Shown here: one piece after another, positions 1 through 64,000 of the stretch
How positions within the stretch are numbered: the first letter of the stretch is position 1
Layout: every line of letters begins with the position of its first letter
Assembly (NCBI RefSeq): GCF_947499695.1
Contig: NZ_CANMPQ010000002.1
Coordinates: 372,001-436,000 of the forward strand
Source of the DNA: an uncultured Allomuricauda sp.
GTDB lineage: Bacteria > Bacteroidota > Bacteroidia > Flavobacteriales > Flavobacteriaceae
Length of the DNA stretch: 64,000 nucleotides
Direction: 5' to 3'
Position numbers and translations under genes: made by a program
Notes under the pieces: model-generated
What the model saw: only the letters and a program-made list of their open reading frames with translations
Told to the model about the DNA's origin: nothing
The model's database searches: none

Positions 1-153
1 CCACTCTGGTTCGTTCTTTTTCTTGGAAATTGCACGAACAATATCTTCGTTTAATCCCTTTGGAAACGTATCGGATTCAATATCTGTATAGAAACCATAC
101 TCGTATTCTTTGGTTTCTAGTTCTTTTTTTAATTCTTCTTCTGTATAAGCCAT
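1..153 (-). CDS. sufB: Fe-S cluster assembly protein SufB, N-terminal fragment
   Basis: Only the first 51 codons are inside the window; the gene continues past the left edge. The visible start (MAYTEEELKKELETKEYEYG) and the segment FPKGLNEDIVRAISKKK match the conserved N-terminus of SufB, the scaffold subunit of the SufBCD complex that builds Fe-S clusters in the cytoplasm. It lies 38 bp downstream of a SufA/IscA-type gene on the same strand, the usual start of a Bacteroidetes suf operon, with sufC, sufD and sufS expected further left. The identification rests on the N-terminus and the neighbour. Confidence 0.88.
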   Translation of the reverse strand, partial: MAYTEEELKKELETKEYEYGFYTDIESDTFPKGLNEDIVRAISKKKNEPEW

Positions 154-191
154 ACTTTCAATCGATCAATGACCATAGGTCAATTAACAAT

Positions 192-521
192 TTATAGTGA
201 AAAACTTTCCCCACATCCGCAAGTTCGCTGTGCATTAGGGTTATTGAAAACAAACCCTTTCCCGTTCAGTCCACCTGAATATTCCAAAGTGGTTCCGACT
301 AGGTATAAAAAGCTCTTTTTGTCCACAATGATTCGTACTGCGTTATCTTCAAAAACTTTATCGGTTTCTGTCGTAGATTTATCAAATTTTAATTCATAGG
401 ACAAACCACTGCAACCACCGCTCTTTACACCCACACGCACAAAATCTGTAGAAGCATCATAACCTTCTTCGGTCATCATGGTTACCACTTTTTGTCTGGC
501 TGTTTCTGAAACTTTAATCAT
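192..521 (-). CDS. sufA: SufA/IscA-type iron-sulfur assembly protein (HesB family)
   Basis: This 109-residue protein has the normal length for A-type Fe-S carriers. The three conserved cysteines are visible: one in VKSGGCSGLSY near residue 37 and two in the C-terminal TCGCGESF. A-type proteins accept nascent Fe-S clusters from the scaffold and pass them to apo-proteins in the cytoplasm. It is the first gene of a two-gene run with sufB, which follows after 38 bp, and a consensus -7 box lies 30 bp upstream. The family assignment is firm; the exact name (SufA, IscA or ErpA) is inferred from the suf context. Confidence 0.92.
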   Translation of the reverse strand: MIKVSETARQKVVTMMTEEGYDASTDFVRVGVKSGGCSGLSYELKFDKSTTETDKVFEDNAVRIIVDKKSFLYLVGTTLEYSGGLNGKGFVFNNPNAQRTCGCGESFSL

Positions 522-550
522 TCTTACTTGGATTTATTCTAAATAGCTTA

Positions 551-558
551 CAAATATA
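551..558 (-). promoter_or_regulatory. Predicted promoter -7 box of sufA-sufB
   Basis: Read on the minus strand this is TATATTTG, an exact match to the Bacteroidetes -7 consensus TAnnTTTG. It would start transcription near 546, about 25 nt before the sufA ATG. No good TTTG -33 element is seen at 19-20 bp, so confidence is moderate. Confidence 0.45.
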
Positions 559-641
559 TGGTATAAGTAGGGTTTTACCACATTTCCTAACATTATAATA
601 ACGAATAATCCAATAGGGGTTATCTATGGAAAGAGTGGGGC

Positions 642-1982
642 TTATTTTATTTTGATAATCACTAAATCTATCAATCCTTTTGATTGAAGCCCCGAGAAGT
701 CATCACTGGCTGTTTCCCCAACTAGAATAAGGTTTCCTTCAGTGTTTTGAATGGCATCAAAACCATAGTCCAAACCGGACCCGCCAAAGGTTTCTTGATA
801 TTCAATGTTTCCTTCGGAATCCGTTTTAATTATCCAAAGGTCATTTTCACCAGAATTCTCAGTCGCATCACCATCAGTACTTTTAGAATTTCCTGCAATG
901 ACAAAACCTCCATCTGAAGTCAGGTTTAATCCTCGGGCAGCATCAAAAGCAGTTCCGCCATAGTTTTTTTCCCAAGCCAGGTTTCCACTATCATCAATTT
1001 TGATCAACCAAACGTCCGACTCTCCATTATTCTTTGAAATATCGGTGTCGGTGCTAAAAGTGTTGCCTGCAATCACATAAGAGTTATCGTTGGTTTTGGC
1101 TATACTATAAGCTTTGTCTATTCCTGAACCACCAAAAGATTTTTGCCAAAGCATCTCTCCTGTACTGCTTACTTTAACCACCCAAAAATCATAGCTTCCT
1201 TTGGAGTCGGTAATGTCGAAATCGTCACTTTCCGAAGATCCTGCCATAACAAATCCGCCATCATCAGCCTGCAAAACTCCATAAGAACGATCGTTGTTTG
1301 TGCCTCCAAAATATCTTCTCCATTCCAGATTTCCATCAGCATCCAGTTTTGTGCCCCAGAACTCACCGACACCATGACGTGTGAGGTAATTTCCTTTACC
1401 ATTGTTGCCATCTCCCCCGGACGAAGTAACATCTAAAAAGCCTGAAAAGAAAAATCCGCCATCATCTGTTTGCACTACATCGTAGGAATGGTCGTGCCCA
1501 GAAAAACCAAAGCTCTTTTCCCATAGAACATTCCCATTATTGTCGAGTCGAAGAATCCAATTGTCATGAAAGCCTTCATTGTTACTTCCATCGCCATCAT
1601 CACTCATCGCATACCCCACAATGGCATATCCTCCGTCAGAAGTTTGAATTACGGATTGTCCTCTGTCGTCCTTACTTCCGCCATAAGTTTGATTCCATAA
1701 AAGGTCGCCTTCGGCATTCAGTTTTAACAACCAATAATCATTTACGTTGGTGGTTTTCCCAACAATATCTCCATCAATACTATTGCTGAAACCTAGAACG
1801 GCATAACCCCCGTCACTGGTTTGAATTACGGACTGAGCAGTATCTTCCCCTGACCCCCCGTAGCTCTTGATCCAGTCCACCTCTCCTAAAAAAGTTGTTT
1901 CATCCATCTCAGGAGATTGGTTATCGTCATTGCTACACGATATCAGAAAAATCAATATAAAAATGCTAAGCAATTTTTTCAT
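642..1982 (-). CDS. Surface lipoprotein with seven propeller-type repeats
   Basis: The chosen ATG at 1982 gives MKKLLSIFILIFLISC, a lipoprotein signal with the modified cysteine at the end; an upstream in-frame start would bury it. After a short linker come seven repeats of about 55-60 residues, each with a core like SVIQTSDGGYAVLG followed by DYWLLKLNAEGDLLW. The count fits a seven-bladed beta-propeller, and such repeats are common in exported Bacteroidetes proteins. No enzymatic motif is visible. It follows a second propeller-like lipoprotein gene after only 10 bp, so the two are probably co-transcribed. The likely location is the outer membrane or cell surface; the ligand is unknown. Confidence 0.75.
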   Translation of the reverse strand: MKKLLSIFILIFLISCSNDDNQSPEMDETTFLGEVDWIKSYGGSGEDTAQSVIQTSDGGYAVLGFSNSIDGDIVGKTTNVNDYWLLKLNAEGDLLWNQTYGGSKDDRGQSVIQTSDGGYAIVGYAMSDDGDGSNNEGFHDNWILRLDNNGNVLWEKSFGFSGHDHSYDVVQTDDGGFFFSGFLDVTSSGGDGNNGKGNYLTRHGVGEFWGTKLDADGNLEWRRYFGGTNNDRSYGVLQADDGGFVMAGSSESDDFDITDSKGSYDFWVVKVSSTGEMLWQKSFGGSGIDKAYSIAKTNDNSYVIAGNTFSTDTDISKNNGESDVWLIKIDDSGNLAWEKNYGGTAFDAARGLNLTSDGGFVIAGNSKSTDGDATENSGENDLWIIKTDSEGNIEYQETFGGSGLDYGFDAIQNTEGNLILVGETASDDFSGLQSKGLIDLVIIKIK

Positions 1983-1992
1983 CACACGAGAC

Positions 1993-3276
1993 CTAATTCG
2001 ATTTCTGAAGAACAAATAATCCTGAATTGATGTCATTCACGATAATCTTACCACTGCTAAAAAATGGGTAAACACTCCAAACTCCATCAAATTGTGCAAC
2101 ATTACTTGAAGGGTAAGTATCGAAGAAAGCCTTCTCGGTAATATTTTCATTTTCAATGTCTGAAATGTCCAGCACCCGCATTCCAGCGGTATAGTTTGCC
2201 AGGAAGAATTCATCTCCAACCACATATCCATTATGGTCAATCGCACTTGTTGGGCCAATATATGTAGTATGTAATTGCGGGCTATCTAAATCTGTCATAT
2301 CAAAAACCAAGGTGCGGGAATTGAATCCAAAATCTGTTTCATCCAATTCGTCTCCAAGAATAAAATAGCGCTGATCTTCAGTGAACCATCCTTGGTGTGT
2401 ATAGCCAATATTACCGTATGTAAATGTGCTTATCTGCTGAGGATTTGATTTGTCCGTAATGTCTGCAATAGCAATAAAGCTTTCATTGGCCCCTATAAAA
2501 ATTTCACGTCCAGCATAATCTGCGTCTGGTCCATTATAGGTAACCACTTGGGCATCATGGGTGTATCCGTTAGTGCCGTAACCTCCGACCCCGTTTGGAC
2601 TTGTTGCAGTTTGAATATCTATAAAATGTACCCCACCGTTAAATGCATCGTTTCGGGCTGTTCCTACTGGGTATGCAAAACCATTTAGCTCGTTCACCAC
2701 AACATTATGGGCATTTCCAATTCCTGTATATCGCGCATCTGAACTAAATTCTTGAGGAGGATTAGATACATTTCGCAATTTTTTAAGGTCGAAAATCTGC
2801 ATGCCATGATTACTTGCTTCCGCAACGATCAAAGCAAAATCCCCATAAACTTTTACATCCCGCCAACCGCTTGAAACTGTTGCCGTTGGTAATTTTCCTA
2901 AATACACGGGATTTGCTTCGTCGGTGATATCCACAAAGGATGTGCCATTATCCATAGCTACTATGGCATATTCGTTATTGGTTGTTGGATCAGTCCACCC
3001 CCAAATATCATTGCCAGAGTTTCCGCCAAATGCCCCTAAATCCATTTGAAACAAAAGATCATATCCGTTGCAAGGGTAAATATCTGCCATTCCACTTTGA
3101 CAAGGGGTGGCGTTTCGGGTGACATCACCGGTTCCAATATTAATCCCAGAGTTTCCACCCCCGTTTCCGGAGCCATTGTTATTTCCGTTTCCTTGATTAT
3201 TGGAGGTGCCATCATCGCTAGAGCATCCAAGAAATACGAATGCTGCAAGAACCATTTGAAAAACAAATCTTGGCAT
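1993..3276 (-). CDS. Choice-of-anchor B / LVIVD-repeat lipoprotein
   Basis: The 427-residue product starts with a lipoprotein signal (VLAAFVFLGCSSDD) followed by an Asn/Gly-rich linker. The body carries repeats of the type VDITDEANPVYLGKLPT, MQIFDLKKLR, IADITDKSNPQQISTFTYG and VLDISDIENENI, which are LVIVD-like blades of a beta-propeller. This layout matches the 'choice-of-anchor B' family of secreted or surface proteins in marine Bacteroidetes. It is the first gene of a probable two-gene lipoprotein operon. Cells probably use it at the surface, but no substrate can be inferred. Confidence 0.78.
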   Translation of the reverse strand: MPRFVFQMVLAAFVFLGCSSDDGTSNNQGNGNNNGSGNGGGNSGINIGTGDVTRNATPCQSGMADIYPCNGYDLLFQMDLGAFGGNSGNDIWGWTDPTTNNEYAIVAMDNGTSFVDITDEANPVYLGKLPTATVSSGWRDVKVYGDFALIVAEASNHGMQIFDLKKLRNVSNPPQEFSSDARYTGIGNAHNVVVNELNGFAYPVGTARNDAFNGGVHFIDIQTATSPNGVGGYGTNGYTHDAQVVTYNGPDADYAGREIFIGANESFIAIADITDKSNPQQISTFTYGNIGYTHQGWFTEDQRYFILGDELDETDFGFNSRTLVFDMTDLDSPQLHTTYIGPTSAIDHNGYVVGDEFFLANYTAGMRVLDISDIENENITEKAFFDTYPSSNVAQFDGVWSVYPFFSSGKIIVNDINSGLFVLQKSN

Positions 3277-3328
3277 GGTATAGCAATTTTAAGTTTTTAT
3301 TAAAGATACAACTTATAATTATCCTAGT

Positions 3329-3336
3329 TATTTTTG
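3329..3336 (+). promoter_or_regulatory. Predicted -7 box immediately before thiL
   Basis: TATTTTTG matches TAnnTTTG. It ends 4 bp before the thiL ATG at 3341, so transcription would start at or next to the start codon and give a leaderless mRNA. No convincing -33 element is seen. Confidence 0.35.
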
Positions 3337-3340
3337 CCGA

Positions 3341-4387
3341 ATGCTAGAAGATAAAAGTCCTCAACGGACAGCCTTGGAACACATGGGAGAGTTTGGATTG
3401 ATCCAACACCTGACCCGAAATTTTGAACTGAATCAGGACTCCTCTGTTTATGGGATTGGCGATGATGCTGCTATTTTGGATTTCAAAGACAAGAAGACAG
3501 TGGTCTCTACAGATCTTTTAGTTGAGGGTGTGCATTTTGACCTTAGTTATATGCCCCTAAAGCATTTAGGGTATAAATCTGTAATTGTTAATCTATCGGA
3601 TATTTATGCCATGAATGCCATGGCCACCCAAATAACTGTTTCCATGGCGGTTTCTAACCGTTTTCCTTTGGAAGCTCTGGAAGAATTTTACGCTGGAGTC
3701 GCTCTGGCTTGTAAAATGTACAATGTCGATTTGGTAGGTGGAGATACCACCTCTTCAACCAAAGGAATGTTGATCAGTATAACCGCTATTGGAGTAGTTG
3801 AGGAAAAGAAAATCGCATTAAGAAGCGGTGCTAAACCCAACGACCTTTTGGTAGTCACAGGGGATATTGGTGGCGCTTACCTTGGCCTTCAAGTTTTGGA
3901 AAGAGAGAAAGAGGTGTATAAGGTAAATCCAAATAGTCAGCCAGATTTGGAACCCTATTCTTACATCGTGGAACGACAATTAAAACCGGAGGCTCGAAAA
4001 GACATTGTTGAACTGCTTGAAAAATTAGAGGTCAAGCCTACGGCTATGATTGATATTAGTGATGGTCTTTCCTCAGAAATTTTGCATCTGTGTCAACAAA
4101 GTGGAGTTGGTTGTAATCTTTTTGAAGATAAAATACCATTGGACCCCACTGTGATTTCCACTTCCGAAGAGTTTAAAATGGATTCGACTACCATAGCTTT
4201 GAGTGGTGGTGAAGATTATGAGTTACTTTTCACTATAGAACAATCCGATTTTCCAAAAATAAAGGCCAATCCTAACTTGACAGTAATTGGACATATAACG
4301 GATAAAGCAGAAGGAGCTCATTTGATTACTCGAGGGGATACTAAAATTGCCTTAACTGCTCAAGGCTGGAATTCATTCACAGGATAA
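3341..4387 (+). CDS. thiL: Thiamine-phosphate kinase
   Basis: ThiL phosphorylates thiamine monophosphate to thiamine pyrophosphate with ATP, the last step of cofactor synthesis in the cytoplasm. The 348-residue protein shows the family signatures in order: GIGDDAAIL near residue 40, VEGVHFD near 62, VNLSDIYAMNA near 85, LVGGDTTSS near 130, DISDGLSSE near 235 and GEDYELLF near 290. These form the ATP and metal sites of the PurM/ThiL fold. The gene is transcribed away from the lipoprotein pair on its left. No TPP riboswitch is apparent in the 64-bp gap upstream. Confidence 0.95.
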   Translation: MLEDKSPQRTALEHMGEFGLIQHLTRNFELNQDSSVYGIGDDAAILDFKDKKTVVSTDLLVEGVHFDLSYMPLKHLGYKSVIVNLSDIYAMNAMATQITVSMAVSNRFPLEALEEFYAGVALACKMYNVDLVGGDTTSSTKGMLISITAIGVVEEKKIALRSGAKPNDLLVVTGDIGGAYLGLQVLEREKEVYKVNPNSQPDLEPYSYIVERQLKPEARKDIVELLEKLEVKPTAMIDISDGLSSEILHLCQQSGVGCNLFEDKIPLDPTVISTSEEFKMDSTTIALSGGEDYELLFTIEQSDFPKIKANPNLTVIGHITDKAEGAHLITRGDTKIALTAQGWNSFTG

Positions 4388-4475
4388 AAAAATCCCGAAA
4401 ACAAGTGCTTTCTTACTAAACGGTCTTGGGGCACGCGACTGAATAGAACGATCAGCTTTCTTAATCTTCGGGATA
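4386..4475 (-). ncRNA. Possible structured 3' UTR, long terminator or small RNA
   Basis: On the minus strand an 8-bp stem (positions 4467-4474 pairing with 4392-4399) encloses about 67 nt and is followed by a run of seven T. The enclosed stretch can form an inner pairing and holds two copies of GCTTTCTTA (plus-strand sense) at 4407 and 4455. It follows the stop of the small zinc-ribbon gene by 32 bp and ends on the thiL stop codon. It may be an elaborate terminator for that gene or a separate small RNA. No ORF with a start codon covers it. Confidence 0.3.
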
Positions 4476-4506
4476 AGCTTGAATATTTTAGAGAATCACA
4501 AACAGA

Positions 4507-4764
4507 CTAGGCTACATGCTGAACATGTCTGCTCTGTCTTTTGCGGTACATATCTTCTAATGTGCTGTTAATATCTTGCATCTGTGGTGTCAAAGCGGAA
4601 AGTTTTCCACTTACATCAGTGGTAACTTGTTTTTGACAATGAAGACATTTGTATTCTTTAATGTGTTTTGTAACTTTTTTGGACACTACATAATGGTGTC
4701 CGAATAAGTTGCAGAAAATGGAAGATAGTTTGTTGCCATGGGAGATAGTAGTGGATGATTTCAT
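4507..4764 (-). CDS. Small zinc-ribbon-like protein of unknown function
   Basis: This 85-residue basic protein has a CLHCQ pair near residue 40 and an upstream IFCNLFGHHYV segment with one cysteine and two histidines, together a plausible four-ligand zinc site. The layout recalls small DUF1660-like proteins, but the similarity is only by eye. The C-terminal third (LEDMYRKRQSRHVQHVA) is charged and probably helical. It stands alone between convergent thiL and divergent brnQ. No function is claimed. Confidence 0.6.
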   Translation of the reverse strand: MKSSTTISHGNKLSSIFCNLFGHHYVVSKKVTKHIKEYKCLHCQKQVTTDVSGKLSALTPQMQDINSTLEDMYRKRQSRHVQHVA

Positions 4765-5033
4765 AAGTCGGTGTTGTTTGGGTGGAGCATTGGTACGATT
4801 TGGGGATCGAAAATGCCTAATTTTCTGTAATTCTATTTTATATTCTTAATATTTATATTAGACCTTCTATTTTAGCAACGGATGTTGATAACTTTTTATT
4901 TCAAAAACTTTTGTCGAAAGCTCATTTTTCGATGAAATGCACAATAATCGTTAAAAAGTTGTTTTCACTCGTTGTAATACGCGAATGGAATATAGTATTT
5001 AGATTTATCTTATCAAAAATTTATTAACAGTTT

Positions 5034-6305
5034 ATGAGTAAAAAAACTATCGCCGTAACCGCCTTCGCACTTTTTTCATTATTCTTTGGCGCAGGAAACC
5101 TTATTCTTCCACCACAGTTAGGTTTTAAATCAGGTGATTTATGGTGGCTGGTAGCTTTTGGGTTTTGTCTTTCGGCTGTTTTAATTCCCATTTTGGGAAT
5201 TTTGGCGCATGCCAAACTTCAGGGAACCATGTTTGATTTTGCGAAAAAAGTATCTCCAACATTTAGTTTGGTTTATTGCTATATGGTTTATGCTATTTCC
5301 ATTGCATTACCATCACCACGAACGGCTTCAGTAACACATGAAATGGCTATCCAACCGATTGGGGATTCTTCATATCTGTTAACAAGTATCATTTACTTTG
5401 TACTAGTCTATGTTTTTGTTGTAAACCGTTCCAAGATTTTAGATGTGATTGGCAAGTTCCTTACGCCAGGTATTCTAATTGTACTCCTATTAATAATAGG
5501 AGCTACCATTTTTAATATGGAATTCAACTTTGGGACCATACAATTCGAGAGTGCATTTACACATGGCATCCTGGAAGGTTATCAAACTTTTGATGCCATT
5601 GGTGCCGTTGTTGTAGGTGGCGTTATTATTATTTCAATAAATCTGAAGGACACATCGGCTTCCTATGAAACCAAAAAAAGTCTGATTCGAAAGGCAGGCT
5701 GGTTGGCCGGACTCGGATTATTCCTTGTTTATGCAGGTCTTATATTTACCGGTGCTTTGTTCCATAATTCTTTTGATGTCGATATCTCACGCACTTCACT
5801 TTTGAGTGGAATCAGCATAAAAACATTGGGAAACACAGCTAATTTAGGATTGAGCATTTTGGTAAGTTTAGCCTGTTTTACCACAGCAGTGGGAATCATA
5901 ACAGGAACAGCAGATTTCATAAAAGGGCGTTTCAACAACTCCCAATTGGCTTATCGAATTACAGCGATCATCGGATGTGTACTTGGTGTCTTGATGGGGC
6001 AATTTAATGTTGGTTATATTATTGCCGTGGCCATTCCGGCACTTATGTTTATCTATCCTATTACCATTGTTTTGATTTTGCTGAATGTTGTCCCAAACGC
6101 ATATGCATCCCCTAAAATCTTTAAATGGGTTATTGGAACCACAATATTTTTTAGTATCCCTGATTTCATAGGCAGCATTGGTCATGCCGATGCAATTGCC
6201 TCTTTTGCTTCTTGGATTCCCTTAAGGGAGTACCATATGGGGTGGGTATTACCAGCTTTGGTGGTTTTTATATTAGGAAACATTAATTCAAGTAAGAAGA
6301 AGTAG
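5034..6305 (+). CDS. brnQ: Branched-chain amino acid:cation symporter (BrnQ/LivII family)
   Basis: The 423-residue protein is hydrophobic throughout with about twelve membrane segments. It carries the family N-terminal signature LFSLFFGAGNLILPP and a conserved PSPRTASVTHEMA loop near residue 90. BrnQ carriers import leucine, isoleucine and valine with Na+ or H+ across the inner membrane. It is a single gene, convergent with the unknown membrane protein on its right, with only 3 bp between the two stop codons. Substrate preference is inferred from the family. Confidence 0.92.
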   Translation: MSKKTIAVTAFALFSLFFGAGNLILPPQLGFKSGDLWWLVAFGFCLSAVLIPILGILAHAKLQGTMFDFAKKVSPTFSLVYCYMVYAISIALPSPRTASVTHEMAIQPIGDSSYLLTSIIYFVLVYVFVVNRSKILDVIGKFLTPGILIVLLLIIGATIFNMEFNFGTIQFESAFTHGILEGYQTFDAIGAVVVGGVIIISINLKDTSASYETKKSLIRKAGWLAGLGLFLVYAGLIFTGALFHNSFDVDISRTSLLSGISIKTLGNTANLGLSILVSLACFTTAVGIITGTADFIKGRFNNSQLAYRITAIIGCVLGVLMGQFNVGYIIAVAIPALMFIYPITIVLILLNVVPNAYASPKIFKWVIGTTIFFSIPDFIGSIGHADAIASFASWIPLREYHMGWVLPALVVFILGNINSSKKK

Positions 6306-6308
6306 ATT

Positions 6309-7796
6309 TTAGTATCCCACTTTTCCATCAAGACCGGTAGCTCGATAAGAACTCAAATACCATTCTTCCGCTATATAAGCCAAAATGTAATCTCCAGAAA
6401 AACCTCCCCCTTCATCTTCTTCTGGAGTTACCAAGTCCAATAGATCATCTTTGATTCTGATAATATCGGTTTCTCCATTTCCATCCAAATCCAGCTGCGT
6501 TATTTTTAAAGTACCGGGATAATCTGCGTCTCCATAGGAAATAGACTCCAAGTTTAGCACAACTTTGGAAATGTCAATCGCTTTTAAAGCGTTAGGAGAA
6601 ATATACGTAACAAAATCAATATTGCCTGGGACTTCAGCTTTGTAAACAATCGGCACAAGAGCTTCATCCAGATGGCCGACAGCATGTTGACGGGGGTAAA
6701 AAGTGAAAAAACTATTCCCTTCAATAGCATCTATTTCAACTAGTTGACTTTTATCTTTTTTGATCAAAAGCAAAGAAATTGGTCCACTGAGCTTATAAGA
6801 ATAAATGGGTGTGTTAAATTTTGAAGCCCAATGTTCGGGTTTGTGAAATCCATTCCCAATAGCGTCGATATCCACTTCCGACAGTTTTGCAAAATGAAAT
6901 ATTTCCTTCTTACTGGTAAGAAACGATTCCTTTTCTAATACTATTTTGGGCAAAAGATGCCCAATCATTCCCTCTGAAATAAAAGCGGGCTTTGTGTTTT
7001 TAGGCAGATTCCATTTTGTTGGGAACCATGGCCTTTTGATTTCAGTCGCTTTTTTAAGCAAAAAAGCTTCTATTAAATCATTATTGGGTAAGGTAGATTC
7101 TTTCAGAGAGCTATTAGTGATTTTTTGTCCATCAAAAAATTGACTTGTCGCATCCTTATTTTCAAACTCACCGCATCCGCTTGAAAGGTAAGCTTCGTTG
7201 TATTCCCGATACTGTTTTTTGAACGCATCATCGTCTGGATTAAAATCCAGTTTACTTTTGGCGGCTTTCAGGTTTTTCAATAAGTCTGCGCAACGCAAGT
7301 TCGCGCCATAAGAACTATCATCATCGGTAACAATAATGAACACTTTCGGGTTTTCTTCCAGGTGTTTAACGGTAAATGGTAATCCAACCTCTGGGTAACG
7401 GCTGGCATTGTCAGAATCAGGATATAAATTGAAATCATCACTATCAAAACTTGTTTGCACAGTTTTTCCTTTGGTAGTTTTAATCAAAGCTTCATATCGT
7501 ATCACAGGTTCTTGATTATACATATCACCTGTTTCATTTTTCTCAATAACAATTCCTTCTCCAAATTGGCCATGGTCATAGATCAGCTTGTTCGCGAAAT
7601 CTGAACCAAATATGAATACTAGTAATGTGATTAAAAGCAACATCGAGGACCCTTTAGTTAGTGCCTTCTTCTTAAAATTTGAAAGTTCCTTTAATTTAGT
7701 CGCAAATCGCATCAACAGCATTAGCATTACCGCGACCATAAGAAATACAAAACGATTATTCGACAAAAAGTAAACCAATTCTATTAGGAAGTCCAT
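6309..7796 (-). CDS. Membrane-anchored protein of unknown function
   Basis: With the ATG at 7796 the product is 495 residues. It begins with two hydrophobic segments (about residues 5-30 and 50-70) followed by a long soluble region of about 420 residues, probably extracytoplasmic. That region has a short FG-GAP-like stretch near the end (LDGNGETDIIRI), of the kind that binds calcium in surface proteins. I recognise no catalytic motif. An ORF start 54 bp upstream is possible but adds a polar stretch before the membrane segment. It ends against brnQ in a convergent arrangement. Confidence 0.6.
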   Translation of the reverse strand: MDFLIELVYFLSNNRFVFLMVAVMLMLLMRFATKLKELSNFKKKALTKGSSMLLLITLLVFIFGSDFANKLIYDHGQFGEGIVIEKNETGDMYNQEPVIRYEALIKTTKGKTVQTSFDSDDFNLYPDSDNASRYPEVGLPFTVKHLEENPKVFIIVTDDDSSYGANLRCADLLKNLKAAKSKLDFNPDDDAFKKQYREYNEAYLSSGCGEFENKDATSQFFDGQKITNSSLKESTLPNNDLIEAFLLKKATEIKRPWFPTKWNLPKNTKPAFISEGMIGHLLPKIVLEKESFLTSKKEIFHFAKLSEVDIDAIGNGFHKPEHWASKFNTPIYSYKLSGPISLLLIKKDKSQLVEIDAIEGNSFFTFYPRQHAVGHLDEALVPIVYKAEVPGNIDFVTYISPNALKAIDISKVVLNLESISYGDADYPGTLKITQLDLDGNGETDIIRIKDDLLDLVTPEEDEGGGFSGDYILAYIAEEWYLSSYRATGLDGKVGY

Positions 7797-8036
7797 AGCG
7801 TAAATTAGGAATGTTATTGTATCGCCCCGATTTATTGATTCATAAATCAAAATTGTTCTAGGACACCCAAATTACGGGTATTCCGTTTCAGCCATTGAGA
7901 CAAAATTGGTGAATATGCTATATAGATTTACGGTATGCTTTTTTCAATTAACAAGGAAAGGAGGTTTTTTGCTAAGTCCTGTAATGTCCCTTCTTCTTTT
8001 TGGTATAATGATAAATGGAAAAAGTATGCAAAACCG

Positions 8037-8066
8037 AAAGCGGCTTGCTAATACGCAAACCGCTTT
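8037..8066 (-). terminator. Terminator-like hairpin after the NTF2-like gene
   Basis: AAAGCGG pairs with CCGCTTT, with inner GC/GC pairing, about 30 bp downstream of the stop at 8096. The T tail on the minus strand is weak (GGTTTTGC), so the call is moderate. Confidence 0.5.
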
Positions 8067-8095
8067 GAACATAATCTAAAATAATAAGTCAAGCC

Positions 8096-8467
8096 TTAAT
8101 TCACATTCGTGAAAATTTTATTTACAATGATCCATTTATCATTTATTTTGGCCATGGACAGATAATCATAATAGTTGTACCCAGAGAAAGGCACATGAAC
8201 TTTTGCCATGGCAACCTTCCCTAAAACATCCAGCCCAATTATCCTCATTTTGAATTCCTCGTCCAATTCTTTCGGGCTTTTTCTACTTTTAACCCCTTCA
8301 ATATATTCATCTTTGCTTTTTAGATAATCTTCGCCATTAATATCTCCGTAAAGGTAAAGGTCATCATGAAAGCTCTTTTTTAGTTTATCAGCTTCTCCGT
8401 TGAAAATCCCTTGAAAGTAATCAGTAATAAGCTGCTCTATTTCTCTTCTATTTTCTTTGTACATCAT
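8096..8467 (-). CDS. NTF2-like / putative lumazine-binding family protein
   Basis: The 123-residue protein has the layout of NTF2-fold proteins of the 'putative lumazine-binding' or SnoaL-like group: an N-terminal helix (IEQLITDYFQGIFNGEADKL), a FHDDLYLYG segment, and a C-terminal sheet ending in NDKWIIVNKIFTNV. Members bind small molecules or act as small enzymes, often encoded beside oxidoreductases. It is the last gene of the tautomerase-SDR-NTF2 operon, 9 bp after the SDR. Two other NTF2-like proteins are encoded in this window (27.7 and 63.3 kb), and their sequences are dissimilar. Confidence 0.75.
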   Translation of the reverse strand: MMYKENRREIEQLITDYFQGIFNGEADKLKKSFHDDLYLYGDINGEDYLKSKDEYIEGVKSRKSPKELDEEFKMRIIGLDVLGKVAMAKVHVPFSGYNYYDYLSMAKINDKWIIVNKIFTNVN

Positions 8468-8476
8468 CTTATGTGT

Positions 8477-9220
8477 TTAAATTGAATGTCCTACTGTATG
8501 TCCTCCAGCTATGTTTATGGTCTCGCCGGTTACAAAATCTGCCGTAGTCAGATAGTAGGCCGCTTCGGCAACCTCTTTGGCCTCTCCAATCCTACCCAAC
8601 AAATGAAGCCCGGATAAACTATCTGCATCTTCCACACCCATTTTACCTTGTAATGGGCTTCTAATTATACCGGGAGCAATGGTGTTCACTTTAATATTGT
8701 CCTTTCCAAATTCAGCGGCCAACTGTCGGGTTAAAGCATGAATGGCCCCCTTACTGGTAAGTGGTGCAGTTGCAGGAAATCCGCCAATGGCATGATCAAC
8801 CAAAACGGTTCCGATGTTGATAATGGAGCCTTCCTGCTGTTTTATCATTTGTGGAACTACCGCCTGGGATGTAAAGTAAGTTCCCAAAAGGTTAATTTTC
8901 CAAAAATGGTCAAGGTCATTCTCAGTGACTTCTAAAAAAGGTTTTGGCGAAAAAATTCCTGCATTGTTAATCAACACATCAATTCTTCCAAACTTTTCAA
9001 GAGCCAAGGCTGCCAATTGAATTCCGGTTTCATTTTTACTAACATCACCAGCAAAATAGATTGCATTTGAGGGAGAGCCCAAAGCTTCAAATGCGGCTTT
9101 AAGATTCGCTTCATTTGAAGAGTTCATAACCAAATTACACCCTTTATCTAAAAAGTATTTGGCCGTTTCTTTACCAATTCCTGTTGAGGCACCAGTAATT
9201 ATTACTGTTAGGTTTTTCAT
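8477..9220 (-). CDS. SDR family oxidoreductase with altered active site
   Basis: This is a 247-residue classical short-chain dehydrogenase/reductase by length and layout: TGASTGIG nucleotide-binding motif at about residues 9-16, AGDVS near 58, NNAG near 86 and a C-terminal VTGETINIAGG. The catalytic YxxxK segment is unusual. The region reads ATAPLTSKGAIHALT, so the lysine is present but the tyrosine four residues before it is a proline, and no catalytic serine is evident in INIGTVLVDHA. It may use other residues or have a non-redox role. The start overlaps the tautomerase stop by 4 bp (translational coupling). Confidence 0.85.
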   Translation of the reverse strand: MKNLTVIITGASTGIGKETAKYFLDKGCNLVMNSSNEANLKAAFEALGSPSNAIYFAGDVSKNETGIQLAALALEKFGRIDVLINNAGIFSPKPFLEVTENDLDHFWKINLLGTYFTSQAVVPQMIKQQEGSIINIGTVLVDHAIGGFPATAPLTSKGAIHALTRQLAAEFGKDNIKVNTIAPGIIRSPLQGKMGVEDADSLSGLHLLGRIGEAKEVAEAAYYLTTADFVTGETINIAGGHTVGHSI

Positions 9221-9420
9221 TTTGTTGTTCTTTTTGTTCCTGTGTATTGTTTCCCATTATATCCCCAATTTCCCATGGGTACTTCGTCAATGACGATATG
9301 TATGGTTTGTGGATTCTTGTTTAGAACATCCACAAGCAATTGAGTTACTCCTTCTATCAATTGTCCTTTCTGCTGTGTTGTCACCTGTTCATCGGTAACT
9401 TTAATGTTTACGTATGGCAT
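9217..9420 (-). CDS. 4-oxalocrotonate tautomerase family protein
   Basis: The 67-residue product begins MPYVNIKVT, giving the N-terminal catalytic proline (Pro1 after methionine removal) typical of the family. The segment NPQTIHIVIDEVPMGNWGYNG matches the conserved core around the VPxxNWG loop. Family members interconvert keto and enol forms or dehalogenate small acids as hexamers. It is the first gene of an operon with an SDR and an NTF2-like protein. The substrate is unknown, but the three together suggest modification of a small carbonyl compound. Confidence 0.88.
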   Translation of the reverse strand: MPYVNIKVTDEQVTTQQKGQLIEGVTQLLVDVLNKNPQTIHIVIDEVPMGNWGYNGKQYTGTKRTTK

Positions 9421-9444
9421 ATTTTAATTTTTAATTACCATACA

Positions 9445-9452
9445 AAGTTCAA
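9445..9452 (-). promoter_or_regulatory. Weak -7 box of the tautomerase operon
   Basis: On the minus strand this reads GAACTTTG, one mismatch from TAnnTTTG, with no good -33 element. A start near 9440 would place the CRP-like palindrome at about -62, the usual class I activator position. The weak core promoter fits a need for an activator. Confidence 0.35.
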
Positions 9453-9495
9453 ACACTTCAGTAAGGATATGAAGGAGGTAAGTCACAGATTCTGC

Positions 9496-9509
9496 GTGAC
9501 ATATGTCAC
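9496..9509. promoter_or_regulatory. CRP-like palindromic operator
   Basis: GTGACATATGTCAC is a perfect 14-bp palindrome. Extended by one base on the minus strand it reads TGTGACATATGTCACG, close to the E. coli CRP consensus TGTGA-N6-TCACA. It sits between the Crp/Fnr gene and the tautomerase operon. A further half-site (GTCAC on the plus strand) is at 9482-9486. Confidence 0.65.
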
Positions 9510-9525
9510 AAAAACCAATTCGATT

Positions 9526-10086
9526 TTAGGAGGACAGTCGGCTTAATGTTTCTCGAGAAACGCCAAGATAGGCAGCAATCAATTTTTTTGGGACTCGTTG
9601 AAAAAGTTGAGGATATTCTTCTAAAAGAAGATTATAACGTTCTTTAGCCGAGTTTTTTAGAAGGGATAAAATTCTTTTTTGAAGCGCTATTCTGCCATAT
9701 TTGCTCTTTTTGGCCCAAAACCGTTCCATTTTATGCATTTGGGCCGTCAACTTCTCCCGATTTTCATAAGAGATGAACAAAAGTTCACAATCTTCAATAC
9801 AATCTATTGCAATTTTTGACGACGTTTTCTTAATGAAAGATTCATAATCAGTAATCCACCAATTCTCCATTCCAAATTGAAGGATATGTTCCTTTCCGTC
9901 ATCATCAAAGAAGCAACTTTTTAAACACCCCTTGATTACCCAATATTCTTTGTTCACAAAATCACCTTCTTGAACTATGTATTGGTGTTTGCGTTTCCTA
10001 ATTGGTTCGAAATGACTTAAGACAACATCAAATTCCTCATCGGTAAGTTGAATCAATTCTTGAATATGTTGTCTTAAAGGGTGCAT
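9526..10086 (-). CDS. Crp/Fnr family transcriptional regulator
   Basis: The 186-residue protein has an N-terminal cyclic-nucleotide-binding-type domain (YIVQEGDFVNKEYWVIKG near residues 35-53) and a C-terminal helix-turn-helix (VPKKLIAAYLGVSRETLSRL). The recognition helix SRETLSR keeps the three residues that in E. coli CRP contact TGTGA (Arg, Glu and a later Arg). The effector is unknown, since Bacteroidetes members often lack cAMP-binding residues. It overlaps the pepP stop by one base (TAATG), so it is co-transcribed with pepP. It ends only a few residues after the recognition helix. The nearby CRP-like palindrome suggests control of the tautomerase operon. Confidence 0.9.
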   Translation of the reverse strand: MHPLRQHIQELIQLTDEEFDVVLSHFEPIRKRKHQYIVQEGDFVNKEYWVIKGCLKSCFFDDDGKEHILQFGMENWWITDYESFIKKTSSKIAIDCIEDCELLFISYENREKLTAQMHKMERFWAKKSKYGRIALQKRILSLLKNSAKERYNLLLEEYPQLFQRVPKKLIAAYLGVSRETLSRLSS

Positions 10087-11378
10087 TATGAATTCATCAA
10101 TTCCTCAATCTCTTCAGCTTCGATTGGAATATTCCTCATTAAATTAAACGGTTCACCTTTTTCTTGTATGACGACATCGTCTTCCAAACGTATGCCCATG
10201 CCTTCATTGGGAATATAAATTCCAGGTTCCACAGTGAAAACCATATTTGGTTTCATTGGGGTTTTTAGCTCACCATAATCGTGTGTGTCCAAACCAATAT
10301 GATGACTCGTCCCATGCATGAAGTATTTTTTGTATGCGGGCCAATCGGGGTTTTCACTTTGCACATCGGCCTTATCCAATAAACCAAGTCCCAATAATTC
10401 CGAAGTCATGATGTGTCCCACTTCTTTGTGGTATTCAGCCCAAATCACCCCTGGCACCAACATTTTGGTTGCCTCATTTTTAACTCGAAGAACCGCATTG
10501 TATACCGCTTTTTGTCTATCCGTGAAACGTCCATTGGCGGGAATGGTTCTGGTCATATCGCTGGCGTAATTGGCATATTCCGCGGCCAAATCCATAAGAA
10601 TCAAATCCCCATCCTTTAGTTGTTGGTTGTTTTCAATATAGTGCAGCACATTGGCATTGTTGCCAGCAGCAATAATGGGGGTATAAGCAAAACCTTTAGA
10701 TCGATTCCGTACAAATTCATGCAAGAACTCAGCTTCCATTTCATATTCCCAGACACCTGGTTTTGTGAATCCCAATATTCTTCGAAATCCCTTCTCGGTA
10801 ATATTGCAAGCTTGTTGCATCAAGGCTATTTCCTCTGGTTCTTTTATTCCTCGGATTTGTTGAAGGATGGGATTGCTTTTTGACCATTGATGGGCAGGAT
10901 AATCCTTTTTGCACTTTTCTATAAACCGATCTTCGCGGGTCTGAGTCTGTACTGCCTGACGATAATGCTCGTTGGTATTGAAATATATAGTTTCTGCTTC
11001 CGTCATTAAATCAAAAAACACCTTGTCAAAATCTGTCAACCAATATATCGTTTCAATGCCAGAAACTTGTGTTCCCTGTTCTTTGGTAAGCTTTGCCCCT
11101 TCCCAAACCGCAATATGTTCGTTGGTCTCACGAACAAATAAAATCTCGCGGTGCTTTTTATCTAGGGCATCGGGAAAAAGCAACAAAATGGTCTCTTCTT
11201 GATCTGCCCCGCTCAAATAAAAAATATCTCGATGCTGTTCAAAGGCCATCGTACTATCTGCACTGATTGGATAAATATCATTGGAATTAAACACCGCAAT
11301 ACTTTTAGGCTTCATTTGTGCCATGAATTTTTTACGGTTTTTGATGAAAAGCTGTTGGTCAATTTGATAATACTTCAT
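10086..11378 (-). CDS. pepP: Xaa-Pro aminopeptidase (aminopeptidase P)
   Basis: The 430-residue enzyme removes N-terminal residues that precede proline. The N-terminal aminopeptidase-P domain is followed by the pita-bread metallopeptidase fold. Metal ligands are visible in LMDLAAEYANYASDMTRT (two Asp), HGTSHHIGLDTHD (His), FTVEPGIYIP (Glu) and IRLEDDVVI (Glu). The length is normal for the family and it should act in the cytoplasm. It is the first gene of an operon with the Crp/Fnr gene and has a strong predicted promoter. Confidence 0.96.
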   Translation of the reverse strand: MKYYQIDQQLFIKNRKKFMAQMKPKSIAVFNSNDIYPISADSTMAFEQHRDIFYLSGADQEETILLLFPDALDKKHREILFVRETNEHIAVWEGAKLTKEQGTQVSGIETIYWLTDFDKVFFDLMTEAETIYFNTNEHYRQAVQTQTREDRFIEKCKKDYPAHQWSKSNPILQQIRGIKEPEEIALMQQACNITEKGFRRILGFTKPGVWEYEMEAEFLHEFVRNRSKGFAYTPIIAAGNNANVLHYIENNQQLKDGDLILMDLAAEYANYASDMTRTIPANGRFTDRQKAVYNAVLRVKNEATKMLVPGVIWAEYHKEVGHIMTSELLGLGLLDKADVQSENPDWPAYKKYFMHGTSHHIGLDTHDYGELKTPMKPNMVFTVEPGIYIPNEGMGIRLEDDVVIQEKGEPFNLMRNIPIEAEEIEELMNS

Positions 11379-11397
11379 TGAGATAAACTATTTGTTT

Positions 11398-11428
11398 CAA
11401 ATGTAAAAATTTGATTATCGGCCACAAA
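11398..11428 (-). promoter_or_regulatory. Consensus Bacteroidetes promoter of pepP-crp
   Basis: On the minus strand TTTG (11425-11428), 19 bp, then TACATTTG (11398-11405): a full match to the sigma-70-type consensus of Bacteroidetes. Expected start is near 11393, about 15 nt before the pepP ATG. The -33 element lies in the T tail of the terminator just upstream. Confidence 0.75.
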
Positions 11429-11433
11429 CAAAA

Positions 11434-11456
11434 AAAGGAGCCATTATGGCTCCTTT
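11434..11456 (-). terminator. Rho-independent terminator of the glycine-rich membrane gene
   Basis: A 9-bp stem (AAAGGAGCC/GGCTCCTTT) with a 5-nt loop is followed on the minus strand by seven T, starting 19 bp after the stop at 11476. The T run overlaps the pepP -33 element. Confidence 0.85.
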
Positions 11457-11475
11457 ATACTTTGTATAAACCCAA

Positions 11476-11757
11476 CTACTTGGACATTGCTCCTTTTATA
11501 GCACCCACTATGGCCATAATAACTCCGCCGCCAACTCCACCACCGGCAATGCTTCCAATAATTCCGGATACATCCATTCCGCCATCAGTGCCTAGACCGA
11601 GCATACCCAAAAGATATCCTCCCAATCCTCCACCAAGTATTCCGGAAATGGAATTTCCAAGCGTTCCAAGATTCAGTTTTGGCAATAATTTTGCAGCTAG
11701 ATTACCTCCAAGGGCACCCGAAACAAGTTGAATAATCAACGGTAAATACTCTTCCAT
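11476..11757 (-). CDS. Small glycine-rich membrane protein
   Basis: This 93-residue protein is almost entirely hydrophobic and glycine-rich, with glycine-zipper runs such as GGGLGGYLLG and IAGGGVGGG that suggest two or three packed membrane helices. It begins with an acidic MEEYLPLI helix. I recognise no named family with certainty; similar small proteins are common in Flavobacteriaceae. It is a single-gene unit with its own terminator. Confidence 0.65.
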   Translation of the reverse strand: MEEYLPLIIQLVSGALGGNLAAKLLPKLNLGTLGNSISGILGGGLGGYLLGMLGLGTDGGMDVSGIIGSIAGGGVGGGVIMAIVGAIKGAMSK

Positions 11758-11934
11758 ATTTATAGTTTAAATGGTTAATTCTAAAAAAATAAGCATTTTT
11801 TTATGAATGTGGTAAAATTTATCTTAACAAATCTGGATTATGTCAATCATTTTAATTGAACTATTCGGTTTTATCAGTTTGTCCTAACCACTAGTTATTC
11901 ATACCTTGACAAAGAGAATTTAACCCATATTTCC

Positions 11935-14778
11935 ATGAATAAATTTTTGTTTTTCTGCTTCGTTTTAGTTGTCCAAAACACAATTGCTCAACAAGTCGCA
12001 ACCTCCGCGGACCAGGTGATGAAAGCCTTGGACCAAAAATCCAAAATGGCCCAAACTTCTTTGGTGAAAAACATTCCAATAAAAAATATCGGTCCTTCTG
12101 TTATGAGTGGTCGTGTGGTGGATTTAGAAGTAAATCCCAATGACCCAACCGAGTTTTATGTTGCCTATGCTTCAGGTGGGTTGTGGCATACAACTTCCAA
12201 TGGAATTTCTTTTAATCCGATTTTAGACAATTCGAACACACAAAATATTGGAGACATTGCCGTAGACTGGAATGCAAAAACCATCTGGGTTGGAACAGGC
12301 GAAAACAATTCGTCTCGTTCTTCATATGCCGGTATCGGTATTTTAAAATCTTCGGACAATGGAAAGACATGGACAAACCTGGGTTTGTCCGATTCACACC
12401 ATATTGGTAGAATATTGGTCAATCCAGATAATCCCGATGATATTGTTGTTGGGGTTACTGGTCATTTGTACTCTCCAAATCAAGAAAGGGGCGTCTATAA
12501 AACCATGGATGGAGGTAACACCTGGACACAAACTTTACATGTGAATGATGCTGCGGGAATTATTGATGTTGCTCATTCACCCAAAAATTTTAATATCCAA
12601 TATGCAGCTGCGTGGGAAAAAGACAGAAAGGCTTGGAATTTTTCAGGCAATGGTGCTTCTTCCGGCATCTATAAAAGTGTTGATGGAGGAGCAAGTTGGA
12701 CTTTGGTCACTTCAGAAGAAAGCGGTTTTCCTGCTGGAGAAGGTGTAGGCCGAATAGGGTTGGCTGTATTTGATGATAACACCGTTTATGCGGTTCATGA
12801 TAATCAGTTTAGACGGGATAAAAAGTCTGAAACGAAAAAGGACGGTCTTTCCAAGGAAGATTTTAAATCTATGAGCAATGCCGCTTTCCTTTCTCTGGAG
12901 GATAAAAAATTGAATGACTACCTTAAAACCAATGGATTCCAGGAAAAGTACCGCGCTGAAAACGTAAAACAGATGGTAAGAAGTGGTTCCGTTAAACCCG
13001 TTGACCTCGCCAAATATTTGGACAATGCAAATTCCCTTTTGTTTGACACTCCGGTAATTGGGGCGGAAGTATATCGTAGCGATAACGCTGGTTCCTCATG
13101 GAAAAAAATGAACGAGAACTATATCGATGATCTTTTCTATAGCTATGGATATTATTTTGCCCAAATTCGGGTAGACCCCAATAACAAAGACCACATTTAC
13201 TTGGCAGGAGTGCCTTTAATTAAATCGGAAGATGGTGGAAATACCTTTACTTCCATAGGAAAAGAAAATGTGCATGCAGACCATCATGCACTTTGGATAA
13301 ATCCAAACAAGTCAGGTCATTTAATCAATGGAAATGATGGTGGGGTGAATATTTCTTACGACGATGGAGATAATTGGATGAAGAATAATTCCCCAACTGT
13401 CGGCCAGTTTTACGCAATCAATATAGATCATGAAGAGCCCTATAATGTATATGGTGGCCTTCAAGACAATGGGGTTTGGAAAGGGGCTCATAATAGCGAG
13501 GAAAATCGGCATTGGCATCAAACAGGAAAAAATCCTTGGAAGATGATTATGGGTGGAGATGGTATGCAAGTGCAAATCGATAGCAGAAATTCTAATATTG
13601 TTTATACTGGGTTTCAGTTTGGTAATTACTATCGATTGAATCTTGAGGATGGAAGCCAAAAGTACATCCAGCCCAAACATGAATTAGGTGAATCTCCATA
13701 TAGGTTCAATTGGCAGACGCCGATATTGCTGTCCCAACATAATCAGGATATTTTGTATTTAGGAGGCAACAAATTACATCGTTCTTTAAACCAAGGCGAT
13801 GATTGGGAAGCCATTTCCGATGATTTGACCCAAGGTGGCAGAAAAGGAAATGTAGCCTACGGAACCATAACTACAATATCAGAATCCACATTTAAATTTG
13901 GTTTGATTTATACGGGAAGTGACGACGGATTCGTGCAGGTTTCAAAAAATACAGGGGGTAGTTGGGAGAAAATCTCCAATTCCTTACCAAAAGATTTATG
14001 GGTAAGTGAAGTAGCCGCTTCAAAGCATAAAAAGGAAAGAGTATACGTGACCTTAAATGGTTATCGCTGGGACGATTTTACTCCTCATATATATGTAAGC
14101 GAAGACTATGGAAAAAGTTGGAAGAATATCTCTGGTAATATTCCAACCTCTCCGGTAAACGCCCTTGTAGAAGATGTTGAGAATGAAAATCTGTTGTTTG
14201 TAGGGACAGACAATGGTTTGTATGTTAGTTTTAATCGAGGCGAATCTTGGGAACTGTTTCAAAATGGAATCCCCAATGTCGCTATACATGATTTGGTCAT
14301 TCAGCCTGAGGCAAAACACCTGTTGGTCGGCACCCATGGAAGAAGTATTTATAAGGCCGATATTGCCGCACTTCAACAGATAAAGGTTGAAGTAACCTCG
14401 AAAGATTTGGTTGTTTTTGATGTAGAAAATATCAAACATTCTAAAAATTGGGGTAACGCCTGGAGCTCATGGGCTAAACCGAATACACCTGGTTTGGATG
14501 TCACTTTCTATTGTTCCGAAACCGGAGCCTGCACCACCAAGGTGACAACTTTAGATGGAACTGTAGTAAGTGCTACAGAAATGGAGGCCGCTAAAGGATT
14601 GAATATATTGTCTTATGATCTTGCCTTTTCCAAAAAGGGAAAAAGTAATTTCCTCAAAAAGAATAAGATGAAATTGGAGGTTGCGAAAAATGGAAAAACC
14701 TATTTGCCCCAAGGAAATTACATGATTGAGATTACTGCAAACGGAGCTACTGAAAAAATTGAATTTAAAATAGAATAA
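11935..14778 (+). CDS. Large exported Asp-box (sortilin/VPS10-like) beta-propeller protein
   Basis: The 947-residue protein starts with a signal peptide (FLFFCFVLVVQNTIAQ). It is dominated by about ten Asp-box repeats of the type SSDNGKTW, KTMDGGNTW, SVDGGASW, SEDGGNTF, SEDYGKSW and FNRGESW, spaced as in ten-bladed VPS10/sortilin-type or BNR propellers. A C-terminal region of about 130 residues lacks repeats. No glycosidase residues are evident, so 'glycosyl hydrolase' labels sometimes given to such proteins are not supported. The likely location is the periplasm or surface. The DUF2721 gene begins at the base after its stop codon, so they are probably co-transcribed. Confidence 0.8.
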   Translation: MNKFLFFCFVLVVQNTIAQQVATSADQVMKALDQKSKMAQTSLVKNIPIKNIGPSVMSGRVVDLEVNPNDPTEFYVAYASGGLWHTTSNGISFNPILDNSNTQNIGDIAVDWNAKTIWVGTGENNSSRSSYAGIGILKSSDNGKTWTNLGLSDSHHIGRILVNPDNPDDIVVGVTGHLYSPNQERGVYKTMDGGNTWTQTLHVNDAAGIIDVAHSPKNFNIQYAAAWEKDRKAWNFSGNGASSGIYKSVDGGASWTLVTSEESGFPAGEGVGRIGLAVFDDNTVYAVHDNQFRRDKKSETKKDGLSKEDFKSMSNAAFLSLEDKKLNDYLKTNGFQEKYRAENVKQMVRSGSVKPVDLAKYLDNANSLLFDTPVIGAEVYRSDNAGSSWKKMNENYIDDLFYSYGYYFAQIRVDPNNKDHIYLAGVPLIKSEDGGNTFTSIGKENVHADHHALWINPNKSGHLINGNDGGVNISYDDGDNWMKNNSPTVGQFYAINIDHEEPYNVYGGLQDNGVWKGAHNSEENRHWHQTGKNPWKMIMGGDGMQVQIDSRNSNIVYTGFQFGNYYRLNLEDGSQKYIQPKHELGESPYRFNWQTPILLSQHNQDILYLGGNKLHRSLNQGDDWEAISDDLTQGGRKGNVAYGTITTISESTFKFGLIYTGSDDGFVQVSKNTGGSWEKISNSLPKDLWVSEVAASKHKKERVYVTLNGYRWDDFTPHIYVSEDYGKSWKNISGNIPTSPVNALVEDVENENLLFVGTDNGLYVSFNRGESWELFQNGIPNVAIHDLVIQPEAKHLLVGTHGRSIYKADIAALQQIKVEVTSKDLVVFDVENIKHSKNWGNAWSSWAKPNTPGLDVTFYCSETGACTTKVTTLDGTVVSATEMEAAKGLNILSYDLAFSKKGKSNFLKKNKMKLEVAKNGKTYLPQGNYMIEITANGATEKIEFKIE

Positions 14779-15168
14779 ATGCAATTGTCACTTAGTATTC
14801 CTGCACTGCTATTTCCAGCCATCTCATTGACCATGTTGGCCTATAATGCACGCTATTTGGCAATTGCTGCCTTAATTCGACAATTGCACAAACAATATTT
14901 GGAAGATGCCACCTCTCCAGTAAAAAAACAAATAGAGCAATTACAAAAAAGACTTGGCATTATTAAAAATATGCAAGCCGCTGCAATCATAAGTTTTTTA
15001 TTTGCCGTAATTACCATGTTTCTCATCTACGTGGAACAAAATATTTGGGCCAACATCATTTTTGGGGCAAGTCTTATCGTTTTGATCATCTCATTACTTT
15101 TATCACTTTTAGAAGTACAACTGTCCACCAAGGCTTTGGGCATTCAGTTAAAGCATATGGAGAAATAA
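14779..15168 (+). CDS. DUF2721 family membrane protein
   Basis: The 129-residue protein has an N-terminal hydrophobic segment (LSIPALLFPAISLTMLAYNAR), a basic helix (RQLHKQYLEDATSPVKKQIEQL), and two strongly hydrophobic segments at about 70-90 and 93-113. This layout matches DUF2721, a family of small bacterial inner-membrane proteins of unknown role. The start codon directly follows the stop of the propeller gene. Confidence 0.8.
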   Translation: MQLSLSIPALLFPAISLTMLAYNARYLAIAALIRQLHKQYLEDATSPVKKQIEQLQKRLGIIKNMQAAAIISFLFAVITMFLIYVEQNIWANIIFGASLIVLIISLLLSLLEVQLSTKALGIQLKHMEK

Positions 15169-15247
15169 CTTTAAACACCTTTAAGCAACCGATTGGGAAT
15201 TTGGCATCTTCATCAAAGTGGCCTGAACAAATGAAACTCTCATTTCC

Positions 15248-15694
15248 ATGAAAAAATATTTGGTACTTGGTTTGGCATTTTTGTTAAGTGTATCCTGCAG
15301 TAAAGATGAAGAACAAGCGTATGATTCCTTAATAGGCACCTGGACCATTTCTGAAATAAAATCCATATATCAAGAGTTGCCTGCAAACGAAGTTGTTGAA
15401 GAGACCGGGACTCTGGGAACTTTTGTTTTCAATCAAAGGACCGTGAATTTTGATTTTGTTAGAAATGACACCGTTTATCAGGGAAATGCTACTTGGAATC
15501 TTGATCTTGAAAAAGTCCGATCTGGCTTCACTAGGGAAAACTCTTTTACACTGGACGTAGACGGATTTTTTGTTTTTGATGCTTTTTTTGGTGATGGAAC
15601 TAGAAATTCTGAAAAAAACGCCGAATCCCTCTTTTTGATTCAGACTAGAGACAATGGTTTTACCCCAATCTTTGAAATGACACTAAAAAAATAA
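15248..15694 (+). CDS. Lipocalin-like lipoprotein
   Basis: The 148-residue protein starts with MKKYLVLGLAFLLSVSCSKDEE, a lipoprotein signal. The mature part has a LIGTWTISEI segment, the hallmark first strand of lipocalin-like domains in Bacteroidetes, then alternating strand-like stretches (TWNLDLEKV, FTLDVDGFFVF). The ligand is unknown. It is a single gene 79 bp after the DUF2721 gene. Confidence 0.7.
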   Translation: MKKYLVLGLAFLLSVSCSKDEEQAYDSLIGTWTISEIKSIYQELPANEVVEETGTLGTFVFNQRTVNFDFVRNDTVYQGNATWNLDLEKVRSGFTRENSFTLDVDGFFVFDAFFGDGTRNSEKNAESLFLIQTRDNGFTPIFEMTLKK

Positions 15695-15809
15695 GTTTTA
15701 TAGTACAAAAATTCAGGAACTTTACTTTCGGCTGCAAGCTTTTCCTTGCAAGAAAAAATCAAGATTATTAATATATTTACCATTGCTGTCTGAAATACAG
15801 TCCCTTGCT

Positions 15810-16235
15810 ATGAAGCGTGTCACAGATATAGATTTATTTAAAAGAATACGGGAGATAAGAGAATTTGAGTTCGGGAAATTCTACTTTTTTGACAATCTGG
15901 TCATTTCTGAGATGAAAGAGGGTGTTACCCTAAACTGGAATATGGCAAAAAAAGCTATTGACGCCGCATACGAGGTCATAGGAAAAGACAAGCCTATTGC
16001 GTATATCTCAAATCGCATCAATAAGTATTATGTAGTACCTTCTGATTGGGCCAAGTTCTATAAACACCGCCATCAACTTAGTTTTTATTCTGTTGTCGGT
16101 AACACAAAAGGCAGTTTTGCCAGTCTTGTCTTGGAGCGCATGTTCTTTCAAAACTCCATTAAACAGTTTTCAGATTTGGAAGAAGCCGTTGCCTGGAGTC
16201 TTGCCAAAATTGAAAAGCAAAAGGAATTGGTTTAG
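15810..16235 (+). CDS. Conserved small cytoplasmic protein, unknown function
   Basis: With the ATG at 15810 the product is 141 residues; a TTG start 27 bp upstream would add nine residues. The sequence MKRVTDIDLFKRIREIREFEFGKFYFFDN...VISEMKEGVTLNW, with later AIDAAYEVIGKDKPIAYISNR and a C-terminal FSDLEEAVAWSLAKI, suggests an alpha/beta fold like the STAS/SpoIIAA-related proteins of Flavobacteriaceae. This is a by-eye suggestion only. No signal peptide or membrane segment is seen. Confidence 0.6.
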   Translation: MKRVTDIDLFKRIREIREFEFGKFYFFDNLVISEMKEGVTLNWNMAKKAIDAAYEVIGKDKPIAYISNRINKYYVVPSDWAKFYKHRHQLSFYSVVGNTKGSFASLVLERMFFQNSIKQFSDLEEAVAWSLAKIEKQKELV

Positions 16236-16251
16236 GTAAACTATTGTTTTC

Positions 16252-16836
16252 CTATTTCTCTTTAAGCTTAATATTCCTGAATTTTATGGTTCCATTACCC
16301 ATTGCCTGAAGTCCAATATGACCTTCCAACAAAGTATCTTTTTCCATACTCGAAGTAAGTATGTTGTTCACAAAAACTTTAATGCTTCCTTCTTGTGTAA
16401 CTGCCTTATAGGTGTTCCAAACATTTAAAGTTTCCACGATTTCATAAGGTTCTACTTTGGTTGTTATGGATCCCGTCCTAAAATTCTGATTTGGGTGTAA
16501 ATCCCAAATATTGAGTTCATGACAACCAGTGGCAGACATTTCTGGTATAGCACACTGCACAAACACCCCAGAATTAATGGTGCTATCGGGTCTAAACTCC
16601 AAACTTAATTCAAAATTTCGGTATTTATCATGGGTAATCACAAAACCCGTAGTACTGTCAGCTACTCCGATTAGTTCATTATTCTCAAAATTCCATTTTG
16701 AGTTTCCATCAATGAACCATGCAGTGCTATTTTCCTCAAAAAGCGTTACTGATTCATTCTCTTTGGATTTGCATCCAAGATAAAATCCAAGGGAAGCAGC
16801 AAAAAGCACTCCCGAAACAAATATTGATTTTTTCAC
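16252..16836 (-). CDS. DUF1080 (3-keto-disaccharide hydrolase-like) lipoprotein
   Basis: The 194-residue product uses a GTG start that overlaps the upstream stop (GTGA). It has a lipoprotein-type signal ending FYLGCKSKE. The body has the concanavalin-like DUF1080 features: a WNFENNELIG strand, FELSLEFRPDSTINSGVFVQC, CHELNIWD and WNTYKAVTQEGSIKVFVN. DUF1080 proteins include 3-keto-disaccharide hydrolases of sugar catabolism. It is last in the rimK-aspartoacylase operon. The biochemical role here is unknown. Confidence 0.82.
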   Translation of the reverse strand: MKKSIFVSGVLFAASLGFYLGCKSKENESVTLFEENSTAWFIDGNSKWNFENNELIGVADSTTGFVITHDKYRNFELSLEFRPDSTINSGVFVQCAIPEMSATGCHELNIWDLHPNQNFRTGSITTKVEPYEIVETLNVWNTYKAVTQEGSIKVFVNNILTSSMEKDTLLEGHIGLQAMGNGTIKFRNIKLKEK

Positions 16837-17813
16837 TGGTTTGATTTAGTTTTTAAACTTCCAATATGGAACAGTGCGTCTCCTTGATTGACCACTGCTT
16901 GATTATTTATGCAAAACACATATCCTTCAAAGGGTGCCTTTATCTTTTTGTTTTTTTTGGCAAAGGTGTCGGTTACCAACCCTAATGTTTGCCCTTTAGC
17001 AACTTGCTCTCCATTCTTAACCTCAGGAACAAACATGCCAGCCCTCGGAGCTCGAATCCATCGAGTTCTGCTTAAGTGTACTGATGGTTTTTGCCTTGAA
17101 ACCTTTTTCTTGGAAAGCATTCCCAATTCGGTGAGCACATTTTGGATACCTGTAATTCCTGTTTGTATGGAATCTTCATCGAACCTCATACTTTCTCCAG
17201 CCTCATAAACAATAGTCGGGATTCCCATTTTAAAAGTGGTTTTTCTAAAAGAACCATTAATCTGTCGTGAAGCAAAATAGAAAGGTGCGTTAAAAATTTC
17301 AGCCAATTCTTTACTCTTAATGTCTTCTGCGGAATATCTAATCTGCGGAAAATTGTGTCGTTGACTTCCACCTGTATGCAAATCAATACCAAAATCTACC
17401 TGTGGTAAAATTTCGGAGGTGTAGGTGTGTGCCATTCTGCTTGCTAGTGAACCCGTTCTTGTTCCAGGAAAACTTCGGTTGACATCCTTCCCATCTGGAA
17501 CATCGCGTGAGAAATGAATAAAGCCAAAAATATTCAAGATTGGAACGACGATAACAGCTCCATTTTTAATGTTGAACACATTCTCTTGCAGCATTCGTCT
17601 TAATGTTTCAACACCGTTGATCTCATCACCATGCAATCCAGCCTGAACCAAAACTGTAGGACCAGCCTTTTTTCCATTAAAAACATGTACAGGAATGTCA
17701 ATAAGTGTCCCGGTGGGCAATCTTGAAATACTCATACGAACCAAGCCATTTTGCCCTGGGGTAATGACTTCGCCATTTATGGTTATCGACTTATTTTCTG
17801 CTTCTGCGACCAT
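16833..17813 (-). CDS. Succinylglutamate desuccinylase/aspartoacylase family protein
   Basis: The chosen ATG at 17813 gives 326 residues; a TTG at 17825 is less likely. The zinc-carboxypeptidase-like core is clear: AGLHGDEINGVETLRRML (HxxE zinc motif) near residue 50, VNRSFPGTRTGSLASRMAH, DLHTGG near 140 (third ligand), and YEAGES. The C-terminal 70 residues form a biotinyl/lipoyl-like domain (GQTLGLVTD...KAPFEGYVF). Genes of this family are often linked to rimK and may remove or process the added glutamates. It overlaps rimK by 23 bp and the DUF1080 gene by 4 bp. Confidence 0.9.
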   Translation of the reverse strand: MVAEAENKSITINGEVITPGQNGLVRMSISRLPTGTLIDIPVHVFNGKKAGPTVLVQAGLHGDEINGVETLRRMLQENVFNIKNGAVIVVPILNIFGFIHFSRDVPDGKDVNRSFPGTRTGSLASRMAHTYTSEILPQVDFGIDLHTGGSQRHNFPQIRYSAEDIKSKELAEIFNAPFYFASRQINGSFRKTTFKMGIPTIVYEAGESMRFDEDSIQTGITGIQNVLTELGMLSKKKVSRQKPSVHLSRTRWIRAPRAGMFVPEVKNGEQVAKGQTLGLVTDTFAKKNKKIKAPFEGYVFCINNQAVVNQGDALFHIGSLKTKSNQ

Positions 17814-18681
17814 TTTTTTCCACAAATTGAATAATATGCTTGGCTACATTTATACCGGTAGCACCCTCAATACCTTGCAGTCCGGGTGATGCGTTTACTT
17901 CAATCAAAACTGGACCTTTTTTTGAACGCATCAAATCCACCCCAGCTACACCCAGTCCCAAATACTTAGTAGCGTTTAGTGCTATAAACTGTTCTTTGGC
18001 TGTAGGTTTGATTGCTTGTGTATCTGCTCCCCTGTGAACATTGGACCTAAAATCATCTATGTCGCTGATGCGTTTCATGCTTGCTACCACCTTATTTCCC
18101 ACAACAATTATTCGGATGTCTTCACCGTTCGCCTCCTCAATATACTTTTGGAGTAAAATACTGGTGTCCATTTTATAAAAGGTGTCAATAATCGATTTAG
18201 CGGATTTTTTGGTTTCCGCCAAAATGACTCCGCTGCCATGAGTACCCTCCTGTAACTTAATGATTACTGGTGGCCCTCCCAATAATTCAATCTGCTCACC
18301 AATGTTATTTGGATTAATGGAAAAAAGTGTCTCTGGAATTGGAATTCCTTTCCGAGCCATAATCTGTAAAGTGCGAACTTTATTTCTAGCTCGGGTAATT
18401 CCAAGAGACCTAGCTGTGCTAAATATATTGTTCATTTCAAATTGCTTCACAATGGCTGCTCCATGCCTGGTCACCTTAGCTCCAATTCTTGGGATAATTG
18501 CATCGAACTCGTCGGTCACATTTTCTTCACCCAAATAAATTTGGGGTTTCCCTTCACCTAATTTGACAGAGCATTTGGTATGATCTATCAATTCTACATA
18601 ATGACCTGCATTTTGTGCCTCCTCAACAATGCGACGAGTAGAATGCACATTTAAACTAACCGATAAAATTGCAATGTCCAT
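17791..18681 (-). CDS. rimK: RimK-type ATP-grasp ligase (ribosomal S6 glutamate ligase family)
   Basis: The ATG at 18681 gives a 296-residue protein (MDIAILSVS...). The ATP-grasp fold shows VIIKLQEGTHGSGVILAE (ATP-binding loop) near 140, YIEEANGEDIRIIVVG near 185, MKRISDIDDFRSNVHRG and the metal-binding LIEVNASPGLQGIE near 265. RimK adds glutamates to the C-terminus of ribosomal protein S6 in E. coli; other members ligate other acceptors, so the substrate is inferred. It heads an operon with the aspartoacylase-like gene, an arrangement seen in several phyla. Confidence 0.88.
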   Translation of the reverse strand: MDIAILSVSLNVHSTRRIVEEAQNAGHYVELIDHTKCSVKLGEGKPQIYLGEENVTDEFDAIIPRIGAKVTRHGAAIVKQFEMNNIFSTARSLGITRARNKVRTLQIMARKGIPIPETLFSINPNNIGEQIELLGGPPVIIKLQEGTHGSGVILAETKKSAKSIIDTFYKMDTSILLQKYIEEANGEDIRIIVVGNKVVASMKRISDIDDFRSNVHRGADTQAIKPTAKEQFIALNATKYLGLGVAGVDLMRSKKGPVLIEVNASPGLQGIEGATGINVAKHIIQFVEKNGRRSRK

Positions 18682-18874
18682 GCCTAATAAGGTCAAGTTA
18701 AATATTAAGCAGTAATATCGGATAAAATTTGCAGATTTGACCTTACCATAGAAATTTTAAAAGATAACATTTGCCAATATACCTATTAACAAAAATCTTT
18801 TGATGAAATTAGTCTTATACATATTAGGCCTGCTTAAAATCAGTCTAAATAACCCGCTTTAAAATATTCAAAGC

Positions 18875-18905
18875 TTGTTAATAACTCTCCTGTGCCGTAA
18901 ATTTG
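18875..18905 (+). promoter_or_regulatory. Predicted promoter of sdhCAB
   Basis: TTG at 18875-18877, a 20-bp spacer, then TAAATTTG at 18898-18905, matching the Bacteroidetes consensus. The start would be near 18910, about 14 nt before the sdhC ATG. The rest of the 242-bp divergent gap towards rimK holds no ORF or hairpin that I can support. Confidence 0.6.
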
Positions 18906-18923
18906 TAGGTAAAACCAGCACTA

Positions 18924-19592
18924 ATGAGTGGATTGATAAAATCTTCGATTGCCCGGAAAGTAGTGATGGCACTTTCGGGTCTTTTTTTGGTTGTTTTTCT
19001 TACACAACATTTTGTCATCAACATCACCTCGGTAATTGACCCAGAAACCTTTAACTCTTGGTCCCATTTTATGGGATATAACCCGTTGATACAATATATT
19101 ATGCAGCCAATTCTGATAGCTGGCGTTATTGTTCATTTTGTTATGGGTTTTGTGTTGGAAATTCAGAACAAAAGCGCACGAGGAGTCAACTATGTAAAAT
19201 ATAAAGGAAGTGCCAACTCACCTTGGGTGTCAAGAAATATGATTTATTCCGGATTGGTGGTACTTGCTTTTTTAGTGCTGCATTTCTATGATTTTTGGGT
19301 GCACGAAATGGCTTATAAATACGTAGAGGTTCTTCCTGAAAACCCAACGCGATACCATGAAGAAACAGTAGTTAAGTTTGCTCCTTTCTGGAGAACCATT
19401 CTCTACGTTGTATCATTTGGTTTGTTAAGCCTTCATCTATGGCATGGCTTTTCATCTTCGTTCCAAAGTATGGGAGTGAACAATAAATATACTCCTGCAA
19501 TAAAAACATTTACAAAAATCTTTTCAGTGATCATTCCTTTAGGTTTTGCCTTTATTGCATTGTATCACCACCTTAACCCAATAACACATTAA
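18924..19592 (+). CDS. sdhC: Succinate dehydrogenase/fumarate reductase cytochrome b subunit
   Basis: The 222-residue membrane protein has five hydrophobic segments, as in the single di-haem cytochrome b of class B succinate:quinone oxidoreductases. Candidate haem-ligand histidines lie in [25 protein letters not shown] and SLHLWHGF. It anchors SdhAB to the inner membrane and passes electrons to menaquinone. It is first in the operon, 2 bp before sdhA. Confidence 0.95.
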
Positions 19593-19594
19593 TT

Positions 19595-21598
19595 ATGGGC
19601 ATATTGGATTCTAAAGAGCCACAAGGGCCATTGGCCGATAAATGGGCCAAGCATAAAAATGAAATTGACCTTGTTAACCCTGCGAACAAACGTAATATTG
19701 ATATTATAGTTGTAGGTACTGGTTTGGCAGGGGGTTCTGCGGCAGCCACTTTGGCCGAACTGGGTTATAATGTAAAGACTTTTTGCTATCAAGATTCTCC
19801 AAGAAGAGCTCATTCCATTGCAGCTCAAGGAGGTGTGAATGCAGCAAAAAATTATCAAGGAGATGGGGATAGTGTTTACCGTTTGTTCTATGATACCGTA
19901 AAGGGAGGCGATTATCGTTCCCGTGAATCCAATGTGTATCGCTTGGCTGAGGTCTCCACCAACATTATTGACCAATGTGTTGCCCAAGGTGTTCCTTTTG
20001 CCCGTGAATATGGCGGTCTATTGGACAACCGTTCTTTTGGTGGTGTTTTGGTCTCCAGAACCTTTTACGCAAAGGGTCAAACTGGTCAACAATTACTTTT
20101 GGGTGCCTATGGTGCTATGAACAGACAAATTCAAAGAGGTAAAATAAAGTCTTACACACGCCATGAAATGCTGGATTTGGTTCTTGTGGACGGAAAAGCA
20201 AGAGGAATCATTGCCCGAGACTTAGTTAGCGGTGAGATTGAAAGACATTCGGCACACGCAGTGGTATTGGCGACTGGAGGTTACGGAAACCTATTTTTTC
20301 TATCTACCTATGCCATGGGAGCTAATGTAATGGCAGCTTGGCGAGCACACCGAAGAGGTGCTTTCTTTGCTAACCCATGTTTTACCCAAATTCACCCAAC
20401 ATGTATCCCGGTTTCTGGAGATCATCAATCCAAACTGACTTTGATGTCAGAATCTCTTAGAAATGATGGGCGTATATGGGTTCCTAAACGAAAAGAAGAT
20501 GCCATAGCAATTAGAGAGGGTAAATTAAAGCCTGTCCAATTAAGCGAAGAAGAAAGGGATTATTATCTGGAAAGACGTTATCCTGCTTTTGGAAACTTGG
20601 TACCACGAGATGTTGCTTCAAGAGCAGCAAAGGAAAGATGCGATGCTGGTTTTGGTGTGAATAAAACCGGAGAGGCAGTGTTCCTAGATTTTGCTTCGGC
20701 AATTATGCGTTATGGAAAAGAAAAGGCATTGACTTCTGGGATGAAAGATCCAGATGACAATACTATTCGACAGTTAGGAGAGGAAATCGTTGAAGCAAAG
20801 TATGGTAATCTTTTTCAGATGTATGAGAAGATAGTAGATGCAAACCCATACAAAACCCCTATGATGATTTATCCAGCGGTACATTATACCATGGGTGGGC
20901 TTTGGGTAGATTATAACCTTCAAACTACAATTCCGGGTTGCTATGCTGCCGGTGAGGCCAATTTTAGTGATCATGGCGCCAACCGTTTAGGTGCTTCTGC
21001 TTTAATGCAGGGCTTGGCAGATGGTTATTTTGTGTTACCATATACCATTGGAGATTATTTATCCGATGATATTAGAACAGGAGCCATCCCTACAGATTCT
21101 CCAGAGTTTGACGCTGCTGAAAAAGATGTAAGGGATCGTATGGAAAAACTTATGTCTGGCACGGGAATCCATTCTGTGGATTATTACCACAAGAAATTGG
21201 GGAAAATCATGTGGAACAAATGCGGAATGTCCCGTAATGAAAAAGAATTGAAAGAGGCTATAAAGGAGATTGCCGAGTTACGAAAAGACTTCTGGGAAAA
21301 TGTAAAAATCCCAGGCAGTGTTGATAGTAAAAACCAAGAGCTTGAAAAAGCAGGAAGGGTTGCTGACTTCTTAGAGTTAGGAGAACTTTTTGCAAAAGAT
21401 GCTTTGGAACGTAAAGAATCTTGTGGCGGACACTTTAGAGAAGAATACCAAACTCCAGAAGGAGAAGCGTTACGTGATGACGAAAACTTCAAATTTGTCT
21501 CTGCTTGGGAATACATGGGAGAGCCAAGCGCAGCAAAACTCCACAAAGAAGATTTGGTTTATGAAAACATCAAACTAAAAACACGTTCTTACAAATAA
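19595..21598 (+). CDS. sdhA: Succinate dehydrogenase flavoprotein subunit
   Basis: The 667-residue protein oxidises succinate to fumarate with covalently bound FAD. Visible features: FAD dinucleotide motif [18 protein letters not shown] near residue 43, the FAD-linking histidine in [17 protein letters not shown], the substrate site around [11 protein letters not shown], and the conserved [12 protein letters not shown] near the C-terminal third. Length fits the longer Bacteroidetes/class B form. It sits between sdhC (2 bp) and sdhB (5 bp). Confidence 0.97.
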
Positions 21599-21603
21599 AA
21601 GCT

Positions 21604-22350
21604 ATGAAATTATACTTAAAGATTTGGAGACAAAAAGATGCTTCTGCTAAGGGTCAAATGGTGGATTATACCCTGAACGGTGTGGAAAGTGATATGTCCT
21701 TTTTAGAAATGTTGGACATTTTAAATGAAGAGTTGATTTCCAAAGGAGAAGAACCTATCGAATTTGACCATGATTGCCGTGAAGGTATTTGCGGTACTTG
21801 CTCATTACAAATAAACGGTAGACCCCATGGGCCAGATACCATGATTACCGTATGTCAACTCCACATGCGTAGCTTTAATGACGGTGACGAAATTGTAATT
21901 GAACCCTGGAGAGCAAAGGCATTTCCTGTTATTAAAGATCTAATTGTTGATCGCAGTGCCTTTGATAGGATACAGCAGGCAGGAGGTTACATTTCTGTAA
22001 ACACTTCTGGAAGACCTGTGGATGCCAACGCAATCCCTATTGAAAAACATGTTGCAGATGCTGCAATGGATGCTGCGACCTGTATTGGCTGTGGTGCCTG
22101 CGTAGCTGCCTGTAAAAATGCGAGTGCTATGCTGTTTACTTCGGCAAAGGTATCTCAGTTTGCTTTGTTGCCGCAAGGTCAGGTAGAAGCAGCTGATCGT
22201 GTACAGAACATGGTACGCCAAATGGACTTGGAAGGTTTTGGAAATTGCACCAACACCGGCGCCTGTGAGGTAGAATGCCCTAAAGGTATTTCTCTAGAAA
22301 ATATTGCTCGAATGAATCGAGAGTATCTTTCTGCAAGTGTAAAAGGATAA
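21604..22350 (+). CDS. sdhB: Succinate dehydrogenase iron-sulfur subunit
   Basis: The 248-residue subunit carries three Fe-S clusters between the flavin and the cytochrome. The [2Fe-2S] ligands lie in [17 protein letters not shown] near residue 58, and the [4Fe-4S]/[3Fe-4S] ligands in [11 protein letters not shown] near 160 and in [15 protein letters not shown] near 215. It ends the sdhCAB operon and is followed after 26 bp by a strong bidirectional terminator. Confidence 0.97.
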
Positions 22351-22376
22351 TATTCCTTAACGGAAATAACGTGTTG

Positions 22377-22411
22377 AAAAACCCAACCTCCATTTGGAGG
22401 TTGGGTTTTTT
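22377..22411. terminator. Bidirectional terminator between sdhB and yceI-like gene
   Basis: AACCCAACCTCC pairs perfectly with GGAGGTTGGGTT around a 4-nt loop, with A and T tracts on both sides. It serves the convergent sdhB (plus) and YceI (minus) genes. Confidence 0.92.
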
Positions 22412-22431
22412 AATGTTCTAACTCTCAGCAA

Positions 22432-23019
22432 TCAACATCCTCGAAGTTGAATAACTACGATTACCTCAAATTCAATAGCATCAGAAATGATATCATCTTT
22501 GACGCTTCCAACAATTCCTTTGGATTCATAACTTACTCCCCATCGAGTTCTATCAATTATAAATCTTGATTTAAGTACAGCTTTATTGGGTCCTTTTTCC
22601 ATTGTGGAATTGAATTTTATTAATCGGGAAATTCCTTTTATCATTAACAAAGCATCCATTTCCATCTCCCCATTATCCCCATATCTTATTTGGTGAATCT
22701 CCAATTTAGCCTCTGGAAATTTCTCAACAGCGAAAAAATCTTGATGCTTAAGATGGGAAACCAGCATTTCATTGTATTTACCATCGGTATTCTTGATGCT
22801 GTTCATATCCACAACAAACATTCCTCCAGATATTCCGCTCTCATTCATAGAAATTTCTCCGTCCGAGAAGTTAACCGTTCCATAATGTTGGTTAAACTTA
22901 AAGAGATTGGATCCCTTCCACTTAATCACACTTTTTGCTGTGTCGATTTTTATAGTACCTTGTCCTTGCGCAATTGAAATAGCGCCAATGCCTACCAATA
23001 AGATGATGAGTTTTTTCAT
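22432..23019 (-). CDS. YceI family periplasmic protein
   Basis: The 195-residue product has a signal peptide (LIILLVGIGAISIAQG) followed by the YceI lipocalin-like barrel: IDTAKSVIKWKGSNLFKFNQHYGTV, FVVDMNSIKNTD, HLKHQDFFAVEKFPEAKLEI, ISRLIKFN and RFIIDRTRWGVSYES. YceI proteins bind isoprenoid-type lipids or amphiphiles in the periplasm. It is a single gene convergent with sdhCAB. Confidence 0.9.
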   Translation of the reverse strand: MKKLIILLVGIGAISIAQGQGTIKIDTAKSVIKWKGSNLFKFNQHYGTVNFSDGEISMNESGISGGMFVVDMNSIKNTDGKYNEMLVSHLKHQDFFAVEKFPEAKLEIHQIRYGDNGEMEMDALLMIKGISRLIKFNSTMEKGPNKAVLKSRFIIDRTRWGVSYESKGIVGSVKDDIISDAIEFEVIVVIQLRGC

Positions 23020-23126
23020 TGTCCTGTTTTTTGGACAAATCTAGACTCGGCATGCTCCGGAGTCGTGAATAAAATGTAAATGAAGTGCAAAAAAGTGCAA
23101 TTTTTCGCATCCTGAGGTCTATAAAC

Positions 23127-24008
23127 ATGAAAACTGTTATTTATTTATTTTGTGCGCTATTCTTAGTAGTACTTTCTTTATTAATAAGTGGTTATTCCTC
23201 CAATGGGAATGATAAAACCATCTCAAGTTTGGTCAAAGTTGCGCTTAGAAACACGGGGAATTCCTTACTCTTGCAAAACAATGACTCCACCTCTTTGGTG
23301 TTACCTGTACTTGAATCCCCGAAAAACAATTTCCAATTGTCATTTCAGACAGAGCTGTCCATTACTCCTGATAGTCTTGTCAAGGCAATCAACAAGAATT
23401 TAACGGCCTTGAATCTTCCCAATGAATATCTAGTGGAGGTCATAGACTGTAGTAACAAAGAAGTATCCTATAGCTATTCGGTCTCCGATAACGAAGAAAA
23501 AAATATCATCCCTTGCCAAGGACGAAATCTCCCATTGAAGTGTTATTCGATAAATGTGTCTTTCAAGGAAAGTGTTTCATTAATGGGGTTGAATTTTGGT
23601 GCCTCATGGTATGCCTTGATTCTTGTAGGCATAATGGGTATGTCATTGCTCTATTGGACCAATAAGAAGCAAGATCTCAAGTTGCATGAAACCCTATCAT
23701 TTGAAACGATTGGGGGTTATAAATTCTACAAAGATCAAAAAGAGTTGGTTAAAAACAACCTAAGTATTCAATTGACTTCTAAAGAAGCTGAGGTATTGCA
23801 AATCTTGAACAACAACCAAAACCAGGTAGTAAAACGCGATTTTCTTCTTAAAGAAGTATGGGAAAACAAGGGTGTTTTCGTAGGTCGAAGCTTGGATACG
23901 TTTATTTCAAAACTTAGAAAGAAGTTTAAAGATGACAATGGTATAAATATTATCAATGTCCACGGGGTTGGATACAAACTTGAAATTGTAAACAAAGCTC
24001 GGAGATAA
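23127..24008 (+). CDS. Membrane-anchored winged-helix (OmpR/ToxR-type) regulator
   Basis: With the ATG at 23127 the product has 293 residues. It has an N-terminal hydrophobic segment (YLFCALFLVVLSLLISGY), about 120 residues predicted outside the cytoplasm with three cysteines, a second membrane segment near 155-175 (WYALILVGIMGMSLLYW), and a C-terminal OmpR-type wing (LTSKEAEVLQIL, VKRDFLLKEVW, GRSLDTFISKLRKKF, NVHGVGYKL). This is a one-component membrane sensor: the loop would sense outside and the wing bind DNA at the membrane. The order (sensor first, wing last) is the reverse of ToxR. Target genes are unknown. Confidence 0.82.
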   Translation: MKTVIYLFCALFLVVLSLLISGYSSNGNDKTISSLVKVALRNTGNSLLLQNNDSTSLVLPVLESPKNNFQLSFQTELSITPDSLVKAINKNLTALNLPNEYLVEVIDCSNKEVSYSYSVSDNEEKNIIPCQGRNLPLKCYSINVSFKESVSLMGLNFGASWYALILVGIMGMSLLYWTNKKQDLKLHETLSFETIGGYKFYKDQKELVKNNLSIQLTSKEAEVLQILNNNQNQVVKRDFLLKEVWENKGVFVGRSLDTFISKLRKKFKDDNGINIINVHGVGYKLEIVNKARR

Positions 24009-24017
24009 TCTTCAACC

Positions 24018-24503
24018 ATGTCAAAAAAATATCCTGAAGAGCGCATCAAAGTCCCTCGTTTTAATGAGGAGTCGGGGTTTTATACAACCCCAGAGCGTTC
24101 GAAAATCATGGGTAAAATCCGTGGTAAAAACACCAAGCCCGAACTAGCATTTCGCAAAGCGCTTTGGACCGCTGGCTATCGCTATCGTGTCGATTACAAA
24201 AAACTCATGGGCAAACCTGACATCGCTCTGAATAAGTATAAAACGGTAATTTTTATCGATGGTGAATTCTGGCATGGTTACAACTGGGAGGAGCGAAAAC
24301 AAAAAATTAAGACCAACCGTGAATTCTGGATTCCAAAAATTGAACGTAACATTCAACGGGATCAAGAGGTAAATCTAGCCCTAAAGGAAATGGGCTATAC
24401 CGTATTTCGATTTTGGGAGAGCGATGTGAAAAAGAATCTGGATGCTTGCTTGCAAAAGGTCCTTGAATCATTAGAAAGACATACTGTTCATGAATATAAC
24501 TGA
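24018..24503 (+). CDS. vsr: Very short patch repair (Vsr)-like endonuclease
   Basis: The 161-residue protein matches Vsr along its length: RSKIMGKIRGKNTKPELAFRKAL, the catalytic PDIAL aspartate near residue 73, FIDGEFWHG with its histidine near 85, and the late FRFWESD. Vsr nicks T:G mismatches left by deamination of 5-methylcytosine. Classical Vsr carries cysteines here (DGCFWHGC and WEC) for a structural zinc; this protein has E, Y and S instead, so the zinc site is absent. No cytosine methyltransferase is in the window. It overlaps the aminotransferase by 14 bp. Confidence 0.85.
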   Translation: MSKKYPEERIKVPRFNEESGFYTTPERSKIMGKIRGKNTKPELAFRKALWTAGYRYRVDYKKLMGKPDIALNKYKTVIFIDGEFWHGYNWEERKQKIKTNREFWIPKIERNIQRDQEVNLALKEMGYTVFRFWESDVKKNLDACLQKVLESLERHTVHEYN

Positions 24504-25635
24504 ATCAAAATTGCCCAATATTGGCACAACCATATTTACCACCATTGGACAATTGGCCAATGCGCACAATGCCGTAAATCTTTCGCAAGGGTTTCCAAAT
24601 TTTGAGCCTGACGCAAGGCTTTTAGAATTGGTAGATCTGGCTTTTAAAAAGGGCTATAATCAATATGCTCCTATGCAAGGCGTGTTTGCTCTTCGGGAAA
24701 TCATCTCGGAGAAAATTGAGCAGTTATACGGAAGGTATTATCATCCTGAATCTGAAATTATTGTTACTGCGGGAGCTACCCAGGCCATTTTTACCACCAT
24801 TTCGGCTTTTGTTCATCCAGGAGATGAAGTTGTGATTATTAAACCGGCCTATGATAGTTATGAACCAGCCATCGAGCTTTTTGGAGGCAAGGTTGTTCCG
24901 GTTGACCTTGAAGGTGCCGCGTTTGAAATGAACTGGGCCAAATTTAAATCGGTCATCGGACCAAAAACCAAAATGGTTGTCATCAATACTCCTCACAATC
25001 CTACAGGAGCAATTTGGTCTGAAAGTGATATGCTGCAACTTCAGGAGATTCTCAAAGGAAGTAACATCTTATTGCTTAGCGATGAGGTTTATGAGCATAT
25101 TGTTTTTGACGAAAAGAAACATGAGAGCGCTGCCAAATATGCTGACTTGGCCAGTCGAAGCATTATTTGTTCTTCTTTTGGAAAGACTTTTCATGTCACA
25201 GGCTGGAAAATGGGATATTGCGTGGCACCCAAATCACTGATGCAAGAATTTCAAAAAGTACATCAGTTTAATGTCTTCTCGGTAAACCATGCAATTCAAA
25301 TTGCGCTTTCGGAATATTTAAAACATCCAGAACATTATTTAAGCTTGGGAAATTTCTACCAACAAAAACGGGATTATTTTTTAAACGCCATCAAGGGTTC
25401 TCGGTTTAGGATAGCACCCACGGCAGGAACATATTTTCAGCTTTTGGAGTATTCGGATATTACAGAAGAGAAAGACATGGATTTTGCAAAACGACTCATT
25501 CTGGAGCATAAACTGGCCAGCATTCCTATTTCTGTGTTTTGCGGTGCTAATTATGATCAAAAGTTTCTCCGTTTCTGCTTTGCAAAAACTGAAAATATTC
25601 TTGATCAAGCCGCTGGCATATTGAATAGCATCTAA
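24490..25635 (+). CDS. Methionine aminotransferase-like PLP enzyme
   Basis: The 381-residue class I/II aminotransferase resembles YbdL and kynurenine aminotransferase-type enzymes. Signatures are VNLSQGFPNFEPD near the N-terminus, the NTPHNPTGAIW substrate/PLP loop near 160, LSDEVYEHIVFD (PLP-binding Asp and Tyr) and SFGKTFHVTGWKMGY with the Schiff-base lysine near 235. It would transfer the amino group of methionine, or aromatic acids, in the cytoplasm. Its start overlaps the vsr-like gene by 14 bp. Confidence 0.88.
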   Translation: MNITESKLPNIGTTIFTTIGQLANAHNAVNLSQGFPNFEPDARLLELVDLAFKKGYNQYAPMQGVFALREIISEKIEQLYGRYYHPESEIIVTAGATQAIFTTISAFVHPGDEVVIIKPAYDSYEPAIELFGGKVVPVDLEGAAFEMNWAKFKSVIGPKTKMVVINTPHNPTGAIWSESDMLQLQEILKGSNILLLSDEVYEHIVFDEKKHESAAKYADLASRSIICSSFGKTFHVTGWKMGYCVAPKSLMQEFQKVHQFNVFSVNHAIQIALSEYLKHPEHYLSLGNFYQQKRDYFLNAIKGSRFRIAPTAGTYFQLLEYSDITEEKDMDFAKRLILEHKLASIPISVFCGANYDQKFLRFCFAKTENILDQAAGILNSI

Positions 25636-25638
25636 TTG

Positions 25639-26346
25639 CTACAGCTGTTTTTTTACAATTCTAAAGACTTCCAAGATATCGGAAAGGGGTAGGTCAAAAT
25701 CTTGATATTCTGGGGCGATATTCAAATTTTGACATTGAATGGTATCTTGTGATCCATTATACCCTGTTATCTTCTTGCAAATAATCCTGTTTTTGCAAAC
25801 TAGAATATATGTTTTGTCTACAAAGGCATTTATTTCCTTTATAAAGACTTCCTTCTTGGTTTTTACCCCAAGCACGATGGTTTTGTTTGGAATTGAATGT
25901 ATAGTACCATCATTCATAGAGTCTCCTGAAATTTCAAAAGCCTTGTATGGGTCCTCCTCTAAAAATTCAACAATGAATCCTGATTTAAAAGGGCTATTGC
26001 CCAATCGGCTTTCGGCCAAACTTTCGATGTAGTTGTTTTGTCGATCTACCAAAACCAAGGGTATCTGAACAAAATACTTGTCCCCATCCAAAGGGTAAAA
26101 AACGCACCCGTGTCTGATAAACGTTTTTCTCTTAGCATAAGTTCCTCCTGCTTCATTAACTTCTTGTAAATACAGTTCGGGAATGCTCATGTCAAAATGC
26201 GCGGCTATTTTGGCAAGATTTTTAGTGGGAATATTTGCATCTTTCTTCTCGTAATTCTGGATGGTGCGCAGGCTAACTCCAACTACCTCTGCCAATTGGG
26301 ATTGGTTCATACTTTTTTTACGTCTCAACTGCTTAATCGCCCGCAT
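25639..26346 (-). CDS. XRE-type HTH repressor with S24 (LexA/CI-like) peptidase domain
   Basis: This 235-residue protein has an N-terminal helix-turn-helix (NQSQLAEVVGVSLRTIQNYEK, about 14-34) and a C-terminal S24 domain. The nucleophile serine is in EISGDSMNDG near 160, and a candidate general-base lysine is in ICKKITGYNG about 45 residues later. An AGG at about 86-88 (VNEAGGTY) is a possible self-cleavage site. Proteins of this build are cleaved after DNA damage and release their genes. It is divergent from a small HTH-like gene, with a palindrome between them. No phage structural genes are nearby. Confidence 0.88.
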   Translation of the reverse strand: MRAIKQLRRKKSMNQSQLAEVVGVSLRTIQNYEKKDANIPTKNLAKIAAHFDMSIPELYLQEVNEAGGTYAKRKTFIRHGCVFYPLDGDKYFVQIPLVLVDRQNNYIESLAESRLGNSPFKSGFIVEFLEEDPYKAFEISGDSMNDGTIHSIPNKTIVLGVKTKKEVFIKEINAFVDKTYILVCKNRIICKKITGYNGSQDTIQCQNLNIAPEYQDFDLPLSDILEVFRIVKKQL

Positions 26347-26372
26347 AATTTTCTTATAATATGTAGTTATTT

Positions 26373-26386
26373 TTCGTATATTCGAA
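26373..26386. promoter_or_regulatory. Candidate operator of the S24 repressor
   Basis: TTCGTATATTCGAA is a 14-bp near-palindrome (one mismatched pair) located 27 bp upstream of the repressor ATG in the 144-bp divergent gap. Position and symmetry suit an autoregulatory operator. Binding is inferred only. Confidence 0.4.
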
Positions 26387-26490
26387 TCTGCGCAGCAAAA
26401 ATACCGTTTTCTGTAATTGGGTTACAAACCAAATATAGAAAATAGGATTTGACCCCGATACATTAATTGATAAACAACAAAAACATCAAT

Positions 26491-26811
26491 ATGGGGTCCA
26501 TCAAAAATTTAGGTCTTGTTATTAAAGTTGATAGAGTCTTTTCCAAAGAAGATTTTGGGAAACCGATCAGTGAACAACTCTCAACCACTTTGCGCAGAAA
26601 TGTCACCAAGAACGATTATGCCAACATAGCCTCGAGAACCAACGTGAGTTTCTCCACGATACGCGATGTGGTTTACAGGACGAATAGCTTAACAAAGTCC
26701 AACGCCATGGCTATTTCGCTTTTGATGCATGCCGCATATGAAAACTCCATTGCATTAAAGCTCCAAGCACAAGGAGATACCATGTTTTTGAATACCTTTT
26801 TAAAGGTCTAA
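26491..26811 (+). CDS. Small HTH-like protein divergent from the S24 repressor
   Basis: The ATG at 26491 gives 106 residues; a TTG 24 bp upstream is the alternative. The central part KNDYANIASRTNVSFSTIRD resembles a helix-turn-helix, followed by SLTKSNAMAISLLMHAAYENS, which fits a short helical DNA-binding or dimerising domain. No family is recognised. Size and divergent placement beside a CI-like repressor recall Cro-like partners. Its stop overlaps the convergent GNAT gene by 12 bp. Confidence 0.6.
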   Translation: MGSIKNLGLVIKVDRVFSKEDFGKPISEQLSTTLRRNVTKNDYANIASRTNVSFSTIRDVVYRTNSLTKSNAMAISLLMHAAYENSIALKLQAQGDTMFLNTFLKV

Positions 26812-27315
26812 GCGCATAAGAAAATCGGTTTGTTTGTCCTTCCCAATATAATAGGGGTGGGTTCCAAACTGTTGAAAACCGTGTCTAAGGTAAAATCGGA
26901 TGGCGGCTTCGTTCTTTTCCCAAACGCCAAGCCATATGTAACTCAATGTTGCCCTTCTTGCTATTTGTATTACTTGATCAAGCAGCCATTTTCCAGCACC
27001 CTTTCCTTGAAATTGCCGCATAACATATATTCGCTCTAGTTCTAGGGATTGGCCATCTTTAATATCGCTTTGGGCCGATGCCTTATTCAGTTTTAAATAC
27101 CCAATGAGTTCTTGGCCAAAAAAAACAAAGTAGAACTCCGTATCCTTGTTTTCCATTTCGGAAAGAAGCTGTTCTTTGTTGAAAGCTTTGTGAATGTATG
27201 AAGCGAAGTCCTCGGGGTCGTTATCCTTTTCAAAAGCATCAATAAAGGTTTCCTTGGAAATCTTTACCAACTTTTCCAGGTCGGTGATAACACATGGTTG
27301 AAGCTTTAATTCCAT
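26800..27315 (-). CDS. GNAT family N-acetyltransferase
   Basis: The 171-residue protein has the GNAT fold: LVKISKETFIDAFEK, FYFVFFGQELIGYLKLNKA, LELERIYVMRQFQGKGAGKWLLDQVIQIA (the acetyl-CoA-binding QxxGxGxx loop near 115) and WLGVWEKNEAAIRFYLRHGFQQFG. Such enzymes move acetyl groups to small molecules or proteins; the acceptor is unknown. It converges with and overlaps the small HTH-like gene by 12 bp. Confidence 0.92.
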   Translation of the reverse strand: MELKLQPCVITDLEKLVKISKETFIDAFEKDNDPEDFASYIHKAFNKEQLLSEMENKDTEFYFVFFGQELIGYLKLNKASAQSDIKDGQSLELERIYVMRQFQGKGAGKWLLDQVIQIARRATLSYIWLGVWEKNEAAIRFYLRHGFQQFGTHPYYIGKDKQTDFLMRLDL

Positions 27316-27351
27316 AATTCTGTTTAACCATTCAAATTAAACAAAAAAAAA

Positions 27352-27374
27352 GAGCCAAACATCATGTTCGGCTC
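27352..27374 (-). terminator. Terminator after the predicted 35-residue gene
   Basis: GAGCC/GGCTC plus an inner AACAT/ATGTT stem is followed on the minus strand by nine or more T. It lies 26 bp after the small ORF stop and points away from any other minus-strand gene in the gap, so it implies a transcript from 27.5 kb. Confidence 0.85.
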
Positions 27375-27399
27375 GCAGTTTAGTTAGGTTTTATAGGTA

Positions 27400-27507
27400 T
27401 TAAAGCATGAATAGCTTTTTAATCAATAGTATAAATCCTGTAAAAAAGTCGTTTCTGTAAACCTGGACGGTATCATCCAAGGAAGACTGGTTAAATTGGG
27501 GTGCCAT
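27400..27507 (-). CDS. Predicted 35-residue small protein
   Basis: ATG at 27507 to TAA at 27400. The product is MAPQFNQSSLDDTVQVY followed by a hydrophobic end (FFTGFILLIKKLFML), so a membrane-associated micropeptide is plausible. It sits in a 371-bp gap with a -7 box 47 bp upstream and a strong terminator 26 bp downstream, forming a compact transcription unit. The ribosome-binding site is weak, as is usual in this phylum. It may instead be a small RNA with a chance ORF. Confidence 0.45.
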   Translation of the reverse strand: MAPQFNQSSLDDTVQVYRNDFFTGFILLIKKLFML

Positions 27508-27553
27508 GTTGTTGATTTTAATGGTGTTAATTTGGGAAAAAATTCTATAATAT

Positions 27554-27561
27554 CAAAACTA
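27554..27561 (-). promoter_or_regulatory. Predicted -7 box of the small gene unit
   Basis: TAGTTTTG on the minus strand fits TAnnTTTG; the -33 position is T-rich but not TTTG. Start expected near 27549, ending at the terminator at 27352-27374 (about 200 nt). I see nothing else in 27562-27686. Confidence 0.4.
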
Positions 27562-27686
27562 AATACAACGGATTACATTAAAAAATGTTTGTTGTGTAAC
27601 TATTGGATTTTGTTGTAAGAAAAAGACCTTAAATGGTGAAGGACAAAGCTCAATAACATACTGTTTTAATATTAAGATTATATGGA

Positions 27687-28037
27687 TTAATCATTACCTC
27701 TTCCCAAATACGCTCTTATGGCTTCGATTTTACCCTCAGAATTGACCGTAATAACATCAACTACATAAAGTTCTTCGATATTATCAACGGTAATTTTCAA
27801 TTCTGCCGCAACGGTATGAGTATTTCCATAGGTTGAAAGGATTTCTATTTGTATTGATTCCGCCGTCTCGAAATTTTTGCGGGTTTCCATCAGCGCTTTT
27901 TCCTTTCCAACTACACTAATTTTCCAATCACGCAAAACAATATTGTCGGCAAACATCTGCTCAATGCTTTCTATATCCTTCTCTGCATATTTATTTAGGT
28001 AGGAAAAACATATATGCTTGACTGAATCTTTACACAT
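27687..28037 (-). CDS. Nuclear transport factor 2-like protein
   Basis: The 116-residue protein fits the SnoaL-like NTF2 fold: FSYLNKYAEKDIESIEQMFADNIVLRDW at the start (helix and the conserved D/W loop), ALMETRKNF in the middle, and a C-terminal sheet VVDVITVNSEGKIEAIRAYLG. Members are small-molecule isomerases, hydrolases or binding proteins. It stands alone between the small-gene unit and scoB, 65 bp from the latter. Confidence 0.8.
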   Translation of the reverse strand: MCKDSVKHICFSYLNKYAEKDIESIEQMFADNIVLRDWKISVVGKEKALMETRKNFETAESIQIEILSTYGNTHTVAAELKITVDNIEELYVVDVITVNSEGKIEAIRAYLGRGND

Positions 28038-28102
28038 TTATCAGCTCTTATTCAATTATCCTTAAAATCCGTGGCAAGATTCGATATTGGTCAACAATTC
28101 TG

Positions 28103-28756
28103 CTAAACCTGCATCTCTGGAATATCCCCGCTAACTTCAAGTTTACCTTCAGTTGCTTGAATAATTTCTTCCACTGAAACACCTGGAGCTCTTTCCAGAA
28201 GTTTAAATCCATCTTCGGTTACTTCTAAAACGGCCATATTGGTAACTATTTTCTTTACACAACCTACACCTGTCAATGGCAGCGAGCATTGTTTCAACAA
28301 TTTCGATTGTCCGGCCTTATTGGTGTGCATCATGGCCACGATAATATTTTCTGCCGAAGCAACCAGGTCCATTGCTCCTCCCATGCCCTTGACCATTTTA
28401 CCAGGAATCTTCCAATTGGCTATATCCCCGTTGTCCGCCACTTCCATAGCACCTAATATGGTAAGGTCAACATGTTGCCCTCGAATCATTCCAAAACTGG
28501 TGGCAGAATCAAAAAAAGATGCCCCAGGCAGGGTCGTTATGGTTTGTTTTCCTGCGTTGATGATATCGGCATCTTCTTCTCCTTCAAATGGAAAAGGGCC
28601 CATGCCTAATACACCATTTTCACTTTGAAATTCAACGCTTATATCGTTTCGAACAAAGTTGGCGACCAAAGTCGGGATTCCAATCCCCAGGTTTACGTAA
28701 TACCCATCTTTGACTTCTTTTGCAATTCGCTTTGCGATTCCGTTTTTATCCAGCAT
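28103..28756 (-). CDS. scoB: 3-oxoacid CoA-transferase subunit B
   Basis: The 217-residue subunit carries the active-site glutamate of class I CoA-transferases in FQSENGVLGMGPFP near residue 46, and the conserved NAGKQTITTLPGASFF and MIRGQHVDLTILGAMEV. With ScoA it moves CoA between succinyl-CoA and 3-oxoacids such as acetoacetate in the cytoplasm. It follows scoA after 3 bp. Confidence 0.94.
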   Translation of the reverse strand: MLDKNGIAKRIAKEVKDGYYVNLGIGIPTLVANFVRNDISVEFQSENGVLGMGPFPFEGEEDADIINAGKQTITTLPGASFFDSATSFGMIRGQHVDLTILGAMEVADNGDIANWKIPGKMVKGMGGAMDLVASAENIIVAMMHTNKAGQSKLLKQCSLPLTGVGCVKKIVTNMAVLEVTEDGFKLLERAPGVSVEEIIQATEGKLEVSGDIPEMQV

Positions 28757-28759
28757 AAA

Positions 28760-29461
28760 TTATCCTTTTTGTCTTACGGTTCGTTGTTCTATTCTTTTTT
28801 CATATTTCTCACCCTGGAAAATACGTTGGACAAATATTCCGGGTATATGAATCGCATTTGGATCTAAGGTTCCAGCGGGTACCAATTCCTCCACTTCAGC
28901 CACGGTAATTTTAGCTGCTCCGCACATACAGGGATTAAAATTTCTTGCGGTTCCCTTAAAAATCAAATTCCCAGCTTCGTCTCCCTTCCAAGCTTTTACA
29001 AATGAGAAGTCGGCTTTATATGCGGGTTCAAGCACATACATCTTTCCATCAAATTCCCGTGTTTCCTTTCCTTCAGCCACCTCAGTTCCATAACCAGCCG
29101 GCGTATAGAAGGCGGGAAAGCCTGCTTGTGCAGCTCTACACTTTTCTGCTAGAGTTCCTTGGGGGGTAAGTTCAACTTCCAACTCCCCGCTTAGCATTTG
29201 ACGTTCAAATTCGTCATTCTCGCCTACGTAGGATGAAATCATTTTCTTTATCTGGTGCTTTTGAAGCAATAGACCCAACCCAAAATCATCTACCCCCGCA
29301 TTATTTGAAATACAGGTGATATCAGTAATCCCCATTTTTACCAACTGCGCAATTGCATTTTCCGGAATTCCGCAAAGCCCAAATCCACCTAGCATAAAGG
29401 TCATTCCATCCACAACTCCTTCCAACGCTTTTTCTACACCGGAAACTGTTTTTTTAATCAT
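28760..29461 (-). CDS. scoA: 3-oxoacid CoA-transferase subunit A
   Basis: The 233-residue partner of ScoB has the glycine-rich [16 protein letters not shown] motif near residue 22 and the later [24 protein letters not shown] and [23 protein letters not shown]. It is upstream of scoB with 3 bp between them, and a terminator separates it from the pbp operon upstream. The exact acyl acceptor is inferred. Confidence 0.94.
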
Positions 29462-29508
29462 TTATTGATGTGTTTTCTGATTGTTTGAAATTACGATTTA
29501 ATTAAAAA

Positions 29509-29540
29509 AGCCCCAAGTGCAAAATGCAACTTTGGGGCTT
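29509..29540 (-). terminator. Terminator after the class A PBP gene
   Basis: AAGCCCCAAG pairs with CTTTGGGGCTT (one bulge), followed on the minus strand by six T. It lies 22 bp after the PBP stop and just before scoA. Confidence 0.9.
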
Positions 29541-29562
29541 ATTCTTTTAGACACTAGTCTGG

Positions 29563-31896
29563 TTAAAATCCTATATCCTCTTCTAAGTCATCTTCCGTGT
29601 CCTGTTCTTCTTTAAGTTCTTTTAAAACTTTAGTACAATCGATATTTATGGACATTTCTTTAGGTTCTTCAAATGCATCTTGAGATACCCCTAATTCCTC
29701 ATTTTCATAATTCTTCTTCATGTACAAGGCCCAAATAGGTAACGCCATTGACGCTCCTTGACCGTACAAAATACTTTTAAAGTGAGCCGCTCTTTCTTCG
29801 CCCCCAACCCAAACCCCAGTAACTAGGTTAGGCACCATGCCCATAAACCAACCATCACTTTGATTTTGTGTTGTCCCGGTCTTACCTGCTATTGGATTAT
29901 TCAATTCATAAGGGTATCCAGTAATGATATCCTTGTAAACTGTCTGGTTCTTGGCAAAAGAGTGCCTTAATCTTGTTCCAGAGCCACCTTGTGTAACACC
30001 TTCCATTAAGTTCACCATGGCATAGGCTACATCTTTACTAAGTACATCTTTTGTCTCTGGCACATATTCGTACAGCACAGTGCCATTTTTATCTTCGATA
30101 CGGGTTACCGTGACCGGTTTTACATAGACCCCTTGGTTAACATAGGTTCCAAAAGCTCCAACCATTTCATAGACATTAACTTCTGGAACACCCAATGCTA
30201 TCGCAGGTACTTCAAGCATTTCTCTCGAAATTCCCATGTCTTTTGCAATGTTTACAACGGAGCCTGGGCCCACCTTATCTATCAATTGCGCCGTTACCGT
30301 ATTTACGGAATTCGCCAAAGCCTGCTTTAGGGTCAAGTTTTTTCCCGAGTATTTTCCATCCGAATTTTTGGGGCACCATGCCTCCATATTTCCGTGCTTT
30401 AATGGCTCTATACAGTACTGGTTGTCAGGTAAAGAATCGCATGGAGAATAACGCAACTGATCAATCGCAGCTGCATAAACAAAGGGTTTAAAAGTTGACC
30501 CTGCTTGTCTTGTCCCTTGATGCACATTATCATATTGAAAATGTTTGTAGTCTACACCACCTACCCATGCTTTTACATGACCTGTTTGCGGCTCCATAGA
30601 CATCATTGCAGTTCTTAAAAAGGTTTTGTAGTAACGTATAGAATCCATAGGTGTCATGATAGTGTCCTTATCAAAAGAATCACTATTCCAATCAAATACG
30701 GTCATTCCTTTTTTCTGATGGAAGAACTCTTCGGCCTCTTTATCTGATTTACCCAATCTTTTAAGACTTTTCCATGTTCCAGATTGTTTCATGGCACGAC
30801 GCATAATAGTATCAATCCCTCCTTTGGTTAAATCCAAAAATGGGGCCGTTGGATTCCGCTCTGGAGTATTTTGGTGGAAAAACTCAGCCTGTAAATTCTT
30901 CATGTGTTTCCGAACGGCTTCTTCCGCATTTTTCTGCATTCTAGAATCAACAGTGGTATAAACCTTTAGCCCGTCCAGGTAAATATTATATCGCTCCCCA
31001 TCTGGTTTTGGATTGTTTTTGGCCCAGCCATTCAACCAACGCTGCATATACATTCTGAAATAGGTGGCAAGACCTTCGTTATGTAATTCTGGACTATAAT
31101 TTAGGTTCAGTTCCAGTTTTTGGAGCGAATCTTTTTCCTTTTCAGGGAGATATCCATATTTGGCCATTTGAGACAAAACCACATTTCTTCTATTTCTTGT
31201 CCCAACCGGGTTCCTGTGTGGTCTTGGGTTGTAAAAAGAAGAGTTTTTAAACATGCCAACCAACATGGCTGCTTCTTCTGTTCGCAGCTCCATAGGCTCC
31301 TTCCCAAAATAAACTCTAGCAGCAGAACGAATTCCATCGGCGTTATTCCCAAAATCATAGATATTAAAATACATAGCTATGATTTCTTCCTTGGTATAAT
31401 TGCGCTCTAATCGGGTTGCGATTACCCATTCTTTAACTTTTTGAAGATACCTTCTCCAATCCTGGGCCTTTCTCCCAACAAACAACTGCCTCGCCAACTG
31501 CTGTGAAATTGTACTGGCTCCGCCTTTGGTTCCGAGAAAAGCAAATGCTCTTAAAGTTCCCCTTGCATCTATTCCTGCATGATCATAATATCTAGCATCC
31601 TCGGTAGCAATCAATGCATTCACCAAATTTTCAGGAAGATCTTTGTAATCCAACCAAGTTCGGTTGTCATCCAAAAAATATTTACCAAGAGTTTCCCCAT
31701 CTGAAGAAATAAGCTCAGTGGCCAAGTTTGTTTGGGGGTTTTCTAGATGCTCAAATGTCGGCATTTCTCCAAATGCTCCCCAGGCAGCCAATAGAAAAAT
31801 CAACATGGCCAACAAAACCCCTGATCCAAAGAGAATCCAAAACCACTTTATAAATACAAAGAAACTCTTCTGTTCTGTCTTTTTCGTTTTTGCCAT
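29563..31896 (-). CDS. Class A penicillin-binding protein (PBP1A-like)
   Basis: The 777-residue bifunctional peptidoglycan synthase has a membrane anchor at about 12-35, a GT51 transglycosylase domain (EDARYYDHAGID, GGASTISQQLARQLF) and a transpeptidase domain with AGSTFKPF (SxxK serine), SVN in ALANSVNTV, and AGKTGTTQ (KTG). It polymerises and cross-links glycan strands in the periplasm. The C-terminal tail is acidic. It follows gldH after 2 bp in a ricT-gldH-pbp run. Confidence 0.96.
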   Translation of the reverse strand: MAKTKKTEQKSFFVFIKWFWILFGSGVLLAMLIFLLAAWGAFGEMPTFEHLENPQTNLATELISSDGETLGKYFLDDNRTWLDYKDLPENLVNALIATEDARYYDHAGIDARGTLRAFAFLGTKGGASTISQQLARQLFVGRKAQDWRRYLQKVKEWVIATRLERNYTKEEIIAMYFNIYDFGNNADGIRSAARVYFGKEPMELRTEEAAMLVGMFKNSSFYNPRPHRNPVGTRNRRNVVLSQMAKYGYLPEKEKDSLQKLELNLNYSPELHNEGLATYFRMYMQRWLNGWAKNNPKPDGERYNIYLDGLKVYTTVDSRMQKNAEEAVRKHMKNLQAEFFHQNTPERNPTAPFLDLTKGGIDTIMRRAMKQSGTWKSLKRLGKSDKEAEEFFHQKKGMTVFDWNSDSFDKDTIMTPMDSIRYYKTFLRTAMMSMEPQTGHVKAWVGGVDYKHFQYDNVHQGTRQAGSTFKPFVYAAAIDQLRYSPCDSLPDNQYCIEPLKHGNMEAWCPKNSDGKYSGKNLTLKQALANSVNTVTAQLIDKVGPGSVVNIAKDMGISREMLEVPAIALGVPEVNVYEMVGAFGTYVNQGVYVKPVTVTRIEDKNGTVLYEYVPETKDVLSKDVAYAMVNLMEGVTQGGSGTRLRHSFAKNQTVYKDIITGYPYELNNPIAGKTGTTQNQSDGWFMGMVPNLVTGVWVGGEERAAHFKSILYGQGASMALPIWALYMKKNYENEELGVSQDAFEEPKEMSINIDCTKVLKELKEEQDTEDDLEEDIGF

Positions 31897-31898
31897 TG

Positions 31899-32387
31899 TT
31901 AACGGATACTTTTTTCTATTTCCAAACCAACATCTGTAATGCCATCTAGAATACGGAGGCCACCCACATCTCCATTCTTTCGCATGGCATGGATAATATT
32001 CAGTTTATATACGCCTGAATCGGGAAAAACGATGTTTTCTTGAAACCAAAGTTTGTTTTCCTTAATGCTCCCTAAGCCTTTGCCCAACCACTCGCCGGTA
32101 GGTTCCGCCATTTTGTATTCCAGGGTATCTTTAAATGTTTCACCATCTGGGTATTCAAGTTCGGTAATCAAAAAGAGATTGCTGAACTTAAATGTATTGT
32201 CGTTTCTGACATTGATGAATACGTTGTGTGGCTGCACTGAATCTAAAGATGAAAATTCAAAATTTACTGGTTTGGCAATGTCCCATTTTCCATTCTCCAT
32301 GGCCTTAAATTCGGAAAAGACCAAGTTATCATTGCATGAAACCATACTCCACATAACAACCAAAACAAGGAGGAGTTTATTGTGCAT
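31899..32387 (-). CDS. gldH: Gliding motility lipoprotein GldH
   Basis: The ATG at 32387 yields 162 residues with a lipoprotein signal (LLLVLVVMWSMVSCNDN). The mature protein shows GldH features: FSSLDSVQPHNVFINVRN, NLFLITELEYPDGETFKDTLEYKMA, EWLGKGLGSIKENKLWF and YKLNIIHAMRKNG. GldH is required for gliding motility and type IX secretion in Flavobacterium. Placement between ricT and a class A PBP is the usual one in this family. Confidence 0.9.
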   Translation of the reverse strand: MHNKLLLVLVVMWSMVSCNDNLVFSEFKAMENGKWDIAKPVNFEFSSLDSVQPHNVFINVRNDNTFKFSNLFLITELEYPDGETFKDTLEYKMAEPTGEWLGKGLGSIKENKLWFQENIVFPDSGVYKLNIIHAMRKNGDVGGLRILDGITDVGLEIEKSIR

Positions 32388-33534
32388 TAGAAGGCTTTTT
32401 GGGTCTGTTTTTTCTTCTTTTCTTGTTTCCTTTCTTTTTCTTGGGACGATCAAATCGGGTAAGACTATCTTGACCTACTACATTTTCAAAAGCCATTTTC
32501 TCCTCGCTCACATTGGTCTGGGCATATTCTTCTAGACTGGCAATTTTTTCATTGTTCTTGTTCATCTCTAAAATTTCCAGGACCTGGTCCTTATCCAATG
32601 CGTGCCATGAAGCAGGGTCGTCTTTATAGGAAAACCATAGAGTTTCTTTGAAAATGTCCGCTTTTTGACAAAAAGCTATCCCCTTTTCTGTCTTAAGTTT
32701 ACTGTCTTGTGGTGGAAAATTCTTTAATGCTTCCAAATACATATCCAACTCGTAGTTGAGACAGCATTTTAGTTTTCCGCATTGGCCAGCCAATTTTTGA
32801 GGATTCAATGCCAATTGCTGGTATCTGGCGGATGCCGTGCTCACTGATCTAAAGTCAGTTAGCCATGTAGAGCAACATAATTCACGCCCACAAGATCCAA
32901 TTCCTCCCAAACGCTGTGCTTCTTGGCGGTATCCTATTTGACGCATTTCAATCCGGATATTAAAGGCCTTTGCCATATCTTTAATCAACTGCCTAAAATC
33001 CACTCTTTCTTCGGCCGTATAATAGAAAGTTGCTTTGGAACCATCTCCTTGAAATTCCACATCGCTCAATTTCATTTGGAGCTTAAGCGATATGGCTATC
33101 TCCCGCGACCGCTTTTGAATCTCAGGTTCTTTGTCACGGCATTTTTGCCAGATATCAATATCGCGCTGTGATGCCTTTCTGTAAACTTTTGGTAAGGCCT
33201 CATCGTCATGAGCTACTTTCTTTCGCTTCATTTGCACCTTGACCAACTCCCCGGTAAGGGTTACTATACCTACATCATGACCTGATTTAGCCTGCGTGGC
33301 AACCACATCTCCTATTGCTAATGGGAGATTGTCCACATTTCTAAAAAATTCTTTTCTGCTGTTTTTGAAACGTACCTCAACACAATCAAATGGATTTTGA
33401 CCGGTGGGTAACGACATATTGGAAAGCCAATCAAAGACCGTTAGCTTATTACAACCATCTGTGCCGCAAGTACCATTGTTCTTGCAACCCCGCGGTTGTC
33501 CATCCTTGCCGGTTGAACAACTGCTACATCCCAT
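32377..33534 (-). CDS. ricT: PSP1-domain protein RicT-like
   Basis: The 385-residue protein begins with a cysteine-rich stretch (GCSSCSTGKDGQPRGCK then GTCGTDGC), suggesting an Fe-S cluster. It contains the PSP1 domain, with KATFYYTAEERVDFRQLIKD, RIEMRQIGYRQEAQRLGG and CGRELCCSTWL, and ends in a lysine/arginine-rich tail. In Bacillus, RicT with RicA and RicF guides RNase Y; in Bacteroidetes the role is uncertain. It overlaps the gldH start by 11 bp. Confidence 0.9.
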   Translation of the reverse strand: MGCSSCSTGKDGQPRGCKNNGTCGTDGCNKLTVFDWLSNMSLPTGQNPFDCVEVRFKNSRKEFFRNVDNLPLAIGDVVATQAKSGHDVGIVTLTGELVKVQMKRKKVAHDDEALPKVYRKASQRDIDIWQKCRDKEPEIQKRSREIAISLKLQMKLSDVEFQGDGSKATFYYTAEERVDFRQLIKDMAKAFNIRIEMRQIGYRQEAQRLGGIGSCGRELCCSTWLTDFRSVSTASARYQQLALNPQKLAGQCGKLKCCLNYELDMYLEALKNFPPQDSKLKTEKGIAFCQKADIFKETLWFSYKDDPASWHALDKDQVLEILEMNKNNEKIASLEEYAQTNVSEEKMAFENVVGQDSLTRFDRPKKKKGNKKRRKNRPKKPSNAQ

Positions 33535-33635
33535 ATTTTTTATCTTGATTTAAGAAAATGTGCTGGATTTTCTTAAAAAGGGTTCATAAAATTACTTGTG
33601 GTAAATATAGCACAATTTGAGGCAGCCATGAAATG

Positions 33636-34667
33636 TTACTTTTTGTACTTAAGTACCTCTGAACGACCTTTTTTGAATATTTTATTGCTCGCGTGTTTGC
33701 CTTTGCGCAGCTTCTTTTGCTCTTCGTAGGGTAATGCATGGATTTCCTTACATTCTTGAGAACAGCACTCATTCATCGCTTCGGAACATTCTTCACATTG
33801 TATAAAAAGTAAATGACAAGCTTCGTTAGCACAGTTTACATGGGTGTCGCACGGTTTTCCGCATTGATGGCAATTGGCAATGACATCTTCTGATATGCGT
33901 TCTCCCCGGCGATGGTCAAAAACAAAATTCTTCCCTAAAAATTTGTTCTCCAAATTTTGGGCTTTTACCTGTCTGGTATATTCAATGATTCCACCTTCTA
34001 ATTGATACACATGTTTAAAACCTTTGTGCCTGTAATAAGCGCTTGCCTTTTCGCATCGGATTCCACCGGTGCAGTACATTACGAGCTTCTTATCTTCTTT
34101 ATGTGAGGACAGGTCTTCTTCAATGATATCCAAGGAGTCCCTGAACGTATCCACATCTGGGGTAAGAGCATTTTTAAAATGACCGATCTCACTTTCGTAG
34201 TGGTTTCTCATATCCACAAGAACCGTATCTGGATCTTCAATAAGTTCGTTGAATTTTTCAGCACCGACATGGATGCCTTTGTTGGTGACATCAAATGTAT
34301 CATCGTCCAAACCATCTGCTACTATTTTTCGGCGGACCTTGACCTTCAGTTTCAAAAATGATTTGTTGTCCTGTTCAATTGCGATATTGAGTCGTACATT
34401 TTCCAAAAATGAAATGGAATCTAGATGTTCTTTAAACACCTGAAAGTTATCAGCCGGAACTGATAATTGGGCATTTATACCTTCGCGGGCCACATAAATT
34501 CGGCCAAGAACATCCATCTCATTCCAATTGATAAAAAGATGGTTTCTAAAAATTTCGGGGTTTCCAATGTGTGCATATTGATAGAAAGAGATGGTCAACC
34601 GGTCCTTGCCGGCCTCCTCTATAAGTTTTGCTCTTTCTTTTGCACTTAATGTATTGTACAGTTGCAT
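33636..34667 (-). CDS. trhO: tRNA uridine-34 hydroxylase TrhO (rhodanese family)
   Basis: With the ATG at 34667 the product is 343 residues. The layout is an N-terminal acylphosphatase-like domain (FLFINWNEMDVLGRIYVAREGINAQLS), a rhodanese domain with the active cysteine in MYCTGGIRCEKAS, and a C-terminal zinc-binding cysteine-rich region (CHQCGKPCDTH, CEECSEAMNECC). TrhO makes 5-hydroxyuridine at the wobble position of tRNA. It is divergent from recA. Confidence 0.92.
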   Translation of the reverse strand: MQLYNTLSAKERAKLIEEAGKDRLTISFYQYAHIGNPEIFRNHLFINWNEMDVLGRIYVAREGINAQLSVPADNFQVFKEHLDSISFLENVRLNIAIEQDNKSFLKLKVKVRRKIVADGLDDDTFDVTNKGIHVGAEKFNELIEDPDTVLVDMRNHYESEIGHFKNALTPDVDTFRDSLDIIEEDLSSHKEDKKLVMYCTGGIRCEKASAYYRHKGFKHVYQLEGGIIEYTRQVKAQNLENKFLGKNFVFDHRRGERISEDVIANCHQCGKPCDTHVNCANEACHLLFIQCEECSEAMNECCSQECKEIHALPYEEQKKLRKGKHASNKIFKKGRSEVLKYKK

Positions 34668-34713
34668 GCTATACCAATATTTTAAGTTTAAAAAGTCTGA
34701 AATGTAATGAGGA

Positions 34714-34721
34714 CAAATGTA
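34714..34721 (-). promoter_or_regulatory. Predicted -7 box of trhO
   Basis: TACATTTG on the minus strand matches TAnnTTTG; a start near 34709 gives a 42-nt leader. The -33 element is not clear. Confidence 0.4.
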
Positions 34722-34742
34722 CAATTCTTTGATACAAATAAG

Positions 34743-34770
34743 AAAGGGCCTCTTTTAAAAGAGGCCCTTT
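34743..34770. terminator. 28-bp perfect palindrome in the trhO-recA gap
   Basis: AAAGGGCCTCTTTTAAAAGAGGCCCTTT forms a strong hairpin in either strand. It lies between divergent genes, so no annotated gene ends here; the minus side has a weak T-rich tail (TCTTATTT). A second hairpin, GAATCGA/TCGATTC, is at 34823-34840. Together they may mark a small RNA read leftwards. Confidence 0.5.
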
Positions 34771-34902
34771 CAACCACCATGTTTCTTTTCATAGCGCAAA
34801 TTTCCCTTGCTGTGTGGTGTTGAATCGAAAACTCGATTCGATATATTGTTTTTTGAATCAGTTGCCCATTAGATACATCAATTTAAAAAGGTTGCGTTGC
34901 TA

Positions 34903-34933
34903 TTGTCGCATGAAGAAAGAAATGGTAATTTAG
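34903..34933 (+). promoter_or_regulatory. Predicted promoter of recA
   Basis: TTG at 34903-34905, 20-bp spacer, then TAATTTAG at 34926-34933 (one mismatch to TAnnTTTG). The leader would be about 16 nt. No E. coli-type LexA box is seen. Confidence 0.4.
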
Positions 34934-34953
34934 CCTTCCTAATTACGAGAACC

Positions 34954-35961
34954 ATGAGCAACGAAAAAGAAGCAAAACTTAAAGCCTTAAAACTGACCCT
35001 TGATAAATTGGACAAAACCTACGGAAAGGGTGCCGTCATGAAATTGGGGGACAGTGTGGTAGCGGATGTAGAGGTTATCCCTTCGGGGTCATTGGGACTG
35101 GATATTGCTTTGGGTGTTAGTGGTTACCCTCGAGGAAGGGTTATTGAAATTTATGGGCCAGAATCATCAGGAAAAACAACACTTACATTACATGCAATTG
35201 CTGAGGCACAAAAAAATGGAGGTATTGCTGCCTTTATTGATGCTGAACATGCCTTTGATCGATTTTATGCTGAAAAATTAGGCGTTGATATTGATAATCT
35301 AATTATTTCCCAGCCTGATCATGGGGAACAAGCTTTGGAAATTGCCGATAATCTTATCCGATCTGGTGCAATTGACATTGTAATTGTTGATTCTGTTGCA
35401 GCGCTTACTCCTAAAAGTGAAATTGAAGGTGAAATGGGTGATTCCAAAATGGGGCTACATGCAAGATTGATGTCACAGGCTTTACGAAAATTAACCGCAT
35501 CCATTAGCAAAACTCATTGTACGGTTATTTTTATCAACCAGTTGAGAGAGAAAATTGGTGTGATGTTTGGAAATCCTGAAACAACAACCGGTGGTAACGC
35601 ACTTAAGTTTTATGCTTCCGTTCGATTAGATATTAGAAGATCTACCCAGATAAAAGATACTGACGGAGCGGTACAAGGTAACAAGACCAGGGTAAAAGTT
35701 GTCAAAAACAAGGTTGCCCCTCCTTTCAAAACTGCTGAATTTGATATTATGTACGGAGAAGGTATTTCCAAGGTTGGAGAAGTGCTGGATCTAGGTGTGG
35801 CATATGAAATTGTGAAGAAAAGCGGTTCTTGGTTTAGCTACGGAGACACCAAACTAGGACAAGGCCGAGACGCGGTTAAAGCGCTGCTGGCGGACAACCC
35901 TGAATTATCAGAGGAACTTGAAGCCAAAATCAAAGAAGCTATCGCTGCCGTTAACGCCTAA
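34954..35961 (+). CDS. recA: Recombinase RecA
   Basis: The ATG at 34954 gives 335 residues, normal for RecA. The Walker A motif is GPESSGKTT near residue 66, Walker B is [14 protein letters not shown] near 140, and [28 protein letters not shown] is the DNA-binding and ATP-sensing loop. RecA carries out strand exchange in repair and, in many bacteria, triggers self-cleavage of S24 repressors. One such repressor is encoded 8.6 kb upstream in this window. It is a single gene. Confidence 0.98.
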
Positions 35962-36060
35962 ACGGGACTTTTTTACCAAACATCTTACTTTTTCAAGAAA
36001 CGGGTAATTTCACGCAACCCTTACCTTTACCATACATCTAGGGTGTAAAGATTTTTAGTG

Positions 36061-36480
36061 ATGAAAAAGTTGATTGCTTTGTTTGCAGTGATTGCTATGG
36101 GGTCTACTCTAAGCTCATGTGACTTGGATGATGGGCAAAACTTTCAGTTTACGACCTTAAGAGTTGTAGAAGCACAAATGCCTGCATTTTTTGAATTGAA
36201 TGAGATTTATGATATTGAGGTGACTTACCAACGGCCCAATGGTTGCACGTTTTTTGAAGGTTTTGATGTGGTCAAAACCGGAGATACAGATCGAGATGTG
36301 GTTGTAGTTGGAACTGAAATAGTCGATGGCGATATAGCCTGTACACAGGCCGTAGAGGAAGTGACCGCTATTCTCCAATTCAATGTGATTTTTACTGGAG
36401 AATATCATTTTAGATTTTATTCTGGCAATGATAATGAAGATAACGCCACATATATAGAATATACGGTTCCTGTGAACTAG
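36061..36480 (+). CDS. Small lipoprotein of unknown function
   Basis: The ATG at 36061 (a GTG lies just before it) gives 139 residues with a lipoprotein signal ending TLSSCDLDDG. The mature part is strand-rich (FTTLRVVEAQMP, IYDIEVTYQRPNGCTFFEGF, FTGEYHFRFYSGND), suggesting a single immunoglobulin-like domain. No family is recognised. It precedes the sigma-factor gene by 28 bp and may share its promoter. Confidence 0.65.
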   Translation: MKKLIALFAVIAMGSTLSSCDLDDGQNFQFTTLRVVEAQMPAFFELNEIYDIEVTYQRPNGCTFFEGFDVVKTGDTDRDVVVVGTEIVDGDIACTQAVEEVTAILQFNVIFTGEYHFRFYSGNDNEDNATYIEYTVPVN

Positions 36481-36508
36481 GTATCAGCAATCCAAAATTG
36501 ACCAACAT

Positions 36509-37039
36509 TTGGATCTTGAAGAATTAATACATAATTGTAAAAAGGGCAAAAGACAGGCGCAAGCCGATTTATACCGGAAATACTCCGGTATTCTTTTCGG
36601 TATGTGTCTCAAATATTCCCGAAATAAAACTGAAGCAGAGGATAATCTGCACGATAGTTTTATGACAATTTTTAATAAAATCGACCAATTCAACTTTAAT
36701 GGTTCCTTTGAGGGTTGGATCAAGCGGATTACCGTGAATACCGTACTTCAAAAATATAGAAAGGAGCAACACTTAAATGTGGTTTCCGAGAACATAGGGG
36801 AAGAATTGGACGTTGATACGGAACAGGCTGATATAAGTCTTTCCGCATTATTGGGATATATACAAGAGCTGCCCAACAAGTATAGGTTAACATTCAACCT
36901 CTACGTTTTGGATGGCTACAGTCATAAAGAAATTAGTGAGATGTTGGGAACATCCACGGGGACCTCAAAATCAAATTTGGCAAGGGCCAAAATGATACTG
37001 AGGGAAAAAATTGAAAAAGAAAATATAAACATTGCTTAA
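36509..37039 (+). CDS. ECF-type RNA polymerase sigma factor
   Basis: The 176-residue protein has sigma region 2 (ADLYRKYSGILFGMCLKYSRNKTEAEDNLHDSFMTIF, about 17-55) and region 4 (YIQELPNKYRLTFNLYVLDGYSHKEISEMLGTSTGTSKSNLARA, about 115-160). It directs RNA polymerase to a small regulon. The start used is TTG, because no ATG lies near the domain start in frame. It is followed, 7 bp after its stop, by a protein with an anti-sigma-like N-terminus, which probably controls it. Confidence 0.9.
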   Translation: MDLEELIHNCKKGKRQAQADLYRKYSGILFGMCLKYSRNKTEAEDNLHDSFMTIFNKIDQFNFNGSFEGWIKRITVNTVLQKYRKEQHLNVVSENIGEELDVDTEQADISLSALLGYIQELPNKYRLTFNLYVLDGYSHKEISEMLGTSTGTSKSNLARAKMILREKIEKENINIA

Positions 37040-37046
37040 ATCATCA

Positions 37047-38657
37047 ATGATGGGGAAAAAGAATTTAGAGCAATTGTTCAAAGAAGTATTTAAGGATTTT
37101 AAGGAAAGTCCGGATGATAACGTCTGGAAATCTATTGAAGCTTCCTTGGACAAAAAAGAGAAAAAGAAAAGGGTCATTCCAATATGGTGGCGACTTGGAG
37201 GGGTTGCAGCTTTGTTGGCCCTGCTGTTTTATGTGGTAAATCCATTTGAGAGTTCAAATGAAAACAATGATATTATTATCACTGAAACACAGCAAAAAAC
37301 CGATTCGTCTAACATTAATTCAAACACGGAAGATTCTAAAAAGTCCGAAATTTTCACAACACCTGACGCTGAACAATTCGTTGATTCTTCGAATGAAAAC
37401 GAATCAGAGCCCGTTGAGCAGTCTAATTCTGAAAAAGATGCTGATGATGCATTAATTAAAAATCAAAGTCTTCGGCCCAAACAGCAATTGGCAGGCAATC
37501 CTAATCAACCATACGAAGATATCAGACAGGAAAAGAATTCAGTTTCAAGCAAGAAATTAAATTCTTTTGATACTACTGAACAAGAAGTTGTCTCTAGCGA
37601 TGTTAAACAACAGCCAAAACTTCAAACTGAAAATGAAGCTTTGGAAGTTGCAGAAACCGATACTTCATTGAAAAATTTAGAAACGGAGCATCCGGACAAA
37701 CTTCCTTCAGAAAATACTAGCAAAGAAGTTGATCTTCCACAAAAAGAGAGTCTGTTTGAAATTTCAAAAAGCGATGATGCTATTGTCGAAAACAATGCTG
37801 ATGAACAAGAAAATAAGGTTGAGGAGATAATTAAAAATGAAGAGTCGAATAACACTCCGGAAAAGAAATCCATTTTTGAAGTAATTAAGGAACAAGAGGA
37901 AGAGGCTATTGCGGAAAATACATCTCAAAAATGGTCTGTAGGTCCTTCTGTTGCCCCTGTTTATTTTAGTGCTACAGGAAATGGTTCTCCTATCCACTCA
38001 AATTTTGCTGCTAACTCCAAGTCGGGGAATGTGAATTTGAGTTATGGCCTTACAGTTGCTTACGAATTGGGTAAAAAGTTGAAAGTACGCTCTGGTGTGC
38101 ACCGGGTGAACTATGGTTATGATACCAATGATGTGGTTTTTTCATCGTCATTAAGTGCTTCCCCGAATGATTTGATAGAAAATATAGATTACAGCCAAGC
38201 CTCCCGAACTGTAATAGTTCAGAGCAAGGAGAAAGCCCCTCAGTTTGCAGCGAATGATGCTTTTGTGGAATTGGCCGCCAACGAAACCCCTTCCTTGGAT
38301 GGAAAAATGGTTCAACGATTGGGTTATATTGAAGTTCCTTTGGAGTTGGATTATTCAATTATTGATAAAAAGTTTGGTGTCAATCTTATTGGTGGTGTAA
38401 GTTCTCTTTTTCTTGTTGACAATTCCGTGCTTTTGGAATCCAATGATTTGGTCACGGAAGTTGGGGAGGCCAATAATGCCAATACGGTGAATTTTAGCAC
38501 AAATGTGGGTGTTGGGCTCAATTATGAGTTTTCTTCAAAAATTCAGTTGAGTTTGGAGCCTGTTTTAAAATATCAATTAAATACATTTTCCGAAACCGCC
38601 GGTTCTTTTAGACCATTCTCTGTGGGTGTTTATAGTGGTGTGCGTTTCAATTTTTAA
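37047..38657 (+). CDS. Putative anti-sigma / outer-membrane beta-barrel fusion protein
   Basis: The 536-residue product has an N-terminal region of about 45 residues (LEQLFKEVFKDFKESPDDNVWKSIE) that looks like the cytoplasmic part of an anti-sigma factor, then a membrane segment near 55-70 (VAALLALLFYVV). About 230 residues of low-complexity Glu/Asn/Ser/Lys-rich linker follow. The last 230 residues look like an outer-membrane barrel (VNLSYGLTVAYELGKKLKVRSG, final VGVYSGVRFNF ending in Phe). It might span the envelope and tie outer-membrane state to sigma release. Confidence 0.7.
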   Translation: MMGKKNLEQLFKEVFKDFKESPDDNVWKSIEASLDKKEKKKRVIPIWWRLGGVAALLALLFYVVNPFESSNENNDIIITETQQKTDSSNINSNTEDSKKSEIFTTPDAEQFVDSSNENESEPVEQSNSEKDADDALIKNQSLRPKQQLAGNPNQPYEDIRQEKNSVSSKKLNSFDTTEQEVVSSDVKQQPKLQTENEALEVAETDTSLKNLETEHPDKLPSENTSKEVDLPQKESLFEISKSDDAIVENNADEQENKVEEIIKNEESNNTPEKKSIFEVIKEQEEEAIAENTSQKWSVGPSVAPVYFSATGNGSPIHSNFAANSKSGNVNLSYGLTVAYELGKKLKVRSGVHRVNYGYDTNDVVFSSSLSASPNDLIENIDYSQASRTVIVQSKEKAPQFAANDAFVELAANETPSLDGKMVQRLGYIEVPLELDYSIIDKKFGVNLIGGVSSLFLVDNSVLLESNDLVTEVGEANNANTVNFSTNVGVGLNYEFSSKIQLSLEPVLKYQLNTFSETAGSFRPFSVGVYSGVRFNF

Positions 38658-38709
38658 GTATATAAAAGAAGTTGGTTAGGAAGATTGCTCCTTTAATGCA
38701 ATCATTTAG

Positions 38710-38737
38710 ACACCTTGCTCCGGCAAGGTGTTTTTTT
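38710..38737 (+). terminator. Terminator of the sigma factor-barrel operon
   Basis: ACACCTTGC/GCAAGGTGT with a TCCG loop and seven T on the plus strand, 52 bp after the stop at 38657. Confidence 0.92.
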
Positions 38738-38798
38738 ATTGGGTCTTATCGAAGACATAATAGACTCAAACTAACAAAACTTTGTTGCTTTGGGGAGA

Positions 38799-39530
38799 TT
38801 ACTGTAGTTCCTTCAAAATAACTTCACGAACCTCTTCGCGCAATGTGGATTTGTCTTCCTCGCCCAAAATTCCAGTTTCAAAAAAACGATGAACCTTTGC
38901 TCTTATAATTCCAGGACCACCGCTTAAAAATGTGAAGGAAAAACGCTTTTTATTGTCAAAAAATGTGATTGGCACCACAGGAATTTTGTGCGCTATTGCC
39001 ATTTTAAAAGCTCCATCTTTGAATGCATCCAAAACCACTTGCTCCTCTGGGACCCCTCCTTCAGGAAAAATACACACGCTCAATCCTTGGTCTAATCGAC
39101 GTTGCGCACGACGGTAGACTCCAGTCCGACTTTTAATACTCTCCCTGTCCACCATAATACAGACGCGTTTATAGAAAAATCCAAAAACAGGAATCTTTAC
39201 CAACTCTTTCTTACCAACGAAAACAAAAGGGTTTTTGCTTACTACCAACATGAACATAATATCCAACATACTGGTGTGGTTGGCCACGAGCATATAGCTT
39301 TTACCTTTTACCATTTTTTGCTCCCGCATAATTCTAGGAAAGCACCCCATCCCATAAAGTATGGTTTTAGCCCACAAATTTCTGGCCAGCCAAAAGAACT
39401 GCTTGTACGTTTTTTCGGAAAGAGTGGTCAATAGCAGAAAGGGGAAGAAAATAAAAATAGGAATGGCTACCAGCACGTAAAACCAAATGCGGTATAAAAC
39501 ATATCCTATATTCTTCAAGACAGAAAGCAT
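38799..39530 (-). CDS. plsC: 1-acyl-sn-glycerol-3-phosphate acyltransferase
   Basis: The 243-residue enzyme has an N-terminal membrane segment (FYVLVAIPIFIFFPFLLLT), the catalytic NHTSMLDIMF (HxxxxD) near residue 80, FVGKKEL, and the FPEGGVPEE substrate motif near 155. It adds the second acyl chain in phosphatidic acid synthesis at the inner membrane. Length is normal. It is divergent from the GlsB-like gene; its -7 box is almost on the start codon. Confidence 0.93.
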   Translation of the reverse strand: MLSVLKNIGYVLYRIWFYVLVAIPIFIFFPFLLLTTLSEKTYKQFFWLARNLWAKTILYGMGCFPRIMREQKMVKGKSYMLVANHTSMLDIMFMLVVSKNPFVFVGKKELVKIPVFGFFYKRVCIMVDRESIKSRTGVYRRAQRRLDQGLSVCIFPEGGVPEEQVVLDAFKDGAFKMAIAHKIPVVPITFFDNKKRFSFTFLSGGPGIIRAKVHRFFETGILGEEDKSTLREEVREVILKELQ

Positions 39531-39534
39531 GCGC

Positions 39535-39542
39535 CAAAAGTA
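39535..39542 (-). promoter_or_regulatory. Predicted -7 box on the plsC start
   Basis: TACTTTTG on the minus strand, 4 bp before the plsC ATG, predicts a leaderless mRNA, as for thiL. Confidence 0.35.
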
Positions 39543-39586
39543 GAATTTTTGAATATCTTTATTGGAATAACCATAAAATCTTAAAA

Positions 39587-39829
39587 ATGGGATTACTATA
39601 TGCTTTATTGATTGGGGCGGCAGCAGGTTGGCTTGCAGGAAAAATTATGAAAGGTGGTGGTTTTGGTGCGCTAATCAATATAATTTTAGGTATCGTCGGA
39701 GGTGTTGTGGGTAATTGGCTCTTTGGGGTTTTGGGCATTCATATTAGTTCGGGAATTGTAGGAGACTTGATAACCGGAGTTATTGGAGCTGTTGTTGTGC
39801 TCTTTGTTGCTGGCCTCTTTAAAAAGTAA
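39587..39829 (+). CDS. GlsB/YeaQ/YmgE family stress-response membrane protein
   Basis: The 80-residue protein has three hydrophobic segments rich in glycine (LLYALLIGAAAGWLAGKIMKGGGFG, LINIILGIVGGVVGNWLFGVLG, IGAVVVLFVAGLFKK), matching the transglycosylase-associated GlsB/YeaQ/YmgE family of small inner-membrane proteins induced by stress. The sequence AAGWLAGKIMKG is a family signature. It is followed by trpS after 76 bp. Confidence 0.92.
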   Translation: MGLLYALLIGAAAGWLAGKIMKGGGFGALINIILGIVGGVVGNWLFGVLGIHISSGIVGDLITGVIGAVVVLFVAGLFKK

Positions 39830-39905
39830 CTTCCACTTAATCAAACACTGGCATCCTACTTTTTTTATCCCACTTGGATGCTTACTTTTACGGGCAAAAT
39901 TAGGT

Positions 39906-40874
39906 ATGGCCCGAATTTTAACTGGAATTCAAAGTACAGGCGTCCCCCATTTGGGAAACATTCTTGGGGCAATTATTCCTGCCATTCAAATGGCTCAGGA
40001 TCCCAAAAATGAATCCTTTCTTTTCATTGCGGATATGCATTCGCTCACCCAGATAAAAGATGGCGAAGAATTAAGAAACAACACCTATGCTACAGCAGCC
40101 ACATGGCTGGCTTTTGGACTTGATGTTGAAAACACCGTTTTCTATCGTCAAAGCGATGTTCCACAGGTTACAGAACTGGCATGGTACCTCAGCTGTTTTT
40201 TTCCATACCAACGACTTACCCTTGCACATTCATTTAAGGACAAAGCGGATCGATTGGCTGATGTAAATTCTGGCTTGTTTTCTTATCCAATGCTAATGGC
40301 AGCTGATATTTTGTTGTACGATGCCAATATTGTTCCGGTAGGCAAAGATCAACTACAGCACTTGGAAATGACCCGTGATGTAGCATCAAGGTTCCACAAT
40401 CAGTTGGGTGAAACTTTTGTGCTTCCTGATGCCAAGGTACAGGAAGATACCATGTACGTTCCAGGTACGGATGGACAAAAAATGAGCAAGAGTAAGGGTA
40501 ATATCATCAACCTTTTTCAACCTGATAAAAAATTACGCAAGCAACTCATGGGTATTGTCACGGACAGTACTCCTATAGAAGAACCGAAGGACCCTAAAGG
40601 AGATAATGTTTTTGCCTTGTACAAGATTTTAGCTTCTCAGGAGCAAATTGAGGAAATGAGTGCAAATTATCTTGCTGGTGGATATGGTTACGGACATGCC
40701 AAACAGGCACTTTACGAAGTAATTCTGGAAAAGTTTGCCGAACCCCGTGAAAAATTTGAGTACTACATGAACCATTTACAAGAAGTGGATGAGGCCTTGG
40801 CCATTGGGGCTGAAAAAGCCAAGAAAATTGCTGATGGCGTCTTGGAAAGGGTACGAGGTAAACTTGGATACTAA
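39906..40874 (+). CDS. trpS: Tryptophanyl-tRNA synthetase
   Basis: The ATG at 39906 gives 322 residues, the normal length. Class I signatures are GIQSTGVPHLGN (HIGH-like) near residue 7 and KMSKSKGNII (KMSKS) near 190; the tRNA and tryptophan pocket is around ADMHSLTQ and MLMAADILLYDANIVPVGKDQLQHLE. It charges tRNA-Trp. No leader peptide or T-box is seen upstream. It converges on dprA with a 4-bp overlap. Confidence 0.97.
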   Translation: MARILTGIQSTGVPHLGNILGAIIPAIQMAQDPKNESFLFIADMHSLTQIKDGEELRNNTYATAATWLAFGLDVENTVFYRQSDVPQVTELAWYLSCFFPYQRLTLAHSFKDKADRLADVNSGLFSYPMLMAADILLYDANIVPVGKDQLQHLEMTRDVASRFHNQLGETFVLPDAKVQEDTMYVPGTDGQKMSKSKGNIINLFQPDKKLRKQLMGIVTDSTPIEEPKDPKGDNVFALYKILASQEQIEEMSANYLAGGYGYGHAKQALYEVILEKFAEPREKFEYYMNHLQEVDEALAIGAEKAKKIADGVLERVRGKLGY

Positions 40875-41977
40875 ATCGCTTCAAACAGTTTGCCCGGTAA
40901 TGGTCTAACCACTCCCTTCATTTCCAAAGTAAAAAGTGTAGAGGATGTTTTGTGAATTGGCAAATTACATTCCAAAGCAACGGTGTCCAATAACTGTTTC
41001 CCGTTCATCTGCAAGTACGAATAGATAGACTGTTCTGTTTTATCAAGTTGCGGAAAAAGTTGTTTCTGAATGGTTTCTTTTTCTTTTTTTGATTCCAATT
41101 CCCATCCTAAAAGATAGATCAATTCTGCTGCTGAAGTCAACATTTGTGCTTTTTGGTGTTTAATTAAGTCGTTACATCCCTTGCTATATGTATCGGAAGT
41201 TCTACCCGGAACAGCAAAAACATCTCGGTTGTACCCGTTGGCCAAATCTGCAGTGACCAAACTACCACCCTTTTCTGCCGATTCAACAACAATAGTAGCT
41301 TTACTAAGTCCGGCGATAATGCGGTTTCGTTTTAAAAAGTTTTCACGATCCGGATTGCTAGTACTCCAAAATTCTGTCAAGAAACCTCCATTTCCCTCAA
41401 TCTTTGAGACATATTTTTTATGAGCTTTCGGATAAGTTTGGTTTAGTCCGTGTGCCAAACAACCAATGGTTTGCAGGCCTTTATTCATGGCTAATTTCTG
41501 AATCGTTATATCCACTCCATAGGCAAATCCGCTAACAATAATGGGATCCAATGGAGCTATTTGGTCAATAAAGTCTTCACAAAAGCCTCGGCCGTAACTC
41601 GTAATATTTCTGGTCCCCACCACACTAATAATTTTCTTAGTCTCCAAGTTGATTTTCCCGCGGGTAAAAAGCAGTATAGGTCCATCGACACAGTGCTTCA
41701 GAAATGCGGGATAATCTTGGTCTTCAAAATATGAAAGTGTGATATTCTTGTTTTGGATATATTCATACTCAGCTTCAGCTTCTTCCAAATACGCGGAGTC
41801 ATATAATCCTTTTAAGGTTATTTGCCCAATACCCCCAATCTTTGTGAGGTGATGTAGTTTATCCTTGAAAATTGCACTTGGACTCCCACAATGGGCAATT
41901 AATTTTTTGGCGGTAATATCTCCAATATTTGGAATAGCCTGCAGTCGGAGCGCTGCAATAATTTCAGGTTCAGACAT
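40871..41977 (-). CDS. dprA: DNA-processing protein DprA
   Basis: The 368-residue protein has an N-terminal helix-hairpin-helix/SAM-like part (QAIPNIGDITAKKLIAHCG), the Rossmann core (SVVGTRNITSYGRGF, IVSGFAYGVDITIQKLAM, GGFLTEFWS, FLKRNRIIAGLSKATIVVES, GGSLVTADLANGYNRDVFAVPG) and a C-terminal winged domain. DprA binds incoming single-stranded DNA and loads RecA in transformation. It is a single gene; no competence pilus genes are in the window. Confidence 0.95.
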   Translation of the reverse strand: MSEPEIIAALRLQAIPNIGDITAKKLIAHCGSPSAIFKDKLHHLTKIGGIGQITLKGLYDSAYLEEAEAEYEYIQNKNITLSYFEDQDYPAFLKHCVDGPILLFTRGKINLETKKIISVVGTRNITSYGRGFCEDFIDQIAPLDPIIVSGFAYGVDITIQKLAMNKGLQTIGCLAHGLNQTYPKAHKKYVSKIEGNGGFLTEFWSTSNPDRENFLKRNRIIAGLSKATIVVESAEKGGSLVTADLANGYNRDVFAVPGRTSDTYSKGCNDLIKHQKAQMLTSAAELIYLLGWELESKKEKETIQKQLFPQLDKTEQSIYSYLQMNGKQLLDTVALECNLPIHKTSSTLFTLEMKGVVRPLPGKLFEAI

Positions 41978-42082
41978 TTCGATTTGGGATTGTAGTTGTT
42001 CACAAAATACAGAATTTCAAATGTTAATAAAAAGTGACAGCTCTTATTTTGTGATGCAGGTTTTTTTCCAATATTTGTGGCA

Positions 42083-43027
42083 ATGCGCATTGAATCCTAT
42101 ATAGAAAAATTACTCTTCGATTATAATTGTGTCGTAGTTCCCGGTTTTGGGGCCTTTCTGGCACATGGAAAATCCGCAGAACTTGATTCGGTGACCAATA
42201 CATTGATTCCACCAACCAAAACTGTTTCCTTTAATGCACAACTTTCCAAGAATGATGGCTTATTGGTTTCACATATCGCCAAGGAAAAACATCTTGGCTA
42301 TGAAGAGCTTTTGGAAGAGGTGGAAAATGTGGCGGAGTCATGGAAGAAAAGACTTGAACAGGGTGAAAGCATTGACCTTTTTGGTATAGGCAAGTTATCT
42401 CTCAACCGAGATCATAGAATTCAGTTTGAGCCAGAAAATAAAATCAACTTTTTGACCTCTTCATTTGGCCTTTCAGCATTTGCCGCCACCCCGATTCAAC
42501 GTGAAGTTTTAAAAGAGGAAGTAGAAGAACTTGAGGAAAAGGTTCCATTTATTATTACCCCAGAAAAGCGGGAAGAATCTTCGTTCAGACCTTGGCTAAA
42601 GTATGCCGCTGTTATCTTACTTGCTATTTCATTGGGCTCTACCTCATATAGAGCTTATGATGAGCTTCAACAAAAACAAGTAACGGTTCAGCAAGATGCC
42701 CAAGAAGAAGTTTCGCGCTTAATTCAGGAAGCCACATTTTTTGAAAGCGCTCCTTTGGAACTTCCAGCATTGAACATCAAAATCACCAAGAAAAAGCTTG
42801 GCAAACATCATGTAATCGCTGGTGCATTCAGAGTTGAACAAAATGCTGAAAAGAAGGTGGCCCAACTCAAGAAAAAAGGGTTTAATGCTTTTTATTTGGG
42901 CACCAATAAATTTGGTCTGCACCAAGTGGCTTATGACAGCTTTGAGAACCCAAAGGAAGCTCTAAAATTCCTTAGAAGGGTAAAGCGCACCGAATCTCCT
43001 GATGCGTGGTTGCTATCTGAGAAATAG
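42083..43027 (+). CDS. HU/CCDC81-like and SPOR domain membrane protein
   Basis: The start at 42083 is the second of a GTG-ATG pair and gives 314 residues. The N-terminal 130 residues (IESYIEKLLFDYNCVVVPGFGAF, YEELLEEVENVAESWKKRLEQGE, FGIGKLSLNRDHRIQF) match the prokaryotic HU/CCDC81-like double domain. One membrane segment at about 175-190 (YAAVILLAISLGSTS) is followed by a C-terminal SPOR domain (HHVIAGAFRVEQNAEKKVAQLKKKG), which binds denuded glycan in the periplasm. It probably links cytoplasmic and cell-wall sites, perhaps at division. Confidence 0.88.
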   Translation: MRIESYIEKLLFDYNCVVVPGFGAFLAHGKSAELDSVTNTLIPPTKTVSFNAQLSKNDGLLVSHIAKEKHLGYEELLEEVENVAESWKKRLEQGESIDLFGIGKLSLNRDHRIQFEPENKINFLTSSFGLSAFAATPIQREVLKEEVEELEEKVPFIITPEKREESSFRPWLKYAAVILLAISLGSTSYRAYDELQQKQVTVQQDAQEEVSRLIQEATFFESAPLELPALNIKITKKKLGKHHVIAGAFRVEQNAEKKVAQLKKKGFNAFYLGTNKFGLHQVAYDSFENPKEALKFLRRVKRTESPDAWLLSEK

Positions 43028-43036
43028 TATTTCTTT

Positions 43037-43068
43037 CTTTAAAACCAGTATCCACTTCAATATCTTTG
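43037..43068 (+). promoter_or_regulatory. Predicted promoter of the thioesterase gene
   Basis: TATCTTTG at 43061-43068 matches TAnnTTTG, with CTTT at 43037-43040 as an imperfect -33 element 20 bp upstream. Leader about 13 nt. Confidence 0.4.
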
Positions 43069-43085
43069 CGCAAAATTCAAATCTT

Positions 43086-43598
43086 ATGAGCGCGAAAAAT
43101 CCAAGCGAATCACGTACTGTAATGACAGATATGGTATTACCGAGTGAGACCAATCCCTTGAACAACTTATTCGGCGGTGAGCTTTTAGCTCGCATGGATC
43201 GGGCCGCTAGTATTGCAGCAAGAAGACACAGTAGAAGGATTACTGTCACGGCTTCTGTAAACCATGTTGCTTTTAACCGTTCAGTACCCTTGGGCAGTGT
43301 AGTCACTGTTGAAGCTTCTGTTTCTAGGGCGTTTAAAACTTCAATGGAAATTTATATTGATGTTTGGATGGAAGATAGATTTACTGGAGAGCGCGCCAAG
43401 GCAAACGAAGCCATCTATACTTTTGTAGCTGTGGATGAATCGGGCACCCCTACAGAAGTGCCACAACTAGAACCTGAAACGGATCTTCAAAAAGAGCGTT
43501 TTGCTGGAGCTCTTCGAAGAAAACAACTCAGTTTGGTACTTGCAGGTAAAATGGAGCCGAATAAAGCAACAGAACTTAAGGCTTTATTTACTTCTTAG
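43086..43598 (+). CDS. Hotdog-fold acyl-CoA thioesterase
   Basis: The ATG at 43086 gives 170 residues. Hotdog signatures of the YciA/BFIT group are NPLNNLFGGELLARMDRAASIAA near residue 20, VTASVNHVAFNRSVPLGSVVTVEASV near 58 and FTGERAKANEAIYTFVAVDE. It hydrolyses acyl-CoA to free acid and CoA in the cytoplasm. Chain length is unknown. It converges on the aldo/keto reductase with a 4-bp overlap. Confidence 0.92.
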   Translation: MSAKNPSESRTVMTDMVLPSETNPLNNLFGGELLARMDRAASIAARRHSRRITVTASVNHVAFNRSVPLGSVVTVEASVSRAFKTSMEIYIDVWMEDRFTGERAKANEAIYTFVAVDESGTPTEVPQLEPETDLQKERFAGALRRKQLSLVLAGKMEPNKATELKALFTS

Positions 43599-44428
43599 AA
43601 GTCAAAATTATTTGGGTCAGGCCCAAAACGTTGGGCTCTATCTAGGCTATCCAACAGTTTTACATCTTCCTTATCCAATGCAAAATCAAAAATGTCTGCA
43701 TTGGAAATAATTCGTTCTTTTTTGGACGATTTTGGAATGGTAATTACCCCTTTCTGAAGGTCCCATCTAAGTACGATTTGGGCAACTGTCTTTTTGTATT
43801 TATCGGCTAAATCCTTCAGTTGAGGAATATCAAACACATTGCCTTGCATCATCGGAGACCATGCTTCGTATTGAATCCCTTTTCCATGACAAAAATCTAT
43901 CAGATCCTGCTGCACCAAATAGGGATGAAATTCCATTTGGTTCACCATAGGAACAATGTTCGCCTCGGTCAATAGATCTTCCAAATGGTGTTGCATAAAA
44001 TTGCTCACACCTATAGCACGAATCCTATTTTCATTATAAAGTCTTTCCATGGCCTTCCAGGTGTCCTTAGATTTCTCCTTGGGCCAATGAATCAGATAAA
44101 GATCTAGATAATCCAGCCCTAATCGATTCAAACTATCATCAAAAGCTTTTAACGTTGAATCATAACCTTGATCACCGTTCCAAACCTTGCTGACCACAAA
44201 AACATCCTTCCGGTCAACATCACTTTCCCTAATTCCAGCACCCACACCACTCTCATTGTTGTATATAGATGCAGTGTCGATATGGCGATATCCGTGGTTT
44301 AGCGCTTCTTTGACTGCATTGGTCACTTCATTCCCATCCTTAGAAAGGTATACCCCTAAACCAAAGTAAGGCATATGAACTCCATTGTGCAATTCAAAGG
44401 TTCCTTGTAAATCTGTTATGTTTCTCAT
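43595..44428 (-). CDS. Aldo/keto reductase
   Basis: This 277-residue TIM-barrel enzyme shows the AKR tetrad context: HIDTASIYNNE (Asp and Tyr) near residue 50, FVVSKVWNGDQ (Lys), DLYLIHWP (His) near 110, and IGVSNFMQHHLEDLL. The C-terminal VITIPKSSKKERIISNADIFDF contacts NADPH. It reduces small aldehydes or ketones; the substrate is unknown. It is downstream of the EnvC-like gene by 3 bp and may be co-transcribed. Confidence 0.95.
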   Translation of the reverse strand: MRNITDLQGTFELHNGVHMPYFGLGVYLSKDGNEVTNAVKEALNHGYRHIDTASIYNNESGVGAGIRESDVDRKDVFVVSKVWNGDQGYDSTLKAFDDSLNRLGLDYLDLYLIHWPKEKSKDTWKAMERLYNENRIRAIGVSNFMQHHLEDLLTEANIVPMVNQMEFHPYLVQQDLIDFCHGKGIQYEAWSPMMQGNVFDIPQLKDLADKYKKTVAQIVLRWDLQKGVITIPKSSKKERIISNADIFDFALDKEDVKLLDSLDRAQRFGPDPNNFDF

Positions 44429-44431
44429 ATT

Positions 44432-45655
44432 TTAAAGTTGGTAAATCCACTCCTCAGGGTTGAGTCGATTCGCATCCTGATACAGATAAAATTTGAGCTT
44501 TGTTGCTCCATTAAACCGACTGGTATATATGTCTCCAATCACTTCTTTTGCAGCTACTTTATCTCCTTTTTTGACATACAATTTAGATAAATTATAGTAT
44601 GCGCTTATATAGTTCCCATGTTTTATTGTTACTCCCCTACCGCCACCTGGAACAGAAATTATAGCAATAACTTCTCCGTCAAAAATAGCTCTGGCCTGGC
44701 TACCTTCATCTGTGGCTATGGTAACTCCATTATTTCTATGTTTTATTCCGGGATAAAGTTTGTCTGCATACACCCCATATCCTTGACTCTTAACACCTTT
44801 TTCAACTGGCCAAATGAGTTTCCCTTTGTTTGCCGAAAAGTTGTTGGCCACCAATTGTGCCTCGGGAGTTAAAACGAATTTGGTTCTGCCGGACTTCCCC
44901 GCCCTTTTATTGGTGCTTGCTATAGCGCTCTTGATTAATCGCTCTATTTCGCGATCAATTTTTCGGGCCTCTTTTCTTTTTTGTTCAATTGCCGCAGTAT
45001 ACTTTGTTTCGTTTTGTCGAATACTCCTCAAGAGCACTTTTTGCGATTCAATTTCTTTGAACAGTTCATTTTTGACCTTACGATTATCAGACAACAAACG
45101 TTCTTTGGATTTTCTTTGAGCCACCAAATCCTTGTTCAGAGCAGCTAATTCGTCGGTCTTTACGATAATGTCCTCCCCTTGCTTTTTTCTATGTTTTGCA
45201 TATTGCTCCATGTATTGAAGTCTTTTAAACGCCTGGAAGAAATTTTCGGCAGATAATAAAAACATCAATCGGCTACTTTGGGATTTATTTTGATAGGATT
45301 TTTGAATCAGATTTGCATAATCCTCCCTCAAGATTCTAAGGTCTTCCCGAAGCTTGCTAATAGTTCGGATATTAACGTTGATTTGCCTATTGAGAAGATT
45401 CGATTGTTGATTCGTAACACGAATTAGCTCTTGCCTGACATTTATTTTTTGGTCCAAAGCATCCATTTGGTCCAGAACATTTCCCTTTTCTTTCTTTTCT
45501 GTAAAAAGCAATCGGTTAATTTCCTTTATTTCTTTTTGCAAACGTTCGCGTTTGGCTTCCAAAGCTTTTTGCTCACTAGTTTGGGCAAATATGGGATTAG
45601 CTGTTAAGCTGATAAAAATCAGATAGTAAAGGCAATATGAAAATCTATTTATCAT
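44432..45655 (-). CDS. EnvC-like murein hydrolase activator
   Basis: The 407-residue protein has a signal peptide (ending NPIFAQ), about 220 residues of coiled coil (EALEAKRERLQKEIKEINRLL-like heptads) and a C-terminal LytM domain. The LytM zinc ligands are degraded: the HxxxD motif reads HRNNG and the late HxH is replaced (ISAYYNL). EnvC-type proteins are also inactive and instead activate amidases at the division site, so this fits an activator. It follows the DUF4292 gene directly, in a cell-envelope operon. Confidence 0.9.
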   Translation of the reverse strand: MINRFSYCLYYLIFISLTANPIFAQTSEQKALEAKRERLQKEIKEINRLLFTEKKEKGNVLDQMDALDQKINVRQELIRVTNQQSNLLNRQINVNIRTISKLREDLRILREDYANLIQKSYQNKSQSSRLMFLLSAENFFQAFKRLQYMEQYAKHRKKQGEDIIVKTDELAALNKDLVAQRKSKERLLSDNRKVKNELFKEIESQKVLLRSIRQNETKYTAAIEQKRKEARKIDREIERLIKSAIASTNKRAGKSGRTKFVLTPEAQLVANNFSANKGKLIWPVEKGVKSQGYGVYADKLYPGIKHRNNGVTIATDEGSQARAIFDGEVIAIISVPGGGRGVTIKHGNYISAYYNLSKLYVKKGDKVAAKEVIGDIYTSRFNGATKLKFYLYQDANRLNPEEWIYQL

Positions 45656-45656
45656 A

Positions 45657-46442
45657 TTACTTTAATATAATTTCATCGTACCCTTTTGGAATTTTATAAG
45701 GGAAATTCAAGTTTCTATTCAATTCCATGTTCTTAAAGCTAAGTCCAATTGTTGTCCGGTCCATATTTTCCAAAGCAACGATGTCTATCTTATCTGGCAG
45801 CGCTTTTCCAGAAATATCCTGATAGGTATATTTAGTGCTTAGCTGTCTATTCTCTTCAGGCTGTGCAATTTCTTGAGCGGCAACCTTAAAGTTTCTTGGT
45901 TCTAATTGAAACAAGATCTTAAAAAGTTCATGTGCCTTTTTAGGTTTTAGTTGGTAATTTCCTTCATTAGTCCCCGAAATATATCTTCTTTCTCTTAGGT
46001 CCAGTATGGCATCACCTAACAACAAGCTTTGAACTTTATCAAAGTCCAATTCGGTTCCTAATAGTTCACTTAAATAGCTAAAGTCCCCGTCAAAATATTC
46101 GTTTTGCAGTTTGTTATAAAAGGATACCCTATCAGGTGTAATATGTGCTTTGACAACTCCAAGAGGAGCACTGATCCATATAACCTTATCTTTTTCCATA
46201 CGCAGGCTGACGCTAACACCTTGCTCGCTCTTTCCATTCGAATAATCAATCTTAATCCTCCCGCTTAAGGTTTTAAAATCAATTTGATTGGCATAGTGGT
46301 TTTCTATAATTCGTTTAGCCGACATCCGCTCATCGATTTCACCACCAGTAATTGATTTAGTGGATTTGCATGAACCAAAAACCAACATGATCAAAAGCAA
46401 AAATATGGGAGCCTTAATTTTATATATTCTATGTGCTTTCAT
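45657..46442 (-). CDS. DUF4292 lipoprotein
   Basis: The 261-residue protein has a lipoprotein signal (IFLLLIMLVFGSCKSTKS) and matches DUF4292: ANQIDFKTLSGRIKIDYSNGKSEQG, LRMEKDKVIWISAPLGVVKAHITPDRVSFYNKLQNEYFDGD and a final NLNFPYKIPKGYDEI. It resembles LolA/LolB-type lipid-binding folds by layout. The gene sits between the TPR gene (1-bp overlap) and the EnvC-like gene (1 bp), an order typical of Bacteroidetes. Confidence 0.88.
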   Translation of the reverse strand: MKAHRIYKIKAPIFLLLIMLVFGSCKSTKSITGGEIDERMSAKRIIENHYANQIDFKTLSGRIKIDYSNGKSEQGVSVSLRMEKDKVIWISAPLGVVKAHITPDRVSFYNKLQNEYFDGDFSYLSELLGTELDFDKVQSLLLGDAILDLRERRYISGTNEGNYQLKPKKAHELFKILFQLEPRNFKVAAQEIAQPEENRQLSTKYTYQDISGKALPDKIDIVALENMDRTTIGLSFKNMELNRNLNFPYKIPKGYDEIILK

Positions 46443-47350
46443 TACAGACCGGGCTTAACTTTATTCAAATATTCTTGCGCTTTGGATGTGTTTCCTATTG
46501 CCGTATACGCTTTTGACAATTCCTTGAATATCTTATTGGCCATTATATCATCATCAAGCAAATAATCCAGAGCGCTTTCCAAAACCTCCACCGCCTTCAC
46601 GGATTGTGAATTTCTGTTTAAAGAAGTCCCATACGCATAATAGAAGTAGGGTTGCAGCGGATATGAGTCCAAAGCTTCTTTCGACACGGATTCCATCTGC
46701 CCAAAGTCGGATTTTGCCAACAAACTCTCTATCTGATTCTTGTATTGACCAATAGGGTCTTCGGCCTTAGCCGTTTCTTTGGCGATTACGGGTTGCGTTT
46801 CTCTTTTGCCTTGTTGAAGTGAGTCTTTTATTTTCAAGGTTAACTCAAGGGCAAAATTAGAGTCCCCTAAATCGCTCAACAGTTTTAAGGCATCCTGATA
46901 TTTCTTCTTTTTGAAATAAATTACGGCAAGATTCTCCTTTAATTTCTGCGTCTGAAACGGAATATGTTGTTGGATGATCTCCGCCGAACTCCCTTGCTTT
47001 TCCAGAATATTTACCAAGTTTTCCAAATACCAGAAATCCGTTGGTTCGGCATTTAATGCTTCAATGGCATATTCTTCGGCCTGAATATATTTCTTGTCAA
47101 GAAAATAGGCTTTGGCAAGTTCATAGTCGACTACACTGCTAAGAGAATCTAACTTTTTACACTCCAAAAACAGCTTGATGGCCCTATCGTAGTTTTGGAT
47201 TCCCTTTTGCTTAAGCGCTTCGAAGAAACTCTCTTGAAATTCATCGGTGTATTCCTCTAAAAAAACCTCGGCACTTTGTTCCTCTTCTTGCGAAAAAGTC
47301 CACAAGGAAAACATTAGTATAAACAGATATGTGCCTATTGTCTTTTTCAT
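46442..47350 (-). CDS. TPR-repeat exported protein
   Basis: The 302-residue protein has a signal peptide (TYLFILMFSLWTFSQ) and several tetratricopeptide repeats: QKGIQNYDRAIKLFLECKK, VDYELAKAYFLDKKYIQAEEYAIEAL, LAVIYFKKKKYQDALKLL and a C-terminal LSKAYTAIGNTSKAQEYLNKV. It is probably a periplasmic scaffold. It is followed by the DUF4292 gene through a TAATG overlap, so the two are coupled. Confidence 0.85.
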   Translation of the reverse strand: MKKTIGTYLFILMFSLWTFSQEEEQSAEVFLEEYTDEFQESFFEALKQKGIQNYDRAIKLFLECKKLDSLSSVVDYELAKAYFLDKKYIQAEEYAIEALNAEPTDFWYLENLVNILEKQGSSAEIIQQHIPFQTQKLKENLAVIYFKKKKYQDALKLLSDLGDSNFALELTLKIKDSLQQGKRETQPVIAKETAKAEDPIGQYKNQIESLLAKSDFGQMESVSKEALDSYPLQPYFYYAYGTSLNRNSQSVKAVEVLESALDYLLDDDIMANKIFKELSKAYTAIGNTSKAQEYLNKVKPGL

Positions 47351-47390
47351 TTCAATTTAAGTTCTCCTTTTTGGGGAGTATAATTTTAAT

Positions 47391-48407
47391 CTATTCCAAC
47401 ACTGAATAATCCCCTATGCTGATGGTCTCAAAATTACCATCAAAAACTACATGGTTACCAATCATGGCATTATCCAAATTGGCATTTGTAATTTTGCTCT
47501 TACTCTGTATTAAACTATTCTTTACAGTGGAATTTTCCAATACGGTGTCAGCTCCAACGGAAACATATGGTCCAACCGTAGTATTCTTTAACACTACGTT
47601 TTCGCCTATGAAACAAGGCTCAATGATGTTGGCATTTTCTTTTTTAACTGAGCCAGCTATCAATCCCTCTCCATCTTTTTCCAAAAAGTTGAGCATGCGC
47701 TGATTAGTTTCCACCGTAACATTTTTGTTTCCGCAATCCATCCATTCATCAACTTTACCTGGGACAAATTTCATGCCTTTTTCCATCATCCGTTTTATGC
47801 CGTCATTGATTTGGTATTCTCCACCGTTAATGATTTGGTTGTCCAAAACATACTGCAATTCGTTTTTAAGCACCCCTACATCCTTAAAATAGTAGATTCC
47901 TATCACCGCCAGATCGGAAACAAACTCTTGTGGCTTTTCTACTAGCTCAACAATCTCATTTTGCTCGTTTAAATTCACTACACCAAAAGCTTCTGGCCTA
48001 TCTACTTGTTTGACCCAAATAACGCTGTCAGCGGACTTGTCCAAATCAAAATCAGCTCGAATCAAAGTGTCTGCATATGCAATGACTGCCGGCCCACTTA
48101 AGGATTCCTTGGCACTCATAATCGCATGTCCCGTGCCCAAAGGCTCATCTTGTCTATAAATGGATCCTTTTGCACCTAGGCTTTCTGCTAGTTGCATTAA
48201 GCTTTCCACCACATCATCTCCAAAAAAGGCTGGGTCGCCCAAAATAAAGGCTACTTCTTCTATTTGTTCTCCCAAAACTTTGGCAATATCGCTTACCAAT
48301 CTGTGCACTATTGGTTTTCCAGCAACCGGAATCAAAGGTTTCGGAACTGTTAATGTATGTGGTCTTAAACGAGAACCTCTTCCCGCCATGGGTACTATTA
48401 TCTTCAT
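47391..48407 (-). CDS. Sugar-phosphate nucleotidyltransferase
   Basis: The 338-residue enzyme begins MKIIVPMAGRGSRLRPHT, the nucleotide-binding signature, with PKPLIPVAGKPI next and the metal-binding AYADT near residue 110. A left-handed beta-helix with hexapeptide repeats fills the last 90 residues (IIEPCFIGENVVLKNTTVGPYVSVG). It activates a sugar-1-phosphate with a nucleoside triphosphate for polysaccharide synthesis; the sugar is not clear. It lies 34 bp downstream of dut. Confidence 0.9.
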   Translation of the reverse strand: MKIIVPMAGRGSRLRPHTLTVPKPLIPVAGKPIVHRLVSDIAKVLGEQIEEVAFILGDPAFFGDDVVESLMQLAESLGAKGSIYRQDEPLGTGHAIMSAKESLSGPAVIAYADTLIRADFDLDKSADSVIWVKQVDRPEAFGVVNLNEQNEIVELVEKPQEFVSDLAVIGIYYFKDVGVLKNELQYVLDNQIINGGEYQINDGIKRMMEKGMKFVPGKVDEWMDCGNKNVTVETNQRMLNFLEKDGEGLIAGSVKKENANIIEPCFIGENVVLKNTTVGPYVSVGADTVLENSTVKNSLIQSKSKITNANLDNAMIGNHVVFDGNFETISIGDYSVLE

Positions 48408-48441
48408 AAGCTTTTTAGTATAACGTATTTAGTGTTTAGTT

Positions 48442-48876
48442 TTATTGTACTCCAGTACTGCCAAATCCACCTGCTCCCCTGTCGGTTTCCGAAAGAACTT
48501 CAGTTTGAACCCATTCTGCGCGTTCGTGCTTGGCAATCACCATTTGGGCTATGCGTTCCCCGTTGTCGATGGTAAAATCTTCATTAGATAGATTGACCAG
48601 AATAACCCCTACTTCTCCACGATAGTCCGCATCAATGGTTCCCGGGGCGTTCAAAACGGTAATTCCTTTTTTGGCCGCCAGGCCACTTCGAGGGCGCACT
48701 TGAGCCTCATATCCGACTGGAAGTTCCATGAAAAGTCCAGTGGGCACAATAGTTCTTTCTAAAGACTTTATGGTTATGGGTTCTTTAATGTTTGCTCTTA
48801 AATCCATTCCTGCAGAAGCAGGAGTTTCGTAATGGGGTAATTGATGCCCCGATTTGTTTATGATTTTAATTTTCAC
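48442..48876 (-). CDS. dut: dUTP diphosphatase
   Basis: The 144-residue trimeric enzyme hydrolyses dUTP to dUMP. All five motifs are visible: [42 protein letters not shown] and the C-terminal [10 protein letters not shown]. The start is GTG, inside the flippase 3' end (11-bp overlap), so translation is coupled. Confidence 0.97.
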
Positions 48877-50335
48877 GCTGTAGAAATATAGACTTTAGTT
48901 TATCTCCTTCCAATTTGTAAACTAATGTCAAAAATAACAAAAGTAGGAGGCTGCCAGCTATTAAATTTCTGTGAAAAACGTAGAAGGAAAGTGCAGAAAA
49001 AATAATAGAAATGGATAGATAAAAAATAATCTTACGCATGTTGTATGGAACTGGGTAATACTTTCTTCCAAAAAAATAGGACATGAGCATCATGCTTCCG
49101 TACGCAGCCAATGTTGCCAGAGCTGAAGCCATATATCCAATTTTTGGGATCAAAGCGATGTTCATAATCAATGTAATTAAAGCGCCTATTGAGGAAATAT
49201 ATGCTCCAAATTTAGTTTGGTCAGTAACTTTATACCATACAGAAAGGTTGTGATAAATTCCTAAGCAAAAACTGCCTAATAAGATAATCGGCACTACGTG
49301 AAGCGCCTCCCAATAAACTTCGTTCCGAATCAAAAGCTTTCCCAGTACATCAACAAAAACGACCACGCCCAGTAAAATAACAGAACCAATAATTACAAAG
49401 TAATTCGTAATCTGCGCATAGGTCTTTTGCGGTTTTTCAGTTTTGGCATGACTAAAGAAAAACGGCTCCACACCCATTCTAAAAGCAGTTCCGAACAAGG
49501 TCATAAAAAGGGCCAACTTGTAACATGCTCCATACTTACCCACTTCAGACTCGGCAATATTGGATGGTAATATTTCGGTCAATAAAATTTTATCGAGCAC
49601 CTCATTAATTGTGAATGCAATCCCTGCTATCATAACAGGTCCAGCATATTTCAGCATCTGCTTCCAAACTTTGGCATCAAATTTATAGGATACTTTAAAA
49701 TAGGTGGGCAGCAATAAGAGTAATGTGATTCCACTTGCGATGATATTGGAAACAAAAATGTATTGGATTTCCCAACCTTCCTGATAAATGCCAGTAAAGA
49801 ATCCTTCTGGGTTTTCTTGGGCTATTTTGGGAAGTATTAGCAAGAAAAAAACATTGAAAGACAGATTTATAATGACATTGATGCTTTTTAAAACGGCATA
49901 TTTCATGGGCTTTTCCTGTGCTCTTAGTAAAGCGAAAGGAATAATGACCAAGGCATCTAAAACCAAAATATATGTGGTGAATTTTATGTAATCCGCATTG
50001 ATGTTGGTAATGCTCGCCAGGGTCTCTTTTAAAGACAATGCCAACACCAAAAAGAGCAATGAAGATCCCAGCAATGAAATCAAGGAGGTGGAAATAATTG
50101 TTCTCTTATTTTCTCCTTTATGGTAGAATCTGAAAAAAGTAGTTTCCATCCCATAGGCCAAAAACACATTGAAAATTGCTATCCAAGCATATATATTGGT
50201 ATACTGGCCATATCCAGCAGCATTTACAAAGACAGAAGTGTACAGTGGAAGTAAGAAAAAAGAAATCACCCTAGGCAAGACTGTTGCCAAGCCATAGATA
50301 AAAGTCTGTTTAAAAAGCCGTTTAAGTGGGTTCAA
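48866..50335 (-). CDS. Lipopolysaccharide/oligosaccharide flippase (MATE/Wzx-like)
   Basis: The 489-residue protein has 12-14 membrane segments and the polysaccharide-synthase layout: [22 protein letters not shown] at the start, [22 protein letters not shown], and a C-terminal [19 protein letters not shown]. It would flip lipid-linked oligosaccharide units across the inner membrane. The start is TTG. It is the first gene of a flippase-dut-nucleotidyltransferase run. No glycosyltransferase genes are adjacent. Confidence 0.9.
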
Positions 50336-50448
50336 TAGAGACTCCTTGTTATAAAATCATCGCTAAGGTGCACGCAAGTTACGGAAAAGCCCTTAGTTAT
50401 GGTGTCTAACAAACAATTTGTACCTTTTAATTTCAAACCATTCGATAA

Positions 50449-52086
50449 ATGAACTTCCAATCAAAATCAATTTGTTTAATTCTATTTTCGATTCTATTTG
50501 TTTCTTGTGCAGAAAAGAAAAAAGAAGAGCAAGATACTCCTAAGGAAAAACCGAACATTATTTTTATAATGTCCGATGATCATGCCTATCAAGCTATCAG
50601 TGCCTACAGTGACCACCTAATCCAAACCCCAAATATTGATAGAATTGGGAAGGAAGGCATCGTTTTTACAAATGCAAGTGTCACTAATTCCATTTGCGCG
50701 CCATCACGAGCTACCATTTTAACCGGGAAGCATACCCATATCAATGGCAAGGTGGATAATCTTATGCCTTTTGACACTACGCAAGTGACTTTCCCCCAAT
50801 TGTTTCAAAAAGCGGGTTATGAAACTGCCATGTTTGGCAAACTTCACTTTGGTAACAACCCTAAGGGGGTTGATGATTTTATGATCCTACCCGGACAAGG
50901 AAATTATATCAATCCTGATTTTATTTCCCAACGAGGTGACACCACAATTACTGGTTATGCCACTGATATTATAACCAACCTTACGTTGAACTGGTTGGAC
51001 AAAAAACGAAATCCCGACAAGCCTTTTATGTTGATGTATTTGCATAAGGCACCCCATCGCCCCTGGTGGCCAACTCCAGAAAAATTCAAGGAGTTTTATG
51101 GGAAAGAATTCCCTTTACCTGCCACTCTTTTTGATGATTATAACAATAGAGGATCAGCGGCCAAAATCGCAGAAATGAATTTGTTGACCCATATGAAGTA
51201 TGTTTATGATACTAAGGTCTGGCCGGAAACAATTGCCAATATGGGTGATGTGACTCCAGAGGTGCCAGATTTGGTCAATGCATTTACTAATATATACAAT
51301 CGAGCCACTGAGGAGCAAAAAGCCCAATACAAGCCTTTTTTAGACGCTATAAGTAAGGACTTTGAGGAAAATTGGCCGTCCATGACCTCTGAAGAAAAAA
51401 TGGTCTGGAAGTACCAACGTTATATGCAGGACTACTTGGCATGCATTTCCTCTGTAGATGACAATGTCGGTAGATTGCTAGACTATATGGACGAAAACGG
51501 TTTGAATGAAAACACCATGGTAATCTACACCTCGGACCAAGGATTTTATTTGGGAGAACATGGCTGGTTTGACAAGCGATTTATTTATGATGAATCGTTC
51601 AAGACTCCTTTGTTGATTCGTTGGCCCAACAAAATAAAGCCCGGTATTACCAGTGATGAAATGGTTCAGAATCTTGACTTTGCGCAAACCTTTTTGGAAG
51701 CCGCCCAAATTGAAGTGCCGGAAGATATGCAAGGTGAAAGTCTTATGCCTCTTTTGAGCTCTAATGAGAAGGAATGGACTCGGGATGCTGTCTATTACCA
51801 TTATTATGAATATCCAGCAGAACATCAAGTGATGCGTCATTATGGAATTGTGACCATCGACTATAAATTAGCTCACTTTTATTATGATGCCGATGAATGG
51901 GAACTTTATGATCGTAAAAAAGATCCACAGGAAATGAATAATGTTTATGCTAACCCTGCCTATGCTGACGTAATAAAAGAACTTCATAAAAAACTAGAAG
52001 AACTTCGCTTACAGTATAAAGATTCAGATGAGCTCAACCAGCATTATATTGATTTGCATAATGCAAGAACAGCAAGCCCACACTAA
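50449..52086 (+). CDS. Sulfatase lipoprotein (formylglycine type)
   Basis: The 545-residue product has a lipoprotein signal (LILFSILFVSCAEKK). The sulfatase core has the metal-binding IFIMSDDH near residue 43, the formylglycine signature CAPSRATILTGKH near 85 (Cys converted by a maturase), FGKLHFG near 127, and YTSDQGFYLGEHGWFDKRF near 360. It cleaves sulfate esters, here probably from algal polysaccharide or host glycan, outside the cytoplasm. No SusC/D or glycosidase genes are adjacent, and no maturase is in the window. Confidence 0.94.
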   Translation: MNFQSKSICLILFSILFVSCAEKKKEEQDTPKEKPNIIFIMSDDHAYQAISAYSDHLIQTPNIDRIGKEGIVFTNASVTNSICAPSRATILTGKHTHINGKVDNLMPFDTTQVTFPQLFQKAGYETAMFGKLHFGNNPKGVDDFMILPGQGNYINPDFISQRGDTTITGYATDIITNLTLNWLDKKRNPDKPFMLMYLHKAPHRPWWPTPEKFKEFYGKEFPLPATLFDDYNNRGSAAKIAEMNLLTHMKYVYDTKVWPETIANMGDVTPEVPDLVNAFTNIYNRATEEQKAQYKPFLDAISKDFEENWPSMTSEEKMVWKYQRYMQDYLACISSVDDNVGRLLDYMDENGLNENTMVIYTSDQGFYLGEHGWFDKRFIYDESFKTPLLIRWPNKIKPGITSDEMVQNLDFAQTFLEAAQIEVPEDMQGESLMPLLSSNEKEWTRDAVYYHYYEYPAEHQVMRHYGIVTIDYKLAHFYYDADEWELYDRKKDPQEMNNVYANPAYADVIKELHKKLEELRLQYKDSDELNQHYIDLHNARTASPH

Positions 52087-52113
52087 GCTTTATCTTCTAC
52101 TTTCGTAAAGCAA

Positions 52114-52141
52114 AAAGGCCACTTCTTTAGAAGTGGCCTTT
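52114..52141. terminator. Bidirectional terminator between sulfatase and atpG
   Basis: AAAGGCCACTTC/GAAGTGGCCTTT around a TTTA loop, with five T on the minus strand. It lies 28 bp after the sulfatase stop and beyond the tandem repeats after atpG. Confidence 0.9.
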
Positions 52142-52164
52142 CAATGAATTCATTCATTCTTTTA

Positions 52165-52320
52165 CTAATTGTTCAGTCTCTCAGCTCTTTGAACATTTGG
52201 CTCCGCTCTGCTACGCCTAATTGCTCGTTCCCTCATCTCTTTGAACATTTGGCTCCGCTCTGCTACGCCTAATTGTTCGTTTCCTCATCTCTTTGAACAT
52301 TTGGCTCCGCTCTGCTACGC
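52165..52320 (-). repeat. Three tandem 52-bp repeats abutting the atpG stop
   Basis: Copies start at 52165, 52217 and 52269 with exact 52-bp spacing. The core CTCTTTGAACATTTGGCTCC plus CGCTCTGCTACGCCTAATTG is identical in all three; only a 12-15 bp stretch differs. The unit opens with CTAATTG(T/C)TC, and the same CTAATTGTTCAG at 52321 is the end of atpG, stop included. The repeats therefore seem to have grown from, or inserted exactly at, the gene end. The period is not a multiple of 3. On the minus-strand RNA, TGTTC/GAACA and GGC/GCC could pair within a unit. Confidence 0.92.
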
Positions 52321-53181
52321 CTAATTGTTCAGTGCTTCCGCACCACCAACAATTTCCAAGATTTCGTTGGTAATCGCTGCTTGTCTTGCTTTGTTATAGG
52401 TCAGTTTTAACTGATCTCTAAGCTCAGTAGCATTATCTGTTGCTTTGTGCATTGCTGTCATACGAGCTCCGTGCTCACTGGCAAAGGAGTCACGAATTGC
52501 CTTGTACAATTGTGTTTTCAATGACTTTGGAATCAATTGCTCTACAATTTCTGGCTTCGACGGTTCAAAAATGTAGTCTCCGCTATTCTGATTATCTCCT
52601 TCGATTGGAACTAGTGGCAAAAACTGCTCCGTCATCACAATTTGGGTCGCGGCATTCTTGAATTTGTTGTAGACCAACTCGATTCTATCATAATCACCTT
52701 CGGTAAAGTGGTTCATCAAATCTTGTGCTATTGCTGCAACATTATCAAAAGTCAAATCGTCAAAAACTGCACTGTGATTAGCGACAACATTTCCTTTTTT
52801 TCCAAGGATATCGTTCCCTTTCTTCCCAATCGCGATAAAGTCAACCTGTTTTCCAGCATAAGTTTCATCCAACAAGATGTTGGACTGCTTAATGATGTTG
52901 GAATTAAAGGCCCCACACAATCCACGGTTAGAGGTAATGGACACAACCAATACCTTGTTCACCGCTCTATTGTCTGTGAATTTACTTCCCGCATCACCAT
53001 CTAGGCTTGCGCTAAGATTTTGCAATAACTCGGTAAGCTTGTTTGCATATGGACGCATTGCCGTAATGGCGTCCTGGGCCTTTTTCAACTTTGCAGCAGA
53101 TACCATTTTCATGGCACTGGTTATCTGCATGGTCGAAGATACCGAGGCTATCCTATTTCGTATTTCCTTTAGATTCGCCAT
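52321..53181 (-). CDS. atpG: ATP synthase F1 gamma subunit
   Basis: The 286-residue central-stalk subunit has the conserved termini: NLKEIRNRIASVSSTMQITSAMKMVSAAKLKKA at the start and ASEHGARMTAMHKATDNATELRDQLKLTYNKARQAAITNEILEIVGGAEA at the end, which form the rotating coiled coil. SNRGLCGAFN near 85 is also conserved. It is the last gene of the atp operon here, 13 bp after atpA; its stop codon lies in a repeat-like sequence. Confidence 0.98.
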   Translation of the reverse strand: MANLKEIRNRIASVSSTMQITSAMKMVSAAKLKKAQDAITAMRPYANKLTELLQNLSASLDGDAGSKFTDNRAVNKVLVVSITSNRGLCGAFNSNIIKQSNILLDETYAGKQVDFIAIGKKGNDILGKKGNVVANHSAVFDDLTFDNVAAIAQDLMNHFTEGDYDRIELVYNKFKNAATQIVMTEQFLPLVPIEGDNQNSGDYIFEPSKPEIVEQLIPKSLKTQLYKAIRDSFASEHGARMTAMHKATDNATELRDQLKLTYNKARQAAITNEILEIVGGAEALNN

Positions 53182-53194
53182 TTATCTATTGGGC

Positions 53195-54775
53195 TTAAGC
53201 TCTATATTTTCCTGAAAGATCTTTACAAACTGAAGTCAAAGTCTCGGTAACTTCATCGGTCAATTTTCCGGCCTTCAACGTATCCAAAATACCTCTGTGT
53301 TTGGCATTCATAAACTCGATGAAATCTCTTTCAAACTCCTTTATTTTATCAACAGGAACATCTCTCAACAAGTTTTTAGAACCGGCAAAGATAATGGCCA
53401 CCTGGTCTTCCACAGTAAATGGATCGTTCTGTGCTTGCTTCAAGATTTCCACGTTCCTACGTCCTTTTTCAATAACGTTCAGGGTAGCAGCATCCAAATC
53501 GGAACCGAATTTAGCAAACGCCTCCAATTCGCGGAATTGCGCTTGATCCAGTTTCAATGTACCTGCCACTTTTTTCATGGATTTAATCTGAGCAGACCCC
53601 CCAACACGTGATACAGAGATACCTACGTTAATCGCAGGACGTACACCTTGGTTGAATAAATCTTGCTCCAAGAAAATCTGTCCATCAGTAATCGAAATTA
53701 CGTTGGTTGGGATATACGCTGATACGTCACCCGCCTGTGTTTCAATAATAGGAAGTGCAGTTAACGATCCCCCACCTTTTACCATCGGCTTAAGGGAATC
53801 AGGTAAATCGTTCATGTTCTTTGCGATGTCATCATCGGCAATAACTTTTGCCGCACGCTCCAACAATCTTGAGTGCAAGTAGAAAACGTCACCTGGGTAA
53901 GCTTCACGACCTGGAGGTCTTCTCAAAAGAAGTGATACCTCACGATACGCAACCGCTTGTTTTGATAAATCATCATAGATAATCAAAGCTGGACGTCCTG
54001 TATCTCTAAAGTACTCTCCAATTGCAGCACCCGCGAAAGGAGCATATACTTGCATAGGAGCAGGGTCAGATGCATTGGCAGCAACAATTGTAGTATAAGC
54101 TAAAGCGCCTTTGTCTTCCAAAGTCTTGGCGATAGCCGCTACGGTAGATGCTTTTTGCCCTACAGCAACATAAATACAATACACTGGCTCACCAGCATCA
54201 AAAAATTCTTTTTGGTTTAAGATGGTATCGATACAAACGGTGGTTTTCCCTGTTTGACGGTCACCAATAACCAATTCACGCTGACCTCTACCAATTGGAA
54301 TCATGGCATCAACCGCCTTAATTCCTGTTTGCAATGGCTCATTCACCGGCTGACGGTAAATAACTCCAGGGGCTTTACGCTCCAATGGCATTTCATAAGT
54401 GTCGCCTGCTATCGGTCCTTTTCCATCGATTGGGTTACCCAAAGTATCAACCACACGGCCAACAATTCCTTCACCAACGTTGATAGATGCGATACGTTGT
54501 GTTCTTTTTACGGTTGCACCTTCCATAACTTCTTTGGATGGACCCAATAATACAACACCAACGTTATCTTCCTCTAGGTTCAAAACAATACCTTCCATAC
54601 CACCATCGAACTCCACAAGCTCACCATACTGAGCATTGGAAAGTCCGTACACACGGGCAATACCATCACCCACTTGCAATACGGTACCTACTTCATCCAA
54701 GGAAGCGGTAGCTTCAAAACCTGCTAATTGTTCTTTCAAAATTGCTGATACCTCAGCGGCTTTTACTCCTGCCAT
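53195..54775 (-). CDS. atpA: ATP synthase F1 alpha subunit
   Basis: The 526-residue subunit shows the Walker [10 protein letters not shown] near residue 170, [33 protein letters not shown] near 270, and the ATP-synthase signature [19 protein letters not shown] near 365. It alternates with beta in the catalytic head, but the beta gene (atpD) is not in this cluster. It is 2 bp after atpH and 13 bp before atpG. Confidence 0.98.
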
Positions 54776-54777
54776 TT

Positions 54778-55317
54778 TTATAGACTATTTGTAAATTCTC
54801 TTTTTAATCCGTTCAATTTGTTGGCAACACTGGCATCATATTGTAAATCGCCAACGCGAAGTACAAATCCTCCTATGATACTTTCATCAATCTTGTTTTC
54901 AAGGGTAACTTTGTTGCCTGTAATTTTGGTTACCTCGCTCAAAATCTTTTTCTCCAAATCAGCTGTTAAAGGGACTGCGGTAGTTACATAAGCAACATCC
55001 TCTCCTTTTAACTGTTCATGCAGAATTATATATTTAAAGGCCACCTCTTGCAATAAAGCAATTCGCTTGTTATCAGTTAAAGTTCTGATTAGGCCTTTGG
55101 TAATTTCGTTTGATTTCTTGAAAATCTGCTGCAAGGAATTTTTCTTTACCTCACCTTTAACTACTGGACTCTCCAAAAGATTCTGAAGCTCCGTGTTTTC
55201 GGAAATGGTTACTGAAATCTCCCGCATATCGTTTTCAACGGCATCCGCCGCTTTCTTTTCGATTGCGAAATCCAAGGTTGCTTTTGCGTAACGTATGGCT
55301 GCCCTGCTCTCGTTCAT
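54778..55317 (-). CDS. atpH: ATP synthase F1 delta subunit
   Basis: The 179-residue subunit has the delta/OSCP layout: [17 protein letters not shown] at the N-terminus, a helical bundle to about residue 105, and the C-terminal [47 protein letters not shown]. It ties the stator stalk to the alpha subunit. It lies 4 bp after atpF. Confidence 0.95.
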
Positions 55318-55321
55318 CTTC

Positions 55322-55822
55322 CTAATTCAATTTGATATCGCCCAACATATCTTGAACCAACTTTTGTTGTTTCTTTTTATCGGACAATTCTTCTTTGATT
55401 ACTTTTTCAGCAATGTCTACAGAAAGATTGGCCACCTGTGCCTTAATATCTGCAACAGCTGCTTTCTTTTCACTTTCAATCGTGGCTTGTGCCTGCTTTA
55501 CCAATTTATCACCTTCTACTTGTGCTTGTTCCTTGGCATCGGCAACAATCTTATCTTTGATTTCACGAGCCTCTTTTAACATTGCTTCACGTTCTGCTCT
55601 GGCTTCCTTCAACAACTTCTCGCTGTCGGCAGTAACATTCTGCATTTCTTTTTTGGCTTCTTCAGCAGCATCCAAAGCATTTTTAATGCCTTCTTCTCTA
55701 TCATTGATTGCTCCTAAGATTGGCTTCCAAGCAAACTTCCACAAAAGGAACAACAACAATCCAAACAATAATGTTTGCCAGAAAAACAGTCCTAACGAAA
55801 ACTCTTCTAATAACTTTGCCAT
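55322..55822 (-). CDS. atpF: ATP synthase F0 subunit b
   Basis: The 166-residue protein has one N-terminal membrane helix (LFFWQTLLFGLLLFLLWKF) and a long charged coiled coil (AAEEAKKEMQNVTADSEKLLKEARAER and onward) forming the peripheral stalk. The motif WKPILGAINDREEGI is typical. It lies between atpE (81 bp) and atpH (4 bp). Confidence 0.96.
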   Translation of the reverse strand: MAKLLEEFSLGLFFWQTLLFGLLLFLLWKFAWKPILGAINDREEGIKNALDAAEEAKKEMQNVTADSEKLLKEARAEREAMLKEAREIKDKIVADAKEQAQVEGDKLVKQAQATIESEKKAAVADIKAQVANLSVDIAEKVIKEELSDKKKQQKLVQDMLGDIKLN

Positions 55823-55903
55823 AATTCTTTTCTTGTTATATAAATTTTAAACTAGGCAAGGGCTGCAACCAACCGTTACAGCCATTTGCCTTAGATGTTT
55901 TGA

Positions 55904-56095
55904 TTACACTGCAAAAAGAGCAGCGAAACCAATACCTTCAATCAACGCTGCTGCAATCAACATCGCTGTTTGGATTTTTCCGTAAGCTTCAGGCTGACGG
56001 GCAATAGCCTCCATAGCAGAACCACCGATTCTACCAATACCAAGACCAACACCTATAACTACTAAACCTGCACCTACCATTACTGGAATTTCCAT
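55904..56095 (-). CDS. atpE: ATP synthase F0 subunit c
   Basis: The 63-residue hairpin has two membrane helices joined by the polar loop ARQPEAYGK. The ion-binding carboxylate is the Glu in AALIEGIGF. The residues after it are G-I-G rather than the S-T of sodium-binding rings, which points to protons. The short length is normal for Bacteroidetes. It is 70 bp after atpB. Confidence 0.96.
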   Translation of the reverse strand: MEIPVMVGAGLVVIGVGLGIGRIGGSAMEAIARQPEAYGKIQTAMLIAAALIEGIGFAALFAV

Positions 56096-56165
56096 ATCTA
56101 TCTAGTTTAAAAATTAAATGTTCAATATTTTAGATTCCCGCTTAAAAGGGAATTACTTTATTTTA

Positions 56166-57296
56166 TTAGTGGGCAACTTCTGCCTCGTGTTCATGGTCAT
56201 GCTCGTGTTCTTCAGAAGCAAATCCGAAGTACAACGCACTTAACATGGTGAAAATATAAGCTTGTAGCAAGGCTACTAATACTTCTATCAATGAAATTGC
56301 GAAGGCCAATCCGAATGACAATGGACTTCCCAACCAACTTTTAAAAATGAACATCAAACCAATCAAGCTCATCAATACAATGTGACCGGCTTGCATGTTT
56401 GCATACAAACGAATCAATAATGAGAATGGCTTGATAAATAATCCCAATACCTCAATCGGAACAAGGATAAGATATAATGGAATTTTACCGTACCAAGGCA
56501 GAGATTTTCCCAAAGGATCTATCTGGTGCATCCAATAATCCTTGGTTCCGGTAACATTGGTGATTACAAATGTCATTAGTGCCAAAGAAACTGTTATTGC
56601 AATGTTTCCAGTTACGTTTATCCCAAGAGGAGTCAATCCAAAAATGTTCAAGAACCAGATAAAGAAAAAGATGGTCAACAAGAAAGGCATATATTTCTTA
56701 TATCGCTTTTCTCCAATGTTGGGTCTTGCAATATCGTCACGAATATAGAGCACGATAGGCTCGAAGAAACGACCTGCTCCTGTTGGAATTCCATTGTTTT
56801 TCGCATAAGACTTAGCCAAGCTGGTAAATAACCAGAGCATCAATAAACCTGTTACGATGATCATGACCACATTCTTAGTGATTGAAAAATCCAAAGGCTT
56901 TACATTCGTAGCATGATGGTCTTCATCGTAATTGATGGTGCCTTCAGCATCCGTCTTATATATTTTGCTATGGTATAATTTGTAATAATTACCATCTACC
57001 TCTGCCAAAGTTTCACCGTGATGGAATTTTGACGATGAGAAAACCTTTAAACCATTGTCCCACAACATTACTGGCAACGGGAATCCAACATATTTGTGCT
57101 CTCCATTTTCCTTGGTGTAGGAAAACAATGAAAAGTCATGTGAATCCTGAAGGTGATGGGAGATGTATTCCTTGATTTCGGTCTTAAGATCTTTGCCGTG
57201 TCCATCGGCTTCGTTTTCTTTTTCACTTGCAAAAGTGAATTGACCTAGCAATAGTGCTGCTATAACGAGTATTCCTTTAAAAAAAGTTTTTTGCAT
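56166..57296 (-). CDS. atpB: ATP synthase F0 subunit a with long N-terminal extension
   Basis: The ATG at 57296 gives 376 residues (a TTG at 57305 is the alternative). An N-terminal signal (ILVIAALLLGQFTFAS) and about 110 residues with many His/Asp/Glu precede the usual membrane part, as in other Bacteroidetes. The proton-path arginine is in KPFSLLIRLYANMQAGH near 300. The C-terminus ends in EEHEHDHEHEAEVAH, a histidine-rich tail. It heads the atpBEFHAG run and has its own predicted promoter. Confidence 0.96.
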   Translation of the reverse strand: MQKTFFKGILVIAALLLGQFTFASEKENEADGHGKDLKTEIKEYISHHLQDSHDFSLFSYTKENGEHKYVGFPLPVMLWDNGLKVFSSSKFHHGETLAEVDGNYYKLYHSKIYKTDAEGTINYDEDHHATNVKPLDFSITKNVVMIIVTGLLMLWLFTSLAKSYAKNNGIPTGAGRFFEPIVLYIRDDIARPNIGEKRYKKYMPFLLTIFFFIWFLNIFGLTPLGINVTGNIAITVSLALMTFVITNVTGTKDYWMHQIDPLGKSLPWYGKIPLYLILVPIEVLGLFIKPFSLLIRLYANMQAGHIVLMSLIGLMFIFKSWLGSPLSFGLAFAISLIEVLVALLQAYIFTMLSALYFGFASEEHEHDHEHEAEVAH

Positions 57297-57330
57297 TTCG
57301 CTCAAAATATCGGTCTCTCAAAAATCGGTG

Positions 57331-57338
57331 CAAATGTA
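57331..57338 (-). promoter_or_regulatory. Predicted -7 box of the atpBEFHAG operon
   Basis: TACATTTG on the minus strand matches TAnnTTTG; the -33 region is a T tract. A start near 57326 gives a leader of about 30 nt. It lies just downstream of a terminator, so the core ATPase operon can be expressed apart from the genes before it. Confidence 0.5.
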
Positions 57339-57358
57339 ATTCTTTCTTACAAAGAAAA

Positions 57359-57376
57359 AAAAGCTTTCAAGCTTTT
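57359..57376 (-). terminator. Terminator between DUF6168 gene and atpB
   Basis: AAAAGCTT/AAGCTTTT hairpin with a T-rich tail on the minus strand, 26 bp after the DUF6168 stop. The stem is AT-rich, so termination may be partial. Confidence 0.6.
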
Positions 57377-57401
57377 ATTTTTGAGGATTTTGAGGGTCAA
57401 A

Positions 57402-57806
57402 TTATTTGGGGTCGTCTTCTAAATTTTTTAGCATTTTGGAGGTGTAAAATGTTTCTAAAAAAAGTGCAACCGCATAGGGAATGAAAAAGGCGCCAAATTC
57501 AAGGCCAGACATGTCGCCATCGCTTTTATAAGTTGGGTAAAAAAGGAGAAAGAAAAACAAAAATTTAAGTAAACTACCTCCCATAAATAAAAACCCAATC
57601 TGGTTTTTCAATTTTTGGCGAAACTTATACAGCAGTATAAAGATAATTGCCGCCAAAAGTCCATTAACCACATAGGAGCGTACAATCAAATTGTCGAACG
57701 TTGGCACGTCCATACTAGACAATACCAAAATGTGCAATCCGAAAGAAAGGAGTAATGAGATTCCTAAAAGCGAAATAAATTGGGTAGGAGAATTGAGCTT
57801 GGGCAT
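57402..57806 (-). CDS. DUF6168 family membrane protein
   Basis: The 134-residue protein has four hydrophobic segments (SLLGISLLLSFGLHILVLSS, VVNGLLAAIIFILLYKF, FLFMGGSLLKFLFFFLLFYPT, FGAFFIPYAVALFLETFY). Its place between atpZ and atpB in Flavobacteriaceae fits the family I recall as DUF6168. It may play an AtpI-like part in c-ring assembly, but this is inferred from position and size only. It overlaps atpZ by one base (TAATG). Confidence 0.75.
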   Translation of the reverse strand: MPKLNSPTQFISLLGISLLLSFGLHILVLSSMDVPTFDNLIVRSYVVNGLLAAIIFILLYKFRQKLKNQIGFLFMGGSLLKFLFFFLLFYPTYKSDGDMSGLEFGAFFIPYAVALFLETFYTSKMLKNLEDDPK

Positions 57807-58036
57807 TAATATTTAATTCGTTTAAGTTGTTGCAAAACTACCCAAATAGAAATTGCCACTCCTAGCAAAGTGGCAATTACCGTAAAAATGTTCTTTTCGT
57901 TTTGATAATGGATATCGAGCCATTTGCCCCCTTTTACAGCCAAGAAAATAATGGCGCCCATTTCAAAAGCAATGCCCGATAGCATTGCAGCATTCTTTAA
58001 ATTGTTTTTCTTTTTAGGAGACTTTTGCTGGCTCAT
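57806..58036 (-). CDS. atpZ: AtpZ/AtpI family ATP synthase accessory protein
   Basis: The ATG at 58036 gives 76 residues with a basic N-terminus and two membrane segments, including LSGIAFEMGAIIFLAVKGGKWLD, the AtpZ/AtpI signature. AtpZ/AtpI proteins aid assembly of F0 and may carry magnesium. It overlaps the bactofilin 3' end by 23 bp. Confidence 0.88.
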   Translation of the reverse strand: MSQQKSPKKKNNLKNAAMLSGIAFEMGAIIFLAVKGGKWLDIHYQNEKNIFTVIATLLGVAISIWVVLQQLKRIKY

Positions 58037-58448
58037 TTGTTTTTGTCGACTGAAGCTTTGGAGCGCTTGTGCTTGAAGCAGTTTCCACTCCTTTACCCAT
58101 AGTACAAGCTGCGTTAAATGTTGCTCCAGGTTCAACTGCCAATTTTGAAACACTTACAGTGCCTTCAATAATTGCTGAAGCTTTTAATGACAAAAGGTCC
58201 TTAACTGCCAATTCACCATTAAATTTTCCTTCAATATCAGCGTTGACGCATTCTACTTTTCCATTGATGTAGCCATCTTTACCAATAACTACTTTTCCTG
58301 AAGTTTTTACATTGCCTTCCAATTTGCCATCAATTCTAAAGTCGGCCTCGGAAGTAATGTTTCCTTTTATTTTCGTGTTCTTTTCAATTCTGTTGGGTTG
58401 TCCTCCAAATTCTGTCATAGGGCGAGGTTTTTTGTTGTCTGAAAACAT
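58014..58448 (-). CDS. Bactofilin
   Basis: The 144-residue protein has the DUF583 bactofilin core: NRIEKNTKIKGNITSEADFRIDGKLEGNVKTSGKVVIGKDGYINGKVECVNADIEGKFNG, a six-residue repeat beta-helix that self-assembles into filaments without nucleotide. In other bacteria bactofilins place cell-wall enzymes or stalks. It lies 6 bp after porW/sprE and overlaps atpZ. Confidence 0.93.
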   Translation of the reverse strand: MFSDNKKPRPMTEFGGQPNRIEKNTKIKGNITSEADFRIDGKLEGNVKTSGKVVIGKDGYINGKVECVNADIEGKFNGELAVKDLLSLKASAIIEGTVSVSKLAVEPGATFNAACTMGKGVETASSTSAPKLQSTKTNEPAKVS

Positions 58449-58454
58449 GGTGTT

Positions 58455-61001
58455 CTAGGGTTTTGGGGTTGAAATATGTTCTTTGTATGATTCTAAATTC
58501 TTGTGGACTTGAATGATTTTGTAATTGTTGGATAAAACTACAAAATTCTCATCTTTGATGCGGTAGTCCTTATTGTTTTTTATGAGTTCAGCGTAGCCTA
58601 ATGCAAAATCCCTTGACTTGAATCCGTGCACCACTACAAACTGGTCTTCTAAATTATATATGTCCTTGGAAACAATGTTCTTATAATTAAGATCTTTGAT
58701 AGAAGCCTCCAATTTTTCTTTCAGCTGTAAAGCTTTTTCGTTGTCCCTGATCTTTAACGGAAATACTACTTTCCAATTACCTTTTGCTCCGTCATCCAAA
58801 AAGACTTTTGACTCCAATTTGGGTAATTGATCGGCAACTATCTCTTCGGCTTTTTTTCCTTCAGAATTATTTGGATACGTCAAGGCGACATAGTTAAGTG
58901 CTTCCTTGAAAGGCTCAAAACCTTGAAGTCGGCCAATGGCGTTTGCCTTCAACATCTCAAATTTGGGTACAATTGGGTCTCCGGTAAATTTATTGATGTA
59001 TTCTTGGGATAATGTTATCACCTGAAGGTATTCTTGCTTTTCATATAATTTATAAAGTGCACCGTAACGGGCATCTGGACTGTCGGTATTTCCCTGAAGT
59101 ACAACTTGAGGGTTTAACAAGATTTCAGCATAACGAGTATCACCGTGATTGGAAATAATATCCCTTTTCATATTCTCTGCTAAAGGACTCCCAGTCTCCT
59201 CATAGATTTTATAGAGATTGTACTTTGATGGCAAGACCAATCTTTCTTCTGGGTTCTCTGCCAAAACTCTCTCAAGCTTTGCTGCAGCCAAAAGGTTATC
59301 CTTGAATTTTTCCTTGTAAATCAATCCCAATTGATAGTTGGCAAAGTTTCTTTCTCCTCCAAGACTGTCGATAACAGTAACATCAGTTGGCACCTGATCT
59401 AAATAAAAGTCAAGCGAGTACTTTTGGTCATCACCTGGTTCCGTATTCGAATCTTGACCTGTTACAATATCTTCACCTGTAGCTTCGGAAGGCAGTGCTC
59501 TAGCTTTATTACTCCAACGCCAGTCATCTTCCAGTTCACGATTTCCCCAACGGGTTTTAAAGTCGTTTTTGCCATATCCAAGACTTGTAATATTGTAGAA
59601 ATAGAATTTCCCCTTGTTTTCTTTTCCTCCCTTGGACTCAGCAAAGGCTGCAAATCCAGCTTTAGTTCTTTCCAATTCTTTTTGGGCCTCTTCTTCTTCT
59701 TGACGCTTCAACTCGGCAATATAGTCCTCAAAATAGGCTTTGCGTTCTGCCTCTGGCATTTCATAAAGCGTTATAACACTATCTGTATACTGAACAATAT
59801 CTTCATATTTGATAACGTCTTCGAGGTTATCCAACTTCTTCTTAATGTTCCGATATTTTTTTGTGTTCAAAACAAGGTTCGTCAAAGTGCTGTCATAATA
59901 AGCGCCTGCCGTTTTATACTCGTCCTTATCAAAATTGTAGTCGGCCAAACTTTGATAATTGAGCGCATTCAATTTGCGTTCCGCCTTGTTTTCAGCAAGT
60001 GATTTATTATAATAGGCTATTCCTAGGCTATCTGATTGATTGGCCATATGGTATTGCGCAATCTCTCGATAAATTTTATCTAAAAATGGACGGTTTTCAC
60101 GATTCTCTTCCAATTCGGTCAGGTACTCTAGCAACTCTTCCCGGTTGGTGTCAGTGATTGCAGTGTTTTGTATTTTTTTGAGGTGCGCATTGATCATATA
60201 TACTCTTGGTGACTTCCTGTTCAGGGCAATCACCTTATCAAAAGCATAGTTGGCACTGTCTTTATGCCCCAATTGGTTGTAGAGCTGACCTATTATGAAT
60301 AAGTATCTTCCTCTTTCCGGATTCTTTTTGGTATATGCCTGGGCAATCTTCAATTTTTGAATGGCGGTATCCTTTACTTTTAGATTGATATAGCATTGCG
60401 CCAGCACCGCACTGGCATCAGCATATTCCTGATCTTTTAATTGTTCGAACTTGAAAAGTCTGTAGAGGTTTTTGATAGCCAATTCTGGATTGTCCAAACG
60501 CATGTTTGTCTTTTCTCTCCATATAGTAGCTTCATTCAACTTATCACTTTCAACATATTTTCTGAGTACATAATTGAACGATTCCAATGCTGGAATGTAC
60601 CGCTGATCGAAGTAGCGTGCTTTCCCCAATAGCAAAAAGGCCTCATCGGTCTGAGGATTACGTTCCTCATCTTCAATGTCCATGCTATGCTTCTGGATGG
60701 CTTTTGTAGCCTTTTCTTCGGCAATAATAAAATTAGGGTTGTTGTTCTCCGAATCCAGTTTGATTTCCTCAGTAACCTCAAGACGTTCTACGGGTAAAGT
60801 TTCCCAAAAATCATCTCGATAACTTGAGTTCAGTTCCTCGCGTCCTTCTTCAAAGGCAATGTTGCCATTGTACAAAACATTGTACTTGGTTTTTAAGGCA
60901 TGCCAATTGCGGTTAATGAACTTGTCTTTTTTTACTGAACAAGCATTAAATACTAGCAATCCGACTATGGCGGAAATAACAAGTTTGATGTGAAGCTTCA
61001 A
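58455..61001 (-). CDS. sprE: PorW/SprE-like TPR lipoprotein (type IX secretion, gliding)
   Basis: The 848-residue product uses a TTG start, since no internal ATG precedes the signal (LVISAIVGLLVFNAC). The mature N-terminus KYNVLYNGNIAFEEGREELNSSYRDDFWETLPVERLEV is typical of PorW/SprE. It is followed by many TPR-like repeats (AFLLLGKARYFDQRYIPALESFNYVL, LFIIGQLYNQLGHKDSANYAFDKVI) and a C-terminal region of about 150 residues. PorW/SprE is needed for type IX secretion and gliding. It is first in a run with bactofilin and atpZ. Confidence 0.82.
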   Translation of the reverse strand: MKLHIKLVISAIVGLLVFNACSVKKDKFINRNWHALKTKYNVLYNGNIAFEEGREELNSSYRDDFWETLPVERLEVTEEIKLDSENNNPNFIIAEEKATKAIQKHSMDIEDEERNPQTDEAFLLLGKARYFDQRYIPALESFNYVLRKYVESDKLNEATIWREKTNMRLDNPELAIKNLYRLFKFEQLKDQEYADASAVLAQCYINLKVKDTAIQKLKIAQAYTKKNPERGRYLFIIGQLYNQLGHKDSANYAFDKVIALNRKSPRVYMINAHLKKIQNTAITDTNREELLEYLTELEENRENRPFLDKIYREIAQYHMANQSDSLGIAYYNKSLAENKAERKLNALNYQSLADYNFDKDEYKTAGAYYDSTLTNLVLNTKKYRNIKKKLDNLEDVIKYEDIVQYTDSVITLYEMPEAERKAYFEDYIAELKRQEEEEAQKELERTKAGFAAFAESKGGKENKGKFYFYNITSLGYGKNDFKTRWGNRELEDDWRWSNKARALPSEATGEDIVTGQDSNTEPGDDQKYSLDFYLDQVPTDVTVIDSLGGERNFANYQLGLIYKEKFKDNLLAAAKLERVLAENPEERLVLPSKYNLYKIYEETGSPLAENMKRDIISNHGDTRYAEILLNPQVVLQGNTDSPDARYGALYKLYEKQEYLQVITLSQEYINKFTGDPIVPKFEMLKANAIGRLQGFEPFKEALNYVALTYPNNSEGKKAEEIVADQLPKLESKVFLDDGAKGNWKVVFPLKIRDNEKALQLKEKLEASIKDLNYKNIVSKDIYNLEDQFVVVHGFKSRDFALGYAELIKNNKDYRIKDENFVVLSNNYKIIQVHKNLESYKEHISTPKP

Positions 61002-61116
61002 AATTATCGATAATCGTGTTTTACCTTAACTGAAAAACGTCCAGTTTATTATAAGGCTCATCGGTAAAATGCAATTATTTTTTGGAGCAATCAAAACATT
61101 AACAAACAAGCATGTT

Positions 61117-62130
61117 TTACCAAGCGCTAGGGCGTTCAAAACTTGCCCTGCTGCGGTTGTATTTGGATTTATATGCCACCGGTGATATTCCTGCGTACTT
61201 TTTGAACACTGTTCTAAAGGCTTTTTGATCAGCATAACCCACTTGGTACATGACCTCATTTACATTTTGCTCTGTGGATTCCAAGCTCCGTTTGGCCGCT
61301 TCAATCCTGACGCGCTGAATGTACTCCAATGGTGTATTTTGGGTGGCCTTTTTAAATCTTCGCACAAAATTTCGGCTGCTGATCGCATATTTTCTCGCCA
61401 ATCCTTCGACTGAAATTTTATCTCTTACATTGCTTTCAATAAACTTCTGCGCTTCTTTGATAGCGACATCATCGTGATCTTTCTGTCCTTGAAAAATGGC
61501 AAATTGATTTTGGTCAACCCGATCGATATCTATTTCAAAAAACTTGGAGATATAGATTGCTGTTCCTCTACCACAATATTTCTCTACAAGATGTAGCATA
61601 AGATTCAAAAAAGAAAATGCTCCTCCACTAGTATATATACCATCTTCTTCGGTGACAATCTTATTTGAAACCAGGTTTACTTTTGGGAACATTTTTCTAA
61701 AAAGTTCCATTCCAGCCCAATGCGTGGCACATTGCTTACCGTCAATCAGCCCGGTTTGGGCAAGCACAAAAGCCCCCATACACATGCTGGCCACCTCAGC
61801 ATTATGAATATTCCGCTGGTGCAATATCCAAGGAATAAAATCTTTGTTCTGATCTAAGTCTTCATCGAGCTTATCTGGTCTAAGTGCTGGAATAAGTACT
61901 AAATCCGTTTTTTCGATATCCGCAATCGTGCTATCACAATGAATGCTGAACAAGCCCTCATATAAAGAATAATCGTGTTCCAATCCTACTAAATGGATGT
62001 CAAAAAAATTATCATCCCGTGCTCCACTTTGTTTTAAAAACTGATTTACCGCCATTAGAACTTTAAACGGTCCTACCACATTGCTCAAAATAGCATTGCC
62101 CTTAGGCACCAAAATACTTACATGTTTCAT
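61117..62130 (-). CDS. GlxA-type AraC regulator with DJ-1/PfpI domain
   Basis: The ATG at 62130 gives 337 residues. The N-terminal half is a DJ-1/PfpI-like domain (VSILVPKGNAILSNVVGPF, LVLIPALRPD, ASMCMGAFVLAQTGLIDGKQCATHW), where the nucleophile-elbow cysteine is in SMCMGAF. The C-terminal half has two AraC helix-turn-helix units (VEGLARKYAISSRNFVRRFKKATQNTPLEYIQRVRIEAAKRSLE, then VGYADQKAFRTVFKKYAGISPVAYKSKY). The ligand is unknown. It is divergent from a small gene at 62241. Confidence 0.92.
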   Translation of the reverse strand: MKHVSILVPKGNAILSNVVGPFKVLMAVNQFLKQSGARDDNFFDIHLVGLEHDYSLYEGLFSIHCDSTIADIEKTDLVLIPALRPDKLDEDLDQNKDFIPWILHQRNIHNAEVASMCMGAFVLAQTGLIDGKQCATHWAGMELFRKMFPKVNLVSNKIVTEEDGIYTSGGAFSFLNLMLHLVEKYCGRGTAIYISKFFEIDIDRVDQNQFAIFQGQKDHDDVAIKEAQKFIESNVRDKISVEGLARKYAISSRNFVRRFKKATQNTPLEYIQRVRIEAAKRSLESTEQNVNEVMYQVGYADQKAFRTVFKKYAGISPVAYKSKYNRSRASFERPSAW

Positions 62131-62240
62131 AACCAACGCTTTTAGTGCTATAAATGTAATGGTAAAACTTGGCACATTCAACCCTTTAAAGTGTCTTATT
62201 TCCCCTTATTTCTGCTTTCCCTCTTTCGTAGTTTTGGGAC

Positions 62241-62555
62241 ATGGAGTTGGAAAAATTTATGGAGATCAGAGAATTGTTCTGTTTAAGACATCCTAATGTT
62301 ACGGAGGGAAAAATGATGAGTTCTCCTGCTATTCACTATAATAAAAAGGTGTTTGCTTTTTTTTCTCGGAAACAGAAAATGGTCTTTAAACTCGGAAAAG
62401 AGTATCCTTTGAATGAATTAAAAGCGGAAGCTTCAGAATTCAATCCCTTCAAGAACAAAAAGCCCCTTACTGGATGGTATGAAGTTGATTTTGACCATCA
62501 GGAAAAATGGGAAATGTTGACCAATATTGCTCTGGAAAAAATCAAAAAACAGTAG
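62241..62555 (+). CDS. Small protein resembling TfoX/YjbR-type domains
   Basis: The 104-residue protein has RELFCLRHPNVTEGKMMSSPAIHYNKKVFAFFSRKQKMVFKL and a late GWYEVDFDHQEKWEMLTNIALEKI. This matches the general pattern of TfoX N-terminal/YjbR-like proteins (a compact surface-binding domain), but only by eye. It is followed 3 bp later by the DUF2461 gene and divergent from the GlxA-type regulator. Confidence 0.6.
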   Translation: MELEKFMEIRELFCLRHPNVTEGKMMSSPAIHYNKKVFAFFSRKQKMVFKLGKEYPLNELKAEASEFNPFKNKKPLTGWYEVDFDHQEKWEMLTNIALEKIKKQ

Positions 62556-62558
62556 AAA

Positions 62559-63218
62559 ATGATCACAGAAGATTATACCGCTTTCTTTAAAGAATTAGCC
62601 AAGAACAATGCTAAAGAGTGGTTTCATACTAATAAGAAAAGATATGAGAAGGACGCCAAAGAACCTTTTTTGAATTTACTTGAAGGTCTTTTGCAAACGC
62701 TTACCGATTGGGATTCTCGGATTCTATCAGATCCAAAAAAAGCAATATTCCGAATTAATAGAGATGTGCGTTTCTCTAAGGATAAAACACCATATCACAC
62801 AATTTTGAAGGCTGGTTTTTCTCCAAATGGGAAAAAATCAATTCTCCCTGGATATTACTTAGGTATTGATGCCACAAGTATTCATGTAGGCGGAGGGCTG
62901 TTTATGTTGCGACCTCCGGAGCTTTCAAAAGTCAGAAAGCATATTGCTTCAAATACTTCGCAATTACTTAAAATTATTGATGATCCAACATTTGTGCAAG
63001 GTTTTGGACAACTCAGTGGAGAGAAGGCAAAACGATTGGATAAAAGTTTACTTCCGGCAGCGGAAAAAACTGATTTCATCTATAACAAACAGTTCTATGC
63101 CATGGCCGAATTTCCTTTGGAACCTTTTTATGGTTCGGAAAAACTGGGAGAAGAAATCTTGGAGCATTTTAAAATCATCAAACCATTAAACACATATCTG
63201 AACGAAGCGTTCGATTAA
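62559..63218 (+). CDS. DUF2461 family protein
   Basis: The 219-residue protein has the DUF2461 (TIGR02453) signatures: FFKELAKNNAKEWFHTNKKRYE at the start, FRINRDVRFSKDKTPYHTILKAGFSP near 65, PGYYLGIDATSIHVGGGLFMLRPPELSKVR and a C-terminal FPLEPFYGSEKLGEEILEHF. Family function is unknown; members are cytoplasmic. It is downstream of the TfoX-like gene by 3 bp. Confidence 0.93.
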   Translation: MITEDYTAFFKELAKNNAKEWFHTNKKRYEKDAKEPFLNLLEGLLQTLTDWDSRILSDPKKAIFRINRDVRFSKDKTPYHTILKAGFSPNGKKSILPGYYLGIDATSIHVGGGLFMLRPPELSKVRKHIASNTSQLLKIIDDPTFVQGFGQLSGEKAKRLDKSLLPAAEKTDFIYNKQFYAMAEFPLEPFYGSEKLGEEILEHFKIIKPLNTYLNEAFD

Positions 63219-63256
63219 TCTAGAGCTTATTTATTCATCATAAAAACAATTACAAA

Positions 63257-63628
63257 ATGACAACACAAGAAGTTGCGGACAAGTTAGTGAGCCTCTGCAG
63301 AGAGGGAAAACACCAGGAAGCCTATGGTCTATATGCCCAGGACGCCTGGAGCCTTGAAATGCCTGGAGTACCCAATGAAAAAACACAAGGGATTGACAAC
63401 ATTTTAAAGGGCTACGAACAATGGGCTAGCAGTATTGAAGAGATGCATGGTGGTTCAGTTGGAGATGCGGTTGTTGCCGGCAACCATTTCACAGTTCCAA
63501 TGGTAAGTGATGTTACCTTTAAAGGTATGGGGCGTTGTAAAATGGAAGAGCTTTGCGTTTATGAGGTGGAAAATGGAAAAATAAAAAAGGCCCAGTTCTT
63601 TTATGATCCTTCGATGTTTGGAGGATAA
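63257..63628 (+). CDS. SnoaL/NTF2-like protein
   Basis: The 123-residue protein shows a SnoaL-like layout: VADKLVSLCREGKHQEAYGLYAQDAWSLEMPG, GIDNILKGYEQW and a C-terminal sheet MEELCVYEVENGKIKKAQFFYDP. Members are small-molecule isomerases or binding proteins. It is the third NTF2-like gene in the window and is followed by a strong terminator. The role is unknown. Confidence 0.85.
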   Translation: MTTQEVADKLVSLCREGKHQEAYGLYAQDAWSLEMPGVPNEKTQGIDNILKGYEQWASSIEEMHGGSVGDAVVAGNHFTVPMVSDVTFKGMGRCKMEELCVYEVENGKIKKAQFFYDPSMFGG

Positions 63629-63648
63629 TTCCAATTAAAATTAATTGA

Positions 63649-63675
63649 GGCGATGGAAAACCATCGCCTTTTTTT
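63649..63675. terminator. Terminator after the SnoaL-like gene
   Basis: GGCGATGG/CCATCGCC with an AAAA loop and seven T on the plus strand, 20 bp after the stop. Its T tract overlaps the stop of the convergent ABC gene. Confidence 0.9.
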
Positions 63676-64000
63676 ATTCTCCAAAAAATGTTTCAAGTTC
63701 TTTTAGGGTTTCAGCAGAAGTCTGTATGTCCTTTACAATTTCACCCTTGTTCAAAACCACTATACGTTCACAGACCTCCGTTACATGAAGTAAGTCGTGA
63801 CTTGAGATAAGTACAGTGACATCTTCCTTGGCAGCTAACTCTTTAATTATTGCCTTTAACCTAATTTGGGTTGTGGGATCCAAATTGGCAAACGGCTCGT
63901 CTAAAACCACAACTTCAGGATTCCCAATGAAGGAAGCTACAATGCCAGCTTTTTTCTGGTTTCCTTTGGAAAGGTCTCGCAAATACTTTTTTTGTCCCAA
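63674..64000 (-). CDS. ABC transporter ATP-binding protein, C-terminal part
   Basis: The last 108 residues are inside the window; the N-terminus with Walker A lies beyond the right edge. The ABC signature is the variant DLSKGNQKK, where the usual LSGGQ reads LSKGN as in several drug- or gliding-related exporters. Walker B is PEVVVLDEPFANLDP, and the switch histidine is in LISSHDL. The exported substrate cannot be inferred. It converges on the SnoaL-like gene through a shared terminator. Confidence 0.9.
   Translation of the reverse strand: MGQKKYLRDLSKGNQKKAGIVASFIGNPEVVVLDEPFANLDPTTQIRLKAIIKELAAKEDVTVLISSHDLLHVTEVCERIVVLNKGEIVKDIQTSAETLKELETFFGE

Follow-up and report, generated by a model that had tools for sequence, protein, structure and literature searches.

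A probable Dma-type ECF sigma factor operon with a leading lipoprotein gene and a predicted barrel-ended anti-sigma factor next to recA in an Allomuricauda genome

The window analysed here is a 64-kb stretch of contig C2 from the 3.73-Mb genome of an uncultured Allomuricauda species. It contains an operon, immediately downstream of recA, that encodes a lipoprotein, an ECF sigma factor and a putative anti-sigma factor, and the nearest named relatives of this locus are Flagellimonas/Allomuricauda species (Flavobacteriaceae). The features discussed below, in window coordinates, are:

34735–34864, minus strand: candidate sigma-dependent small RNA of about 130 nt with a terminator-like hairpin at 34771–34742 (fold, terminator scan, conservation)
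34871–34895, minus strand: second promoter copy, ACGCAACCTTTTT-N-TATCT, spacer 14, divergent from recA (alignment, genome and window scans)
34954–35961, plus strand: recA, the constant upstream neighbour (77/77 loci), context outside the system
36014–36039, plus strand: operon promoter GCAACC-N15-CATCT, preceded by AC to give ACGCAACC; conserved in 77/77 loci
36061–36480, plus strand: lipoprotein gene, 139 aa, Ig-like; an in-frame GTG lies at 36058 (ORF, alignment, AlphaFold2)
36509–37039, plus strand: ECF sigma factor gene, TTG start, 176 aa (Pfam, NCBIfam)
37050–38657, plus strand: putative Dma-type anti-sigma factor gene, 535 aa (536 aa from the alternative ATG at 37047) (ORF, Pfam, alignment, AlphaFold2)
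37050–37169, plus strand: its N-terminal, predicted cytoplasmic, anti-sigma-like helical domain, residues 1–40, signature P..VW..IE..L (AlphaFold2 helices 3–14 and 23–37)
37182–37235, plus strand: its predicted inner-membrane helix, residues 45–62 (AlphaFold2, topology signals)
37248–37859, plus strand: its disordered acidic, putatively periplasmic tether, residues 67–270, about 204 residues (pLDDT about 33)
37932–38654, plus strand: its predicted 8-stranded outer-membrane beta-barrel, residues 295–535, with a large loop at about 360–415 (Pfam, AlphaFold2, Foldseek, VIA)
38708–38733, plus strand: terminator-like hairpin at the operon end, 11 pairs then a T run
15185–15209, plus strand: weaker and uncertain promoter copy, spacer 14, no preceding AC, 39 bp before a lipoprotein ORF (15248–15694)

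The second gene of the operon was originally predicted to encode an ECF sigma factor, and this is borne out by matches to Pfam Sigma70_r4_2 (52.6 bits, cut-off 25.7) and Sigma70_r2 (42 bits, cut-off 24) and to the general ECF model TIGR02937 (77.9, cut-off 42.9), the sole one over its cut-off among the 25 NCBIfam models listed. Its first in-frame start codon is TTG in 76 of 77 loci and GTG in one. The gene adjoins the anti-sigma gene in 30/30 loci (in L023 it is cut by the contig end) and is adjacent by profile in 78 of 80 relative loci, the remaining two sitting at contig ends; because the profiles used for this derive from the same sequences or from relatives of them, such matches confirm gene identity and not distant homology. 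The lipoprotein gene precedes sigma in 77 of the 80, and the order recA, promoter, lipoprotein, sigma, anti-sigma is found in all 77 of these, which are the loci with the lipoprotein gene fully on the contig (L125 and L158 end too early, and the lipoprotein gene of L163 is cut by a contig end).

In FecI/FecR surface signalling an ECF sigma factor is paired with a one-helix anti-sigma factor and takes its input from the outer membrane. The window system differs in that no FecR domain match is found (Pfam, E up to 1), no TonB-receptor-sized gene is present among the operon ORFs, and the presumed sensor and the anti-sigma factor form one chain. A FecR-type anti-sigma factor with a TonB receptor was rejected on the absence of a FecR match and on the downstream context, where the operon hairpin is followed by an acyltransferase gene on the opposite strand.

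The putative anti-sigma gene begins with the ATG at 37050, 10 bp past the sigma stop codon. An in-frame TTG is also present at 37032; the start common to the relatives reads MGKK. The encoded protein has the layout first described for it, with a short N-terminus, a membrane helix, a 234-aa linker rich in acidic residues, Asn and Ser (16.7% E, 12% S, 10.7% N) and a strand-rich C-terminus ending in Phe (...VYSGVRFNF; the final Phe is present in 80/80 relatives). Residues P21, V25, W26, I29 and L33 of the N-terminal domain are invariant in 71 sequences, and it is as a conserved two-helix domain common to other sigma-adjacent proteins that this N-terminus is given its putative anti-sigma identity. 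Net charge has a median of +4 before the helix and -3 after it (n=80), the distribution typical of an N-in protein. AxA stands close to the end of the helix in only 6 of 80 sequences, so that no signal-peptidase-like motif is conserved there; both observations agree with a membrane-anchored chain whose N-terminus is in the cytoplasm. Among 30 loci the linker keeps a length of 169–248 aa while its sequence is unconserved, and the barrel segments are among the most conserved parts of the protein. All but one of 35 other same-genus genomes have a homologue (the exception is 75% complete, and genome G030 has a fragment only). The Allomuricauda genome itself encodes five PF13568 barrels, of which the operon protein alone has the N-terminal extension, the other frames being 214–251 aa long. 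No long downstream protein of helix-tether-barrel layout was seen at its other sigma loci, within an examined stretch that the downstream frames of L041, L060, L061 and L065 run off.

The C-terminal domain matches OMP_b-brl_2 (PF13568) with 29.3 bits, only 2 bits above the cut-off of 27, and its AlphaFold2 model is an 8-stranded barrel with strands from residue 295 to residue 534, preceded by a helix (275–288) between tether and barrel. Ten-residue mean pLDDT values are mostly 73–93 in this region and fall to 50 at 401–410 in the large loop; the whole-protein model has a mean pLDDT of 60 and a pTM of 0.46, a modest confidence that is due to the disordered linker. Foldseek and VIA-align group the barrel with small outer-membrane proteins (Z 16.7–17.8, 131–180 residues aligned), including a Legionella porin (Z 17.8, 180 residues, rmsd 2.8), an OmpA model (Z 17.5, 169 residues, rmsd 2.6), NspA (Z 17.2, 154 residues, rmsd 3.1) and OprF (Z 16.9, 131 residues, rmsd 2.2), with OmpW also among the highest VIA matches. 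Structure prediction thus gives a barrel and no confident non-barrel periplasmic fold.

The original prediction had set this protein against anti-sigma factors that end in the periplasm and signal through separate TonB receptors. That contrast is incomplete, because two groups of membrane-spanning anti-sigma factors, EcfO-Reo and Dma, have already been published as single chains that cross both membranes and report outer-membrane state (PMC9308784, PMC13114119, PMC13088901, from the text available of each). The further proposal, that a single chain runs through both membranes and signals the state of the outer membrane to the sigma factor, is the best reading of the predicted barrel and topology, and the idea itself is theirs. 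According to the accessible parts of PMC13088901, Dma proteins consist of an N-terminal domain, a helix, a disordered tether and a C-terminal barrel, and Dma1/Das1 and Dma2/Das2 of Bacteroides thetaiotaomicron (Pardue 2024, 2026) share with the window operon the anti-sigma N-terminus, helix, tether, barrel and adjacent ECF sigma factor. The window operon differs from these, as far as they are described in that text and, for the 2024 paper, in text citing it, by its leading lipoprotein, its constant recA neighbour and a recA-linked RNA candidate that shares its promoter. EcfO-Reo of Phocaeicola vulgatus and Bacteroides fragilis likewise has an anti-sigma factor that extends from cytoplasm to barrel, and Reo has been proposed as an outer-membrane-stress sensor (available text of PMC9308784 and PMC13114119). 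These anti-sigma factors are known, in the text available of the three papers, from gut Bacteroidales (PMC9308784, PMC13088901, PMC13114119); our literature search for a Dma-type system in Flavobacteriaceae found none. A paper on TamL (PMC12045153), seen in excerpt, has the 2024 Dma1 paper in its reference list only.

Relatives of the anti-sigma factor are spread across the class, its profile matching 105 of 395 class genomes. The survey comprised 120 loci (118 from the class search, two from the same-genus search), which, less one duplicate and 20 without a candidate or an adjacent sigma gene, left 99 with sigma directly upstream; all 59 long proteins (at least 400 aa) and 37 of 40 short ones were scanned with Pfam. 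OMP_b-brl_2 (E 0.01) is matched by 40 of the 59 long proteins and the C-terminal residue is aromatic in 37, so the evidence for a barrel covers only part of the long set: the fusion of anti-sigma domain and barrel persists class-wide in the 40, and 19 are without a match. The Trp of the N-terminal domain is invariant in the 59 long proteins and present in at least 90% of the 37 short ones. Sixteen of these short proteins match the CHU_C type IX sorting domain and nine match PKD_4, and the NCBIfam type B sorting domain scores above its cut-off of 35 in two examples (36.5 and 49.5); a literature search for anti-sigma factors with type IX sorting domains found none. A separate barrel gene may also lie downstream of a short anti-sigma gene, and 9 of 10 such genes scanned, picked from 26 downstream neighbours for their barrel-like look, match OMP_b-brl_2. 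In the sigma tree the median distance to the operon sigma is 2.58 for sigmas with long partners (56), 2.60 for those with short partners (40), 2.85 for NigD-linked sigmas (7) and 4.28 for the other ECF sigmas of the own genome (22); three of the seven NigD-linked sigmas are more distant than the nearest own ECF sigma (2.96).

These data bear on whether the protein works as one chain at all. If it were always cut between helix and barrel, it would be an ordinary short anti-sigma factor plus a free barrel, with no signalling along a single polypeptide. The long, unconserved and unfolded linker and the occurrence of the barrel as a separate downstream gene in part of the class speak for this; the linker length that is held despite sequence drift, the rarity of AxA near the helix end and the class-wide retention of the fusion speak against it, and we consider such constitutive cutting quite unlikely.

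The first gene of the operon encodes a protein with a signal peptide, a lipid-bearing Cys20 and two further invariant cysteines, Cys62 and Cys94; across the 77 loci a Cys within residues 14–32 is always present and the lipobox pattern is found in 75. AlphaFold2 predicts a 7-strand Ig-like sandwich (pLDDT 89.6). A lipoprotein at this place is of interest, since both published systems, Dma1 and EcfO, have NigD lipoproteins as outputs: in the text available, NigD1 is needed for the increased vesicles of a dma1 mutant (PMC13088901) and the EcfO regulon includes three NigD lipoproteins (PMC9308784, PMC13114119). By comparison with EcfO-Reo and its three NigDs as described there, the window lipoprotein is a single Ig-like domain without the NigD sequence signature. 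NigD_C (PF17415, E 0.001) has no match in the own genome, hmmscan of the window lipoprotein and its relatives (55 in all) finds none, and hhalign of the mature domain against NigD gives Prob 0.6 with the alignment confined to signal peptides. Foldseek returned no solved structure at E 0.001. VIA ranks 1, 2, 4 and 5 are Bacteroidales proteins, all below the caution line of Z 8: 5bmt (Z 7.0, rmsd 3.8, 103 aligned), 3k0y (Z 6.2, rmsd 3.0, 89 aligned), the NigD-like 3qwn (Z 6.2, rmsd 3.4, 100 aligned) and 3nqi (Z 5.7, rmsd 3.4, 96 aligned); the titles of the four read NigD-like, putative lipoprotein, toxin-related and uncharacterised. NigD homology is thus rejected by sequence and the fold leaves identity open, so the lipoprotein appears to occupy the place of NigD while being a candidate NigD only.

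NigD genes themselves adjoin a related sigma gene in some genomes (30 NigD loci, 14 of them aligned). NigD, sigma and a one-helix protein lie in that order on one strand in five of the 14 (L297, L301, L302, L306 and L323), and L299 and L300 have a divergent pair; no sigma gene is present in the examined flank of the other seven or of the 16 unaligned loci (L307–L322). Against the N-terminal profile of the operon anti-sigma factor L302 gives no match and L306 only E about 1.

The same lipoprotein could be what the barrel senses, in place of the membrane, either as a ligand or plug by which the system is reset when enough of it has arrived at the surface or as a sensor whose loss fires it. Its lead position in the operon in 77/77 loci, its place after the anti-sigma gene in L294 (one genome, of another family), and its confident fold with two invariant cysteines beyond the lipid Cys would fit such a role. 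It could equally be an effector only, however, as are the lipoproteins of the published systems, which are outputs (NigD1 and dma1 vesicles, in the available text of PMC13088901); we regard sensing of the lipoprotein as a possible but doubtful alternative to sensing of the membrane.

Alignment of the DNA upstream of the lipoprotein genes gave the ECF-style element A[CA]GCAACC-N15-CATCT in 77/77 loci and in none of the reversed sequences, and a scan of the window with a relaxed form gave three matches against 0.24 expected. The strict form ACGCAACC-N14/15-YATCT has three sites in the 3.73-Mb genome: at the operon, on the recA side (other strand) and on contig C4, 16 bp upstream of a 134-aa lipoprotein-like ORF and about 1.2 kb from the L051 sigma gene. 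The relaxed form with N14–16 matches the own genome ten times (reversed pattern, two), but eight of the ten lie inside genes, and claims made here therefore use the strict form. Over 36 same-genus genomes the strict sites number 90 against 11 for the reversed pattern (summed per-genome counts), and ACGCAACC-N15-CATCTA is missing from 15/15 same-order genomes outside the genus. Across the class, GCAAC[CT]-N14-16-[CT][AG]TCT lies within 900 bp before sigma in 40 of 99 loci (reversed control 0/99), with a spacing of 16 in 33 of the 40, and is missing from the other 59 sigma/anti-sigma loci; among eight loci with NigD beside sigma it is found once only (L323), on the strand opposite to sigma. The strongest argument that the sigma factor may control its own operon comes from this pattern. 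It is very unlikely, in our estimation, that another ECF sigma factor reads GCAACC-N15-CATCT and that the operon is a target and not a self-contained circuit. The own genome does have 30 Sigma70_r2 matches, of which L051, L044 and L053 are the ECFs closest to the operon sigma and not far off in the tree, and the C4 site is near L051; against this, two of the three strict genome sites are at the operon and the adjoining recA, and in those 40 class loci the site is found with related sigma genes.

The recA-side copy of the promoter differs from that of the operon in having a spacer of 14 and TATCT, and faces away from recA. Such a promoter is present in 62 of the 78 sequences that include recA, the window among them (58 plus the four loci L133, L144, L165 and L166), and a terminator-like hairpin follows it in 58/58 (custom finder, run without a shuffled control). 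In the window the RNA, its 5' end assumed to lie 6 nt past the -10 element, has a predicted fold of -39.8 kcal/mol (z -4.99) with a hairpin of 13 pairs and the conserved 5' boxes TACTAACTC and GCTATGAAAA. When 39 of the 58 are aligned, eight of nine predicted pairs, all in the terminator, have both partners changed in one or more sequences. The frame from a conserved ATG in the RNA is 4 to 47 codons long in 44 of 47 rows and open in three; because these lengths vary, a conserved micro-ORF was rejected. The candidate has no Rfam match (E up to 1). The only Rfam match in the scan is to istR at 38576–38734, below the gathering score.

A third class of site lies upstream of open frames for tiny one-helix membrane proteins, in 10/10 sister-genome loci that had been chosen for having no frame of at least 60 aa after the site; the flanking genes are, as we take them to be by sequence, peroxiredoxin-like and isomerase-like. 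The own-genome site of this class is weak, the one upstream of C1:1346201 reading AATCT.

A candidate RNA output recalls the RpoE regulon of E. coli, in which an envelope-stress ECF sigma factor controls the small RNAs MicA and RybB, while the anti-sigma factor of the window system is unrelated. Closer to hand, in the same family, the small RNA Rfp11 of Flavobacterium psychrophilum lies behind an ECF-type (SM6) promoter according to the available text of PMC9723704; the -10 box of SM6 is CGT and that of the window promoter CATCT, and the two RNAs are compared by promoter only. The window RNA might alternatively be an attenuated leader of trhO (33639–34667), toward which it points, and a YceA rhodanese-related protein of F. 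psychrophilum is indeed listed under an ECF-type promoter in the same excerpted source (PMC9723704). But the hairpin stops about 75 nt short of trhO, a different gene follows the recA-side promoter in L126, L162 and L363, and the RNA has no conserved reading frame; we think a leader unlikely and prefer a small RNA.

Taken with the published relatives, the operon is probably a Flavobacteriaceae (Flagellimonas-type) member of the Dma/EcfO-Reo systems that senses the outer membrane and frees its sigma factor for GCAACC-N15-CATCT promoters. The N-terminal domain of the anti-sigma factor would hold the sigma factor at the inner membrane, and the disordered tether would link it through the periplasm to a barrel assembled in the outer membrane, whose state (folded, inserted, ligand-bound or disturbed) would be the input. 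By analogy, the activating signal would be a disturbed outer membrane: according to the available text of PMC13114119, upregulation is strongest for ecfO-reo on exposure to the toxins BcpT or Bd-A, the latter being, as we read it, the short name of bacteroidetocin A, which binds and inhibits BamA (PMC9308784, in part), and this response of the published relatives to envelope insult supports the input side. Disturbance would free the sigma factor, most likely once the tether or the membrane helix has been cleaved by a protease; by a polymer-scaling estimate the roughly 200 tether residues would form a loose coil about as wide as the periplasm, so that a direct pull is less likely than regulated cutting. 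Free sigma would then read its promoter at its own operon, at the recA-side small RNA and at a few lipoprotein or tiny membrane protein genes, a very small regulon. The operon would deliver the lipoprotein first, as effector, ligand or both, and the anti-sigma factor last, as a brake.

The class of system is already known; what is new is the conserved lipoprotein, the sharp and wide-reaching promoter, the small-RNA candidate and the family of alternative sensors. Tentatively, and as a more speculative idea than membership of the Dma/EcfO-Reo systems, these may be parts of a class-wide envelope-stress module of the Bacteroidota, in which one sigma group reads GCAACC-N15/16-CATCT and one anti-sigma domain has been grafted onto varied outer-membrane reporters (a tethered barrel, a separate barrel gene, or PKD plus type IX sorting domains that would report secretion), with a Flavobacteriaceae output of lipoprotein, recA-linked small RNA and tiny membrane proteins, convergent with RpoE-MicA/RybB. 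The type IX sorting variants suggest that the same switch has been rebuilt to watch another outer-membrane machine. The locus bears on how the state of the outer membrane is passed to transcription in Bacteroidota by carrying the Dma layout beyond gut Bacteroidales into marine Flavobacteriaceae, with a conserved third gene in addition, and by supplying a precise promoter word that predicts a regulon, the small RNA included.

The sigma factor gene (window position 36509) has TTG as its first in-frame start codon in 76 of 77 loci and GTG in the other, whereas the anti-sigma gene was compared in 30 loci and starts with ATG in 29, the remaining row being a script offset; judging from these codons, the sigma factor may be kept scarce relative to its inhibitor. 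The gene order of the window operon (lipoprotein, sigma factor, one-helix protein) is matched in other genomes, where the lipoprotein is NigD:
L301:1147-3345, + strand, NigD lipoprotein gene directly 5' of genes for sigma factor and one-helix protein, on one strand
The same single-strand arrangement is present at L297, L302, L306 and L323.

Putative variants of the operon promoter, and small genes of the kinds that follow them:
window 15185-15694, + strand, promoter-like GCAACC-N14-CATCT and lipoprotein-like ORF
L399:1574-1657, + strand, tiny one-helix protein gene with a neighbouring second ORF
C1:1346201 and C1:1346403 (own-genome contig), tiny one-helix proteins
The site at window 15185 lies 39 bp 5' of the lipoprotein-like ORF, whose 148-residue product has no Pfam match and is a possible further regulon member. 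In sister genomes GCAACC-N14-TATCT sits 5' of tandem genes encoding one-helix proteins of about 28 amino acids (MNTFFGVLSFLLIVN...SVNGSKK). The unaltered word, GCAACC-N15-CATCT, occurs 27 times in one genome of the same family (G371, many sites on its contig C1), 21 of these as two exactly repeated sequences; they look like repeat families rather than a regulon.

One locus is likely an unfused counterpart of the dual membrane-spanning anti-sigma (Dma):
L205:2433-4624, + strand, sigma factor, 252-residue anti-sigma-like protein and separate OMP_b-brl_2 barrel genes, in a row
Other sigma-adjacent proteins end in a PKD domain, a type IX secretion sorting domain (CHU_C / type B) or both:
L241:2443-3438, - strand
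L250:2986-4125, + strand
L287:3001-3984, + strand
The N-terminal domains and helices of these three resemble those of the window anti-sigma, and CHU_C was matched by 16 of the 37 short (<400 residues) sigma-adjacent anti-sigma-like proteins of the class survey scanned with Pfam. If an anti-sigma factor is indeed joined here to the signal that marks type IX cargo, it would represent a novel type of sensor for secretion.
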